From: Bacilli bacterium
GTDB lineage: Bacteria; Bacillota_I; Bacilli_A; ML615J-28; CAG-313
Reading direction: 5' to 3'
DNA: 45,342 nucleotides
Assembly: GCA_017463365.1 (NCBI GenBank)
Contig: JAFTPH010000056.1
Span: 1 to 45,342 of the forward strand
Shown: one piece after another, positions 1-45,342 of the stretch
How positions within the stretch are numbered: position 1 is the stretch's first letter
How the letters are laid out: each line of letters opens with the position of its first letter
Program-made: the position numbers and the translations under genes
The notes under the pieces: generated by a model
Databases searched by the model: none
Seen by the model: the letters and a program-made list of their open reading frames with translations, nothing else
Told to the model about the DNA's origin: nothing

Positions 1-145
1 AAAGCCACAAGGAGGCATACAAATCCACATTCACATTTTTAATATAACAATTTTTTAAAAAATATTCAACAGAAGTTGAAAGAAAGGAAAAAGGTATATT
101 TAAATGACTATTAGATGAGTCAATTATAATATACCAGGAGGTATT

Positions 146-859
146 ATGGAAAATTTAGTCGAAATTAAAAATTTAACTAAATCATACGGACCATTTGTCG
201 CTCTAAAAGATGTGTCTATGAGTTTGCCTAAAGGAAAAGTTATCGGTTTATTAGGCCCAAATGGAAGTGGTAAAACAACAACTATTAAAATTTTAACTAA
301 TTTATTAATGAATTATAGTGGTGAAGTATTAATTGATGGAAATAAACCAGGGATTTATACAAAAGGCATTATTTCTTATTTACCAGATCGTAACTTTTTA
401 GCTGATAAATGGACTATTAATTACGCAATTGAATATTTTGGCGATTTCTTTTCTGATTTCGATAAAGAAAAAGCTCAAAGATTAATTTCAAATTTTGGTA
501 TTAATTTAAATAAGACTTTTAAAAGTTTATCAAAAGGAATGAAAGAAAAAGTTCAACTTTCATTAGTTCTTTCTAGAAAAGCTAAACTATATATTTTTGA
601 TGAACCTATTGCGGGAGTGGATCCAGCAGCAAGAGATGTAATTTTTAAATTAATTTTAAATCATTGTTCACCTGAATCGACAATTATTATTTCTACTCAT
701 CTTGTATCAGAAGTAGAAGAAATTCTTGATGATGTTATTTTCTTGAAAAATGGAGAAGTAATCTACAATGGAACGAAAACTGATTTAATGGATAAATATG
801 AAGGTAAATCAGTTAATGATATTTTTAGGGAGGTTTATCGATATGAAGGTATTATTTAA
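146..859 (+). CDS. ABC transporter ATP-binding protein (YtrB/CcmA-like)
   Basis: This is the nucleotide-binding subunit of a small ABC exporter; it hydrolyses ATP on the inner face of the membrane for the permease encoded next. Visible motifs are Walker A GPNGSGKT (residues 37-44), the signature LSKGMKEK (128-135), Walker B LYIFDEP (148-154) and the switch His185. At 237 aa it has the usual length for a single NBD. It starts behind a clear AGGAGG site, and the next gene starts inside its 3' end, so the two are translationally coupled. The substrate cannot be read from the sequence. YtrB-type pairs are often controlled by a GntR regulator, but none lies in the window. Confidence 0.93.
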   Translation: MENLVEIKNLTKSYGPFVALKDVSMSLPKGKVIGLLGPNGSGKTTTIKILTNLLMNYSGEVLIDGNKPGIYTKGIISYLPDRNFLADKWTINYAIEYFGDFFSDFDKEKAQRLISNFGINLNKTFKSLSKGMKEKVQLSLVLSRKAKLYIFDEPIAGVDPAARDVIFKLILNHCSPESTIIISTHLVSEVEEILDDVIFLKNGEVIYNGTKTDLMDKYEGKSVNDIFREVYRYEGII

Positions 860-1667
860 ACACGAACTTAAAAATCATTATATCGAAATTGGTATTCTTA
901 GTGCAGCAAATATTATTTTATGTACTTTAATTGGTTTATGCTCTCTATTCTTAGATGATTCATCATGGGTTTCAAACATCATTGTTAGTACTTTAATGAT
1001 CGCTTTTGTGGGGGTTATGATAGCTCTAGCAGTAGTTTTAGTTGTTTCGGTAGTTAAATCATTTAATACTAAACTATTTACTAATGAAGGATATTTGACT
1101 TTTGTTTTACCAGTATCAATTGATAAAATGCTAATTGTTAAATATTTAGTAAATTTATTGTGGGTAGTAATTGTTTCATTATCATATATAATAGGTATTT
1201 TGATTATTACTCTAATGGTTATTGGTACTGAAGATGCATATACTTTTGAAATTTTTAAAGGAATTGGTGAAGCAATTTTAAATAGTCCAATTCATATTTC
1301 ATTGTATATTCTTCAAGCTTTAGCTGTAGTGTTATTATGTTTTTCAAGTTTATTTTTAACCCTAGCAATCTTAAATTGTGGAAAAATTAAAAAAGCGAAG
1401 TTTATTTTAGGATTATTAATTTATAGTGCTTTAAATAATGTTATTAATTTTGTATCTACGATTGCTTCATATTTTTCATTTGCGGTAGTAGAAACAGGAA
1501 GTGGATTAAAAGTAAAATTTATTTCGTTATTTGATATTTTTGATGGCGGGGATTATTACGTTAGTCAAGTTTTTAATTTTAATTCATTTATTGTTTCTGT
1601 TATAGCGATTGTAGGATTATATTTATTTGCTAGATTTATTATTAAGCGTAAGTTAGAACTTGAATAA
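843..1667 (+). CDS. ABC transporter permease subunit
   Basis: This 274-aa integral membrane protein has about six hydrophobic segments, for example around residues 15-35, 45-75, 95-125, 155-180, 190-215 and 240-265. It is the probable membrane partner of the upstream ATPase, since the two genes overlap by 17 bases. I chose the ATG at 843 because GGAGG lies 9 bases upstream; an in-frame start at 798 has no ribosome site and would lie deep inside the ATPase gene. The family (ABC-2-like permease) is inferred from topology and context, not from a motif. Confidence 0.85.
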   Translation: MKVLFKHELKNHYIEIGILSAANIILCTLIGLCSLFLDDSSWVSNIIVSTLMIAFVGVMIALAVVLVVSVVKSFNTKLFTNEGYLTFVLPVSIDKMLIVKYLVNLLWVVIVSLSYIIGILIITLMVIGTEDAYTFEIFKGIGEAILNSPIHISLYILQALAVVLLCFSSLFLTLAILNCGKIKKAKFILGLLIYSALNNVINFVSTIASYFSFAVVETGSGLKVKFISLFDIFDGGDYYVSQVFNFNSFIVSVIAIVGLYLFARFIIKRKLELE

Positions 1668-1682
1668 AAATTAGCATAATAT

Positions 1683-1711
1683 TTGCTATAAAGTAAAAAA
1701 TATGTTATAAT
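1683..1711 (+). promoter_or_regulatory. secG promoter
   Basis: TTGCTA (1683-1688), 17 bases, then TATAAT (1706-1711) with an upstream TG that makes it an extended -10. It lies 42 bases before the secG start. Confidence 0.75.
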
Positions 1712-1753
1712 ACCAATGTTATAAAAAGTATCAAATTTATTTGGAGGTAAAGT

Positions 1754-1996
1754 ATGTATTTCCTAGATTACATTCTATTAGCAATATCTGTATTTTTAGT
1801 AATTATTATCGTTATTCAAAGTCCTAAAGACGATGTTAATAAAGCATTTTCAGGAGAAAAATCTGAACTTTTCGCTAATCAAAAACAACGTGGTATGGAA
1901 AGAGTAATTAATATTACTACTGCAGTATTATCAATTGCATTCTTCGTAGTTGCATTCTTAATCGCAATCTTAGACCGCATGGATTTTATCATTTAA
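1754..1996 (+). CDS. secG: Preprotein translocase subunit SecG
   Basis: SecG is the small auxiliary subunit of the SecYEG protein-export channel in the cytoplasmic membrane. The 80-aa product shows the family pattern: a first membrane helix (about residues 3-22), the conserved cytoplasmic loop with IQSPKDD and GEKSELFANQKQRGMER (about 22-50), and a second helix (about 52-74). RBS TTGGAGG precedes the ATG. It has its own promoter and a strong terminator, and is followed by rnr and smpB, the usual Bacillota neighbourhood. Confidence 0.95.
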   Translation: MYFLDYILLAISVFLVIIIVIQSPKDDVNKAFSGEKSELFANQKQRGMERVINITTAVLSIAFFVVAFLIAILDRMDFII

Positions 1997-2010
1997 TAGA
2001 ATTAAAGAAG

Positions 2011-2040
2011 AAAAAGGCATACCAATTATGCCTTTTTTTT
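2011..2040 (+). terminator. Rho-independent terminator after secG
   Basis: An 11-bp perfect stem, AAAAAGGCATA (2011-2021) with TATGCCTTTTT (2027-2037), a 5-base loop and a run of T. Confidence 0.92.
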
Positions 2041-2090
2041 AACTTGTATATTTAAATAAAATATTATTAAAATAATAAGGAGGTGAGGTT

Positions 2091-4226
2091 ATGAATTTAA
2101 AGATGCAAATTTATGAATTAATATCTCGCGATGAATATTTACCACTTGGGGCATCTTGTATTCAAGAACAATTAGGTTTAACAGAAGCCAAAGATTTTAC
2201 GTTAGTTATGAAAGCATTGAATGAGTTAGAAGATGAATATTTGATTGGTCATACAAGTAAAGGTAAATATGATTTATTAAAAAGACTTAGACGTTTTGTT
2301 GGTAAAATTGATTTAAAAGAAGCTGGTTTTGGTTTTGTTATAACTGAAGAATTAGATAAAGATATTTTTATTCCTAAAAAAATGTCTTTAGATGCGTTAA
2401 ATCGTGATTTGGTTTTAGTTGAATTAACCTCATCACTTGATGAGGCTGAAGGACGCGTAATTGAGGTAATTAAACGAAATACTGAATATATGGTAGGTAC
2501 TCTTAAACAAAAAGGTAAAGAGTATATTGTTTATCCTGAAAATTTTAAATTAGGGATTATTGCGAAAGTAAAAAAAGAAGACCTAAATGGTGCTAAAGTT
2601 AACGATAAAGTTAAAGTTTATTTAACGAGATATCAAAGTGATGGTAAATGTAGTGGTGAAATTGTTTCAGTTATTGGTAAAAAAACTGATCCAGGAATTG
2701 ATATCACAATGCTTGTTGAAGAAAGTGCTCTTAGAAATGTTTTTCCTCAAGAAGTGTTAGATTACGCAAATAAAGTGCCACAAACTATTAATTTTAAAGA
2801 TTATCCACATTATAGAAATCTAGAAGATGAATTAATTTTTACAATTGATGGGGATGATGCGAGAGACTTTGATGATGCGGTGGGAATAAAAGTTCTAGAT
2901 AATGGTAATTATGAATTAGGTGTTTATATTGCTGATGTAACAAGTTATGTAAAACCAAACGATTTACTTGATTTAGAGGCTCAAGAACGTTTATTTAGTA
3001 TTTATTTACCCGATAGAGTTATTCCAATGTTACCTTTTGCGTTATCAAATGGAATATGTTCTTTAAACCCAAATGAGGCTAGATTAACTCTTGCATGTGT
3101 AATGGAAATAGATGGTAAAGGTGATTTAGTTTCATGTGATATATTTGAAGCAATTATTAAATCAAAAATGCGTTTTACATACAGTTTTGTTAATAAAATT
3201 TTAGATGGTGAAAAATCAGCTTTAGAAAAGACTGATTATAAGTTAGTCGAAAGTTTAGAAAAAATGCGAAAATTGGCTCAAATTTTGGCTAAAAATCGAT
3301 ACGAGCGTGGTAGTTTAGATTTTGAAACAAGAGAAGCAAAAATTATTTTAGATGAACAAGGTAATACCAAAGATGTTAAAGTTATTGAAAGAGGTATTAG
3401 TGAAAATATTATTGAAGAGTTTATGATTAAAGCTAATGAAGCAGTAACTGAAGCAATGGAATATCAATTATTACCATTTATTTATCGGGTTCATGAAGAA
3501 CCAGTTATGGAAAAACTAGAAGTATTTAATAATATTGCGAGAAGATTAGGATATAAATTAAATCTTAAAAAAGGAGAAGTTCATCCACGAGCTCTACAAC
3601 AAATATTAGAAGATGCTAAAGATGAATTACAAGGTACCATTATTAATAATTTATTACTTAGAAGTATGGCTAAAGCTAAATATCATGATACTAACCTTGG
3701 ACACTATGGTTTGGCAAGTAAACACTATACGCATTTTACTTCACCTATTAGACGTTATCCTGATTTACTTGTTCATCGTTTGATTAAAGACTTATATTTA
3801 AAACAAAAAGGATTAAATAATCCCCAAATTTTAAGTGATTATGCTAAAATAATTAGTGATGTTTCTAAAGCTTCTAGTGATAAAGAACGTCAAATTGAAC
3901 GATTAGAACGTGATACAGTTGATATGAAGAAGTGCGAATATATGAAACACTACTTAGATATTCCCTTTAAAGGAATAATATCGAGTGTAACCAAATGGGG
4001 TTTCTATGTTGAACTAGAAAATACGGTTGAAGGACTTGTATCTAAAGAAAATATGGGAATTAACAAATATTTCTTTGATGAAGATTTACTTTGTTGGCAT
4101 GATAAAAAATACAATAAAGTGTATCAAATTGGTGATATTGTCGAAGTAATAGCCATTTCTTCATCAAAAGAAAGAAGAGAAATTGATTTTATTATTAAGG
4201 AGAATTCGTATGGGTACAAAAAATAG
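2091..4226 (+). CDS. rnr: Ribonuclease R
   Basis: RNase R is a processive 3'-to-5' exoribonuclease that degrades structured RNA and acts with tmRNA/SmpB on defective mRNA. The order is an N-terminal winged-helix region (about 1-65), cold-shock-like OB domains (about 70-200), the RNB catalytic domain with the metal-binding motif TIDGDDARDFDDAV (251-264) and the HYTHFTSPIRRYPDL segment, then an S1 domain (KGIISSVTKWGFYVELENTVEG) near the C terminus. The length of 711 aa fits the family. RBS AAGGAGGTGAGG precedes the ATG. Its last 17 bases overlap smpB, so the two trans-translation proteins are coupled. Confidence 0.97.
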   Translation: MNLKMQIYELISRDEYLPLGASCIQEQLGLTEAKDFTLVMKALNELEDEYLIGHTSKGKYDLLKRLRRFVGKIDLKEAGFGFVITEELDKDIFIPKKMSLDALNRDLVLVELTSSLDEAEGRVIEVIKRNTEYMVGTLKQKGKEYIVYPENFKLGIIAKVKKEDLNGAKVNDKVKVYLTRYQSDGKCSGEIVSVIGKKTDPGIDITMLVEESALRNVFPQEVLDYANKVPQTINFKDYPHYRNLEDELIFTIDGDDARDFDDAVGIKVLDNGNYELGVYIADVTSYVKPNDLLDLEAQERLFSIYLPDRVIPMLPFALSNGICSLNPNEARLTLACVMEIDGKGDLVSCDIFEAIIKSKMRFTYSFVNKILDGEKSALEKTDYKLVESLEKMRKLAQILAKNRYERGSLDFETREAKIILDEQGNTKDVKVIERGISENIIEEFMIKANEAVTEAMEYQLLPFIYRVHEEPVMEKLEVFNNIARRLGYKLNLKKGEVHPRALQQILEDAKDELQGTIINNLLLRSMAKAKYHDTNLGHYGLASKHYTHFTSPIRRYPDLLVHRLIKDLYLKQKGLNNPQILSDYAKIISDVSKASSDKERQIERLERDTVDMKKCEYMKHYLDIPFKGIISSVTKWGFYVELENTVEGLVSKENMGINKYFFDEDLLCWHDKKYNKVYQIGDIVEVIAISSSKERREIDFIIKENSYGYKK

Positions 4227-4659
4227 AATTGTGTGTCATAACAAACGAGCACATTTTGATTATTTTATTGAAGATACTTATGAATGTGGAATTGTTCTTA
4301 CTGGTACGGAAATAAAATCAATTAGACTAGGAAAGGTAAGTATTGATGAAAGTTTTTGTTATATAAAACAAGGTGAAGTTTATATTGACAATATGCATAT
4401 TTCTAAATATGAACAAGGTAATATTTTTAATCACGATCCGGTTCGTAAACGTAAACTTTTATTAAATAAACGAGAAATTTTAAAAATTTCATCTAATATT
4501 ACTAAAGATGGATACACTTTAATTCCTCTTGATGTTCACTTTTCAAATGGATTTGCGAAAGTAAACATTGGAATTGCCAAGGGTAAAAAATTATACGATA
4601 AACGAGAAAGTATAAAAGAACGAGATATTAAACGAAACATTGATAAAAATTACTATTAA
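4210..4659 (+). CDS. smpB: SsrA-binding protein SmpB
   Basis: SmpB binds tmRNA and delivers it to stalled ribosomes. The 149-aa protein has the family's signature start (NKRAHFDYFIEDTYECGIVLTGTEIKSIR), the central VYIDNMHISKYEQGN, and the basic KGKKLYDKRESIKERD tail that enters the ribosomal mRNA channel. The start at 4210 is chosen because AAGGAGAA lies just upstream and the family begins a few residues before NRIVCHNKRA; an upstream in-frame ATG at 4183 lies inside rnr without a ribosome site. The tmRNA gene is not in this window. Confidence 0.96.
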   Translation: MGTKNRIVCHNKRAHFDYFIEDTYECGIVLTGTEIKSIRLGKVSIDESFCYIKQGEVYIDNMHISKYEQGNIFNHDPVRKRKLLLNKREILKISSNITKDGYTLIPLDVHFSNGFAKVNIGIAKGKKLYDKRESIKERDIKRNIDKNYY

Positions 4660-4677
4660 TAGTAGAAAGGAGCACGT

Positions 4678-6603
4678 ATGACTAAATATCTATGGATTAA
4701 AGAATTAGTTGAAAATGGAGAATATCAAGATGCGTATGATGAATATTCTAAAATAATTGAACAAAATCTTAAAGCTTATGATGCCTATTTTGAACGTGCT
4801 CTAATCGATTGTTATTTTTTACGAGCATATTATGAAGTATCTAGAGAAGATTTATTATTAGTTTTTAAAAACAACAAACGTTTAGCTAAACGTATCCCAA
4901 TGTTTTTAACGATTATTTGTGATAGCTTAAAAGATTTTGATAACGCCATATATTTTGGTGAATTAGCGTTACAAGATAACTATATTACTCCTGAAGAAAA
5001 CTTACTTGAAGTTCATTTCGCGTTATCAAGAAGTTATTATTTAAGAGGATCTTCAATAGAAGACTATACTAGTGCGTTAAATGAAATTGATGAATGTACG
5101 AAAATAAGTGATGAATTAAATGATGAATTATTACTTTGTAAATGTGATATTTTATTAGTATTAGAAAGATTCGATGAAGTATTAGAAATAGTAAATCATT
5201 TATTCTTTACTACAACTATTATACCAGTTTACTATTATTTTAAAGCAAGAGCCTTATATGGTTTAGCAAATGAAAAACAAGATTTTGAAAAAGCCCTAGA
5301 TAATTTTAATTATTATTTAGAATATGAACCAAATGATTATTATTCACTAATTTATAAAGCTAATTGCTTAAAATCGCTTAATCTTATTGATGAAGCAATT
5401 AAAGTATATGAAAATTTAAAAAATGATAATAACGAAGAAGATGTTGTTTCTGAAATAATTAAGACCTATGAACAAAATGGTAGTGTTGAAGAAGCAATTA
5501 GATATGCGGAAGAGTATTTAAAAGAACATTCTTCATGGCAAGTAAAATATTCACTTGCGATGGTATTTGTTAAACGTGCAACAACGTTAAATGATTTAAA
5601 TACAGCGAAAATGCTTTTAGAAGATAGCTATTTACAAACTAAAAATGAAATTATCGCAGAATCGCTCATTCAAGTATATCGCCGATTAGGTTTAGATGAA
5701 GATAATTATCGTTTTTTAAAAACCCTAGTTTCATCATCAACTGATGGAAGATTTGCTTATTATCTTGCTATAGAAGCATTTAGATATAAAGCCTCATATG
5801 AAGAAACCGAAAAATATTTAAAACTAGCATATGATTTAAAATATTTTACTGAAACAGAATATATTGATATGGTAATGTCATTTACCAAGGAACCTAAAAA
5901 ATATTTTAAAAAGATTAAAAAATACAGCGAAAAATTTGATCAAATGTATTTTAAAATGGGAGTGCCATTCCATTCAATTGGTACTTGTCACAAACTAGCA
6001 AGTAGATATTTATATGGTATGTATGGAGCAAAACCAAATTTAGACAAAGCCATTAAATATGCGAAAGGGTGCTATGAATTATTAAGTAATGATTGTTGTA
6101 TGGCTATTCTTTATGGAAGATGTTTAGAAATCGCAAGAAGATATAAAGAAGCATTTGAAGTATATAAAAAAGCCAATGAACAAACAAAACAAGCGTTTAG
6201 ACCACTTTGTCAATGTTCATATGGTTATTTAGCTCATGCTTATATAAAAGGAATTGGAACTGAAATTGATATTGAACAAGCAAAAGAACTAATTTTAGAG
6301 GGAATATCTCAATATCAAGAAAAAACAGATGGTAGTGTTCTGGCAATATATGCCTATTTTGCTTTAAAAGAAGAAAAAGGCTTTTCAAAAGAAAAAGCCA
6401 TAGAATATTTATCAAAAGACTCATCATTCGCTTTATATGATGTTAGTCGTTATAAATTATTAATGATGTTGGATAAAGATAATCAAAAGAAATGGCAAAA
6501 TATGTTAAATATTAGTTTGAAATATGATGCGATAATGGCAGTTAATCATTATAAAAAACATAAAGATGACGAGGTTTATTATCCATTCTTAAATAATTAC
6601 TAA
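4678..6603 (+). CDS. Large TPR/Sel1-repeat protein
   Basis: This 641-aa soluble protein is built almost entirely of helical repeats. TPR-like pairs run through most of the chain (for example ALDNFNYYLEYEPNDYYSLIYKANC and DEAIKVYENL), and a Sel1-type motif AYIKGIGTEIDIEQAKELI lies near residue 525. There is no signal peptide or membrane segment. RBS GAAAGGAGC precedes the start, 18 bases after smpB, so it probably shares the transcript. Such proteins are scaffolds for protein contacts; the partner is unknown. Confidence 0.82.
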   Translation: MTKYLWIKELVENGEYQDAYDEYSKIIEQNLKAYDAYFERALIDCYFLRAYYEVSREDLLLVFKNNKRLAKRIPMFLTIICDSLKDFDNAIYFGELALQDNYITPEENLLEVHFALSRSYYLRGSSIEDYTSALNEIDECTKISDELNDELLLCKCDILLVLERFDEVLEIVNHLFFTTTIIPVYYYFKARALYGLANEKQDFEKALDNFNYYLEYEPNDYYSLIYKANCLKSLNLIDEAIKVYENLKNDNNEEDVVSEIIKTYEQNGSVEEAIRYAEEYLKEHSSWQVKYSLAMVFVKRATTLNDLNTAKMLLEDSYLQTKNEIIAESLIQVYRRLGLDEDNYRFLKTLVSSSTDGRFAYYLAIEAFRYKASYEETEKYLKLAYDLKYFTETEYIDMVMSFTKEPKKYFKKIKKYSEKFDQMYFKMGVPFHSIGTCHKLASRYLYGMYGAKPNLDKAIKYAKGCYELLSNDCCMAILYGRCLEIARRYKEAFEVYKKANEQTKQAFRPLCQCSYGYLAHAYIKGIGTEIDIEQAKELILEGISQYQEKTDGSVLAIYAYFALKEEKGFSKEKAIEYLSKDSSFALYDVSRYKLLMMLDKDNQKKWQNMLNISLKYDAIMAVNHYKKHKDDEVYYPFLNNY

Positions 6604-6863
6604 TTATTGGGATTATCAATACCACTGGGAGTATTAATACTTGCTTGAGCGTTAACGGTTAAAATAATTTGACCAACTGATTCTAGCCAGTTTCCAATGG
6701 AATTTTGTTCAGGAACAGTTAATCCTTTAGCGATAATTAAACCGATAACAGCAGATAAAGCAGAATATTCATAAGGATCAAGAGATGTTAACCATCTAGC
6801 AAAATCTTTAAAAGGGGATTCGCCAACTTCACTATGAGGATTATAATTATACTCATTGTTGAT
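6600..6863 (-). CDS. Small conserved-looking protein, start codon uncertain
   Basis: The minus-strand frame encodes about 87 aa (NEYNYNPHSEVGESPFKDF..., then a hydrophobic stretch SALSAVIGLIIAKGLTVPEQ). It resembles short Bacillota proteins of the kind EFSTIASVLGYILAQ..NAIGNFFELLGQ; this is recall, not a search. Its only in-frame ATG (6932) lies inside the divergent gene with no ribosome site. A strong SD, AAAGGGGGG, at 6870-6878 is followed in frame by ATT (6869) and ATC (6863) but by no ATG, GTG or TTG. I place the start at ATC, 6 bases after the SD, with low certainty. It converges on the TPR gene and overlaps its stop codon. Confidence 0.5.
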   Translation of the reverse strand: MNNEYNYNPHSEVGESPFKDFARWLTSLDPYEYSALSAVIGLIIAKGLTVPEQNSIGNWLESVGQIILTVNAQASINTPSGIDNPNN

Positions 6864-6888
6864 AAAAATCCCCCCTTTATTAATTATA
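6859..6888. promoter_or_regulatory. Overlapping divergent promoters
   Basis: On the minus strand TATAAT (6883-6888) lies directly before the SD of the small protein. On the plus strand TTGATA (6859-6864) with an AT-rich -10 near 6881-6890 could drive the thioesterase gene. The two would compete for the same DNA. Confidence 0.45.
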
Positions 6889-6907
6889 CATAAAAAGAGG
6901 TAAAAAA

Positions 6908-7423
6908 ATGAAAGTTTTAAAGAAACAAACAAATAGTTTTATGTGTTTTATTTGTGGAATTCATAATGATTCCGGATTAAAAACAAGATTTTATGAAATG
7001 GAAAATCACACTTTAGTTGGTTTAATGAATGGTCAACAAATTCATCAGAGTTACCCAAATAGAATGCATGGTGGAATTATTTCAGCTATTATTGATGAGT
7101 CAATAGGTCGTGCTATTTGGATTGATGAACCAGATACTTGGGGAGTAACTATGGATTTACAAATGAAATATCGTAAACAAGTACCTCTTGATGAAGATTT
7201 ATTAGTAATAACTAAGATTACTAAAAACACAAGACGTGGTTTTGAAGGAACAGGATATTTACTAGATAAAGATCATAAAGTACTAGCTGAGGGAACAGCA
7301 AGATATATTAAATTATCACTAAATGATATTGATAATCACTCACATGAAGAAAGTGATATTAATATTTTAGTAGAAGACGATGTAACAGAAATTGATATTG
7401 ATGATCTAAACTTTTTTAATTAA
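6908..7423 (+). CDS. PaaI-type hotdog-fold thioesterase
   Basis: This is a probable acyl-CoA thioesterase of the 4HBT/PaaI hotdog family, cytoplasmic. The core motif NRMHGGIISAIIDESIG (about residues 51-67) is the standard hotdog helix with its HGG turn and catalytic acidic residue. The N-terminal FMCFICGIHNDSGL is also typical of this subfamily. The last 35 residues are acidic (EESDINILVEDDVTEIDIDD) and extend beyond the fold. RBS AAGAGG precedes the ATG. The substrate is unknown. Confidence 0.85.
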   Translation: MKVLKKQTNSFMCFICGIHNDSGLKTRFYEMENHTLVGLMNGQQIHQSYPNRMHGGIISAIIDESIGRAIWIDEPDTWGVTMDLQMKYRKQVPLDEDLLVITKITKNTRRGFEGTGYLLDKDHKVLAEGTARYIKLSLNDIDNHSHEESDINILVEDDVTEIDIDDLNFFN

Positions 7424-7477
7424 TCATCAACAAAAAAAGTATATTTATATTATAATATTATAGGTTTTAACCTATAA

Positions 7478-7564
7478 GCGGTGATGGCGAAACTGGTAGA
7501 CGCGCTACTTTGAGGGGGTAGTGCCTGTAAAGGCATGTCGGTTCGAATCCGATTCACCGCACCA
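7478..7564 (+). tRNA. tRNA-Leu (anticodon GAG)
   Basis: A complete class II tRNA. Acceptor GCGGTGA pairs with TCACCGC, the anticodon loop is TTGAGGG with anticodon GAG, there is a long variable arm, the T-arm is GGTTCGAATCC, and CCA is encoded. It marks the boundary: housekeeping genes lie to its left and accessory genes start right after its terminator. Confidence 0.96.
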
Positions 7565-7577
7565 TTTTTTGAAATCG

Positions 7578-7608
7578 ATTAGTCTTCTGTAGAAGGCTAA
7601 TTTTTTTT
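7578..7608 (+). terminator. Terminator after tRNA-Leu
   Basis: ATTAGTCTT (7578-7586) pairs with AAGGCTAAT (7593-7601), including one G-T pair, followed by eight T. Confidence 0.85.
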
Positions 7609-7706
7609 GATTTTACAGGGTATTTTAGCCATTTTTGGTTAGAATATCCTATTTTTTTGTGTATTTATGAAATATTTAGATTTAAATACTAGGTGAGACT
7701 AGCCAC

Positions 7707-7763
7707 GGACTCGAACCATTGTTCAGCCAGATTCGAACCATAAGTTCATACGGGACTCGAACC
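7707..7763 (-). repeat. Three tandem tRNA T-arm-like fragments
   Basis: Read on the minus strand, three copies of the T-arm consensus GGTTCGARTC lie at 7753-7763, 7729-7739 and 7707-7717, spaced 22-24 bases apart. No acceptor stem, D-arm or anticodon arm can be folded around them, so they are fragments and not tRNA genes. They may be scars of tRNA-targeting integrases. A fourth similar element lies at 9694-9704. Confidence 0.5.
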
Positions 7764-7785
7764 TATAAGAGATAATGGTGGAAAT
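7755..7785 (+). repeat. 31-base direct repeat, copy 1
   Basis: It matches 9696-9726 at 30 of 31 positions and contains the T-arm-like ACTCGAACC at its start and the -35-like TGGAAA at its end. The two copies bracket the acetyltransferase and Fic genes. Confidence 0.85.
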
Positions 7786-7807
7786 GTATTTGTTATTGTG
7801 GTATAAT
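7779..7807 (+). promoter_or_regulatory. Promoter of the AAC(6')-like gene
   Basis: TGGAAA (7779-7784), 17 bases, TATAAT (7802-7807) with TG one base upstream (extended -10). The -35 lies inside the 31-base repeat. Confidence 0.7.
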
Positions 7808-7842
7808 AGTTGTAAAATAAATTGAATTTGATGAGGTGTCTA

Positions 7843-8277
7843 ATGGCCAGAATAGCAAAGAATGAGGACAGTAATGTTTTAGCAAGATTGGCTGTTCAAA
7901 TGTGGAATAGTCATACTGTTGATGAATTAGAAAGAGAGTTTATTGAAGAACTTAATAGTGAAACAACTGTATTTTTTATTAAATTTGTAAATAGTTTACC
8001 AGTAGGTTTTGCTCAATGTAGTTTGAGGAACGATTATGTTGAAGGTACAGAAAGCTCTCCAGTAGGATATTTGGAAGGAATTTTTGTGATTGAAGAATAT
8101 CGAAAGAACGGATTTGCTAAAGAACTTCTTTGTGCTTGTGAAATGTGGGCAAAAGATATGGGCTGCATAGAATTTGCAAGTGACTGCGAATTAGATAATA
8201 TGACGAGTTTAATATTCCATATAAAAATGGGTTTTGATGAAACAAATCGTATAATCTGTTTTAAGAAAAAACTATAA
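7843..8277 (+). CDS. Aminoglycoside 6'-N-acetyltransferase-like GNAT protein
   Basis: This GNAT enzyme uses acetyl-CoA. The C-terminal two thirds follow the AAC(6')-I pattern closely: DYVEGTESSPVGYLEG, then EGIFVIEEYRKNGFAKELL (acetyl-CoA-binding motif A), then WAKDMGCIEFASDCELDN and the ending MGFDETNRIICFKKKL. I infer acetylation of the 6'-amino group of aminoglycosides; other amines are possible. The 144-aa length fits the family. The ATG at 7843 is preceded by GATGAGGTG at good spacing; a TTG at 7822 is less likely. It has its own promoter and lies between the two 31-base repeats. Confidence 0.8.
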   Translation: MARIAKNEDSNVLARLAVQMWNSHTVDELEREFIEELNSETTVFFIKFVNSLPVGFAQCSLRNDYVEGTESSPVGYLEGIFVIEEYRKNGFAKELLCACEMWAKDMGCIEFASDCELDNMTSLIFHIKMGFDETNRIICFKKKL

Positions 8278-8433
8278 AGTACACAAGATAAATTCTTATT
8301 TATAGAGTAATATAAAGCATCATTTGGATTTATTAGCGCAGTAAGATGGCAGATTATAATCTAGTCTTTTCTTTATATTTGTATATTGTCTTGAAAAATG
8401 ATCTATAATAATATAAAAAATAACCTTAATTAA

Positions 8434-8471
8434 TTGAATATTCCCTTATTTTATGGTATAATTTAAGGGAA
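8434..8471 (+). promoter_or_regulatory. fic promoter with palindromic operator
   Basis: TTGAAT (8434-8439), 17 bases, TATAAT (8457-8462). The inverted repeat TTCCCTTA (8441-8448) and TAAGGGAA (8464-8471) frames the -10, so a bound dimer would block transcription. The Fic protein has a C-terminal winged-helix region and could be the repressor; this is inference. Confidence 0.65.
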
Positions 8472-8490
8472 TAGTTTGGAGGATAAGATT

Positions 8491-9537
8491 ATGAGAACTT
8501 TTAATTATTCTAAAATAAAAGAAGAAAAATGGGATTCTGAAATACTTTCTTTAATTGCTGCTATATATAAAGAAGCTGGAAAACAAGAAATGTATTTAAA
8601 ACAACGTCCACAAGAGTTAGAAAAGCTTGTTGAAATTGCGAAAATTCAAAGTACCGAAGCATCAAATGCTATTGAAGGTATTGTTACTACTAATACGAGA
8701 ATTAAACAACTAGTAACTGAAAAGACAACTCCAAAAAACAGAAATGAACAAGAAATAGCGGGTTATAGAGATGTATTAAATATTATTCATGAAAGTTTTG
8801 ATGCGATTTCAATTACAAAGAATTATATTTTACAGTTACATAAAATATTATATAGTCATATGAATAACCCAATTGCAGGGAAAACTAAAACTGTGCAAAA
8901 CTATATTAGTGCAACATATCCAGATGGCCATGTTGAAACTTTGTTCACTCCACTAAGTCCTACTGATACACCTATTGCACTAGAAAATATTTGTAATGAA
9001 TTTAATAGAGTAATTGGTAATATGGAAGTAGAACCATTAATTGCAATTCCAACATTTATTCATGATTTTTTATGTATTCACCCATTTAATGATGGTAATG
9101 GTAGAATGAGTAGATTACTTACAACATTATTATTATATAGATGTGGTTTTTATGTTGGTAAGTATATTTCACTTGAAGCAAAGATTGCAAAAAATAAAGA
9201 TCTATACTATGATTCATTAAATGATTCACAACATAATTGGCATGATGGTAATGATAATAAAGTTCCTTTTATTAAGTATATCTTAGGAACTATTCTTTCT
9301 GCATATAAAGATTTTGAAGAAAGATTTAATTTGATTGAAACCAAAAAATCTGCTTTAGAAATAGTAAGAGAAGCTATTTATATCAAAATTGGAAAATTTA
9401 CAAAACAAGATATTAAGGAACTTTGCCCATCTTTAAGCATAAGCTCAATTGAGGGAGCTTTAAGAAAACTTGTTAATTTAGGTGAAATCAATAGAGTAGG
9501 TAATGGAAAAAATATTTGCTATTATAGGATTAAATAA
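8491..9537 (+). CDS. Fic family protein with C-terminal winged helix
   Basis: Fic enzymes usually transfer AMP from ATP to hydroxyl side chains. The catalytic loop HPFNDGNGRMSRLL (197-210) is complete, including the essential His. The inhibitory helix SNAIEG (58-63) lies N-terminal to the Fic core, which marks a class II, self-inhibited protein. The last 60 residues (FTKQDIKELCPSLSISSIEGALRKLVNLGEI) look like a winged helix. RBS GGAGG precedes the ATG at 8491. The target is unknown. It could act as a toxin-like stress enzyme or as an autoregulated transcription factor. Confidence 0.88.
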   Translation: MRTFNYSKIKEEKWDSEILSLIAAIYKEAGKQEMYLKQRPQELEKLVEIAKIQSTEASNAIEGIVTTNTRIKQLVTEKTTPKNRNEQEIAGYRDVLNIIHESFDAISITKNYILQLHKILYSHMNNPIAGKTKTVQNYISATYPDGHVETLFTPLSPTDTPIALENICNEFNRVIGNMEVEPLIAIPTFIHDFLCIHPFNDGNGRMSRLLTTLLLYRCGFYVGKYISLEAKIAKNKDLYYDSLNDSQHNWHDGNDNKVPFIKYILGTILSAYKDFEERFNLIETKKSALEIVREAIYIKIGKFTKQDIKELCPSLSISSIEGALRKLVNLGEINRVGNGKNICYYRIK

Positions 9538-9553
9538 ATATTATAGAAAAACT

Positions 9554-9586
9554 AATGGAACCAATGCTATTCTTGTTGGTTCCATT
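9554..9586 (+). terminator. Terminator-like hairpin after fic
   Basis: AATGGAACCAA (9554-9564) pairs perfectly with TTGGTTCCATT (9576-9586). The T run after it is weak. Confidence 0.65.
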
Positions 9587-9695
9587 TTGCATTTATAGAA
9601 TATGAAACATTTAGTAGTGTAAATAAATTTATATTAGTACTAAAAGTTATATTGCGAAACATTTTGTAAAAGCAAGACTATGCTACTTACATCGT

Positions 9696-9726
9696 ACTCG
9701 AACCTATAAGAGATAATTGTGGAAAT
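9696..9726 (+). repeat. 31-base direct repeat, copy 2
   Basis: Second copy of the 7755-7785 repeat, with one mismatch. It carries the -35-like TGGAAA at 9720-9725, followed 17 bases later by TGtTAAAAT (9740-9748), so it again forms part of a promoter. Confidence 0.85.
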
Positions 9727-9792
9727 AAAAACGAATTTATGTTAAAATAACAATGTAAAGAAAACCTTACAAAAAATGTGTTGTTTGCTTGG

Positions 9793-9861
9793 TGGAGTTT
9801 ATAAAATAACTTTAGTATAATATTAATGAACACAGGTGTTCATTGTAATTGGCCATTACAA
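9793..9861 (+). promoter_or_regulatory. XRE gene promoter and two dyads
   Basis: TGGAGT (9793-9798), 17 bases, TATAAT (9816-9821). Just downstream is the perfect palindrome ATGAACACAGGTGTTCAT (9826-9843). Sharing its last base is a second dyad, TTGTAAT (9843-9849) with ATTACAA (9855-9861) around a GGCC centre. The layout is repeated before the XRE gene at 21530. These are good operator or leader candidates for autoregulation. The rest of 9587-9792 holds no gene that I can see. Confidence 0.65.
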
Positions 9862-9883
9862 GTAAACTAAAGGAGGAACTAAA

Positions 9884-10708
9884 ATGAATTTTGGAAAAAA
9901 TTTGACAATGATTAGAAAACAAAAAAATATTAGTCAAGAAGAGCTTGCATTTATAGTAGGTGTTTCTAGACAAACAATTTATACTTGGGAAGCAGATATT
10001 GCAACTCCTAATGTAGTAATGTTAAAAAAACTTTCTAAAGCATTAGATGTATCGATTGATGAACTAGTGTCAGGTCCTACTATTGATACATTGCCAAAAA
10101 AGATGAAAAAATACTCACTTGAATATTTATCTGAACATGATTCAATAAGTGTAGTAAGCCTTTTGGATTGGTTTATAAAACTTGAAATAGGTAATGAAAT
10201 ATGTTTCGGGTTATATGATGATGGAATTAAAGATTATTCATATCATCTTACTGTTCTTAATGAAATAATTATTCACGATAAGAAGGGATATGAAGTTTTA
10301 GTTGAACAGTATAATAAGGATATGATTAAAGATAAATGTTATTCTCTTGTTGCAAGACACGAAGATGATGTAATGCAGTTTCTGGCTAAAATTGATCTTG
10401 TAGATGGAATGAAAAAGATTCAAACATTCAAAGATGAAGAATTTATTAAAAATTGGGGTGGAGAAACAAGAACATATTTTGAATACCCTAAAAGTTATTT
10501 ATTAAAATATGGCGATAAAGAATATAAAACAATTCAAATAACATATTTTGTAAATGATGATATTTATATTGAATGCTATTTAAATGAAGAATTTGAAACA
10601 TTGTTAGAAAGAAGATTTGATAAAGATAGACCTTCAAATGAAACAAGAGATATTAATGGAAAAACATATGGTTATTATTATGAAACAATTACTGATAGAT
10701 TAAAATAA
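9884..10708 (+). CDS. XRE-family regulator with unknown C-terminal domain
   Basis: Residues 1-60 form a Cro/C1-type helix-turn-helix (NLTMIRKQKNISQEELAFIVGVSRQTIYTWEADIATPN). Residues 75-274 are a soluble domain I do not recognise, rich in aromatic and acidic residues and ending GKTYGYYYETITDRLK. RBS AAAGGAGGAAC precedes the ATG. Two dyads downstream of its promoter suggest autoregulation. The next gene has its own strong promoter, so this is a one-gene unit. The C-terminal domain is likely a sensor or interaction module. Confidence 0.8.
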   Translation: MNFGKNLTMIRKQKNISQEELAFIVGVSRQTIYTWEADIATPNVVMLKKLSKALDVSIDELVSGPTIDTLPKKMKKYSLEYLSEHDSISVVSLLDWFIKLEIGNEICFGLYDDGIKDYSYHLTVLNEIIIHDKKGYEVLVEQYNKDMIKDKCYSLVARHEDDVMQFLAKIDLVDGMKKIQTFKDEEFIKNWGGETRTYFEYPKSYLLKYGDKEYKTIQITYFVNDDIYIECYLNEEFETLLERRFDKDRPSNETRDINGKTYGYYYETITDRLK

Positions 10709-10764
10709 ATGTATAAATATAATTATTTTGCATATAATAAATTGAAGAGAAAAGATTATATGTC

Positions 10765-10793
10765 TTGACTTTCCGCGATAAATACTGTATAAT
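10765..10793 (+). promoter_or_regulatory. Strong promoter of the Abi leader
   Basis: TTGACT (10765-10770), 17 bases, TATAAT (10788-10793): the closest match to the vegetative consensus in the window. Transcription would start near 10800, directly before the structured leader. Confidence 0.85.
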
Positions 10794-10806
10794 TGTATTG
10801 ATCATT

Positions 10807-10876
10807 GGGTTGGTGTACCGGTGGGTGTTGGTCTTTGGACTTCATCGGAGCCAACTCTTTTTATTTAGGAGAGTTG
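10807..10876 (+). ncRNA. Structured, bistable leader upstream of Abi gene
   Basis: Two helices compete. Helix A pairs GTTGG (10809-10813) with CCAAC (10851-10855), extended by CCG (10818-10820) with CGG (10846-10848), with a small GTC/GAC hairpin inside. Helix B pairs CAACTCT (10852-10858) with AGAGTTG (10870-10876) and buries part of the Shine-Dalgarno AGGAGAG. Both use 10852-10855, so they exclude each other. Rfam describes an abiF RNA upstream of Abi_2 genes; I recall this and cannot check the match. The Gly/Cys/Trp-rich reading through this stretch is therefore probably not protein. Confidence 0.65.
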
Positions 10877-10879
10877 AGT

Positions 10880-11695
10880 ATGTTTTCAGATATTAATAAA
10901 CAAATAACTATCCTTCAATCTAGGGGATTAAAAATAGATAACAACAGTAAAACAAGAAATTTATTGATAGACCATAATTATTATAATGTAATAAATGGAT
11001 TTAAAGAACCATTTCTTGATAAATCACAATCCACAGAAGTTTATAAAACTTGAACAACTTTTGAAGAAATTTTTGCATTATATGAATTTGATAGAAAACT
11101 TAGAAATTTAATTTTGGATTATACATTATTAATTGAAAATAGTTTAAAGACAAAAATAGCATATGAATTTGCCAAGAAATATGGAGAATATGCATATTTA
11201 AATTCAAGTAGTTATACTTTCAAAACTCATCAACAAAAGAATAATACGATTAAACTTTTAGCTAGAATAATGGATAAAATTGAAAAAGAATCTAATAGTG
11301 GAATTTACTCACACTTTATTTCATTAGGAAGAGAAATTCCTGTCTGGGCCGCAACAAGTTTTTTTGATTTTGGGACAGTGAGAACTTTTTATTCATGTTT
11401 AGAAGATTCATTAGCTTTTGATATTGCTAATTATTACTCTATTAACAAAACTGAATTGATTTCTTTTTTGTCCAACATAAATATGTATCGTAATGTATGT
11501 GCACATGATAATAGAATAATGAGATATATGATATTTAAGAAAGAATTTAGTATTAGTAATACAAAAATACATAGCAATATGAATTTAAATACTGATTCTA
11601 AAAATGAATATATAGTTGGAAAGAGATTATTACTATTTCTAAGCAATAGTTTGATTTGTTTTAAATTAAATATCATAAAAAATTATAGGAACTAG
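10880..11695 (+). pseudogene. Abi_2 (AbiD/AbiF-like) abortive-infection gene interrupted by TGA
   Basis: Abi_2 proteins abort phage infection. Translation from ATG 10880 (RBS AGGAGAG) gives ITILQSRGLKIDN..NYYNVINGFKEPFLD..., then an in-frame TGA at 11051-11053, and then, in the same frame, TTFEEIFALYEFDRKLRNLIL and RNVCAHDNRIM, the conserved Abi_2 core with its RNxxxH motif. In relatives the position of the TGA is usually Gly before TTFEEI, so a single GGA-to-TGA change explains it. Without readthrough a 57-aa fragment would be made. The rest of the frame is intact, so the loss is recent or the codon is suppressed. Confidence 0.8.
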
Positions 11696-11724
11696 TACAG
11701 ACAGATTATGCTAGTTCTTTTTTT
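11689..11724 (+). terminator. Terminator overlapping the Abi stop codon
   Basis: GAACTAG (11689-11695, including the TAG stop) pairs with CTAGTTC (11711-11717), followed by a run of T. Confidence 0.8.
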
Positions 11725-12038
11725 GTGTTCATAGACATAATAGACTTATAGATTATTAATAAAATTATAGTTATGAACAAAAAGATGCATTGTGAAACAT
11801 TTTGTTCTCTAAAACCTTAATATGCAACATTTCGTCCACCACACACATTAGAAAAACAAACAAGTTTGTTTGTCTATAAGTCATAATACTTATAGTTCAA
11901 ATATATAGGTATAATCCCTAATTTATAAGATTTTGTTCCATATTTGGAGCAATTTTTTTATTTTACAGAGAAATGTTTAGATTTTGCAATTAGGGAATTT
12001 TGTCAGTTCATGTTATTTGAATTATTTTTTTAAAATAG
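11725..12038. other. Gene-free spacer with inverted repeats
   Basis: I see no gene here. It holds a perfect palindrome, AAACAAAC-AA-GTTTGTTT (about 11853-11870), and a 10-base inverted pair GACTTATAGA / TCTATAAGTC about 120 bases apart. It also holds two short GAAACATTTTGT-like motifs that recur near 9603 and 9655. Function unknown. Confidence 0.4.
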
Positions 12039-12067
12039 TTGATAACTTGATTTCATTATGTTATACT
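12039..12067 (+). promoter_or_regulatory. Toxin-antitoxin promoter
   Basis: TTGATA (12039-12044), 17 bases, TATACT (12062-12067) with TG one base upstream. It lies 40 bases before the antitoxin. Confidence 0.75.
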
Positions 12068-12106
12068 ATTAGTAGGAAAGTAGGAAATTGTGACAAGGAG
12101 GAAATT

Positions 12107-12373
12107 ATGATTATAGAACTTAGAAAAAAATCACAAATAACACTACCTAAAGAAATAGTTAAACAATTAAATTTACAAGAAGGAGATAAATTAGAAATAT
12201 CAATTGAAAATGGGTGCATTAGATTAGAACCTGTAGCAGTATACCCAAAAGAATATATTTTAAAGTTAGCCGAAGAAATTCAAGTTTTAAGAGAGGATCC
12301 TAAATTCGAATATAATTCATTTGATAATGTTGATGATTTATTAAAAAGTTTAAAAAATGATAATAAGGAGTAA
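12107..12373 (+). CDS. AbrB/SpoVT-family antitoxin
   Basis: This 88-aa protein begins with the swapped-hairpin AbrB domain (ELRKKSQITLPKEIVKQLNLQEGDKLEISIENGCIRLEP, residues 4-42), which binds DNA as a dimer. It continues into an acidic, probably disordered tail (EDPKFEYNSFDNVDDLLKSLK) of the kind that wraps a toxin. RBS AAGGAGG at good spacing fixes the start at 12107; the frame is open upstream but with no start signal. The toxin gene follows after 3 bases. The antitoxin, or its complex, is expected to repress the promoter at 12039. Confidence 0.88.
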   Translation: MIIELRKKSQITLPKEIVKQLNLQEGDKLEISIENGCIRLEPVAVYPKEYILKLAEEIQVLREDPKFEYNSFDNVDDLLKSLKNDNKE

Positions 12374-12376
12374 GTT

Positions 12377-12640
12377 ATGTATAAATTATCTTACACTGAA
12401 AGATTTAAAAAAGCTTTTAATAATCTAACAAATAATGAGCAAATTCAATTTCAAAATAAAATGAGATTGTTTGTAGAGAATGTATTACATCCATCATTAA
12501 GAACAAAAAAGATTAAAGGTCAGAAAGATCTTTATGAAAGTAGCATTAATATGGACATTAGAATAATATGGTATTTTGAAAATGAAGAACTAGTTATTTT
12601 AGTTGATATTGGACATCATGATATATTAAAGAAATTCTAA
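12377..12640 (+). CDS. RelE/ParE-superfamily toxin
   Basis: At 87 aa it has the usual size for the superfamily. It shows the N-terminal YTERFKKAFNNL helix and the core LHPSLRTKKIKGQKDLYESSI, then NMDIRIIWYFENEELVILVDIGHHDIL, which matches the RelE/YafQ-type fold (the Arg/Tyr strand and terminal His-Asp). Members cleave mRNA on the ribosome or poison gyrase; the RelE-like mode is more likely here. RBS AAGGAG is in the end of the antitoxin gene. It is paired with the AbrB-type antitoxin, a combination known in Bacillota. Confidence 0.87.
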   Translation: MYKLSYTERFKKAFNNLTNNEQIQFQNKMRLFVENVLHPSLRTKKIKGQKDLYESSINMDIRIIWYFENEELVILVDIGHHDILKKF

Positions 12641-12710
12641 TTTAGAAGAGACTTATAGTCCTCTCACTATATAAACAGATAGATATCGTAGGTGTTAGGA
12701 GGTATAAATT

Positions 12711-13037
12711 ATGAGCAAAATAATTGTTAAAGATAAAGAAATTACAATAACTCAAATTAATGATGACGATTATATTAGTTTAACTGATATTGCAAAAATA
12801 AAAAATGATGGGGATACTGATATGGTTATTGCTAGTTGGATTAGAAGAGCCGACACAATTGAGTTTTTAAAATTGTGGGAATTAATTAATAATGAAAATT
12901 TTAAACCTACCGATTTCGAGGGGGTTAAAAGTAAACCTGGACAAAATGCTTTTACAATTTCACCAAAAAAATGGATTGAGTTAACTAATGCTATAGGATA
13001 AAAAGTAAAATCAGGTAGATATAATGGAGGAATATTG
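12711..13037 (+). pseudogene. KilA-N domain gene, truncated
   Basis: The first 96 residues match the start of the KilA-N domain (IVKDKEITITQINDDDYISLTDIAK, and WIELTNAIG). A TAA at 12999-13001 falls where relatives continue AIGIxSKSGRYGG. In the same frame after the stop the sequence still reads KVKSGRYNGG, so the domain was once longer. The remainder is then replaced by the next gene. KilA-N proteins are phage- or mobile-element-associated DNA-binding proteins. RBS AGGAGG precedes the ATG, so a shortened product could still be made. Confidence 0.75.
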
Positions 13038-13364
13038 ATGAAAGTTACTATAAAAGATTATGAAGAATATTTATATGAGACATATAAAAATCATGGAATA
13101 GATTCAAGTTTATTTATGAAATTAATAGAAGAAATTGGTGAAGTTGCTGAAGTTCTAAATAAAAGAGATGGAAGAAAAGCAAAAGACAATGAAGATTTAA
13201 TAGAACAATTAGGGAACGAATTAGTAGATGTAATTCATTATGTTTTTGCGATTGCTGCTTTAAATAATATTAATTTAAATGATTTCATTATTGAAAAAGA
13301 CAAAAAAGCGTCAATTAAATATAATCATAAAATTAATTTAGTTGATTATTTATTGAATAAATAA
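13038..13364 (+). CDS. MazG-like nucleotide pyrophosphohydrolase
   Basis: This 108-aa helical protein has the MazG metal-binding pattern: EEIGEVAE early (E-x-x-E) and NELVDVIHY later (E-x-x-D). The family hydrolyses nucleoside triphosphates to monophosphates plus pyrophosphate, and small members serve house-cleaning or phage-defence roles. ATG 13038 is preferred over the adjacent TTG 13035. Its ribosome site GGAGG lies inside the SGRYNGG codons of the KilA-N remnant, so it exploits the dead gene. Confidence 0.8.
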   Translation: MKVTIKDYEEYLYETYKNHGIDSSLFMKLIEEIGEVAEVLNKRDGRKAKDNEDLIEQLGNELVDVIHYVFAIAALNNINLNDFIIEKDKKASIKYNHKINLVDYLLNK

Positions 13365-13400
13365 ATTCTTAGTTATAGAGTAAATAGTAGGTGAGTATAA

Positions 13401-14567
13401 ATGGAAAAAATAAAACAAGAATTGTATGATGTATATGAAAAATACAAAGATTTTGATTTTATGAATTATTATTATGAAATATCTAAAACGAACACTAATA
13501 ATAAATACAGTAAAGGATTAGGATTTACTGCAGGTTTATATGAACCGTCGTACGTTGATGAAATGATGTGTGGTAATGCAACAATCGGTAAAGAAATTAA
13601 AAAAATTGATAAGGGATATGATTATAAATATTATTTTGATGAAAATGATCGTATATTAATGTCTGAAAAATACTCATCTAAAAAATTACGTTATATTAAT
13701 TTTTATTTTTATGTAGATAACTATTTAGAATTTATTAATTATGAAGTGGATAATGGGATTTATACATTATCCAAATCTTATTATGATGAAAATGATAGAA
13801 TTTGTAGACATATTCAAATTGGGATTTATCATAAATATAATACAAGTGAAAATTCAGAATATAATGAACATTTATTTAAGTATGAAGATGATATAACATA
13901 TATTACTTTAAAAACACATCATAATCCATCTCAATATTTAATCGACTATGGATTTAGAAAAAATACTGAAATCTTAAATATGAAAATCATTGATAATATT
14001 TTGTATTTTCTAAGTGATAATTTAACTGTTAAAGCATTTTATCCAATAAGATTTAAAATAGTAGATGGTAAAAAGGTTAATGTACTATTACCTAAGAAAG
14101 TACCAATATTTAAGATTATAAAAGAGAATTTGATTAAAATATTAGATAAGTGGAAAGACATAGATAAATCTGTAATATGGATTAATTGTGAAAGTTCAAA
14201 TTTAGAAATACAATATACTATTAAAAAAGAAGATGTTGAAGAAAAATGGAATATTGCTTTTTATGATGCAAATGAAGAAAAAATATTTGATGATATAAAA
14301 CATCCACAAGTGTTAGAGGATTTATTATTTAACAATGGATGTAATATAGATGATTTGATAAACGAATCTGATTATTTTGTTGATAAAATGATTAAGATTG
14401 TAAAAGAATTAAGAAAAGAAGGGTATTTAGCTGATGATACTGCTGTTGTATTATCTAATTTAGAAATAAGTGCTAATACTTTAAATATTGTAAAGAAAAT
14501 AAATAAAAAAGAAACGATTAAAGGTTTCTTAAAGGAATTTGAAATAAAAAACACCAATAATCTTTAA
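13401..14567 (+). CDS. Uncharacterised 388-aa soluble protein
   Basis: I do not recognise the family. The protein is rich in Lys, Asn, Tyr and Asp, with no signal peptide or membrane helix. Strand-rich repeats include KYYFDENDRILMSEKY and SKSYYDENDRICRHIQIG, two copies of a YYxDENDRI motif about 50 residues apart. The C-terminal 70 residues are helical. RBS AGGTGAG precedes the ATG. The YxDENDR repeats recall Rhs/YD-like or immunity-protein repeats, but this is weak. It ends in a bidirectional terminator shared with the convergent XRE gene. Confidence 0.6.
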   Translation: MEKIKQELYDVYEKYKDFDFMNYYYEISKTNTNNKYSKGLGFTAGLYEPSYVDEMMCGNATIGKEIKKIDKGYDYKYYFDENDRILMSEKYSSKKLRYINFYFYVDNYLEFINYEVDNGIYTLSKSYYDENDRICRHIQIGIYHKYNTSENSEYNEHLFKYEDDITYITLKTHHNPSQYLIDYGFRKNTEILNMKIIDNILYFLSDNLTVKAFYPIRFKIVDGKKVNVLLPKKVPIFKIIKENLIKILDKWKDIDKSVIWINCESSNLEIQYTIKKEDVEEKWNIAFYDANEEKIFDDIKHPQVLEDLLFNNGCNIDDLINESDYFVDKMIKIVKELRKEGYLADDTAVVLSNLEISANTLNIVKKINKKETIKGFLKEFEIKNTNNL

Positions 14568-14584
14568 TGATTATTGGTGTTTTT
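14551..14584. terminator. Bidirectional terminator
   Basis: A 12-bp perfect stem, ACACCAATAATC (14551-14562) with GATTATTGGTGT (14569-14580). It has A-rich sequence before and T-rich sequence after, so it serves both convergent genes. Confidence 0.9.
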
Positions 14585-14948
14585 ATTTTAATAATTCAAT
14601 TGTATTTTTAATAATTTTAATAATTTTTGCTTTATCTTTTTCATTTAATTTTTCTAATATTTTAATTACTTCACATATAGCATCATCTTGAACATCTTGT
14701 TTAAAATGATTTATTACTATTTGAAATTCTTTATCATCATTTACAATAATAATATCTTTTCCTAATAAATAATCAGTTGGAATATTAAAATAAGTTGATA
14801 AAAATTTTATTTGTTCAATATTAGGTTCAGATCTACCTATTTCCCAACTAGATATTACGTATTGCTTTACATTTAATTCTTTTGCAAGCTCATCTTGTGA
14901 GATATTTTTTCTTTGTCTTAATCTTTTTAAAGTTTCTCCAAAAGTCAT
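14583..14948 (-). CDS. XRE-family repressor
   Basis: This 121-aa phage-repressor-like protein has an N-terminal Cro/C1 helix-turn-helix (FGETLKRLRQRKNISQDELAKELNVKQYVISSWEIGRSEPN, residues 3-42), the usual ending YFNIPTDYLLGKD, and a short helical dimerisation tail. RBS AAAGGAGC precedes the ATG. It is divergent from the three-gene unit at 15079-18246, and the 130 bases between them hold repeated TTACAT/ATGTAA half-sites, so it probably represses both. Confidence 0.88.
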   Translation of the reverse strand: MTFGETLKRLRQRKNISQDELAKELNVKQYVISSWEIGRSEPNIEQIKFLSTYFNIPTDYLLGKDIIIVNDDKEFQIVINHFKQDVQDDAICEVIKILEKLNEKDKAKIIKIIKNTIELLK

Positions 14949-15014
14949 AATTATAGCTCCTTTACATTATAATTATACCACATAATTTTAATTTATGCAA
15001 AATAAACATATCTC

Positions 15015-15063
15015 TTTACAAATGTATAAAATACTGATATAATATAGTATGTAAATATTACAT
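15015..15063 (+). promoter_or_regulatory. Promoter and operator of the 15079 unit
   Basis: TTTACA (15015-15020), 17 bases, TATAAT (15038-15043) with TG one base upstream. Just downstream is the palindrome ATGTAAATATTACAT (15049-15063). More TTACA/TGTA half-sites lie at 14963-14970 and 15016-15027. These are the likely sites of the divergent XRE repressor. Confidence 0.7.
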
Positions 15064-15078
15064 AAAAGGAGGAAAAAA

Positions 15079-16371
15079 ATGAAATATTATTTACCAATGA
15101 TAGAAGATTTAGGATTATATATAGGTAGGGACATTAACAATTATACTCCAAAATCATATGAATTAATTGATAAAATTTATGAGGCAATGGAATGCATAAA
15201 AGAAGTTGGACGAGATGAAAAGAAAATAATTTATGTGAAATATAAAAGATGTGATTTTAAGTCGTATAAAAAATTTTATAAACTTAAACTAAAATCTAAA
15301 AAAGAGTATCAAGATGAGTATGATTATTTTATGAATGAATATTATATGGAATATGATTGGATTAAGGTTGAACTATATCGATATGAACAATATAAAACTA
15401 TTATTTTTAATAATGATTTAATAATAAGTGTTGACCCAATAGATAGAAGAAAAGGATTTGAGTTTGATATAAGTGATTTTTTAGAAGACTTATATAAAAA
15501 GATACAAGATAGTATAGGTTTAATAAAAAATAATACTTATTACCAAAAATTATGTAGTGAAATATCATACAGACAAAAAACAGGAACAATTAAATTAGAT
15601 GATTTATTTAAGCTTAATGATGGTTGGAAAAAAGAATATTTTAAATTTTTATCACAAGATGATATTAATTTATTCATAGAAAAAATAAGCAATCAAATAG
15701 AATATACAAATATAGTAAAAAATGAAGCTTCGGAATATAAATCTAATTTTGAAAAATATCATGAGAAACTTGAACAAAAATTTAATTGTATATATAGATT
15801 GGATAAAATGAATGCACAAGATTATTACGATATATGTGAATTGTGTTATAAATCGATAAACTTAGAGTGTAACAATGAATTTTCATCAAAGGATTTATTT
15901 TATAAATATGCAGATGGAAGAGATTGTGGATTAAAAGATATAGATTTAAATAGTTATGAAGCTTTTGAAGAATGGGTGAAGATTGCCAATGATCATGCAT
16001 TCCAGATAAGAGGAGGATCAACAACATCTAGAATAGATTTATGGGTAGTAAAAGATGAAAAAGGATATTATTTAGTTTTATCTGGAAAATATTTATGGAT
16101 TTCTAATGAAACGATTAAATTTTATATAGAATTAATTAAAAATAATATTCCTTTATTTTTATTTGATGCAGAAGTCATAAGAGATAGATTAATTGGAAAT
16201 GGAATAGTTGGTATTGTACCTTATAAAATATTTCCTAGATATTGTCAGTCATTATTTGATATAGATATATGTGATTTTATGCATTTGCCATACCATCCAC
16301 AAGATTATAATGAGTATCTAAAATATATTGAATGGCAAGAAGTTGAAAATACTTTTTTAAAGGAGGAATAA
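15079..16371 (+). CDS. Uncharacterised 430-aa protein
   Basis: I do not recognise a family. It is soluble, with a Tyr/Lys-rich helical N-terminal half (residues 1-240) and a more ordered C-terminal half with EEWVKIANDHAFQIRGGSTTSRIDLWVV, GYYLVLSGKYLWIS and GNGIVGIVPYKIFPRYCQ. RBS AAAGGAGG precedes the ATG. The next gene starts one base after its stop, and its own RBS lies inside this gene's last codons, so the two are tightly coupled. Control by the divergent XRE repressor suggests a phage- or defence-type unit. Confidence 0.65.
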   Translation: MKYYLPMIEDLGLYIGRDINNYTPKSYELIDKIYEAMECIKEVGRDEKKIIYVKYKRCDFKSYKKFYKLKLKSKKEYQDEYDYFMNEYYMEYDWIKVELYRYEQYKTIIFNNDLIISVDPIDRRKGFEFDISDFLEDLYKKIQDSIGLIKNNTYYQKLCSEISYRQKTGTIKLDDLFKLNDGWKKEYFKFLSQDDINLFIEKISNQIEYTNIVKNEASEYKSNFEKYHEKLEQKFNCIYRLDKMNAQDYYDICELCYKSINLECNNEFSSKDLFYKYADGRDCGLKDIDLNSYEAFEEWVKIANDHAFQIRGGSTTSRIDLWVVKDEKGYYLVLSGKYLWISNETIKFYIELIKNNIPLFLFDAEVIRDRLIGNGIVGIVPYKIFPRYCQSLFDIDICDFMHLPYHPQDYNEYLKYIEWQEVENTFLKEE

Positions 16372-16372
16372 T

Positions 16373-16831
16373 ATGGGTACTAGTTATTATTTATATTTGA
16401 AATCTGATTATGAAATCATAAGAAATTATTTTAAAACTAGAAATAACAACAATTTGTTTAATATTGGTGAGTATGATTTATTATCATCTATAAGAATTAA
16501 TATTGGAAAAAGTAGTAGTGGATGGAAATTTTGTTTACATATTTATCCGAATCATAACATTAATTCATTTAAGGATTGGCATGATATTTTAAAAAATGAT
16601 GAATACATAATTGTGGATGAATACAATAATGTTATTAGTCTAAATGAAATGATTAATATCATTACTAAAAAACCAAGAGTTTATAAAAAAGAAGACGCTG
16701 GTAAAATTATTGATAATCAGTATATTGTATCGGAAGTTGGTTTATTACAACATTCTTATCAAGGATTTATAGTTGTTGAAAATGAAACGTATGACTATTT
16801 AATATGCGATTATGGCTTATTTGATTATTGA
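16373..16831 (+). CDS. Phage-associated protein of the MGTNYY...IGKSS(A/S)GW family
   Basis: The 152-aa protein starts MGTSYYLYLK and carries the family core INIGKSSSGWKFCLHIYP, DWHDIL and YIIVDEYNNVISLNEMINIIT. I recall this pattern from small proteins in phages and conjugative elements that often have a Cys-rich insert near the N terminus; the insert is absent here. The function is unknown. It stops at TGA, which overlaps the GAGG ribosome site of the next gene, so TGA acts as a normal stop here. Confidence 0.65.
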   Translation: MGTSYYLYLKSDYEIIRNYFKTRNNNNLFNIGEYDLLSSIRINIGKSSSGWKFCLHIYPNHNINSFKDWHDILKNDEYIIVDEYNNVISLNEMINIITKKPRVYKKEDAGKIIDNQYIVSEVGLLQHSYQGFIVVENETYDYLICDYGLFDY

Positions 16832-16841
16832 GGTAATATAG

Positions 16842-18246
16842 ATGAATTTTAATAAGCTTATTGCGGAATGTTCAGATTATGATTTTAAAGAACAATTAGA
16901 AATTAAAAAACCAAAAAGTTGGTTAAAAACTGTTTCTGCTTTTGCAAATGGCATTGGTGGTACATTGTTTTTTGGAATTGATAATAATAAACAGCTTATA
17001 AATATAAATAACCCACAATTAGTGTGTGATAAAATATCAGAACTAATAAATTCAAAAATAGATCCAGTTCCAATTTATATTATTGAGCCACATAAAGAAA
17101 GAGCAAAGGGAAATGAATATGTGTACATAACTTTAAAGATTGAACCAGGGCCACGAACACCTTATTATTATTCATCAGATGGTATTAAAGAAGTCTATAT
17201 AAGAAGTGGTAATCAGAGTATTAAATCGCCAAGATATATATTAGAAGAACTAATTTTAAAAGGACAAAATAAAACATTTGATTCAATTGTTACAAACTAT
17301 TTAAAAAGTAATTATTCGTTTACTTTTTTTTGAAGCAACATATTTAGAAAAGACACTTGCTAAATTAATTGAATCTGACTATATTTCATTTTCACTTATG
17401 AACACTGATGGATATTTAACAAATGCTGGTGTATTACTTGCAGATCAAAATATATATAGACACAATAGAATATTTTGTACAAGATGGAATGGTTTAAATA
17501 AAACCTCTTTGGAAGAAGCTTCAGATGATGATGAGTATTCAGGTGGGCTTGTAAAACTTCTTGATTCAGCACTTAACTTTGTGAAAAAGAATACCAAGAA
17601 GAAGTGGAAAAAAGAAGCAAGTGGTCGAATGGAAATGCCTGAATATGATGAGATTGCTATAAGAGAAGCAATAGTTAACGCAATAATTCATAGACAATAT
17701 ACAAATGCTGGATCTGAAGTAACAATTGATATTTATGATAATCGAATTGTTATTACATCTCCTGGTCCTATGGCATCAGGTTTATTAATAAATAAAGAAC
17801 TAGAAAATAATATTCCATCAATTAGAAGAAATCCGATTTTAGCAGATATATTTGCTAGAATGAAATTTATGGATAGACGTGGTAGTGGTTTTGATAAAAT
17901 TGTTAATGGAACAAATAGACTTTTTGGTGATAATAAAAACCATGTAGAGTTCTATGCTACTGAAACACATTTTAGTGTTGTTATTTATAATGCTAATTAT
18001 CAAAATGACAAGGTAAATGACAAGGTAAATGGCAAGGTAAATGACAAGGTAAAATTATCTGATAATGCTGAAAAAATATTAAATGCTATTATTAATAAAC
18101 CATCTATAACAAGAAAAGAACTAGAACAAGTTATTGGTAAAAAAGAATCTACAGTTAATAGAGCAATAAGAGAGTTAAAAGATCAAGGATATATTGACGA
18201 AAAAGATTCAGATAAAAATGGTGAATGGAAAATCTTGAAACACTAA
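16842..18246 (+). pseudogene. AlbA_2/COG2865-type ATP-binding protein, frameshifted
   Basis: The N-terminal part (16842-17333) is the AlbA_2 domain (FKEQLEIKKPKSWLKTVSAFANGIGGTLFFGID, and VYIRSGNQS). The C-terminal part is the histidine-kinase-like ATPase region (REAIVNAIIHRQY, FARMKFMDRRGSGFDKI) and a winged helix (SITRKELEQVIGKKESTVNRAIRELKDQG). The two halves are joined by a frameshift in a run of eight T (17324-17331). Removing one T restores FTFFEATYLEKTLAKLIE and a continuous protein of about 467 aa. It could be a real mutation, a slippage switch or an assembly error. COG2865 proteins are putative regulators, some near defence systems. Confidence 0.82.
18004..18051 (+). repeat. Four tandem 12-base repeats inside the ATPase gene
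   Basis: Four units of AATGACAAGGTA (one with G for A) encode NDKV-NDKV-NGKV-NDKV, a charged linker between the ATPase and winged-helix parts. The unit keeps the frame, so copy number can vary without loss of function. Confidence 0.9.
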
Positions 18247-18342
18247 ATAATTATTTTATAGTCAATTAATGGTATTAAGAAAAATGTTTCCCAAAATGTC
18301 CTTTAGAAAATGTGGGAGTAAAAATATAAATAACAAATATAT

Positions 18343-18373
18343 GCATCAAAGTATAATGCTTTGGTGCTTTTTT
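18343..18373 (+). terminator. Terminator
   Basis: GCATCAAAG (18343-18351) pairs with CTTTGGTGC (18359-18367), with one G-T pair, followed by six T. Confidence 0.85.
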
Positions 18374-18390
18374 GTTGTAGAAGTAATTTA

Positions 18391-18475
18391 TGGAAGTTTT
18401 GTTAAAAATATGATAAAATAATTTAGAAAAACACTTCACTTTTTTTAAATTTTGTTACTATATAAGTGAAAGGAG
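18391..18475 (+). promoter_or_regulatory. Promoter and leader of sigma-like gene 1
   Basis: TGGAAG (18391-18396), 17 bases, TAAAAT (18414-18419) with TG one base upstream. The leader then carries ACTATATAAGTGAA (18457-18470) directly before the GGAG ribosome site. The same string occurs before the third sigma-like gene, and a variant before the second. Confidence 0.65.
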
Positions 18476-18483
18476 ATATCATT

Positions 18484-20040
18484 ATGCAAAATAAGAAACA
18501 ATTAAAAGAATTAATAGCTAATGAATATTTAAATAGATTCTTAACATTCTATATAAGCAAAACATCATCAGTACAAGATGCAGAGGACTTATCACAAAAG
18601 GCTGCCTGTGAATGTTTAGATGCACTTGATCGTGTTGATGAAATAAAAAATATTAATGCTTATTTTTGGAGTGTTGCTCATAATGTATATAAAAACTATT
18701 TAAATAGAAAAAATAATCATATTCTAGATGATGATTATTGTAAAATGCAAATAGCAGATATTAGTTATTATGAAGATAATGAAAAGCAAGTGTTACATAA
18801 TGATATTAGAAAATCTCTAAGTATCCTTTCAGGATTATATCGTAAGATAATAGTACTTTATTATTATCACGAATTAAAAATTAAAGATATATCCGAAAAA
18901 CTTAATATTAGCCAAGATATGGTTAAATATTATCTATCTAATGGTAAGAAAAAATTAAAGGAGATTTATATTATGAATAAAGAAATCGGTGAATTAAGTT
19001 TTAATCCTAAAGATTTTTCAATATATTATTCTGGTATTGATTTTACTAGTGTTAATGTTTGGGAGTTATTTAAAAGAAAGTTACCTTGTCAAATTGCATT
19101 AGCGTGCTATGCAAAACCTAAAACAGTTAGTGAAATTTCAAGTCAAGTTGGATGCAGCAGTTGTTTCATAGAAGATGAACTTTCAATTTTATTGAAGGCA
19201 GGAGTATTAACTCAAAAAGTAAAAGATAAGTATCAAACTAATTTTTACATTATTAGTGAAGAAGAACTTAGTATTGTTGATGATTTATATAAGAAGATGT
19301 ATAATGAGTATACAAAAGAAGTAAGTAAAGTTTTTGATGAACATTTTGAAAAAATTAAAAATACAGGAATTTATAATTATAATGCTACAATGGATCAATA
19401 TAAATGGATATTTGCAGATAGAGTAGCAGATATGGATAGAAGAAACATGTTTACAAAAGATTCTGATTATCCGAAAATCCTATCATGTGGTGCAAGAGGA
19501 CTTGTATTTGGACTAGAAGCACCTACTCCAAAAGGTACTTGTGGTCAAACTCCGACATATTTAAATAACCATACATTATGGGCTAGAGATTTATGGATGA
19601 AAAAAGGTTATAGTTCGAACCAACCTATCTTAAGGGATAAAAAAGCAGCCCAAACAGTTATTGATGTTTATAATGGAATTGTTGATGATAACAATGAAGA
19701 ATTATATGCTTATTTAATTAAAAACAATATTTTAGTAAAAGATAGCGGTGTTCTAAAAACTAATATTGCATATTTAAATAAAGAGTTTTTAGAGTTAATG
19801 AAAAACATTAATAAAGATTTATACGTTAAATTAGAAAAGTCTACTTGTGAAATTAAAGAATATCTTACTAAAGTATTTGATAAATCAATACCTAATAATT
19901 TAAAAAAATATGCAAAAGGATATGTTATTACCCTTATGCAGTTCTTTGCTGGAAACAAGATTATTGAAGAATTAATTGCTAATAATTTCTTAAATGATAA
20001 ATTAGAAAATATTCAAATAAGCTATTTTATTAATAAATAA
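18484..20040 (+). CDS. Long sigma-70/ECF-like regulator with C-terminal extension (paralogue 1)
   Basis: The first 165 residues form an ECF sigma factor. Region 2 contains SVQDAEDLSQKAACECLDAL..INAYFWSVAHNVYKNYL, and region 4 is LSGLYRKIIVLYYYHELKIKDISEKLNISQDMVKYYLSNGKKKLKE. A further winged-helix-like segment (about 205-260, KTVSEISSQVGCSSCFIEDELSILLKAGVLTQ) is followed by some 260 residues I cannot assign. At 518 aa it is more than twice the normal ECF length. The start at 18484 follows AAAGGAG. It should direct RNA polymerase to its own promoters, and the extension may sense a signal. There is no adjacent anti-sigma gene. Confidence 0.78.
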   Translation: MQNKKQLKELIANEYLNRFLTFYISKTSSVQDAEDLSQKAACECLDALDRVDEIKNINAYFWSVAHNVYKNYLNRKNNHILDDDYCKMQIADISYYEDNEKQVLHNDIRKSLSILSGLYRKIIVLYYYHELKIKDISEKLNISQDMVKYYLSNGKKKLKEIYIMNKEIGELSFNPKDFSIYYSGIDFTSVNVWELFKRKLPCQIALACYAKPKTVSEISSQVGCSSCFIEDELSILLKAGVLTQKVKDKYQTNFYIISEEELSIVDDLYKKMYNEYTKEVSKVFDEHFEKIKNTGIYNYNATMDQYKWIFADRVADMDRRNMFTKDSDYPKILSCGARGLVFGLEAPTPKGTCGQTPTYLNNHTLWARDLWMKKGYSSNQPILRDKKAAQTVIDVYNGIVDDNNEELYAYLIKNNILVKDSGVLKTNIAYLNKEFLELMKNINKDLYVKLEKSTCEIKEYLTKVFDKSIPNNLKKYAKGYVITLMQFFAGNKIIEELIANNFLNDKLENIQISYFINK

Positions 20041-20052
20041 TGATAATTTAAG

Positions 20053-20113
20053 CAGCTATATAACCTTACTGTAAGATTAATTTTCTTGCAATATGGTATA
20101 TAGCTGTTTTTTT
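20053..20113 (+). terminator. Terminator with large loop
   Basis: CAGCTATATA (20053-20062) pairs perfectly with TATATAGCTG (20097-20106), then seven T. The 34-base loop can form its own small helix. Confidence 0.75.
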
Positions 20114-20201
20114 CAAAGTTTATTATTTAAAACTTAAACTATAAAAAAATGTTTAGTTGATTGTTCAAATAATGGTTGATTTTTATTCAAATACGAGTCG
20201 C

Positions 20202-20230
20202 TTACAATTTGTTTTTGTATATGGTATAAT
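20202..20230 (+). promoter_or_regulatory. Promoter of XRE-TPR gene 1
   Basis: TTACAA (20202-20207), 17 bases, TATAAT (20225-20230) with TG one base upstream. Confidence 0.75.
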
Positions 20231-20274
20231 GTTTGTGTAGCCGGTTATAAAATATATTTGAAAGGAATAATAAT

Positions 20275-21369
20275 ATGGAAATTGGAAAAGTTATTAAAAA
20301 TGCAAGAATGAATAAAAAAATCACTCAAGAACAACTTGCAGAAGCGTTAGGTGTAACTACACAAGCAGTAAGCAAATGGGAAACTAATTGTTCTTATCCA
20401 GACATTACTTTGATTCCTTCTATCGCAAATTACCTAAATGTATCATCAGATGAACTTCTTGGTATTAAACTAGAAGAAAGAAAAAGAAATATTGATGAGA
20501 TTATAAAAAAGAATAATGAATTAATTAGTCAAAGATATTTGGATGAAAGTTTACAACTAATGACTGAATCTCTAAAAAAATACCCTAATGATGAAAGATT
20601 ATTAAATGAACTTACTAAATGCTATTGGGCAAGAATGATGATGACTTATGATAAACCTGAATTGTTTGATTATCGTCAACAACTAAAAAAATTGATTATT
20701 GAAAATGCAGAAAAAACTCTTGAAGTAGCTAGAAATCCTGAAATTATAGAGGATGCCACAATATACTTAATTCAAACATATCCAAGACTTGGTGAAGAAG
20801 GAAGATTAAAAGCACTTGAAATAGTTAATACTTTACCAGGAATTGATTATTCTAAAGAGTTAAGATTAACAAATGTTTTATCTGGTAATGATAGAAAAAG
20901 AAGACTTCAAGAAAATGTTATATTATTATTACGTTTAATTAATAAAAACTTTTCTTTTAGATTAGTTGAATTTTATGATGATATTGAAGAAAAAATTGAA
21001 ATTTTTAAGAAGAATATAGATTTAATTAAATTAATTATAGGAAATAACTTATATTGGTTTAATATTCCATGTTCAAACTTTGCTTTTGAAATTGCAGTAT
21101 ATTATGCTCAACTAAAAGATAAAGAGAATACTCTTAAGTGGTTAAATGAGTCCGCAAATTATGCGCATGCCGTTATAGATAGTCCTGAAAATGGTGAATA
21201 TGATTCTTATTGGATTAAAGGTGTAAAGTATTCAATTACAAAAATAAAAAATTACGAAGGACAATCAGACGTGTTTGAAAATAAATACTTCGATTTTATT
21301 AGAGATTTAGAAGAATTTAGTGAAGTTAAGAAAAGATATTTAAGTGCATATGGTAAAAAAAACTATTAG
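20275..21369 (+). CDS. XRE regulator with TPR-like C-terminal domain
   Basis: Residues 1-60 are a Cro/C1 helix-turn-helix (IGKVIKNARMNKKITQEQLAEALGVTTQAVSKWETNCSYPDITLIP) followed by LNVSSDELLGI. The remaining 300 residues are helical repeats (SLQLMTESLKKYPNDERLLNEL..., KEKENTLKWLNESANYAHAVID), as in peptide-responsive or protein-binding regulators. RBS GAAAGGAATA precedes the ATG. It is a single-gene unit. The C-terminal part resembles that of the next XRE gene (KYPNDERLL against NYPNDYEIM), so the two are probably paralogues. Confidence 0.82.
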   Translation: MEIGKVIKNARMNKKITQEQLAEALGVTTQAVSKWETNCSYPDITLIPSIANYLNVSSDELLGIKLEERKRNIDEIIKKNNELISQRYLDESLQLMTESLKKYPNDERLLNELTKCYWARMMMTYDKPELFDYRQQLKKLIIENAEKTLEVARNPEIIEDATIYLIQTYPRLGEEGRLKALEIVNTLPGIDYSKELRLTNVLSGNDRKRRLQENVILLLRLINKNFSFRLVEFYDDIEEKIEIFKKNIDLIKLIIGNNLYWFNIPCSNFAFEIAVYYAQLKDKENTLKWLNESANYAHAVIDSPENGEYDSYWIKGVKYSITKIKNYEGQSDVFENKYFDFIRDLEEFSEVKKRYLSAYGKKNY

Positions 21370-21414
21370 TTAAAAACTTAACTTAAAGTTAATGCATGGT
21401 TAACTATCAGTAGG

Positions 21415-21488
21415 TGGTAAATACATTTTTTTGATGATATAATATTATCGTAAACTAGTTTATGTTGTAATTAAGGCCGATATTACAA
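21415..21488 (+). promoter_or_regulatory. Promoter and two dyads before XRE gene 2
   Basis: TGGTAA (21415-21420), 17 bases, TATAAT (21438-21443). Then comes the 12-base palindrome TAAACTAGTTTA (21451-21462), and a second dyad TTGTAAT (21465-21471) with ATTACAA (21482-21488) around a GGCC centre. The same order of elements occurs at 9793-9861. Confidence 0.65.
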
Positions 21489-21529
21489 ATAAAATATAAG
21501 CAAAACTGCTTTAAGAAAGGAATGTATTT

Positions 21530-22420
21530 ATGAATATTAAAATTTCAGAAAATATCAAAAGATTAAGAAAAGCTAAAAAGATTACTCAAGAAGGACTAGC
21601 AGAAATCTTTAATGTTACACCTGCTGCCGTCAGCAAATGGGAAAACGCAGAAACATACCCTGACATTACATTGTTATTTCCATTATCACATTTCTTTGGT
21701 GTATCGATTGATGAACTTATGGGATATGATCATATGATTATAGAAGAAGAAATTAAAAAAGTTAAAGAAGAAATTCATAATGCTTGGTATGTTAATAATG
21801 ATTGGAATAAAGCCAAAGAATTAACAATTAATGCCAAATTAAACTACCCTAATGATTATGAAATAATGGTAAATTACTTATTCTTCACAACAGGTGGAAT
21901 GGCTGATAATGATCCAAATGTACTTTTACAAAACGAAAAAGAAATTATTAAAGTCTGTGATTTAATCCTAGAAGGTTGCAATGTAGAAAACTATAGACTA
22001 GAAGCTATTACATATAAAGCAAAAGTATTATATGCAAAAGGTGATGAGCAAGCTGCATTAGAACTACTTAATAATTTTCCATCATTTTATCATGCAAGTG
22101 GACAAAGAATTGAACAATTATATCAAAAAGGAACTAAAGAATACTATAATCAGTTAACATTGAATTTGTATGAATTAGCTGCGTTTGTAGGTAATAAACT
22201 TGGAAAACATATTTCATATGATAAAAAGTTATTAGATGAAGAAAAGATTAATAAAGTAGACAAATTAGTAGAGTTATATAATAGTATTTCAGATGATAAG
22301 GATTATGATGTTTTAGCAAAAATTATTAAGGATGCTATTAAAGAAGTAATGCATAGAAGTAAACAAATTGGATTTTATAATCAAGAAATAGAAAAAATAA
22401 ATAACAAAATGAAAAGATAA
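21530..22420 (+). CDS. XRE regulator with TPR-like C-terminal domain
   Basis: The 296-aa protein opens with a Cro/C1 helix-turn-helix (ISENIKRLRKAKKITQEGLAEIFNVTPAAVSKWENAETYPDITLLFP) followed by FGVSIDELMGYD. The rest is helical and repeat-like (NDWNKAKELTINAKLNYPNDYEIMVNYLF, EAITYKAKVLYAKGDEQAALELL). RBS AGAAAGGAAT precedes the ATG. Autoregulation through the dyads downstream of its promoter is likely. The effector is unknown. Confidence 0.82.
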   Translation: MNIKISENIKRLRKAKKITQEGLAEIFNVTPAAVSKWENAETYPDITLLFPLSHFFGVSIDELMGYDHMIIEEEIKKVKEEIHNAWYVNNDWNKAKELTINAKLNYPNDYEIMVNYLFFTTGGMADNDPNVLLQNEKEIIKVCDLILEGCNVENYRLEAITYKAKVLYAKGDEQAALELLNNFPSFYHASGQRIEQLYQKGTKEYYNQLTLNLYELAAFVGNKLGKHISYDKKLLDEEKINKVDKLVELYNSISDDKDYDVLAKIIKDAIKEVMHRSKQIGFYNQEIEKINNKMKR

Positions 22421-22423
22421 GTA

Positions 22424-22463
22424 AAAAAGTCAGACAGCATATTAATAAGCTGTCTGACTTTTT
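22424..22463 (+). terminator. Strong terminator
   Basis: A 15-bp perfect stem, AAAAAGTCAGACAGC (22424-22438) with GCTGTCTGACTTTTT (22449-22463). Confidence 0.93.
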
Positions 22464-22469
22464 ATTTAG

Positions 22470-22498
22470 TAGATAAAAATTTGGTTTTATGGTATAAT
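22470..22498 (+). promoter_or_regulatory. Promoter of the TGA-containing ORF
   Basis: TAGATA (22470-22475), 17 bases, TATAAT (22493-22498) with TG one base upstream. It lies 7 bases after the terminator. Confidence 0.75.
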
Positions 22499-22548
22499 AT
22501 TTACATCTGCATAGTTATTGCAGAAATAAAATAAAGGAGGTGAAAAGC

Positions 22549-22707
22549 ATGATAAAAATTGCTACCCTTCTTACTATGATAGTGGCAATCGCCTGATATT
22601 GAGTACCTGTACTTTGAGGTAAGGGAAAAGTATCTACAAAGATTGCTTACCTAGTAGGAGTCTTTGGTACTATTGTTTTGATTATAGCTTATTTTATAGG
22701 TGAATAA
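22549..22707 (+). CDS. Small two-helix membrane ORF with three in-frame TGA codons
   Basis: A strong AAAGGAGGTGA ribosome site precedes ATG 22549. The 52-codon frame ends in TAA at 22705. Its only interruptions are TGA at codons 16, 18 and 23 (22594, 22600, 22615). Read as Trp they complete a coherent protein: helix 1 IKIATLLTMIVAIAWYWVPV, a basic loop GKGKVSTK, helix 2 AYLVGVFGTIVLIIAYFIG. No TGG is used. With normal stops only a 15-aa hydrophobic peptide is made. It has its own promoter. Possible readings are a gene acquired from a TGA=Trp organism, a recoded gene, or a leader peptide with a decayed tail. Small membrane toxins have a similar shape. Confidence 0.5.
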
Positions 22708-22728
22708 TCTGCAATAGATATGACTTTA

Positions 22729-22756
22729 AGGATGGTATAAACCAATAAGCCATCCT
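22729..22756 (+). terminator. Weak hairpin before the HAD gene
   Basis: AGGATGG (22729-22735) pairs with CCATCCT (22750-22756). No T run follows, so it may be only an attenuator or mRNA-end structure. Confidence 0.4.
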
Positions 22757-22788
22757 GATTTGCTATTATATAAATTATGAGGGATTAT

Positions 22789-23403
22789 ATGAATATTAAA
22801 TGGTTATTTTTTGATGTAGGTACAACTTTAGTAAACGAAGAAAAAGCATATGACCATCGTGCTTTAGATATGATTAAAGATGTTAATATATCATTTGAAG
22901 AATTTAATAAAAAAAGAATTGAACTTGCTGAACTTGGTTTAGATGGTAATAGTGCAGCAATTAAATTTTTTAATCTAAATAAAACACCTTGGCATTCAGA
23001 AGATGAAATATTATATGAAGATACAGTCATTGTACTTGAATATTTAAAGAGTAAAGGTTATAAATTAGGTGTTATAGCAAATCAGAAAAAAGGACTAAAA
23101 GAAAGACTTGACGAATTTGGTATTTTAAAATATTTTGAACTAATAATTGCATCAGATGAAGTTGGTATATCAAAACCTGATAAAGAGATTTTTAATGTAA
23201 CAATATCTAAAGTAAACTGTATTCCACAAGAGTGTGTTATGATTGGTGATAGATTAGATAATGATATTATTCCTGCAAATCAAATTGGAATGAAAACAAT
23301 ATGGATAAGACAAGGCTTAGCAAAATATCAAGCAATTAAATTAGGTGTAGAATATTCAAATTTTGTAGTGAGTTCATTATCCGAAATTAAAGATATTTTA
23401 TAA
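22789..23403 (+). CDS. HAD-superfamily hydrolase
   Basis: This is probably a phosphatase acting on a small phosphorylated metabolite in the cytoplasm. Motif I is DVGTT (residues 9-13): the nucleophile Asp is present, but the usual second Asp is Gly, as in some HAD lines. Later motifs are present: SKPDKEIF (Lys of motif III) and MIGDRLDNDIIPANQIGM (motif IV). The start at 22789 follows GAGGG; an ATG at 22777 lacks a site. It heads an operon with a methyltransferase and a small membrane protein. Confidence 0.85.
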   Translation: MNIKWLFFDVGTTLVNEEKAYDHRALDMIKDVNISFEEFNKKRIELAELGLDGNSAAIKFFNLNKTPWHSEDEILYEDTVIVLEYLKSKGYKLGVIANQKKGLKERLDEFGILKYFELIIASDEVGISKPDKEIFNVTISKVNCIPQECVMIGDRLDNDIIPANQIGMKTIWIRQGLAKYQAIKLGVEYSNFVVSSLSEIKDIL

Positions 23404-23418
23404 TAGGAGAAATGTAAT

Positions 23419-24399
23419 ATGTTTAAATGTCCTAAATGTGGAAATAAATTAATAAATTTTAAATGTAAAAAATGTCATTATGAAATACCTATTCAAAATG
23501 GTGTGAAATATTTTTGCGAAGAAGAAAATATAAATACCAAAGATGATGGACATAAATATATTGGTTATGATGACATCAATATTCACTTTTCACCAAGCCT
23601 AATATATTGGGGACTAGATCATTATGGTATATATGGAGCTAGTGCAGAAGATATTGTTAAAAGATATGGAAAAGACATTATTGTTCTAGATTTGGGATGT
23701 GGATTAGGTTCAGCTACAATTCCATTTGCAAAAGTAGGTGCAATAGCAATTGGTGCTGATATTAGTGAAAAGATGCTAGAATTCACATATCAAAGAAGTG
23801 AAGGAAAATATGATAACTTACATCTTTGTAAAATGAATGCTTATAATTTGAATTTAGAAGATGAAAGTGTTGATGTTGTAGTAGAAAACGCAATGATTCA
23901 TTTAGTAGATAATCCAGAACAAGTATATAAAGAAATTTATAGAGTACTAAAAATAGATGGTAAGTTTATTAGGTTTACATCACCTGGACTTCCAATAACT
24001 GAAGAACAAAAACAATTATCAATAAATAGTAGAAATGCATTTAAAGATGTAAGAAACTATTATTATGAGGCACTAAAAGAGTTAGGATATGAACCCGTTG
24101 ATTTTGATAATAACTCATTTGAAATAGAAAAGAAATATTTTTATATACCACAATGTGAAGAAAACCATATTGTTTTAGATTACGAAGAAGAGTTTACTGA
24201 ATTTATGAAATTTAGAATTCATAGATTAGAACATAAAGCACATTCATTCCTACAACATATTCCAGATGATATTCATCAGGTAGCTTGGAAAAAAGCAGAT
24301 GAATATGCTAAAGAAAAATATGGAGAAAACTATAAAGAAATGAAAAGTTATTCTCATTACAATGCAGGGTATGATATATATTTAAAAAAGGAGATATGA
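23419..24399 (+). CDS. SAM-dependent methyltransferase with N-terminal zinc ribbon
   Basis: The N terminus holds two Cys pairs (CPKCG and CKKC, residues 4-19), a zinc ribbon like that of RlmA-type rRNA methyltransferases. A class I SAM-binding domain follows with VLDLGCGLGSATIPF and ADISEKMLEF, then VDVVVENAMIHLVDNP. At 326 aa it is longer than the RlmA family and the substrate is unclear. RBS TAGGAG lies 15 bases after the HAD gene. It stops at TGA. Confidence 0.83.
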   Translation: MFKCPKCGNKLINFKCKKCHYEIPIQNGVKYFCEEENINTKDDGHKYIGYDDINIHFSPSLIYWGLDHYGIYGASAEDIVKRYGKDIIVLDLGCGLGSATIPFAKVGAIAIGADISEKMLEFTYQRSEGKYDNLHLCKMNAYNLNLEDESVDVVVENAMIHLVDNPEQVYKEIYRVLKIDGKFIRFTSPGLPITEEQKQLSINSRNAFKDVRNYYYEALKELGYEPVDFDNNSFEIEKKYFYIPQCEENHIVLDYEEEFTEFMKFRIHRLEHKAHSFLQHIPDDIHQVAWKKADEYAKEKYGENYKEMKSYSHYNAGYDIYLKKEI

Positions 24400-24403
24400 A
24401 ACT

Positions 24404-24646
24404 ATGAAAAAGAAGAACCCTACAATTGGTGGGTTACAAGTCTTAGCTGGAAAAATAATGTGGATAGTAGGTTCAATTATTGTTTTATATAAACTGATTA
24501 AAAGTATTGCGGATAATAATTTTATTAATGAATGGAAGGGAATTTTATTTTTAATAGTATTTCTTGGTGGTTTTGGAACTGCATTGTATTTTGTTGGAAA
24601 GTCTCGAATTGAGCAAGCTAAAAAAGAAGAAGAAAATAATAAATAA
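24404..24646 (+). CDS. Small membrane protein (80 aa)
   Basis: Two predicted membrane helices (about residues 12-33 and 44-65) lie between a basic N terminus (MKKKNP) and a charged C-terminal tail (EQAKKEEENNK). I do not recognise the family. RBS AAAGGAG sits in the 3' end of the methyltransferase gene, 4 bases separate the genes, and a terminator follows, so it is the last gene of the HAD-methyltransferase operon. Confidence 0.65.
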   Translation: MKKKNPTIGGLQVLAGKIMWIVGSIIVLYKLIKSIADNNFINEWKGILFLIVFLGGFGTALYFVGKSRIEQAKKEEENNK

Positions 24647-24654
24647 GTATGATA

Positions 24655-24694
24655 GTCAGTTAGCCAACTTTATAATTTGGTTAGCTGGCTTTTT
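24655..24694 (+). terminator. Terminator
   Basis: GTCAGTTAGCCAA (24655-24667) pairs with TTGGTTAGCTGGC (24677-24689), with two G-T pairs, followed by five T. Confidence 0.85.
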
Positions 24695-24700
24695 AAATAG

Positions 24701-24729
24701 TAGAAATAAATGTAGAAATGTGGTATAAT
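24701..24729 (+). promoter_or_regulatory. Promoter with no gene behind it
   Basis: TAGAAA (24701-24706), 17 bases, TATAAT (24724-24729) with TG one base upstream. No plus-strand gene follows before the insertion sequence. It may drive a small RNA or a unit cut off by the insertion. Confidence 0.65.
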
Positions 24730-24765
24730 AAACATAAATAATCAAGTAAACATAAATAATCAAGT
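24730..24765 (+). repeat. Two perfect 18-base tandem repeats
   Basis: AAACATAAATAATCAAGT occurs twice in tandem (24730-24747 and 24748-24765), directly after the -10. A related ATCAAGTAAA-ATTAAAAAA string lies at 45221-45241. Confidence 0.9.
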
Positions 24766-24872
24766 AAAATATTAAAAAAGTTTTTATAAAAATAATATTT
24801 ATAACTTGATTATAAAAAAAGAGCGTAAAAAGGTTTGTCAGTCTAAAATCACTTAAACTGGCATTATTACGC
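24756..24872 (+). ncRNA. Candidate structured RNA between promoter and IS
   Basis: Two long-range helices are visible. ATAATCAAGT (24756-24765) pairs with ACTTGATTAT (24804-24813). GCGTAA (24823-24828) pairs with TTACGC (24867-24872) and encloses TGTCAGT (24836-24842) with ACTGGCA (24857-24863). With the orphan promoter at 24701 this suggests a transcript of about 150 bases. It has no coding frame. It could instead be a leader whose gene was displaced by the insertion. Confidence 0.4.
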
Positions 24873-24946
24873 AATATTTATTTAAAATATTTTATTTTTA
24901 TTCTAAAGTGTGTTATAATAAAGTTACGGCATAGACCGTTTTGAGA

Positions 24947-26167
24947 CTACTTACATTTTTGGTATGTGTAAGTTGAACTCGTCTTGTGCATATAGAAGAT
25001 TATTCTTACTAGTTGGTTAGCACAAGCCATAGACGCAACTTTAGGCTTAAGAGGGTTTAATTGGTGCGTCTTTTTTTGATATTTAGTTTTAATAGCATTA
25101 GGTTCTCTATTAGCTTTAATTAAACTAGATACCATTAAATGAAGAATAGTTCTAAGACGCTTATTACCTTTTTTAGACATTTTAAGATGAAGACCATCTT
25201 TATCGCCAGATTGTCTAATCATAGGATCAATACCCGCATAAGCAACGATTTGCTTATAATTTGTAAATCTAGATATATCACCAAGTTCAGCAATGAACTT
25301 ACATGTTAATATATCTTGAATTCCCGGAAGTGAATGTACAAGATTATAAAGAGGGACTTTCTTAGCAAGTTCATTCATTTGAATAACTGTATATTTTATT
25401 TGATTTAGATAATATTCTATTTGAGTGATGTATGAAAGAAGCATAATGATATCTGGCTCAGTAACAGAGCAACCTGATACAATTTCATTAACTAAAGGAG
25501 TAAGTTTTTTAACTTTAGATGAAGTCCAACTTTCTAAGTGATTCCATTTTTCTTTTAAGGTTTCAATAATTTTATCTTCTGATTTTGAAGTATAAATAGA
25601 TGGATGAGGAAATTCTTTTAAGAAAGTTAAAGATTCATCACTATAAATACTAGTAAATAACTTTTTATAGTTTGGGTAGATAACAGCTAAAGTTTCTCTA
25701 AAGTTTACTTTTATTTTAATTAAATGTTTCATACAAGTATCATAGTATCTATTTAGTTTTCTTAAATTAGAATATGATTCATCTTCAGAGTAGAACATAC
25801 CTAAATTATTGGTATAGAAAAGTTTAGATAAACTTAAGCAATCTCTAGCATCAGTTTTTTGCTCTCTAATTTCGCTGCTTCTGGCTTTAGCAGCTCTTAA
25901 TGGAGCAACAATATGATACTTTAGATTTTGTGATATAAGGAATTTTTCAAGGGACTTATGATAAATTCCAGTAAATTCAAAAATAATTAAAGGAGATTCG
26001 TTTGTTTTACTCTCAATTAAATCTTTAAGAGTTAAAATAAATTGATATCCTTGTTTAGTGTGTCTCATAGTTCTAGCTTTACTTAAAGGTTTATTTGATC
26101 CAATAAATCCTTGAATGTGACTTTTATTTTGAGATACATCAATAGTAATACAGGTATTTTGATTCAT
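24947..26167 (-). CDS. IS110-family transposase (DEDD/Ser recombinase)
   Basis: This 406-aa recombinase uses a RuvC-like DEDD domain and a C-terminal serine domain, guided by a bridge RNA in characterised relatives. The DEDD residues are visible: D10 in ITIDVSQ, E64 in IIFEFTG, D106 and D109 in KTDARDC. The C-terminal part has LPGIQDILTCKFIAELGDISRF, YAGIDPMIRQSGD (with the catalytic Ser) and KKGNKRLRTIL. I prefer the start at 26167, since AAAGGA lies at correct spacing; ATG 26185 is in frame upstream without such a site. It appears complete. Confidence 0.93.
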   Translation of the reverse strand: MNQNTCITIDVSQNKSHIQGFIGSNKPLSKARTMRHTKQGYQFILTLKDLIESKTNESPLIIFEFTGIYHKSLEKFLISQNLKYHIVAPLRAAKARSSEIREQKTDARDCLSLSKLFYTNNLGMFYSEDESYSNLRKLNRYYDTCMKHLIKIKVNFRETLAVIYPNYKKLFTSIYSDESLTFLKEFPHPSIYTSKSEDKIIETLKEKWNHLESWTSSKVKKLTPLVNEIVSGCSVTEPDIIMLLSYITQIEYYLNQIKYTVIQMNELAKKVPLYNLVHSLPGIQDILTCKFIAELGDISRFTNYKQIVAYAGIDPMIRQSGDKDGLHLKMSKKGNKRLRTILHLMVSSLIKANREPNAIKTKYQKKTHQLNPLKPKVASMACANQLVRIIFYMHKTSSTYTYQKCK

Positions 26168-26326
26168 AACAACACATCCTTTCATTTTGCCTGTACAAGT
26201 GGTTGATAACTTCCTAACTCAATTGAGTTTATTCTTCAAGCCTATATTCGCAAGTCATACAGGTTCAATACTAAAAAGTATAGTCCTAAAAACATATAAA
26301 CAGGTTTACAAAGAAAAAGGAAGGGC
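26168..26326 (-). ncRNA. Candidate IS110 bridge RNA
   Basis: In IS110/IS621 elements the 5' non-coding end encodes the bridge RNA that pairs with target and donor DNA. Here a good minus-strand promoter ends at 26332, so a transcript would run from about 26326 to the transposase start, about 160 bases. It contains hairpin-forming segments, such as ACCTGT with ACAGG-type partners and the palindrome ACTCAATTGAGT (near 26220). The two guide loops cannot be assigned without folding and element ends. Confidence 0.5.
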
Positions 26327-26331
26327 TCCAA

Positions 26332-26359
26332 ATTATACCGCGGATTCATAATGTTCCAA
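26332..26359 (-). promoter_or_regulatory. Minus-strand promoter of the IS non-coding region
   Basis: On the minus strand TTGGAA (26354-26359), 16 bases, TATAAT (26332-26337). It would transcribe the bridge RNA candidate and the transposase. Confidence 0.7.
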
Positions 26360-26385
26360 TTAGTTTGCATCGGAGTCCACAACCA

Positions 26386-26496
26386 GTTATAACTATTTCA
26401 TGATTTATAGTTATAACAGAGATTTCTGAAGCTGATATAACTTCAATAAAAGTATACCATAAATTAATGATAATTAAAATTAGAGTGAAATCTCTG
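26386..26496. repeat. Two inverted repeats at the right flank of the IS
   Basis: GTTATAACTAT (26386-26396) pairs perfectly with ATAGTTATAAC (26407-26417). Sharing its last base, CAGAGATTTC (26417-26426) pairs with GAAATCTCTG (26487-26496). One may mark the element end, or they may belong to the sequence that was interrupted. No gene is visible in 26327-26555. Confidence 0.5.
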
Positions 26497-26555
26497 ATTA
26501 AATTATATACGAATTAGAGTACAAAAATATTTGGTTATGGAGGGTTTATAGTATA

Positions 26556-27371
26556 ATGGAGCCAATAAAATTATTATATTATAATGAACAAAACAAAATT
26601 GATTTATCAAATATAATTGATGATTCTATAACATATGCAGTTTTAAAAAAAATTCTTCAATATAAATGTACTGATATTTTTACTAACAATAAAAGTATAA
26701 TTATTTGTTATTCTAATCCTCCTTATCCAATTTGGGTTTGGTGTAAAGATTCAAACAATAAAGATGATGTAAAGATAATTGCTGATATCTTAAAAAAATA
26801 TTATTTTGTTAAAGGTAATTATGTAGTGTGTATTGATTTTGATTTATTGAGTTGTTTAAAAGAAATAGACAATTTTTATAATGAAGTACATATAAAGATG
26901 GAATTATTGTCTTACAAACTAACTGAAATCAATCCTGTTAATTATAGTTGTGATGGGTATATGAGATTGGCTACGATTGAAGATTTAGATATCGTAACAA
27001 AGATTATAAAAGATGCTCATTATGAAATGGATGGAATGGTCCATTCTATTGAAGAATGTAAAAGTAAAGCAATAAATCATATAAATAATTCAAGCTTATA
27101 TGTATGGGTTAATAATAATGAAATTGTCGCAACAACAAATACGAGTATTGATGGAAAATATGCTAAATTGGGTTTAGTATATACACTACCAAATCAAAGA
27201 AGAAAAGGTTATGCAATAAACCTAGTATATGGAGTAACTAAGAAATTATTAGATAATAGCTTAACGCCTATTTTATATGCTGATGGTGGGTACATGGCTT
27301 CCAATGAGTGTTATAGAAAAATAGGATATAAACTAGTTGGTAGGTTATGTAATATAACTAATAAAAGGTGA
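26556..27371 (+). CDS. GNAT-family N-acetyltransferase
   Basis: The 271-aa protein has an N-terminal 140-residue region without a clear match. It is followed by a GNAT domain (MRLATIEDLDIVTKIIKDAH, then LGLVYTLPNQRRKGYAINLVYGVTKKLL, the acetyl-CoA site, and YADGGYMASNECYRKIGYKLVGRL). Known relatives acetylate small amines or act as FR47-like enzymes; the substrate is unknown. A GGAGGG ribosome site lies 11 bases before the ATG. It stops at TGA within AGGTGA, the ribosome site of the next gene, so the two form an operon. Confidence 0.8.
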   Translation: MEPIKLLYYNEQNKIDLSNIIDDSITYAVLKKILQYKCTDIFTNNKSIIICYSNPPYPIWVWCKDSNNKDDVKIIADILKKYYFVKGNYVVCIDFDLLSCLKEIDNFYNEVHIKMELLSYKLTEINPVNYSCDGYMRLATIEDLDIVTKIIKDAHYEMDGMVHSIEECKSKAINHINNSSLYVWVNNNEIVATTNTSIDGKYAKLGLVYTLPNQRRKGYAINLVYGVTKKLLDNSLTPILYADGGYMASNECYRKIGYKLVGRLCNITNKR

Positions 27372-27375
27372 TATT

Positions 27376-28611
27376 ATGAAAACTTATACTATCTGCGGTA
27401 GCATGAAATTTGCAGAAGAAATGAAACATATTGCTAACCAATTGAGAAGTGAAAAAGGATATAATGTATTTGAATGTGTTTATGTTGAAGATATAAGTAA
27501 ATTAACTGCTGCTGATATAAAGAAACTTCAAGATGAGCATTATAAAAAGATAGATAATAGTGATGGAATTTACGTAGTTAATATAAATGGATACATAGGG
27601 AAATCTGTAAAAAAAGAAATAGAGTATGCTAAAAAGAATAATAAAGAAATAGTATATTATGTTAATGATATAAATTTAATTGAATTTTTAATAAAAGCTA
27701 AAATAAGTACATATGCAGATGGAATTAAATATAAAGTTCCATCAACAAAACCTAACTCTGTCGATTATCATTATGCTGAAGATAACTATATTTATCATGA
27801 TACTTATTTTGGTAGTAAAGATTTTTATGGGGAAGAAATAGTATACTTTGATAATTTTCCAATATGGCATATGGAATATAAAGGTGGAGTACTTAATGAT
27901 GAAAGTATTGATGTTTATGCTAAAGTATTAAAACCTGCTTTAAAGAATGTTAATAGTAAGCTTCCGTTGCGAGGGCCCAAAGAGTTTATAGATGATGATT
28001 ATAAATATACATTTGAAACAATTGGTGATTTAGATTCTTTTAAAGGAATAGAAAGAATATATAAAAAAGACAAATTAGTATATGAGCTAATTTGTAGTGG
28101 TGGAAATATGGAAATAAAGCGAGTATGTGATTTATTACGAAAAGAACTATATAATAACAATTATGGATATGGTTTTTATTGCAATGGTAAAAAATATAAG
28201 CCAAATATGAATAATGGATTTGATAATGAATTTTATAACTTATTATTAACAATATACAAAGTTCAAGATCCAATTGATACAATGAGAGAAAAAATTGGAA
28301 CTTGTAATGATGTTGTACTTGTTATGAAGAAAATATTAGATGAAGAGAAAATAGTGAGTAAGATATGGTTACTACACAAAAAAGTTAATAATAAAGTTCA
28401 TACAATATTAACATTTAATGTAAGTGATAAAATAGTATATTTAGAATTAACACCACAATCAAATAAACCATATTATGGAAAAGAGATAATTTATAATAAA
28501 GAAGATGAATTAAAAAAAGAATTTCAAAATCAAGGATACGATGTAATTGATATTACAAATGATATAGCTTCAGGAGAGTATCCAGAGTTTAGTTTGAAAT
28601 TGTTAAAATAA
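27376..28611 (+). CDS. Three-domain fusion: deoxyribosyltransferase-like, DUF5680-like, transglutaminase-like
   Basis: Residues 1-97 (TYTICGSMKFAEEMKHIANQL..., SDGIYVVNINGYIGKSVKKEIEYAKK) resemble nucleoside 2-deoxyribosyltransferases and their GSM-motif relatives. Residues 102-240 match the DUF5680 pattern (YIYHDTYFGSKDFYGEEIVYFDNFPIWHMEYKG). Residues 285-411 look like a transglutaminase/cysteine-protease fold with C310 (GTCNDVVLVMKKIL), H342 (KVHTILTF) and E357 (VYLELTP). These domains are usually separate proteins. The assignments come from motif recall. The fusion suggests coupling of nucleotide-derivative chemistry to protein modification or cleavage. Confidence 0.65.
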   Translation: MKTYTICGSMKFAEEMKHIANQLRSEKGYNVFECVYVEDISKLTAADIKKLQDEHYKKIDNSDGIYVVNINGYIGKSVKKEIEYAKKNNKEIVYYVNDINLIEFLIKAKISTYADGIKYKVPSTKPNSVDYHYAEDNYIYHDTYFGSKDFYGEEIVYFDNFPIWHMEYKGGVLNDESIDVYAKVLKPALKNVNSKLPLRGPKEFIDDDYKYTFETIGDLDSFKGIERIYKKDKLVYELICSGGNMEIKRVCDLLRKELYNNNYGYGFYCNGKKYKPNMNNGFDNEFYNLLLTIYKVQDPIDTMREKIGTCNDVVLVMKKILDEEKIVSKIWLLHKKVNNKVHTILTFNVSDKIVYLELTPQSNKPYYGKEIIYNKEDELKKEFQNQGYDVIDITNDIASGEYPEFSLKLLK

Positions 28612-28633
28612 TAAAAGAAAGGAGATTAATAAT

Positions 28634-29137
28634 ATGAAGCAAATTAATATTTATGGTGATAATTATAATACTAAAACATCGAAAGTTAGAGAAGCTTGTA
28701 GAGCATTTATAGTTAATGATGATGAAATATTAATCTCCTATGAAAATAAAAACAGTCAATTAATGCTTCCTGGTGGAGGACTTGAGCATGATGAATCTTT
28801 AGAAGAATGTTTAATTCGTGAAGTAGAAGAAGAAACAGGATATATTGTTAAAGTTAAAAATAAGATAGTAACAATTAATGAATATTATGAAGACTATTTA
28901 TGGATTAATCATTATTTTGTCTGTGAAATAATAGGTGATGGTAGGATTAAATTATCTAAAATGGAACAAGAACAAAAAATGGAAGCTAAATGGTTTAATC
29001 TTGATGAATGTTTTAATATATTTAAAGAATATAATAAATATTCTGAAATAGATGAAATGAGATGTGGAATGTATAAAAGGGAGCATTTAGCATTAAAAGA
29101 ATATATCGAATTTATAAAATATAAAGATTTCTATTAG
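28634..29137 (+). CDS. Nudix hydrolase 1
   Basis: Nudix enzymes hydrolyse nucleoside diphosphates linked to another group. The Nudix box is complete: GGGLEHDESLEECLIREVEEETGY (about residues 47-70), with the REVxEE metal ligands. The 167-aa length is typical. RBS AAAGGAG precedes the ATG. It is the first of three successive Nudix genes, all in the same direction with gaps of about 20 bases, in an operon that begins with the GNAT gene. Confidence 0.9.
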   Translation: MKQINIYGDNYNTKTSKVREACRAFIVNDDEILISYENKNSQLMLPGGGLEHDESLEECLIREVEEETGYIVKVKNKIVTINEYYEDYLWINHYFVCEIIGDGRIKLSKMEQEQKMEAKWFNLDECFNIFKEYNKYSEIDEMRCGMYKREHLALKEYIEFIKYKDFY

Positions 29138-29157
29138 AACATTATAGGAGAAAGTTT

Positions 29158-29637
29158 ATGCATAATTGTGGATTTACAAAAGAAAACAATTGGTTTAGAT
29201 ATCGTGCAGCTGCAATAATCGTAGAAAATAATTGTGTCTTATTTGCTGGAAATGAATCTGCTGATTATTACTATTCTATTGGCGGAGCAGTACACATGGG
29301 AGAAAAGGCAGAAGATGCAGTAATTCGTGAAGTGTTTGAAGAAACCGGAGTTCACTATAAAATTGATAGACTGGCTATAATTCATGAAAACTTCTTTTAT
29401 GAAAATAGTGGAACTCTAAATGGCTTAAACTGTCATGAAATATGTTTTTATTTTTTAATGAAACCAAGAGGTACACAAAAATTAAATAGTAATAGTTATA
29501 CCCAAGGTGTAAAAGAAAATATGTACTGGATACCAATTGAAGATTTAGATAAATTTAAATGCTTTCCAACTTTTATGAAAGATTATTTGAGTAAAGAACA
29601 TTTTGGTATAGAACATATTGTTACGATAGAAGAATAA
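29158..29637 (+). CDS. Nudix hydrolase 2
   Basis: The 159-aa protein has the Nudix box GGAVHMGEKAEDAVIREVFEETGV (about residues 42-65), with the conserved RE and EE residues. It differs clearly from its neighbours outside the box (for example NWFRYRAAAIIVENNCVLFAGN and KENMYWIPIEDLDKFKCFP), so it is not a recent duplicate. RBS AGGAGAAAG precedes the ATG. The substrate is unknown. Confidence 0.9.
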   Translation: MHNCGFTKENNWFRYRAAAIIVENNCVLFAGNESADYYYSIGGAVHMGEKAEDAVIREVFEETGVHYKIDRLAIIHENFFYENSGTLNGLNCHEICFYFLMKPRGTQKLNSNSYTQGVKENMYWIPIEDLDKFKCFPTFMKDYLSKEHFGIEHIVTIEE

Positions 29638-29658
29638 TCAAGGATAAGGAGGTGTCAT

Positions 29659-30660
29659 ATGAGAACAATAGCAATATTTGATGAAAAGAACTATAAAGAA
29701 AATGCTAATCGTTTTATACGTGAAGCAGTTAGAGCAGTTATCATTAAAGATGGAAAAGTGGCATTAGTTAAAAGTTTAAAAGAAAAACATTATAAATTTC
29801 CTGGTGGTGGAATCGAGGAAAACGAGACTCATATAGATACCCTAATTAGAGAAACAAAAGAAGAAACAGGACTTGTTATTAAATCAAGTACAATCAAAAA
29901 ATGTGGTTTAATTCATGAAATTAGGAAATCAATTTATAATGATGACGTATTTGAACAAAAGTCATATTATTATTTTGCTGAAGTTGAAGATAATGTTTTA
30001 AAACAAGAATTATCAGAAAATGAAAAAGAACTTCAATATGTATTGGAATGGGTTAATCCTAGTATTGCATATGAAGTTAATACTAATTTAGGAAAAGAAT
30101 ATGCTAATAAATTTTTGTTAAGAGAAGCTTGTGTTTTAAATTTATTAATAGGTAGTTCAGTTAGATTAGCCAAACCATCAGAAGAACATTTTAATCAACT
30201 ATTAGAATTAAAACAAGATTTTATAAAAAATAATGAGCCACGTATTCAAGGATCGGGTTCAATAGATAAATATGATGATTTAAATGAATGGTTAAAAAGT
30301 ATTAATGATATTGAACAAGGTAAAAATGAAAAAATAGTTCCATCGACGTATTATTTAATATTATCAGATGATGAAGTAGTAGGGACTATTTGTATGCGTC
30401 ATTATTTAACAAAAGACTTAGAAGAATTTGGTGGTCATATTGGATATAGTATTAAACCAAGTGCAAGAAGAAAAGGTTATGCAAAAGAAGCATTAAGATT
30501 AATATTAGAGTTGTATAAAGATAAATATGATGAGATATTAATTATGTGTGAAGATGATAATATAGCATCAAATAAAACCATTCTTGCAAATGGTGGAATA
30601 TTAATAAATCAAATTGAAAAGTTTGGTCTAAAGATAAATAGATATAAAATTGTTAAATAA
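29659..30660 (+). CDS. Nudix-GNAT fusion protein
   Basis: Residues 1-150 are a Nudix domain (box GGGIEENETHIDTLIRETKEETGL, about 51-74). Residues 165-333 are a GNAT acetyltransferase (VRLAKPSEEHFNQLLEL..., and IGYSIKPSARRKGYAKEALRLILELY, the acetyl-CoA site). The GNAT half resembles the stand-alone YwhA/RimJ-like enzymes. RBS AAGGAGGTG precedes the ATG. A single polypeptide that both hydrolyses a nucleotide derivative and acetylates suggests that one product may feed the other reaction. It is the last gene of its operon. Confidence 0.87.
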   Translation: MRTIAIFDEKNYKENANRFIREAVRAVIIKDGKVALVKSLKEKHYKFPGGGIEENETHIDTLIRETKEETGLVIKSSTIKKCGLIHEIRKSIYNDDVFEQKSYYYFAEVEDNVLKQELSENEKELQYVLEWVNPSIAYEVNTNLGKEYANKFLLREACVLNLLIGSSVRLAKPSEEHFNQLLELKQDFIKNNEPRIQGSGSIDKYDDLNEWLKSINDIEQGKNEKIVPSTYYLILSDDEVVGTICMRHYLTKDLEEFGGHIGYSIKPSARRKGYAKEALRLILELYKDKYDEILIMCEDDNIASNKTILANGGILINQIEKFGLKINRYKIVK

Positions 30661-30675
30661 TATTTAATCATTTAC

Positions 30676-30707
30676 TTGACTTTCCCCTTAATGGAATGTT
30701 GTATAAT
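30676..30707 (+). promoter_or_regulatory. MerR-type promoter with 20-base spacer
   Basis: TTGACT (30676-30681), 20 bases, TATAAT (30702-30707). An imperfect dyad TTCC..GGAA lies in the spacer. MerR regulators untwist such over-long spacers, and the MerR gene itself follows, so autoregulation is expected. Confidence 0.72.
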
Positions 30708-30733
30708 TTAATTAGTAATGGAGGAAAGATGAA

Positions 30734-31579
30734 ATGAAAATTGGTGAGTTTTCTAAGATGACAGGTGTTTCTGTTAAGACATTAAGGTATTATGATAATA
30801 TAAATTTGATTAAACCAAAAAAGATAAATAAAGATAATAAATATCGAGAATATACTGAAGATCAAATATTTGAGTTAAATAAAATTTTGACTTTAAAAAA
30901 TGTAGGTTTAACTATTAAAGAAATTAAGCAAGTCTTAGAGAAAAAGCCTTCTAATGACCAATTGGCCGAAATGTTAGAAAATAAATTAAAAGAGGCATAT
31001 CTAGAAGAAGTACAAGCTCACAATAATGTTATTCATTTACAATCATCTATTACTCATTTAATTGAAAAGGAGAAAGTAGCTATGAAAGTAAATTTAAATA
31101 AAATGCAGTTATCGGTTATCGATAATACTACAATTAGTCAAACACAAAATGAAATAACTATTTGTTCAGTTGATGATAAACACTGTTTTAAAACACCAAG
31201 TTTATATAACTTACCAGTTGATATTAGAGTTACTGCAAAAACTGATAGTACTAATTTGAGATTATATTATAACAAAGGTGTAGTAATCTTTAATTGGGAA
31301 TGTAATCAAAGAGAATTAAGAATACATGATATTATTACTGGAGAACAATTTGGTTTTGATGGAATAGGAAATATACCAATTAATGAATATGTCAATGTAG
31401 ATTGGTTTATTGATAGAGATAAGATGGTTATAAAAGTAAATGATAAAATTATATTGGAAAATAATGATCTACCATATATTAAAATTTTAAGTAATACTGA
31501 TGTAGTAATTAGTTCAACAATAGGTGTAGGTTCTGCATTAGGAAGCAAAGTTACTATTAAAGATATTGAAGTAAATTAG
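30734..31579 (+). CDS. MerR-family regulator with beta-rich C-terminal domain
   Basis: Residues 1-115 are a MerR DNA-binding domain and coiled helix (IGEFSKMTGVSVKTLRYYDNINLIKPKK, then LKNVGLTIKEIKQVLEKK). Residues 120-281 are predicted beta-rich (TDSTNLRLYYNKGVVIFNWECNQRELRIHDIITGEQFGFDGIG..) and resemble lectin/jelly-roll-like effector domains found in some regulators; this is inference. RBS GGAGGAAAG precedes the ATG. It heads a unit with three small genes. Confidence 0.82.
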   Translation: MKIGEFSKMTGVSVKTLRYYDNINLIKPKKINKDNKYREYTEDQIFELNKILTLKNVGLTIKEIKQVLEKKPSNDQLAEMLENKLKEAYLEEVQAHNNVIHLQSSITHLIEKEKVAMKVNLNKMQLSVIDNTTISQTQNEITICSVDDKHCFKTPSLYNLPVDIRVTAKTDSTNLRLYYNKGVVIFNWECNQRELRIHDIITGEQFGFDGIGNIPINEYVNVDWFIDRDKMVIKVNDKIILENNDLPYIKILSNTDVVISSTIGVGSALGSKVTIKDIEVN

Positions 31580-31593
31580 AGGTATTAAATATT

Positions 31594-32061
31594 ATGGAAC
31601 TTACAATTAGAGATTATATTATAAGAGAACTAAAAGAAAAAGACCAAAAAGCAGCTTTGGCCTATGTTGACTTTTTGGAAGAAAACAATTTAGAAATTAG
31701 AAAAGATAATGGGGATTATTGGAAAGATAACATTTATTATTGGATAGTATATAAAGATAAATGTGTTGCTTTTATTGCCATTAAAGATCCATCAGAACCA
31801 GATACTGATTGGACAGTATATTCAGACGATATTAACGACAAATATTTATTAGAAGAATATGTAACTGAAGAAGAAAAGAAAATTGCCTTTGAACATATTG
31901 ATGGATGCCGATGTGGTGGTGGTCCAAAGAAAATGTTTGGAGAAGATGTTGAATGGTGTTGTGGGACAAACTTTAGATTTAATGTACCAACAATGGAAGA
32001 TTTAACATTTATGAAAAAGATGGTGTTATTAAAAATGATGGAGATTGATGGTAAAGAATAA
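31594..32061 (+). CDS. Uncharacterised 155-aa protein with Cys cluster
   Basis: I do not recognise the family. It is an acidic, Trp/Tyr-rich soluble protein (DYWKDNIYYWIVYKDKCVAFIAIKDPSEPDTDWTVYSDD) with a Cys-rich segment CRCGGGPKKMFGEDVEWCCG (about residues 107-126) that could bind a metal. RBS AGAGG lies 14 bases after the MerR gene, so it is probably co-transcribed with and controlled by it. Confidence 0.6.
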   Translation: MELTIRDYIIRELKEKDQKAALAYVDFLEENNLEIRKDNGDYWKDNIYYWIVYKDKCVAFIAIKDPSEPDTDWTVYSDDINDKYLLEEYVTEEEKKIAFEHIDGCRCGGGPKKMFGEDVEWCCGTNFRFNVPTMEDLTFMKKMVLLKMMEIDGKE

Positions 32062-32098
32062 TACTATAATGAATATTGGAAACGGAATAAGTATAATT

Positions 32099-32554
32099 AT
32101 GAAAGTACTATTAACAGCTTTTTATGGTAAATATAATGCGTCAAATATGTTGGTTAATATGATAGATGGTAATGTAGATAAATTAATATTAACCAATTCA
32201 TTTGTAAAACTTGAACAACAATTAAATAATACAACTTTAGAAGGATATGATTTAATTTTAATGTTTGGTATAAATAAATTATTGAAAGATGAAATAAGGT
32301 TAGATCAAACTGCTAAATTGGATGATGAAGTAAATACTTGTTTAGACATTAGATTAATTAGCGATCTATGTAACAAATATGTCAAGACATCAATTAATAA
32401 TGTGCCAACAAAGTATTTATGTAATAGTGCATACTACCATACTTTAAAGAAAAATAAAAATACGTTATTTGTTCATATTCCTGGATTTAATAAAATTACA
32501 AATATGAATTTAATAGTCGATATTATTAAAGAAATAATATGTATAAAAATTTGA
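32099..32554 (+). CDS. Pyroglutamyl-peptidase I (C15)-like protein
   Basis: C15 peptidases remove N-terminal pyroglutamate. The 151-aa protein starts like the family (MKVLLTAFYGKYNASNMLVNMI). It keeps the catalytic Cys context LCNSAYYHTLK and the catalytic His context LFVHIPGFNK. The region of the catalytic Glu reads RLDQTAKLDD, which appears to have Asp instead. It is about 50 residues shorter than standard enzymes, so activity is uncertain. ATG 32099 is chosen because the family begins at MKVL; its ribosome site is weak (CGGAA). It stops at TGA. Confidence 0.65.
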   Translation: MKVLLTAFYGKYNASNMLVNMIDGNVDKLILTNSFVKLEQQLNNTTLEGYDLILMFGINKLLKDEIRLDQTAKLDDEVNTCLDIRLISDLCNKYVKTSINNVPTKYLCNSAYYHTLKKNKNTLFVHIPGFNKITNMNLIVDIIKEIICIKI

Positions 32555-32578
32555 GAAGACAGAAGAAGAGAGTAATTT

Positions 32579-33187
32579 ATGAAAGTATTAGTAAACGAAA
32601 TTGAAAAGGATGTTTTAGTAGATATTATGCAGCATTTTGTCACTGATAGTGAAATTGTTATATTAGAAGATGCAGCAATAGAGTACAAAACATTAGATTG
32701 TAATCAACCATACTATATTGAAGAAAATATTATTAATCTTGATAAAGTATTAGAACTATGTACTGATGTTTCGTATAATAGAACACCAATTAGAAATATT
32801 GTTAGTTGGGATAAGTTTTGTTTATTTTGGGCATTAATGTTTTCAATTTATAAACAAAGAGAACTGGGAAGAAAGATATCTGATTTAGAATATTTATATG
32901 AAAAATATAAAAATAAATATGAACTAACACTATCAAAGACTTCACAATTAAATTTAGGATTTACTATTGATGAAGATGTTTTAGTAGGAGAATCAAAATT
33001 AGGTAAGATGTATTTGTATAAGCAAGATGAATATTTTGATTTTGTTTTTAGTGTCGAATATAAATCAGAAGATTTGTTTGGGAAAGAAAAAATAAAACAT
33101 ACTCATTGGCATCCACAAGATTTTTTTGAAGCATCCGATGATTTAGATAAGTTTATGTCAAATATTAATATATTTGAATTAAAATAA
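32579..33187 (+). CDS. Uncharacterised 202-aa protein
   Basis: I do not recognise the family. The soluble, mixed-fold protein has a C-terminal segment YLYKQDEYFDFVFSVEYKSED...HTHWHPQDFFEASDDLDKFMSNI. HTHWHP is a possible metal-binding or active-site cluster, and endings like this occur in immunity and defence proteins. RBS AAGAGAG precedes the ATG. It is the last gene of the MerR unit and is followed by a terminator. Confidence 0.6.
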   Translation: MKVLVNEIEKDVLVDIMQHFVTDSEIVILEDAAIEYKTLDCNQPYYIEENIINLDKVLELCTDVSYNRTPIRNIVSWDKFCLFWALMFSIYKQRELGRKISDLEYLYEKYKNKYELTLSKTSQLNLGFTIDEDVLVGESKLGKMYLYKQDEYFDFVFSVEYKSEDLFGKEKIKHTHWHPQDFFEASDDLDKFMSNINIFELK

Positions 33188-33196
33188 ATAATCATT

Positions 33197-33230
33197 AAGT
33201 CAGCTAACCTTTAAATTAGCTGACTTTTAA
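33197..33230 (+). terminator. Terminator
   Basis: An 11-bp perfect stem, AAGTCAGCTAA (33197-33207) with TTAGCTGACTT (33216-33226), then T-rich sequence. Confidence 0.88.
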
Positions 33231-33235
33231 TTTAG

Positions 33236-33264
33236 TAGAAAAATATTTGACTTTATAGTATAAT
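33236..33264 (+). promoter_or_regulatory. Promoter of MerR gene 2
   Basis: TAGAAA (33236-33241), 17 bases, TATAAT (33259-33264), directly after the terminator. Confidence 0.75.
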
Positions 33265-33282
33265 AATAATGAGGTTGATATT

Positions 33283-34002
33283 ATGAAATCAATAAAAGAA
33301 TTATCAAAAGAATTTAATATATCATCAAGAACTATTAGATACTATGAGGAATTATTTAATTTGAATAGTAGTAAAAAGTCTAATGTTCGTTATTATGATG
33401 ATGAAGAAATTAAAAAGATTAAAGTTATTGTAGTATTTAGAAAACTTAATTTCTCATTGGATAAAATTAAAAAACTGATGTTAGGGTTTAATCAAGAAAA
33501 TATATTAAATATCATTAATGAAGAAAAAGCTAAATATTTAAAACAAATAAAAGAAACAACTAATTATTTTGTTTTACTTAATGAACTAAAAACTTTAATT
33601 ACAAATACAACCGATGCTAGTTTAGAAGAATTTGTTATAAATGAACTATTTGACAACTATAAGGATGGAAAAGAAAATCATATTAATGAGCGTACTGAAA
33701 AACAACATCAAATTATTAATACTATTTTCGATATGATAAAAAATAAAGACATTTTGCAATTTAAAGAATATTGTCACGAGAAAATTGAACTTATTGGCTT
33801 TCAAGATTTTATCTTAAATACATTAAAACTAGATGAAACATTAATTGATTATAAAATTAATTCGGAATATAGTTTATTTAATGGGACAGTATTTGTTGTG
33901 GTAAATACTAAAAATGAAAAAATGACTTTAAAGATAGTGTTTACTACTGATGATATAGTGATTGGTATATGGGTAGTAGAGTTTACTAAACATAACTCTT
34001 GA
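33283..34002 (+). CDS. MerR-family regulator
   Basis: Residues 1-70 are a MerR winged helix (SIKELSKEFNISSRTIRYYEELFNLNSSKKSNVRYYDDEEIKKIKVIVVFRKLNFSLDKIKKLM), followed by a helix (about 75-115). Residues 130-239 form a SnoaL/NTF2-like or other small effector domain that I cannot name with certainty. RBS TGAGG precedes the ATG. Its TGA stop lies inside the -35 of the next promoter, whose 19-base spacer holds a perfect dyad, so it should control the membrane protein gene downstream. Confidence 0.82.
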   Translation: MKSIKELSKEFNISSRTIRYYEELFNLNSSKKSNVRYYDDEEIKKIKVIVVFRKLNFSLDKIKKLMLGFNQENILNIINEEKAKYLKQIKETTNYFVLLNELKTLITNTTDASLEEFVINELFDNYKDGKENHINERTEKQHQIINTIFDMIKNKDILQFKEYCHEKIELIGFQDFILNTLKLDETLIDYKINSEYSLFNGTVFVVVNTKNEKMTLKIVFTTDDIVIGIWVVEFTKHNS

Positions 34003-34029
34003 CATTGACGTTGCGTCAAGATGTATAAT
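33999..34029 (+). promoter_or_regulatory. MerR-type promoter with 19-base spacer and perfect dyad
   Basis: TTGACA (33999-34004), 19 bases, TATAAT (34024-34029). The spacer contains TTGACG-TTG-CGTCAA (34005-34019), a perfect 6+6 inverted repeat at the place where MerR dimers bind. The -35 overlaps the stop codon of the MerR gene. Confidence 0.85.
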
Positions 34030-34050
34030 AAAGGTGGAGGTGTATAGTAA

Positions 34051-34416
34051 ATGATATTTAGAAAAATTATAGCACATATGATTTTACCTATAATAATGTT
34101 ATCAATTGGAATCGTAGGTATTATATTTCCAGAAAAGGTTAATAAATCAAAATGGATATCAAAACCGTTTAATTTTAAAGCATTAAATAAAAATGAAAAT
34201 ACAGTAAGAACAGCGACTATTGTGAATTGTATTTGTTTATTAGTAGAGGGTATTTTATATAGTATTTTATCAATTATGGTATGGCTTGATAAAATTAAAA
34301 TAACGTCATTTGAAAATTTTTTGATGATTATTACTACAGTAATCTTACCATTACCATTTATATTTATTATACATTTTATAAGGTTCGATAAGAATGGTGA
34401 TTTTAGGAAAAAATAA
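34051..34416 (+). CDS. Small membrane protein, MerR target
   Basis: This 121-aa protein has three predicted membrane helices (about residues 7-27, 55-78 and 88-110) and no conserved motif that I recognise. RBS GGTGGAGG precedes the ATG. The MerR-type promoter 21 bases upstream makes it the likely direct target of the preceding regulator. MerR regulators often switch on exporters or membrane stress proteins, but the role here is open. Confidence 0.68.
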   Translation: MIFRKIIAHMILPIIMLSIGIVGIIFPEKVNKSKWISKPFNFKALNKNENTVRTATIVNCICLLVEGILYSILSIMVWLDKIKITSFENFLMIITTVILPLPFIFIIHFIRFDKNGDFRKK

Positions 34417-34502
34417 ATTTTTTAATAACTTATCATAAGATATACATGAAACGTTCAGAAAAATTTTATAGTTATTTACTTATTGATAGGAGGTACATGT
34501 AA

Positions 34503-35015
34503 ATGAAGAAAATACTAATTAGTATGTTTTTATTGATATTTAGTTTATGTTTGGTTGGATGTGATACAAATATGACCTCATTACCAGAAGAAATGCCAGA
34601 AGATTTCTCTTTTGCATTAACATTTGGTTTTAATGGGTATTATGATTCAAAGACTGGTGTCTTAAAAAATGGTTATAATTATGATTTAGACTGTGAATGT
34701 GAAACAACGTTATTATTTACAGAACAAGAACTAAAAGAAATATATGAAATATTTTTAGAAGGATCAATAGATAGATGGAACGAAAAACTAACAGTTAGTG
34801 ACAATCTTGTTAATCCTTCGTACACTATAGACATTTTCTTTACTGCAAATAATAAAACAATAGATATTACAATCTATGGAGCATCTTACATCAGTTTTGA
34901 TAAATGGGAAAATGGTGTTAAATTAGGTAAAGCATATTATAAAATAGTTAACCAATACATAAAAGAAAGTGAAGAATATAAGGCATTACCTGAAAATCAA
35001 ATTTTATATGATTAA
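34503..35015 (+). CDS. Lipoprotein of unknown function
   Basis: The N terminus is a lipoprotein signal: basic MKK, a hydrophobic core ILISMFLLIFSLC, and lipobox LVGC with Cys20. Mature residues 20-170 should be anchored to the outer face of the membrane. The mature part is acidic, with FALTFGFNGYYDSKTGVLKNGYNYDLDCE and YTIDIFFTANNKTIDITIYG. I do not recognise the family. RBS AGGAGGTAC precedes the ATG, and a terminator follows. Confidence 0.78.
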   Translation: MKKILISMFLLIFSLCLVGCDTNMTSLPEEMPEDFSFALTFGFNGYYDSKTGVLKNGYNYDLDCECETTLLFTEQELKEIYEIFLEGSIDRWNEKLTVSDNLVNPSYTIDIFFTANNKTIDITIYGASYISFDKWENGVKLGKAYYKIVNQYIKESEEYKALPENQILYD

Positions 35016-35023
35016 AATAATAG

Positions 35024-35062
35024 GTCAGTTAACCAAACAACAAAATGGTTAGCTGACTTTTT
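35024..35062 (+). terminator. Terminator
   Basis: GTCAGTTAACCA (35024-35035) pairs with TGGTTAGCTGAC (35046-35057), with one G-T pair, then five T. Confidence 0.88.
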
Positions 35063-35065
35063 ATA

Positions 35066-35139
35066 TTGAAATATAATTTTAAAAATAGTATAATATTTTT
35101 AGAAATATGCGAACCATTTTTAATATTTACACACTATAT
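35066..35139 (+). promoter_or_regulatory. Promoter and leader of sigma-like gene 2
   Basis: TTGAAA (35066-35071), 17 bases, TATAAT (35089-35094). The leader then carries AACC (35112-35115), 18 bases, and CTATAT (35134-35139) inside the dyad TTACAC..GGTGTAA. AACC-N18-CTATAT recurs before sigma-like gene 3 and could be an ECF-type promoter read by these factors themselves. Confidence 0.6.
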
Positions 35140-35161
35140 GGGTGTAAGAGGTAAAAATTTT

Positions 35162-36799
35162 ATGAATGATAAAGAACAATTAATTGAACAATTATTAACA
35201 CAAATGGATAAAGTATTCTTTTATTGTGTGAAAAGATGTAATAGTAGAAGTGATGCCGAAGACTTATCACAAGATATACTACTTGACATTATGATAAACA
35301 TTAATAAGGGAATTAAGATTGAAAACTTTGATTATTATATTTGGCAAATATGTAAAAACCATTATAGTAAATATGTGGCCAAAAAAGTAAAAGATAGAGA
35401 AAATATAATGTTTGTTGAAGAGTTTGATAAACACGGGATTGAAGAAAATTCTTTAGACAAATTAATTAATTCAGAAAAAGTATCGATGATTAATGCCGCA
35501 ATCAAATTATTATCAAGTGATTATTCAGAAATACTTTATTCATATTATATAGAAGATAGATCGTTATCATTCATAGCAGAAAAATTAAATTTACCTCTTG
35601 GAACAGTCAAAAGAAGACTCTTTGACATAAGAAATAAACTTAAGGAGTATTTAAAAATGGAAAGATTAAATGGAAGAAAAGCATTTGTACCTAAAAAATT
35701 TGAAACACATAGAAGTGGTGGAGCAAATTTAAATCCCGAAGATTATACAAATGGATTAATTGAGCAAAACTTATTAATGCACTCATATGGTAATCCATGT
35801 AGTTTAGAAGACTATTCATTGGAAATGGGAATAAGCTTACCATATATTGAAAATATTGTTAATAGTTTAGAACACGCAACTTTATTAATAAAAGATGAAA
35901 ATGGTAAGTATTTAACTAATTTCATAATAGTAGATAAAAACATAGATAATAAAGTAGCAAAATTAGTTAAACAAAATTCAAGAGAATATACAAAATTGAT
36001 AGTTGAGTATTGTAAAAAACATTTTAATGAGTGGAAGAAATTAGTCGATAATCCTTTACTTGATGACAATAAATTAATGTGGTCATACCTATTTAGCACA
36101 AACAGAAAAGTTGAATATTTAGATTGTACTAAAGAAGAAACAGTAAAAAATATGAGAAAACATAGTCATATTGTTGAAGGTGGTAGTTGGGATTTTAGTA
36201 TGTCTGAAGATTATGAATCAGAGTTCAATACTTTTTATATTAATGAATGTATGGCTGGAAATGGTGTAATAGGAGTACAAGGTTTATTATATCCAGGTCA
36301 AAGAAAAATAGAAGGTGTTAATTCAGAAGCCTTAAAATGTATTAGATGGGATAATAGCGCAAACTGGAATGCTAATTTTGAATTGTTTGGGTATTTATTA
36401 AAAAATAAAAATATAAAATACTCAGATTGTGTATATACGCTAAAATCAGCAGTTGATGAAATGGTAGAAGAAAATTACTTAAAAATAGAAAATGATAATA
36501 TAAAGTTTAATTTTGTTTTATTAGATTTTGAAAAAGGAAAGATTAGTAAAGAAGATGAATATAGTGATGAACTAATTCCAGCAAAACAAAAAAGAAAAGA
36601 AATTACAAAAAAAATTGAGGAAATATTTAAAGATGTTATACCAGAATATTTATATAAAGATTTAGATTATATCGCTAATTCATACTTTATAGAAAAGATG
36701 AGACAACATATAGTAATGGCCTTTGAAGAAGCGGGATTAATTGAACCTGTTAATGAGAAAAGATTTGTTTATAATATGTTTTGTTGGGAAAGAAAGTAA
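35162..36799 (+). CDS. Long sigma-70/ECF-like regulator with C-terminal extension (paralogue 2)
   Basis: Sigma region 2 is at about residues 15-80 (VFFYCVKRCNSRSDAEDLSQDILLDIM...YYIWQICKNHYSKY). Region 4 is at about 115-165 (AIKLLSSDYSEILYSYYIEDRSLSFIAEKLNLPLGTVKRRLFDIRNKLKEYL). A winged-helix-like part follows (about 200-260, SYGNPCSLEDYSLEMGISLPYIENIV), then about 280 unassigned residues. The total is 545 aa. It is clearly a paralogue of the next gene, sharing VFFYCVKRCNSR and NPCS.EDYS.E.GIS. The start at 35162 follows AAGAGG and aligns with paralogue 3. No anti-sigma gene is adjacent. Confidence 0.8.
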   Translation: MNDKEQLIEQLLTQMDKVFFYCVKRCNSRSDAEDLSQDILLDIMININKGIKIENFDYYIWQICKNHYSKYVAKKVKDRENIMFVEEFDKHGIEENSLDKLINSEKVSMINAAIKLLSSDYSEILYSYYIEDRSLSFIAEKLNLPLGTVKRRLFDIRNKLKEYLKMERLNGRKAFVPKKFETHRSGGANLNPEDYTNGLIEQNLLMHSYGNPCSLEDYSLEMGISLPYIENIVNSLEHATLLIKDENGKYLTNFIIVDKNIDNKVAKLVKQNSREYTKLIVEYCKKHFNEWKKLVDNPLLDDNKLMWSYLFSTNRKVEYLDCTKEETVKNMRKHSHIVEGGSWDFSMSEDYESEFNTFYINECMAGNGVIGVQGLLYPGQRKIEGVNSEALKCIRWDNSANWNANFELFGYLLKNKNIKYSDCVYTLKSAVDEMVEENYLKIENDNIKFNFVLLDFEKGKISKEDEYSDELIPAKQKRKEITKKIEEIFKDVIPEYLYKDLDYIANSYFIEKMRQHIVMAFEEAGLIEPVNEKRFVYNMFCWERK

Positions 36800-36804
36800 A
36801 AATT

Positions 36805-36840
36805 AAAGAAAGTTGACTATGTTTAGTCAACTTTCTTTTA
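36805..36840 (+). terminator. Strong terminator
   Basis: A 15-bp perfect stem, AAAGAAAGTTGACTA (36805-36819) with TAGTCAACTTTCTTT (36824-36838). Confidence 0.92.
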
Positions 36841-36842
36841 TG

Positions 36843-36917
36843 TAGAAATATAATTTAAAAAATGGTATAATATTTTTAGGAAATTTACCAACCATTTTAT
36901 ATCTTTTGAAACTATAT
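36843..36917 (+). promoter_or_regulatory. Promoter and leader of sigma-like gene 3
   Basis: TAGAAA (36843-36848), 17 bases, TATAAT (36866-36871) with TG one base upstream. The leader repeats AACC (36890-36893), 18 bases, CTATAT (36912-36917), followed by AAGTGAAGAGG. It is strongly similar to the leader of sigma-like gene 2. Confidence 0.62.
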
Positions 36918-36936
36918 AAGTGAAGAGGTAAACTTT

Positions 36937-38556
36937 ATGGATATAATTATGAACAAGAATGAGTTAAAAGAAAAAGTAGAAGATTATGCTAGTAAAGTAT
37001 TTTTCTATTGTGTTAAAAGATGTAATAGTAGAATGGATGCTGAAGATTTATCACAAACAATCCTTTTAGAGATAATCCAAAATATTGATAAAGGTGCACG
37101 TATTGATAATTTAGATTATTACATATGGGGTGTTTGTAAAAATCAATATAATATGTATTTAAGAAAAACTATTAAAGATAGAAATAATCTTGAATATAAA
37201 GAAGATATTGGTGATGCAGATGATTCTAAAACAGCCCTTGATGAATTGTTAGAAGATGAAAAAATCAGAATGATAAGTCAAGCTATCAAATTATTGAGTA
37301 AAGATTATGCAGAAATACTTTACGCTTATTATGTAGAAGATAAAACTTTAAAGTTCATAGCAGAAGAATTAAATATGCCTCTTGGAACAGCTAAATGGAA
37401 ATTAGCTGAAGTTCGAAAAAAGTTAAAGGAGTATTTAGATATGGAAAAACTAAATGGAAAGAAAGCATATGTACCAAAAAGTTTTAGTGGTATTATGGCT
37501 TATACAGATGATATGGATTATAATGTTCATGATGAAACCTCGTCATTGTTAGTGAAAAACTTATTATATCATTCTTATGATAATCCTTGTAGTATAGAAG
37601 ATTATTCAATTGAATTAGGTATATCAATTACTTATATTAAAGATTTCGTAGATAAATTAACAAATATGCAATTACTAAAAAAAGTAGAGAATAATAAATA
37701 CGTAACAACTATTGCATTTATAGATGCTAGAACGCAAAGAGAAGTACTTGATATTATTAGATATAGTATTTCTGATTATCAAAATGCAGTAATTGAATTT
37801 GCTAAAGAACATATAACCGAATATAAAGCAATGTTAGAAGATAATAGTATAGAAGATAATTTGTTAATGTGGACTTTAATTTTTGAAATTATTAATTATA
37901 GTGAACATAAGGGTAATATTGTTTATACAAAAAGCTTTACAAAAGGAAAATGGGAATATTATATGGCTGAAGATGATTATAAGGTACATCCTGATGAATT
38001 TTTCATATCATGTAATGGAAGAGAACAAAATTATAATATTTTTATTTGTGCTTTTCCTTCTTCTCCATTAGAGTTTTCTAATGAAGTGGGTAAAAGATTA
38101 AACTATGGAAAAGCGGCAACAGGCCATTTTGAAAATCTTGCTGTTTTTAATTATATATTAAATAACGATGTATTATATAGTGATTTAGAAGATTGTTATG
38201 AAAACGATGTAAAAGAATATATAAAGTTAGGTTACTTTAAAGTTGTCGATGGTTTAGTCAAAGCTAATGTTCCTGTCATTGATGACAAAAAATTTTCTAG
38301 TTTTATGAGTAAAGTTAGAAAAAATGTAAAATTAAAAGAATCCTTTTTAAAGATGTATAATTTAGTTAGACGCGTTATAGAAAAAAATATTCCAGAATAT
38401 TTAATGGGGCAAAAAGATTTTATTGTGTCATGTTCTGCTAATACAATTAGATCATTAGTAATAAGTAAAGCATATGAACAAGGATTGCTATCTTTTGGTG
38501 AAAATGATGATTACTTTGTTTACAATATGTACATAAGAAGAAAGGAAATAATTTAA
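36937..38556 (+). CDS. Long sigma-70/ECF-like regulator with C-terminal extension (paralogue 3)
   Basis: Sigma region 2 is at residues 20-80 (VFFYCVKRCNSRMDAEDLSQTILLEII...YYIWGVCKNQYNMYL). Region 4 is at 112-168 (ISQAIKLLSKDYAEILYAYYVEDKTLKFIAEELNMPLGTAKWKLAEVRKKLKEYL). A winged-helix-like segment is at 205-260 (NLLYHSYDNPCSIEDYSIELGISITYI), and about 280 residues without a recognised fold complete the 539 aa. RBS AAGAGG precedes ATG 36937. An S41 protease gene follows after 4 bases, so the two are co-expressed. Confidence 0.8.
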   Translation: MDIIMNKNELKEKVEDYASKVFFYCVKRCNSRMDAEDLSQTILLEIIQNIDKGARIDNLDYYIWGVCKNQYNMYLRKTIKDRNNLEYKEDIGDADDSKTALDELLEDEKIRMISQAIKLLSKDYAEILYAYYVEDKTLKFIAEELNMPLGTAKWKLAEVRKKLKEYLDMEKLNGKKAYVPKSFSGIMAYTDDMDYNVHDETSSLLVKNLLYHSYDNPCSIEDYSIELGISITYIKDFVDKLTNMQLLKKVENNKYVTTIAFIDARTQREVLDIIRYSISDYQNAVIEFAKEHITEYKAMLEDNSIEDNLLMWTLIFEIINYSEHKGNIVYTKSFTKGKWEYYMAEDDYKVHPDEFFISCNGREQNYNIFICAFPSSPLEFSNEVGKRLNYGKAATGHFENLAVFNYILNNDVLYSDLEDCYENDVKEYIKLGYFKVVDGLVKANVPVIDDKKFSSFMSKVRKNVKLKESFLKMYNLVRRVIEKNIPEYLMGQKDFIVSCSANTIRSLVISKAYEQGLLSFGENDDYFVYNMYIRRKEII

Positions 38557-38560
38557 TGTT

Positions 38561-39874
38561 ATGAGTATAAATCGAATAGATAAAATACAAATGATATATG
38601 GATTATCACAATTATGGCATGAGTTAAAAATTACATCTCCATTTATTTCAAGAGAAAAAATTAATTTAGATGAAGAATATTTTAATATCTTAAATAAAAT
38701 AGATAAGATTAATAATGATATAGAATATTATTTAGAATTAATGAGATTTGTATCATTAGTAAATGATGACCATACAGCAGTATATTTTCCAGAATATTTA
38801 TTAAAAGAAATGGGTAATTTTCCGATTGCACTAACTAGTTACACTAATAAGATATACATTTTTGCAAGAGAAAAAGGCTCTAATATTAAATTAGGAAGTG
38901 AAGTTATTGAGATTAATCATCTTCCTATAAATGAATATTTAGACAAATTTATATTTCCTTATTGTTGGCATTATAATAAAGAAAAAGCTATTTATTATTT
39001 TAATTATTTAATTACTGCTGTAGAGTATGGTAAAGAGATTAAGATTAAAACAATAGATGGTGAATATGAATTGAGTGCTAAACAAGGCAATATTGAATGG
39101 GAGTATTTAAACAATAATTTATCTTTTTGTGAAAAACTTAAAATGGTATATAAACCCGAATCAAAGTCATTTTCTCTATATGAGACTTCAGATAATATTG
39201 GTATAATTTTTATAAAAACTTGTATGAATAATAGCCTAGGAAATGATTTTTATAGTAATATGGCATTGCTTAAAAAATATAGGGGATTTATTATCGATGT
39301 AAGGGGAAATAGCGGTGGTAATTCTCAAAATATTGAATATATAACTCAAGCATTCATAAATGGTCCGTTTAAACAACCTAATACAAAATATAAAGTGCAT
39401 ATTGGTGCTTATAAAGCAGTAGGAAATTTCTGTGACTTAACAAAATTAAACTTAAGTAATCCTGATGAAAAGAAATTATATGAAGTTTGTAATGATATTT
39501 ATTTTGAAGAGGATAAAGGAGAAAAAAATATTAAAGAGTGTCCATTCATTATTGATAAGCCATTGGTGATATTACAAGATAGATATTCAACCTCTGCAAC
39601 TGAAAGTTTATTAATCGAAATTGATTATGCGAAAAGAGGTCTTTTAGTTGGAGAAAATAGTCATGGATCAACTGGAACTCCTTTAATGATAAAATTGCCA
39701 GGTGGAGGCATGGCTAGAATTTGTACTGCTTGGGTTTCATATCCCGATGGGAAAGAGTTTTTAAATGTTGGAGTACAACCACATATTTATATTTCTCCTA
39801 CAATAGAAGATTTGAAAAATGGTGAAGATATAATAATGAAAAAAGGATTAGAAGAATTAAGAAAATTGCTGTAA
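38561..39874 (+). CDS. S41-family (tail-specific) serine protease
   Basis: The N-terminal IYGLSQLWHELK is typical of tricorn/S41 peptidases. The catalytic half has GFIIDVRGNSGGNSQNIEYI, LVILQDRYSTSATESLLIEIDYAKRGLLVGENSHGSTGTPLMIKLPGGG (with the nucleophile Ser in STSATE) and DVRGNSGG. There is no signal peptide, so the 437-aa enzyme is predicted to be cytoplasmic. It sits 4 bases after sigma-like gene 3, behind a GAAAGGAA ribosome site. A protease coupled to a sigma-like regulator suggests processing of that regulator or of a signal, which is inference. Confidence 0.85.
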   Translation: MSINRIDKIQMIYGLSQLWHELKITSPFISREKINLDEEYFNILNKIDKINNDIEYYLELMRFVSLVNDDHTAVYFPEYLLKEMGNFPIALTSYTNKIYIFAREKGSNIKLGSEVIEINHLPINEYLDKFIFPYCWHYNKEKAIYYFNYLITAVEYGKEIKIKTIDGEYELSAKQGNIEWEYLNNNLSFCEKLKMVYKPESKSFSLYETSDNIGIIFIKTCMNNSLGNDFYSNMALLKKYRGFIIDVRGNSGGNSQNIEYITQAFINGPFKQPNTKYKVHIGAYKAVGNFCDLTKLNLSNPDEKKLYEVCNDIYFEEDKGEKNIKECPFIIDKPLVILQDRYSTSATESLLIEIDYAKRGLLVGENSHGSTGTPLMIKLPGGGMARICTAWVSYPDGKEFLNVGVQPHIYISPTIEDLKNGEDIIMKKGLEELRKLL

Positions 39875-39931
39875 GCGGAAAACACTAATACTATTCTTAA
39901 AGGGTTCTTGCTTAACATCCGCTTCTTTTTT
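39873..39931 (+). terminator. Terminator with long loop
   Basis: AAGCGGA (39873-39879, overlapping the TAA stop) pairs with TCCGCTT (39918-39924), then CTTTTTT. Confidence 0.65.
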
Positions 39932-39950
39932 ATCAATCAATTTTAAAAAG

Positions 39951-39979
39951 TAGATAATAATTGTAAAGTATGGTATAAT
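39951..39979 (+). promoter_or_regulatory. Promoter of the two-component system
   Basis: TAGATA (39951-39956), 17 bases, TATAAT (39974-39979) with TG one base upstream. Confidence 0.75.
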
Positions 39980-40000
39980 ATATCCAAAGAGGAATTTAGT

Positions 40001-40708
40001 ATGAAGTATAATATTGCGATAATTGATGATGAACAAGTTCAAAGAGAATACTTACTTACAATTATTAATTCATGGAAAAAAAGTAGTGAGTTGAATATTA
40101 AAACATTTCATAATGCAGAATCATTTTTATTTGATTATGAAGAAAATAAAGATTATGATATTTTATTACTTGATATTGAAATGGATAAGATCAATGGTAT
40201 TGAACTTGCTAAAAAAGTACGTATGGATAATGAGAGAGTTCAAATAATTTTTATAACAGGTTTTGCAGATTACATGTCACTTGGATTTGATGTTTCAGCT
40301 CTACATTATTTAATGAAACCTGTATCAAAAGAAAAGTTGCATCAAGTACTAGATAAAGCAGTTAATTTATTATCAAAGAAAGAAGCAAATATAATAATTA
40401 AAGTTGATGGTCAAAACACTATTATTAAATTAATTGATATTGTATATGTTGAATCATATGGACATTATATTAGTATTAATACAGTCGATAAAAAAGAGTA
40501 TATAGTAAAAATAGGTATAAATAAATTTGCTGAAGAACTAGATAATACTTTTATTATTCCACATCGTTCATACATTGTGAATCTTAAATACGTTAAATCA
40601 ATAAGCAAGAATAGTATTATACTAGATGATAGTAAAGAAATATCAATGGCAAAGAATAATTTTGATGATGTTAATAAAGCATTTATCAATTATTATAGAG
40701 GAGTATAA
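40001..40708 (+). CDS. LytTR-family response regulator (AgrA/VirR-like)
   Basis: Residues 1-120 are a receiver domain with the acidic pair in IIDDEQ, phospho-acceptor D58 in LLLDIEMDKING, and the Lys in YLMKPVSKEKL. Residues 130-235 are a LytTR DNA-binding domain (IVYVESYGHYISINTVDKKEYIVKIGINKFAEEL..FIIPHRSYIVNLKYVKSISKNSIILDD). RBS AGAGG precedes the ATG. The kinase gene follows after 3 bases. LytTR regulators bind pairs of 9-base direct repeats, and such a pair lies before the ABC genes at 41392-41421. Confidence 0.93.
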   Translation: MKYNIAIIDDEQVQREYLLTIINSWKKSSELNIKTFHNAESFLFDYEENKDYDILLLDIEMDKINGIELAKKVRMDNERVQIIFITGFADYMSLGFDVSALHYLMKPVSKEKLHQVLDKAVNLLSKKEANIIIKVDGQNTIIKLIDIVYVESYGHYISINTVDKKEYIVKIGINKFAEELDNTFIIPHRSYIVNLKYVKSISKNSIILDDSKEISMAKNNFDDVNKAFINYYRGV

Positions 40709-40711
40709 TTT

Positions 40712-41386
40712 ATGGGATTATTTAACTTTTTATTTGGTAAAATGATTGATAAAAGAATCACTAAATACCAAAATGATCTAATAAATAAACAATATGCCGA
40801 AGTTGAGAATATGTATCGAACTATGAGAGGATGGAGACATGACTATCATAATCATATACAAACGATGAAAGCATATCTTCAAATGAATAAAATAGAAGAA
40901 TTAGAACAATACTTAAATAATTTAGATAAAGATTTAACAACTGTTGATACAGTAATTAAAACAGGTAATGTAATGGTTGATGCTATTTTAAATAGTAAGA
41001 TATCACTTGCTAAATCTAAATACATAAATGTTAATGCAAAAGCAATTGTTCCAAAAGAGTTAAAAATATTAGAAATTGATTTATGTGTGATAATTGGCAA
41101 TTTACTGGATAATGCAATTGAAGCTTGCATGAAATTAGATAATCCTAGTGATAGATTTATAAGAGTTTATGTCGATATATTTAAAGAACAACTTTACATC
41201 TCCGTTCAAAATTCAAATGGTGGGAAGATTAAAAAAATAGGGAAAACTTATCATACTACGAAAGAATCGAATTCACATGGGTTTGGACTTATTCGTGTAG
41301 ATAATATTGTTAATAAATATAATGGGTACATTAATCGTCAAAATGAAGAAGGCGTTTTTGCAACTGAAGTAATGTTACCACTATAG
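40712..41386 (+). CDS. GHKL-type histidine kinase, soluble form
   Basis: The phospho-acceptor region is RGWRHDYHNHIQTMKAYLQ (H43), of the AgrC/FsrC-like HPK10 type. The GHKL ATPase follows with the N box NLLDNAIEAC and the G box SHGFGLIRVDNIV. At 224 aa it lacks the multi-span sensor domain of AgrC. Only MGLFNFLFGKMI at the N terminus is hydrophobic, perhaps a membrane anchor. The sensing partner may therefore be another protein, such as one of the following ABC transporters. RBS AGAGGAG lies inside the regulator gene. Confidence 0.88.
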   Translation: MGLFNFLFGKMIDKRITKYQNDLINKQYAEVENMYRTMRGWRHDYHNHIQTMKAYLQMNKIEELEQYLNNLDKDLTTVDTVIKTGNVMVDAILNSKISLAKSKYINVNAKAIVPKELKILEIDLCVIIGNLLDNAIEACMKLDNPSDRFIRVYVDIFKEQLYISVQNSNGGKIKKIGKTYHTTKESNSHGFGLIRVDNIVNKYNGYINRQNEEGVFATEVMLPL

Positions 41387-41429
41387 AAAAATTCGTGCAC
41401 AATAATCGACATTTCGTGCACGAATTTTT
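41387..41429 (+). terminator. Terminator after the kinase gene
   Basis: AAAAATTCGTGCAC (41387-41400) pairs with GTGCACGAATTTTT (41416-41429). It coincides with the LytTR-site candidate. Confidence 0.8.
41392..41421 (+). promoter_or_regulatory. Candidate LytTR operator
   Basis: TTCGTGCAC occurs at 41392-41400 and again at 41413-41421, a perfect 9-base direct repeat with a 12-base spacer (21 bases repeat to repeat, two helical turns). It ends about 5 bases before the weak -35 of the ABC promoter. Known LytTR activators use this spacing and position. Confidence 0.68.
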
Positions 41430-41455
41430 AAATTATTAAAATAAATAAGTATAAT
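41427..41455 (+). promoter_or_regulatory. ABC exporter promoter with weak -35
   Basis: TATAAT (41450-41455) is good. The sequence 17 bases upstream (TTTAAA, 41427-41432) is a poor -35, as expected for an activator-dependent promoter. Confidence 0.6.
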
Positions 41456-41484
41456 ATAAGTGTATAGATTAGGAGGTTATACTT

Positions 41485-43308
41485 ATGAAGAAAAATAAAA
41501 CAAAAAAAGATAAACCTAAGTACGGGTTGATCTCTAATGTTATTTATGCTTATAAAAATATATGGAAGTATGATAAATTCTTAGTTTTTGCGGGACTATT
41601 AATAATTCCAGTTAGCTTGATAGTTAAAGCCATTGGCGTTTATCTTCCATCATATGTTTTAAATTTATTTCAGATATTTACAGAATTTGAGAAAATAGTT
41701 TTAGGTATTGGAATGATAATTCTCATTCAGTTTATAGCTGAAATAATTAAAATTGTTGTAGATGAAAAAAGTGATTCGGCAGCTTTAATTATTCTTTTTA
41801 GACTTCGAGCTCAGTTTGTTAGGGTGGAACATAGACGAGATTATTTTTTAACTTTATATGATGAATTTGTTGAAAAAGAAAATTATGCAAAAAGGGCAGT
41901 AGAAAATAATCATGCTGCAGGAGTGAATTATCCAATCCGTTTTTCTAATGTTACTTACCAAATACTTGCATTTATTTTATTTGGAACTATTGTTAGTTTT
42001 ATTAATCCAATAATTTTGGTGATAATTATTGTTGGTGTTTTTTCTAATTTTCTTATGTTAAAGTGGGAAAAAGATCAAAATGGAAAAACTTGGAAAAAAA
42101 GAGCTACAACTAACAAAAAATTAAATTACTTAAATTACTATGTTAATAGAGATTATCGTTGTGGTAAAGATATTAGATTATTTAGTTTGGTTGGTTATTT
42201 TAAACAATTAACAAAAAAAATAATGAAACAAACTGTTGAGGAACACCATGAAACCGAAAGACGTAGTTTTATGGTAGCACTAGTAAGTTTTTTAATGGTG
42301 TTTTTAAGAGATGGTGTTTCTTATTATTTTTTGATTAAAATGGTAATCGATGGAAAATTAAGTGCTTCCGAGTTTGTATTACATTTTTCTGCAATAACCG
42401 CTATATCAGAGTTATTGGTTAGTGTAATAAATTCATGGGGAGGAATTTATGAAGGATCTATTCAAATATCACATCTTAGAGAATATTATGAAATACCTAA
42501 TGTTTTAAAAGAAGAAGGTGGACTTAAAGCTGATTTGAGTAAACCATATGAAATAGAGTTTAAAAATGTTTCTTATAAATATCCTAAGAATGAAGAGTAT
42601 ACTTTAAAAAATATTAATATTAAAATAAAAGCAGGTGAAAAAATAGCAGTGGTAGGGCTTAATGGTGCTGGTAAAACTACATTAACAATGCTTATGTGCG
42701 GTTTATTACTTCCTACTGAAGGAGAAGTGCTATTAAATGGACATAACTTATTAGATTACAATAAATGGGAATTATATTCACTATTTAGTTTTGTAAGTCA
42801 AGTTAACTCAATAGTTCCTGCTTCAATCGAAGATAATATTTGTGTTAAAGAAGAAAAAGATTATAATAAATTAATAGAATGTTTAAAACTATCAGGTTTG
42901 TATGAAAAGGTGATGTCATTACCTGAAAAAGAAAAAACTCCTATTAATAAAAGAGTTTTTGATAATGGAATTGAACTTTCTGGTGGTGAAATCCAAAAGT
43001 TGATACTTGCAAGAGCTATTTACAAAAAACACTCAATACTTGTTTTAGATGAACCGACAAGTGCATTAGATCCGATTGCGGAAAGTGAAATGTATCAAAA
43101 ATATAATCAAATTGCAAGTCATGCAACATCTATATTTATTTCGCATCGCTTAGCTTCAACTAGATTTTGTGATCGAATAATATTCTTAAAAGATAATATA
43201 ATTGCTGAGCTTGGAACTCATGATGAGTTAATGGCTCTTGGAAAAGAATACAAAGCATTGTTTAATGTTCAAAGCAAATATTATAAGGAGGACTATAAAA
43301 ATGAATAA
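41485..43308 (+). CDS. ABC exporter half-transporter 1 (permease-ATPase)
   Basis: The 607-aa protein joins a membrane domain (helices around residues 32-55, 68-92, 155-192, 262-288 and 298-320) to an NBD with Walker A GLNGAGKT (391-398), signature LSGGEIQKL (498-506), Walker B ILVLDEP (518-524) and SHRLAS. RBS TAGGAGG precedes the ATG. The next exporter overlaps it by 8 bases, so a heterodimer is likely. Placement behind the LytTR/GHKL pair fits export of a peptide or antimicrobial, or self-protection. No peptide precursor gene is visible. Confidence 0.9.
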   Translation: MKKNKTKKDKPKYGLISNVIYAYKNIWKYDKFLVFAGLLIIPVSLIVKAIGVYLPSYVLNLFQIFTEFEKIVLGIGMIILIQFIAEIIKIVVDEKSDSAALIILFRLRAQFVRVEHRRDYFLTLYDEFVEKENYAKRAVENNHAAGVNYPIRFSNVTYQILAFILFGTIVSFINPIILVIIIVGVFSNFLMLKWEKDQNGKTWKKRATTNKKLNYLNYYVNRDYRCGKDIRLFSLVGYFKQLTKKIMKQTVEEHHETERRSFMVALVSFLMVFLRDGVSYYFLIKMVIDGKLSASEFVLHFSAITAISELLVSVINSWGGIYEGSIQISHLREYYEIPNVLKEEGGLKADLSKPYEIEFKNVSYKYPKNEEYTLKNINIKIKAGEKIAVVGLNGAGKTTLTMLMCGLLLPTEGEVLLNGHNLLDYNKWELYSLFSFVSQVNSIVPASIEDNICVKEEKDYNKLIECLKLSGLYEKVMSLPEKEKTPINKRVFDNGIELSGGEIQKLILARAIYKKHSILVLDEPTSALDPIAESEMYQKYNQIASHATSIFISHRLASTRFCDRIIFLKDNIIAELGTHDELMALGKEYKALFNVQSKYYKEDYKNE

Positions 43309-45130
43309 AAAAGAGTCAAACTTTTCATTAATAGTTCGAGGATATAAGTTATTATTTAAAGTATGTCCGAAGTTCATGAAATGGCAAATTATTAGTTCTA
43401 TTATTAATACTTTAATTCCCTTTTTTCCGATTTATATGTCTGCGATGATAATTAATGAATTATCATCTTCAAAAAGTCCTGAACGATTATTAACATTAGT
43501 TTTAATTACAGTTATTGGATTTTTAGTATTGTCAATAATAAGAAAAATAGTTAATGTACAATATTCATTACATAATAATTATGCTTATCATTCGCTCTCA
43601 TATTATATGCTAGACTATCAAAACAAAATGAAATATACTTATTTAGAAGATCCTGATGTCGAAAAATTAAAAGTTCAAATATATAATTATCAAAATGCTA
43701 CAGGTGCTGGAATAAACAAATTGATGTACGCAACATCGGTACTTGTTACAAGTATTGTTAATATTATAACTTCTTTCTCCTTGACATTATCTTTATTTAT
43801 AACAACAAGTAAAGAGTCATATAGTGGTATTTTAAACTTTATAAATAAACCATATTCTTTTATTATTGTTCTTGTAATGATGATTTTAACTATTACAATC
43901 AGTATGATATTATCATTAAAGTGTCAAAAGAAAATTAATAATTTATATCAAGAAATTGAAAGAGGTAATACTATGTTGATGAATGTAATGTCAACATATG
44001 GCTATAGTTCATATATAAATGGAATGAATGAAGTTATTACTGATCTTGAAGTAAGTGTCTTTGAACGTGATTCTTTTATTAAAGAAGCAGATAAAATTTC
44101 AATTAAATATGGTATTTCACTTAAAATTATAGAAACTTTATTAACAGTTTTAATAATGTTATATATAGCAGGTAAAATATGTACTAAATCAATAATGATT
44201 GGTGATTACATGTTATATGTAGCAACTATTACTAAACTAATTACAGGTGTATCGACTTTAATAAATCTTATAGGTAGTTTAGTTTACAACAATCAATTCT
44301 TAAAATTACTATTTGATTATTATGATTTACCAGATGATCGTTATTTGGGAACACTTCCAATTGAAAAAAGAAGTGATAACGAATATGAAATTGAATTTAA
44401 AAATGTATCATTCAAATATCCTAAAACAGACTTTTGGGCACTAAAGAATGTATCATTTAAATTTAAAATTGGTGAACGTTTAGCAATAGTCGGAATGAAT
44501 GGTAGTGGTAAAACAACATTAATAAAACTACTTTCACGATTATATGAACCAACTGAGGGAGTAATTACTTTAAATGGCATTGATATTAAAAAGTATGATT
44601 ATGATGAATACCAATCTATATTCTCAGTCGTATTCCAAGACTTCCATATTTTCGCATTTTCAATTAATGACAATGTATCTTGTTCGTTAAATGGAGATAG
44701 AGATAAAGTTATTAAGTGTTTAGAACAAGCAGGATTTGGTGAGAAATTAAAAGAATTACCAAATGGTATAGAAACAATTATCACTAAATTATATGATAAT
44801 GATGGAATTGAACTTTCAATGGGAGAAAAACAAAAACTGGCTATAGCAAGAGCATTATATAAAGATGCACCATTTGTAGTTTTAGATGAACCTACAGCAT
44901 CCCTTGATCCTATCTCAGAACAAGAAGTATATAATAAGTTTAATGAAATGGTCAAAGATAAAACTGCAATTTATATTTCTCACAGGTTATCATCTTGTAG
45001 ATTCTGTGATAAGATTGCGGTATTACATGAAGGAAAACTTGTTCAAGTAGGAAATCATGATGAACTTGTAAAAGATGAAAAATCAAAATACTTTGAACTA
45101 TGGAATGCTCAAGCACAATACTATAATTAG
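43301..45130 (+). CDS. ABC exporter half-transporter 2 (permease-ATPase)
   Basis: The 609-aa partner has membrane helices around residues 28-52, 63-82, 145-168, 185-206, 273-292 and 318-330. Its NBD has Walker A GMNGSGKT (398-405), signature LSMGEKQKL (Met in place of the usual first Gly), Walker B FVVLDEP and SHRLSS. The altered signature suggests one weaker composite ATP site, as in heterodimeric exporters. The start at 43301 follows AAGGAGGAC; an open frame from 43238 lies inside the previous gene. Confidence 0.9.
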   Translation: MNKKESNFSLIVRGYKLLFKVCPKFMKWQIISSIINTLIPFFPIYMSAMIINELSSSKSPERLLTLVLITVIGFLVLSIIRKIVNVQYSLHNNYAYHSLSYYMLDYQNKMKYTYLEDPDVEKLKVQIYNYQNATGAGINKLMYATSVLVTSIVNIITSFSLTLSLFITTSKESYSGILNFINKPYSFIIVLVMMILTITISMILSLKCQKKINNLYQEIERGNTMLMNVMSTYGYSSYINGMNEVITDLEVSVFERDSFIKEADKISIKYGISLKIIETLLTVLIMLYIAGKICTKSIMIGDYMLYVATITKLITGVSTLINLIGSLVYNNQFLKLLFDYYDLPDDRYLGTLPIEKRSDNEYEIEFKNVSFKYPKTDFWALKNVSFKFKIGERLAIVGMNGSGKTTLIKLLSRLYEPTEGVITLNGIDIKKYDYDEYQSIFSVVFQDFHIFAFSINDNVSCSLNGDRDKVIKCLEQAGFGEKLKELPNGIETIITKLYDNDGIELSMGEKQKLAIARALYKDAPFVVLDEPTASLDPISEQEVYNKFNEMVKDKTAIYISHRLSSCRFCDKIAVLHEGKLVQVGNHDELVKDEKSKYFELWNAQAQYYN

Positions 45131-45342
45131 TAATTAAATAAGTTAGAGGTTTTCAAACGGGTAGAATTGGAAAAGGTGTAAATTTATGAAGAAATGTTAT
45201 TAGAAAGCTAACTATATAAAAATCAAGTAAATAATTAAAAAATATTTTAGTTAGCTGAAAATTGTTCTTTGAAAAGTGAATATGGAAAAAAGGCATGATG
45301 AAAAGAGCCCATTTTAAGGCTTTTTTCAAAAATAGATAATAA
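45131..45342 (+). other. Right-end non-coding stretch with two hairpins
   Basis: AGCTAACTA (45206-45214) pairs with TAGTTAGCT (45248-45256) around an AT-rich loop with ATCAAGTAAA. A second, terminator-like hairpin AAAAGAGCC (45301-45309) with GGCTTTTTT (45318-45326) follows. I see no gene. Confidence 0.55.

What the first reader, a model, noticed from the sequence alone, without database searches (positions are those of the whole stretch)
10800..10880. Bistable leader that can hide or expose the Abi ribosome site
GTTGG (10809-10813) and AGAGTTG (10870-10876) compete for the same CCAACTCT segment (10851-10858). The second pairing covers the Shine-Dalgarno. A strong promoter starts just before. 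This looks like an RNA switch or a companion ncRNA for an abortive-infection gene, perhaps the abiF RNA class.
Basis: partly seen in the sequence, partly recalled or inferred. Interest (0 to 1): 0.62.

Follow-up and report, generated by a model that had tools for sequence, protein, structure and literature searches.

The report
RNA antitoxin ahead of dead AbiF

Summary
The pairings reported at 10809-10813/10851-10855 and 10851-10858/10870-10876 are both present, but they are not equal partners. The first is part of a 7-bp helix (10807-10813/10851-10857) that closes a 51-nt hairpin followed by a U-tract: a small RNA with its own promoter and an intrinsic-terminator-like end. Eight copies (seven genomes) show covariation in its inner helices. 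The second pairing, over the Shine-Dalgarno, is absent from stand-alone copies and mismatched in the only copy with an intact gene, where its predicted probability is near zero. The bistable switch is therefore not supported. The RNA does not match Rfam abiF (RF03085), but its position does: 34 of 38 distinct viral Abi_2 genes carry a hairpin plus U-tract just before the start codon. Best reading: a new sequence and structure class of AbiF antitoxin RNA (type III toxin-antitoxin) that also attenuates transcription. Four well-paired copies have no Abi_2 gene beside them, and three of those genomes show none at all. RNA-protein binding and any orphan function remain inference.

The parts
10765..10793 (+). 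sigma-70/SigA-type promoter TTGACT-17-TATAAT of the RNA/abi transcript
   Evidence: 11/12; -35/-10 at the same distance from the RNA in G122, G016:C43, G004 and G033 copies, weaker in the others
10798..10863 (+). conserved RNA unit (66 columns, model R1/R2); predicted transcript start about 10800
10807..10813 (+). 5' arm of outer helix GGGUUGG, pairs with 10851-10857
   Evidence: 100% of cells paired in 8 copies, one-sided changes only
10818..10823 (+). 5' arm of middle helix CCGGUG, pairs with 10843-10848 (CAUCGG); covaries (CUGAUG/CAUCAG, CUAGUG/CACUAG, CUGCUG/CAGCAG)
   Evidence: three pairs with changes on both sides
10830..10841 (+). apical hairpin GGUC-UUUG-GACU (arms 10830-10833 and 10838-10841); one two-sided change in G033
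10851..10857 (+). 3' arm of outer helix CCAACUC
10858..10866 (+). U-tract (UUUUUAUUU) directly after the outer helix; with it forms an intrinsic-terminator-like end
   Evidence: sequence; a U-rich stretch follows the outer helix in all 8 copies
10867..10877 (+). Shine-Dalgarno AGGAGAG and flank; can pair with 10852-10861, at an energy comparable to the outer-helix form in the window copy
10880..11695 (+). abi_2 (AbiD/AbiF-like HEPN RNase) pseudogene: in-frame TGA 11051-11053; 193-bp deletion at an 11-bp direct repeat near 11616-11626 relative to the intact G122 copy
   Evidence: PF07751 E=2e-42; PADLOC AbiD E=1e-48; 8VZ6 PbAbiF E=2e-14; lesions
11690..11727 (+). probable terminator downstream of abi_2 (GAACTAG...CTAGTTC TTTTTTT); near the end of the segment shared with G122 (10692-11732)
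   Evidence: sequence; alignment

Best explanation
The leader is the antitoxin-RNA half of an AbiF-type (type III) toxin-antitoxin module. A strong promoter makes a short structured RNA ending in its own terminator hairpin. Most transcripts should stop there and give free RNA; readthrough gives the abi_2 mRNA. The RNA is expected to bind the HEPN RNase toxin and keep it silent, as RCd22 does for AbiF of C. difficile and AbiFr for PbAbiF. Its sequence and three-helix fold are new relative to Rfam abiF. In this window the toxin gene is broken while RNA and promoter are intact, so here the RNA is a leftover or solitary antitoxin. The SD-covering pairing is a side feature of this copy, not the mechanism. 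Shown: the RNA unit, its covariation, the promoter and terminator signature, the same gene order at most viral AbiF genes, and the broken toxin. Inferred: attenuation, RNA-protein binding, neutralisation.
For: Eight copies of the RNA: 97.1% of pair cells standard, 4 pairs and 7 cells with two-sided changes, 0/500 shuffles reach the covariation score, slid structures fall to 24-52% paired. Promoter and U-tract accompany the RNA. The segment shared with G122 is promoter-RNA-abi-terminator, 93.7% identical over 939 bp. Position rule: hairpin plus U-tract within about 45 nt of the start codon in 34/38 distinct viral Abi_2 genes versus 39/190 shuffles and 6/46 other ORFs, Fisher p=6e-16 against the shuffles. 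The protein's only PDB match is PbAbiF 8VZ6, solved with its antitoxin ncRNA (PMC12373285, PMC12737573). The HEPN motif RNxxAH is invariant in the alignment, window copy included. C. difficile precedent: SigA promoter, RNA, terminator, readthrough to abiF, RNA neutralises the protein (PMC12373285).
Against: Only two of eight copies sit before an Abi_2 gene (one intact, one broken) and two before a short 5' remnant; four stand alone, so the link with the toxin rests on few loci plus the general rule for AbiF genes. No RF03085 match. Abi_2 genes of one large Bacilli family (f11) mostly have no such RNA. Terminator strength, expression and binding were not measured. Eight sequences are few for covariation, and shuffle controls do not correct for relatedness.
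Confidence: 0.74

Rival explanations
1. A translational RNA switch: the leader toggles between the outer helix (SD free) and the SD-covering hairpin (SD hidden), controlled by a ligand, temperature or protein.
For: In the window copy the two folds are within 0.3 kcal/mol and the 10-bp SD complementarity beats shuffles. The G016:C43 remnant copy also keeps it in part (0.29).
Against: The G122 copy with an intact gene has a mismatch in the SD helix and pairing probability about 0; G427 also about 0. Stand-alone copies lack the SD arm. Median SD-arm pairing across 45 AbiF leaders is 0.02. The window gene is dead, so its leader is no longer held by selection for toxin control.
Confidence: 0.07
2. 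An independent trans-acting small RNA of these Bacilli, unrelated to AbiF, next to which an abi_2 gene happened to land.
For: Four well-paired copies without Abi_2 nearby, with different neighbours; G003, G004 and G016 have no PF07751 match anywhere in the assembly.
Against: Most AbiF genes carry an RNA with the same hairpin-U-tract layout in just this place, and the RNA and abi_2 are shared as one segment with G122.
Confidence: 0.13
3. Nothing but an intrinsic terminator or attenuator hairpin upstream of abi_2, without an antitoxin role.
For: Outer helix plus U-tract is terminator-like; model R2 also picks up ordinary terminators at low score, e.g. after groEL.
Against: Inner helices covary, the apical region and the internal loop are nearly invariant, and the unit is kept with promoter-like sequence in stand-alone copies.
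Confidence: 0.06

Closest known systems
RCd22-AbiF of Clostridioides difficile phi027/phiC2 (PMC12373285)
   Same: SigA-type promoter, short structured RNA, terminator, then an abi_2 HEPN toxin; the RNA lies in the toxin mRNA leader
   Different: RCd22 carries two abiF (RF03085) motifs and a separate terminator hairpin; here one larger three-helix hairpin whose outer helix is itself the terminator stem, no RF03085 match, toxin gene broken
PbAbiF-AbiFr (8VZ6; Zilberzwige-Tal et al. 2025, as cited in PMC12737573 and PMC12373285)
   Same: homologous toxin (E=2e-14), single ncRNA per monomer in that complex
   Different: the AbiFr sequence could not be compared here; window toxin not intact
Rfam RF03085 abiF RNA
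   Same: hairpin upstream of an Abi_2 gene
   Different: RF03085 is 37 nt with 6-bp and 3-bp stems, an 11-nt loop and a 6-nt 3' bulge; this RNA is 7/6/4 bp with a UUUG loop and has no match
phage PhiTE pseudo-ToxI (PMC3475682)
   Same: precedent for antitoxin RNA without its own toxin
   Different: phage-borne repeats that mimic ToxI; here single copies in bacterial assemblies, function untested

Membership tests
Rfam RF03085 abiF RNA | covariance-model score at or above gathering cut-off 37 bits | tested here: not met
   no match at gathering threshold or at E<=10
Rfam RF03085 abiF RNA | 6-bp stem, 1-nt bulge, 3-bp stem, 11-nt loop, 6-nt 3' bulge | tested here: not met
   conserved fold is 7-, 6- and 4-bp helices with different internal loops (RF03085 consensus)
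AbiF-AbiFr type III toxin-antitoxin module | Abi_2/AbiF HEPN RNase with R-x4-H motif | tested here: met
   PF07751, AbiD model, RNVCAH motif, 8VZ6 match
AbiF-AbiFr type III toxin-antitoxin module | intact toxin gene | tested here: not met
   in-frame TGA and 193-bp deletion in the window; an intact copy exists in G122
AbiF-AbiFr type III toxin-antitoxin module | structured RNA between a shared promoter and the toxin, ending in a terminator | tested here: met
   (sequence and prediction, no transcript data)
AbiF-AbiFr type III toxin-antitoxin module | RNA binds and neutralises the toxin protein | not testable with these tools
   needs co-expression or binding assay
ToxIN/CptIN/TenpIN type III toxin-antitoxin | tandem-repeated antitoxin RNA | tested here: not met
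   one copy only in the window
translational riboswitch/RNA thermometer | two conserved mutually exclusive helices, one covering the SD | tested here: not met
   SD helix mismatched or absent in relatives
translational riboswitch/RNA thermometer | ligand- or temperature-dependent change | not testable with these tools
   needs probing

The most novel reading that the evidence does not exclude
Stand-alone copies of this RNA are functional solitary RNA antitoxins, kept by selection after the toxin was lost (for example as immunity against incoming AbiF modules). The four copies with no toxin remnant keep every pair through compensatory changes, while the two copies beside decaying abi remnants hold all four broken pairs.
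Probability: 0.25. Interest if true: 0.65.

Novelty: new variant of a known kind. Interest (0 to 1): 0.45.

Why it matters
AbiF-RNA pairs are reported as the ancestors of Cas13 and its guide RNA (PMC12737573). Rfam holds one abiF RNA class, but here nearly every viral AbiF gene examined has its own short hairpin RNA in the same place, mostly unrelated in sequence. The window adds a defined class with covariation and a view of antitoxin RNA outliving its toxin, which makes RNA-toxin specificity and solitary RNA antitoxins directly testable.

Tried and rejected
RF03085 and all other Rfam families at the locus: only chance-level eukaryotic hits. Alternative genetic code to explain the in-frame TGA: rejected, because the intact relative has a sense codon there and a second lesion exists. 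DNA-level relatives of the leader in phage and plasmid collections: none. Core motif patterns in viral contigs: none. R2 on viral and other AbiF loci: no member besides the eight. Weak R1/R2 hits in G250, G022, G381, G164, G130, G566, G028, G021 and G016:C21: inspected and set aside as terminator-like or coding sequence. Search for abi remnants next to the stand-alone copies: none adjacent; G033 has a short abi fragment about 9.4 kb away.

Full report
OBSERVATION. The promoter TTGACT-17-TATAAT (10765-10793) is the best of the region. The leader folds better than shuffles (z=-2.35; 65-nt core z=-3.09). In the window copy the two pairings are close in energy (outer form -25.9, SD form -26.2 kcal/mol; probabilities about 0.55 and 0.42), and the 10-bp complementarity to the SD is beyond composition.

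WHAT IS CONSERVED. The conserved unit is promoter, 66 nt, U-tract; in stand-alone copies similarity stops at the U-tract and does not include the SD. On the eight-sequence alignment A2, three helices (10807-10813/10851-10857; 10818-10823/10843-10848; 10830-10833/10838-10841) are 97.1% paired, with 4 pairs changed on both sides and no shuffle out of 500 reaching the covariation score; sliding the partner strand destroys the signal. The outer helix varies only on one side, so its support is conservation plus the U-tract, not covariation.

THE SD HELIX. Only four copies have an SD region. The G122 copy, the only one with an intact toxin gene, has a mismatch there, and the SD arm pairs with probability about 0; G427 likewise; G016:C43 0.29; window 0.42. 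Across 45 AbiF leaders with a terminator hairpin the median such pairing is 0.02. The bistable switch is therefore a feature of this copy, not of the system.

THE GENE. The ORF is an AbiD/AbiF-like Abi_2 HEPN protein, whose only PDB relative is PbAbiF 8VZ6. In the window it is broken twice: an in-frame TGA at 11051-11053, and a 193-bp deletion between 11-bp direct repeats at about 11616-11626 that shifts the frame. An intact 319-aa copy exists in G122. The segment shared with G122 runs from 10692 to 11732 and its flanks do not align, that is, promoter-RNA-abi-terminator appears to travel as a unit.

THE GENERAL RULE. I read the upstream regions of Abi_2 genes from phages, plasmids, Bacilli genomes and IMG/VR contigs. 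In 34 of 38 distinct viral loci a hairpin plus U-tract lies within about 45 nt of the start codon, against 39/190 dinucleotide shuffles and 6/46 other ORFs. Among 45 Abi_2 loci (37 from genomes, 8 phage or plasmid records) it was 21, against 13/74 control ORFs (p=0.0014); the scan missed three with a slightly longer gap (L002, L005, L008), and most of the negatives are one family (f11) with a -10 box directly before the gene. The RNAs fall into many unrelated sequence types; of the eight phage and plasmid records scanned only phiC2 reached the RF03085 cut-off (37.6 bits). Thus the window's RNA occupies the standard AbiF-antitoxin position with its own sequence class.

MECHANISM. By analogy with RCd22 (PMC12373285) and AbiFr (PMC12737573), the RNA should end at the U-tract in most transcripts, bind the toxin, and leave a little readthrough for toxin synthesis. 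None of this was measured here. In the window the toxin cannot be made in full, so the RNA is either a relic or a solitary antitoxin.

SOLITARY COPIES. G003, G004, G016:C10 and G033 copies have no Abi_2 beside them; G003, G004 and G016 have no PF07751 match in the whole assembly, and G033 only a fragment about 9.4 kb away. All four non-standard pair cells in the alignment fall in the two copies beside abi remnants (G016:C43, G427); the four lone copies are fully paired with compensatory changes. This suggests, but with so few sequences does not prove, that lone copies are under selection. Caveats: draft assemblies, small sample, and a model that favours well-paired matches. Phage pseudo-ToxI (PMC3475682) is a precedent for antitoxin RNA without toxin. 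Neighbours differ in each case (AbiLi/AbiLii, AbiEii and a HEPN gene at G033; a Schlafen/AlbA_2 gene at G004; DUF4417 and DUF6883 genes at G016:C10).

VERDICT. A real, conserved structured RNA; the companion-RNA idea is right in kind, the named family is not matched, the switch is not supported, and the toxin is dead in this genome.

Noticed in passing
L003 (G000:C18) 1418-1454 and 2390-2426; L006 (G011:C18) likewise: Another Abi_2 gene of the same genome is flanked on both sides by RF03085-like hairpins (23.9 and 25.3 bits, below the 37-bit cut-off); the sequence of L006 suggests the same layout.
   Followed up: partly
L077, L080-L090, L092-L095, L097, L099: Abi_2 genes of one Bacilli family (f11) mostly lack an upstream hairpin RNA and have a -10 box directly before a short leader; perhaps a chromosomal AbiF-like branch without RNA antitoxin.
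   Followed up: partly
L102-L181 upstream of the start codon: Viral AbiF genes carry many unrelated short hairpin RNAs (many sequence types by eye), apparently not covered by Rfam's single abiF family.
   Followed up: partly
window 18466-20040, 35045-36799, 36937-38556: Three paralogous-looking proteins with sigma-70-type N-termini and long C-terminal extensions in one window.
   Followed up: no
window 24947-26239 (-): Looks like an IS110-type transposase gene, in the variable part of the window.
   Followed up: no
L100 2783-6766 (G033): Defence-like island with AbiLi/AbiLii, AbiEii and a HEPN ORF ending about 60 nt upstream of the stand-alone RNA copy.
   Followed up: partly

What the first reader, a model, noticed from the sequence alone, without database searches (positions are those of the whole stretch)
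22549..22707. Small membrane ORF whose only interruptions are three TGA codons
The frame has a near-perfect ribosome site, its own promoter, and a TAA end. TGA occurs at codons 16, 18 and 23, and no TAA, TAG or TGG occurs inside. With TGA as Trp it gives a two-helix protein containing WYWVPVLWG. Nearby genes use TGA as stop and TGG for Trp. So this gene either came from a TGA=Trp lineage (Mycoplasma-like code 4 or its mobile elements), or is recoded in place, or makes only a 15-aa hydrophobic peptide here.
Basis: partly seen in the sequence, partly recalled or inferred. Interest (0 to 1): 0.75.

Follow-up and report, generated by a model that had tools for sequence, protein, structure and literature searches.

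The report
Small membrane ORF with three UGAs
A tiny orphan bacterial gene with an exceptionally strong ribosome-binding site is cut by three UGA stop codons that would read naturally as tryptophan, and its host's only detected tryptophan tRNA has features known to make UGA leaky, so whether the full protein is made is an open but easily tested question.

Summary
In detail: 22549-22707 has a perfect 11-nt Shine-Dalgarno (SD), TGA at codons 16, 18 and 23, no TAA, TAG or TGG, and a TAA end. TGA-only interruption alone is common here. The SD is not: two such sites exist in the host genome, and 29 of the 30 in 43 genomes of its order open a frame of at least 29 aa. The open, hydrophobic second half arises in about 6 in 10,000 shuffles (4 of 299 real control frames).

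No homologue was found, including in 320 genomes of the Mycoplasma-like order (TGA=Trp usage seen in six sampled members). Codon usage fits neither these nor the host. Origin from a TGA=Trp lineage is therefore unsupported.

The host keeps RF2, and none of its 32 detected tRNAs has anticodon UCA. Its only detected tRNA-Trp(CCA), however, has a four-pair anticodon stem (C27·U43) and C9, both linked in print to UGA readthrough. UGA stops are rarer in its family than in the sister family, with exceptions.

Best reading: a type-I-toxin-like small membrane ORF that mostly ends at UGA-16 and is occasionally read through as Trp. Nothing shows that the long product is made; a 15-aa peptide alone is nearly as likely.

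The parts
22424..22463 (.). two 20-nt arms, 95% complementary, no loop, with T runs on both strands; probable terminator of the upstream HTH gene
   Evidence: (I1), sequence; the terminator scan did not list it
22470..22498 (+). promoter-like site TAGATA-17-TATAAT with TG before the -10
   Evidence: number of such sites in the region equals shuffles
22506..22524 (+). hairpin TCTGCA-TAGTTAT-TGCAGA at the expected 5' end of the transcript
22533..22543 (+). perfect 11-nt Shine-Dalgarno AAAGGAGGTGA; predicted to pair with codons about 5-9
   Evidence: pairing strength not exceptional
22549..22707 (+). ORF with three in-frame TGA; 52 aa if TGA=Trp, 15 aa otherwise
22549..22593 (+). 15-aa hydrophobic peptide MIKIATLLTMIVAIA (table 11)
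22594..22596 (+). TGA codon 16
22600..22602 (+). TGA codon 18
22615..22617 (+). TGA codon 23
22618..22704 (+). positively charged loop and second predicted helix
22708..22722 (+). TCTGCAATAGATATG, 87% complementary to 22510-22524; possible 5'-3' pairing
   Evidence: I2; by my own rough estimate a repeat of this size is within chance for so AT-rich a region
22729..22756 (+). hairpin AGGATGG...CCATCCT without a T run

Best explanation
A real, translated, orphan small membrane-protein gene that works like a type I toxin of the TxpA/YonT sort (very strong SD, folded mRNA, small hydrophobic product). Ribosomes load efficiently at 22549; most stop at UGA-16 and release a 15-aa hydrophobic peptide; a minority read UGA-16, -18 and -23 as Trp, using the host's UGA-prone tRNA-Trp(CCA), and complete a 52-aa two-helix membrane protein. 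The UGAs would act as a brake on a product harmful to the cell's own membrane. Shown: the sequence features, SD rarity, RNA fold energy, predicted two-helix model, tRNA structure. Inferred: transcription, translation, readthrough, toxicity and regulation.
For: SD is the longest match of 124 sites in 402 kb; 29 of the 30 such SD sites in 43 genomes of the order open frames of at least 29 aa, and this alone stops at 15. Open plus hydrophobic tail: 0.0006 of shuffles. A coding score trained on window genes is positive in this frame for the whole ORF (4.6 bits) and below zero in the other five. Single-sequence AlphaFold2 model: two helices, mean pLDDT 86.4. Transcript z = -5.26, just below the lowest (-5.03) of 120 random own-genome segments. 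The only tRNA-Trp among 32 detected tRNAs has C27·U43 and C9. In print, the C.U-unpinned tRNA-Trp raised UGA readthrough in a reporter, and C27A, G43U, A9C and G24A are reported to allow it (PMC13092985). UGA is 56 of 633 stops in five family genomes (host included) against 60 of 362 in six sister-family genomes. [quoted passage not shown] subtilis, 11-12 bp (PMC3531473, passage).
Against: No homologue anywhere searched. Synonymous codon usage is unlike host genes (10 of 1980 gene stretches as low) and at the intergenic median. The tail's coding score (3.1 bits) is under the 95th percentile of wrong frames (3.6) and intergenic DNA (3.8), and one reverse frame of the tail is also positive (1.0). 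4 of 299 real control frames are as open and hydrophobic. Another strong-SD gene ends in TGA and would run on 39 codons under table 4 (L188), so such run-ons happen by chance. Three successive UGAs would multiply any leak down to very little. PMC13092985 itself cites an in vitro test in which C27A alone gave no readthrough, and its own gain came from overexpression. No antisense RNA shown. SD sequestration is not exceptional (4th of 30 by opening energy). Host keeps RF2 and uses UGA as a stop. One genome with the same tRNA (G012) shows no UGA depletion and one with the ordinary tRNA (G015) does.
Confidence: 0.33

Rival explanations
1. Only the 15-aa peptide is made, under the standard code, as a leader peptide or mini-peptide in the structured 5' leader of the downstream HAD-hydrolase and methyltransferase genes; the hydrophobic frame beyond is coincidence.
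For: RF2 present, no UCA anticodon among 32 detected tRNAs, strongly folded transcript, no terminator listed between the ORF and the gene at 22777 (a simple scan that also missed 22424-22463), codon usage past UGA not host-like.
Against: Open and hydrophobic tail is rare in shuffles and this frame scores best; the other 29 sites with an 11-nt SD in the order open frames of at least 29 aa; no antibiotic-resistance or amino-acid-biosynthesis family was matched downstream.
Confidence: 0.3
2. A fragment brought in from a phage or other element that reads TGA as Trp, silent beyond codon 15 in this host.
For: All three Trp-like positions are TGA and none TGG; codon usage foreign to the host and nearer to two sampled 37%-GC genomes of the class (G197 4.2 against 4.4 expected, G214 4.6 against 6.8), which are not TGA=Trp users; ORF GC 33% against 26% for the window.
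Against: No convincing homologue in 320 genomes of the Mycoplasma-like order, viral contigs, phages or plasmids; codon usage does not match six sampled genomes of that order; no phage structural gene among the ten neighbours scanned, although two HTH genes resemble phage repressors below the curated cut-off.
Confidence: 0.15
3. Chance: a strong SD-like sequence before a meaningless frame in an AT-rich intergenic region.
For: TGA-only interrupted frames are common (34 in the window, 5 with at least three TGA, e.g. 26058-26351 with four); codon usage at the intergenic median; no conservation; 4 of 299 real downstream frames are open and hydrophobic.
Against: An 11-nt SD with good spacing opened a frame of at least 29 aa at the other 29 of 30 sites in this order; the pattern read backwards matched 6 times in the 43 genomes against 30 for the pattern.
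Confidence: 0.2

Closest known systems
Type I toxins TxpA and YonT of Bacillus subtilis
   Same: Small hydrophobic product; 11-12 bp SD, the two strongest in that genome (PMC3531473, passage); here 11 nt, strongest in 402 kb; folded mRNA.
   Different: No family match in Pfam or NCBIfam and no PDB sequence, only weak PHROGs hits of unknown function; no antisense antitoxin shown; three in-frame UGAs; no prophage seen among ten neighbours.
[quoted passage not shown] PMC13092985)
   Same: Top pair of the anticodon stem unpaired by a C.U mismatch as in Blastocrithidia and Condylostoma, sole detected tRNA-Trp, fewer UGA stops in the family.
   Different: The host is standard-code with RF2; its tRNA also has C9 and A24, so it is outside the paper's strict 'Blastocrithidia-like' class; no genome-wide use of in-frame UGA seen.
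Genetic code 4 (Mycoplasmatales, some phages)
   Same: TGA at Trp-like positions, no TGG.
   Different: No homologue found there, codon usage different, host uses TGA as a stop.

Membership tests
Type I toxin (TxpA/YonT-like) | small hydrophobic membrane peptide | tested here: met
   52 aa, two helices if TGA=Trp; 15 aa hydrophobic otherwise; prediction only
Type I toxin (TxpA/YonT-like) | antisense RNA antitoxin over the gene | tested here: inconclusive
   a minus-strand promoter-like site at 22793-22765, but the number of sites is at chance level
Type I toxin (TxpA/YonT-like) | sequence relation to a described toxin family | tested here: not met
   none in Pfam or NCBIfam, no PDB sequence; PHROGs best E = 0.036, unknown function
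Type I toxin (TxpA/YonT-like) | growth arrest on expression | not testable with these tools
   needs a bench test
Gene of a TGA=Trp (code 4) lineage | homologue in a code-4 genome | tested here: not met
   320 genomes, 9 rows at E 0.01-0.1, best one a chance frame, 8 not opened; 6 sampled genomes of that order use TGA 29-55 against TGG 2-13
Gene of a TGA=Trp (code 4) lineage | codon usage of such a genome | tested here: not met
   scores -14.8 to 2.6 against 23.4 to 30.8 expected, six genomes, 20 kb each
Host genome recoded TGA=Trp | loss of RF2 or tRNA-Trp(UCA) | tested here: not met
   prfB 500 bits, no stop inside; 32 of 32 detected tRNAs not UCA (150 of 155 candidates scored); genome 97.4% complete
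4-bp anticodon-stem tRNA-Trp(CCA) readthrough | top anticodon-stem pair unpaired, 7-nt loop, CCA | tested here: met
   CCGGT CTCCAAA ACCGT; open top pair in 8 of the 11 family members parsed, host included
4-bp anticodon-stem tRNA-Trp(CCA) readthrough | strict class without A9C or G24A | tested here: not met
   own tRNA has C9 and A24; the paper says both favour readthrough
4-bp anticodon-stem tRNA-Trp(CCA) readthrough | UGA actually read as Trp | not testable with these tools
   needs a reporter or proteomics

The most novel reading that the evidence does not exclude
Most sampled members of a family of Bacilli carry a UGA-prone tRNA-Trp while, in this host at least, the standard code and RF2 are kept, and this ORF is a gene built around that leak: an over-strong ribosome site feeds three UGA brakes, so a membrane-active 52-aa product appears only as rare readthrough, for example when RF2 or tRNA-Trp levels change.
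Probability: 0.2. Interest if true: 0.75.

Novelty: new variant of a known kind. Interest (0 to 1): 0.42.

Why it matters
If the 52-aa product is made, it would be a case of partial UGA-to-Trp decoding used in a standard-code bacterium, in a lineage with an already loosened tRNA-Trp: an intermediate on the route to UGA reassignment that can be tested directly. If only 15 aa is made, it is a strongly initiated mini-peptide of unknown purpose.

Tried and rejected
Homologue searches with the TGA=Trp protein. Own genome: one copy. Relatives: 199 genomes, 9 rows at E <= 0.1, namely self plus 8 with E from 0.047, not opened. Order: 43, self only. Class: 395, self plus two weak hits, which lie in frame inside two unrelated larger membrane proteins (ECF-transporter-like and LspA-like by my reading). 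Mycoplasma-like order: 320, 9 rows at E <= 0.1, best 0.01; that one lies in another frame of a 724-aa code-4 ORF by my reading of the coordinates, and the other 8 were not opened. Phylum: 392, the same two hits as the class. These sets overlap. Genome contigs: one hit in Veillonella, inside a longer ordinary membrane ORF. Viral contigs: none. These two scans need near-exact short peptides or exact patterns and can miss distant relatives. Phages and plasmids: only chance hits at E of 5-10. DNA search: 129 of 199 genomes gave matches at E <= 0.1; in the rows listed (the list was cut), all but self were short, the best 60 nt. No DNA match in phages or plasmids.

Synteny: the downstream HAD protein has only partial matches (E <= 1e-10 in 10 of 43 genomes of the order, host included) and under 60% identity in plasmids, so no comparable locus was found.

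Fold search against viral proteins: 199 hits, none at E <= 0.001; a helical hairpin is too common a shape to tell anything. Rfam at gathering scores: only the tRNA.

Mobile cassette: the inverted repeat at 22510-22524 / 22708-22722 was considered as element ends; no second copy was found in the genome, and by my rough estimate it is within chance. Dropped.

Other TGA-interrupted genes in the host: 15 candidate sites in 10 frames in 402 kb. Seven of the ten frames were scanned and none had a Pfam match. The frames I looked up on L098 (two), L109 and L101 lie opposite or across longer standard ORFs; the rest were not looked up. TAG (11 sites) and TAA (47) gave a similar background.

Translation attenuator: no antibiotic-resistance or amino-acid gene matched downstream, so kept only as a rival. 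SD sequestration as a special toxin mark: not exceptional. Anti-phage defence: no match for the ORF.

It also added controls and caveats left out (15 of 124 short frames, one positive reverse frame, the L188 run-on, the in vitro result).

Full report
What is there. The frame at 22549-22707 is as described. It lies between an HTH regulator gene (21530-22420), which ends at a strong inverted repeat with T runs on both strands (22424-22463), and a HAD hydrolase (22777-23403) followed by a methyltransferase (23419-24399). A promoter-like site and a 5' hairpin precede it. The host is a 1.74-Mb, 97.4%-complete genome in 65 contigs; its order has 43 held genomes in two families.

Chance. Frames interrupted only by TGA are common in this AT-rich DNA: 34 of at least 60 codons in the window, 14 with two or more TGA, 5 with three or more. 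The TGA pattern alone is therefore weak evidence. The ribosome site is better evidence. In 402 kb of host DNA (20 stretches plus the window, 23% of the genome), 124 ATG sites with a closed frame have at least 7 nt of SD; this one has 11 and is the top. Fifteen of the 124 open frames under 20 aa; with at least 8 nt it is 4 of 35 (this one and three sites matched only by AGGTGATC). An exact pattern search of 43 genomes found 30 sites in 18 genomes, two of them in the host; the backward pattern matched 6 times. Of the 30, 29 open frames of at least 29 aa (one in the host runs off its contig after 41 codons), and this ORF alone stops at 15 aa. Three others end in TGA and would run on 3, 17 and 39 codons under table 4, as ordinary gene ends. 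Initiation at 22549 is therefore likely.

Is the second half coding? For: after codon 15 the frame is free of TAA/TAG and strongly hydrophobic, 0.0006 of 20,000 shuffles (0.041 for open, 0.0064 for hydrophobic). A score trained on window genes is 4.6 bits for the whole ORF in this frame and below zero in the other five. The single-sequence AlphaFold2 model is a two-helix hairpin with mean pLDDT 86.4. Against: synonymous codon choice is at z = -3.07, as low as only 10 of 1980 host gene stretches and equal to the intergenic median of -3.04. The tail's score (3.1 bits) is below the 95th percentile of wrong frames and of intergenic DNA (3.6 and 3.8), and one reverse frame of the tail scores 1.0. 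On real downstream frames, open plus hydrophobic occurs in 4 of 299. The evidence leans towards coding but does not settle it; foreign origin would explain the codon choice.

Homologues. No convincing one was found in any collection (Pfam, PHROGs, NCBIfam, PADLOC and PDB). The Mycoplasma-like order was searched in 320 genomes. Six sampled genomes use TGA 29-55 times against TGG 2-13 in 20 kb each, so the search did cover a TGA=Trp lineage. The ORF's codon score against these six was -14.8 to 2.6, where a native gene would be expected to score 23.4 to 30.8; against the host it was 1.9 where 23.2 is expected; two sampled 37%-GC genomes of the class came near their expectation. The genome-contig and viral scans need near-exact short peptides, so distant relatives could be missed.

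Decoding in the host. RF2 is present (500 bits against a cut-off of 370). The tRNA family search found 32 tRNAs (150 of 155 candidates scored), and all 32 were read by ARAGORN through 16 loci and the window: one tRNA-Trp, anticodon CCA, and no UCA. That tRNA-Trp has the anticodon stem CCGGT/ACCGT, leaving the top pair as C.U (positions 26 and 42 of the gene, 27 and 43 in standard numbering), with C at position 9 and A at 24 by my numbering. PMC13092985 (abstract, sections 17, 18 and 20, and passages read) reports that unpinning the top pair (26C.42U) in Blastocrithidia and Condylostoma raised UGA readthrough. It also reports that overexpressed C27A tRNA in E. coli raised it about 2.5-fold, that G43U and C27A are experimentally linked to readthrough, and that A9C and G24A favour it. 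The same paper gives cautions: in vitro, C27A alone gave no readthrough (cited there); many standard-code bacteria (2677 genomes) have only the 4-bp form, so this tRNA does not prove recoding; and the combined effect with A9C or G24A is unknown.

Among relatives, one search found a tRNA-Trp match in 87 of 120 genomes (11 of 15 in the family). I took 88 tRNA stretches (30 loci plus 58 fetched). 78 were parsed, 76 with CCA; 10 failed to parse and were dropped. Of the 76, 22 have the top pair open, 13 have C27.U43, 12 have C9, and 8 have an open top pair with C9: the host, six of its family, and one genome labelled f7. One further f7 genome (L141) failed but showed the same features. In the family, 8 of 11 parsed have the open top pair, 3 have five pairs. 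The position-9 reading may be off by one for tRNAs whose start was misplaced, which can inflate G; the C9 cases in this family read correctly from the printed sequences. The A at 24 is common in the class by my reading of the listed sequences.

UGA stops are 56 of 633 in five genomes with this tRNA (host included) and 60 of 362 in six sister-family genomes with the ordinary one (TGA against TAG, Fisher p = 0.0065; ORFs of at least 100 aa, parts of each genome). The genomes are related, so they are not independent points. G012 (10 TGA, 6 TAG) and G015 (2 TGA, 11 TAG) run against the trend. No other TGA-interrupted gene appeared among the candidates checked in 402 kb, so any leak does not look like a general code.

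RNA. The transcript 22505-22775 folds at z = -5.26, just below the lowest of 120 random own-genome segments, most of which will be coding (minimum -5.03, median -0.56); one search gave -4.29 for 22500-22775. The ORF alone is at -1.73 and the minus strand of the whole at -2.55. The SD is predicted to pair with the early codons, but the cost of opening it ranks 4th of 30 and is ordinary among 78 host genes.

Mechanism. [quoted passage not shown] subtilis, with 11-12 possible pairs (PMC3531473, passages). I propose strong loading, termination at UGA-16 in most passes, and rare completion of a 52-aa hairpin protein through the UGA-prone tRNA-Trp. Every step from transcription on is inferred. PMC7918605 (abstract and outline only) argues that in-frame stops in bacterial genes are often tolerated and lower expression, which fits such a brake in general terms. 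Two paper searches for in-frame UGA combined with toxin, leader-peptide or small-membrane-protein terms returned nothing; this covers only the open-licence library and those terms.

Verdict. Observation confirmed; code-4 origin not supported; in-place readthrough plausible on circumstantial grounds; a 15-aa product alone or a chance frame not excluded.

Noticed in passing
host contig G000:C37:52652-52725 (L060:1576-1649, minus strand): The host's only detected tRNA-Trp(CCA) has an open top anticodon-stem pair (C.U), C9 and A24; the open pair with C9 recurs in 7 of 11 parsed family members (host included) and in two f7 genomes, and nowhere else among the parsed class sample.
   Followed up: yes
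24947-26185 (minus strand): IS110-family transposase gene (DEDD and Transposase_20 domains); its flanks were not examined for a guide RNA.
   Followed up: no
26058-26351 (plus strand): A 97-codon frame with four TGA and no TAA/TAG that partly overlaps the IS110 gene on the other strand; probably a chance look-alike that warns against reading TGA-only frames as recoded genes.
   Followed up: partly
20275-22420: Two successive HTH regulators resembling phage repressors below the curated cut-off, with long C-terminal parts.
   Followed up: no
L166 (G000:C15:123-142): The only other 11-nt SD of this kind in the host precedes what looks, by my reading of its first residues, like a TnpB-type protein at a contig end.
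   Followed up: no
L094-L113, L127, L252-L291 and the window: UGA stop usage is lower in the sampled parts of five genomes of the host's family than in six of its sister family, with two exceptions among the eleven.
   Followed up: partly
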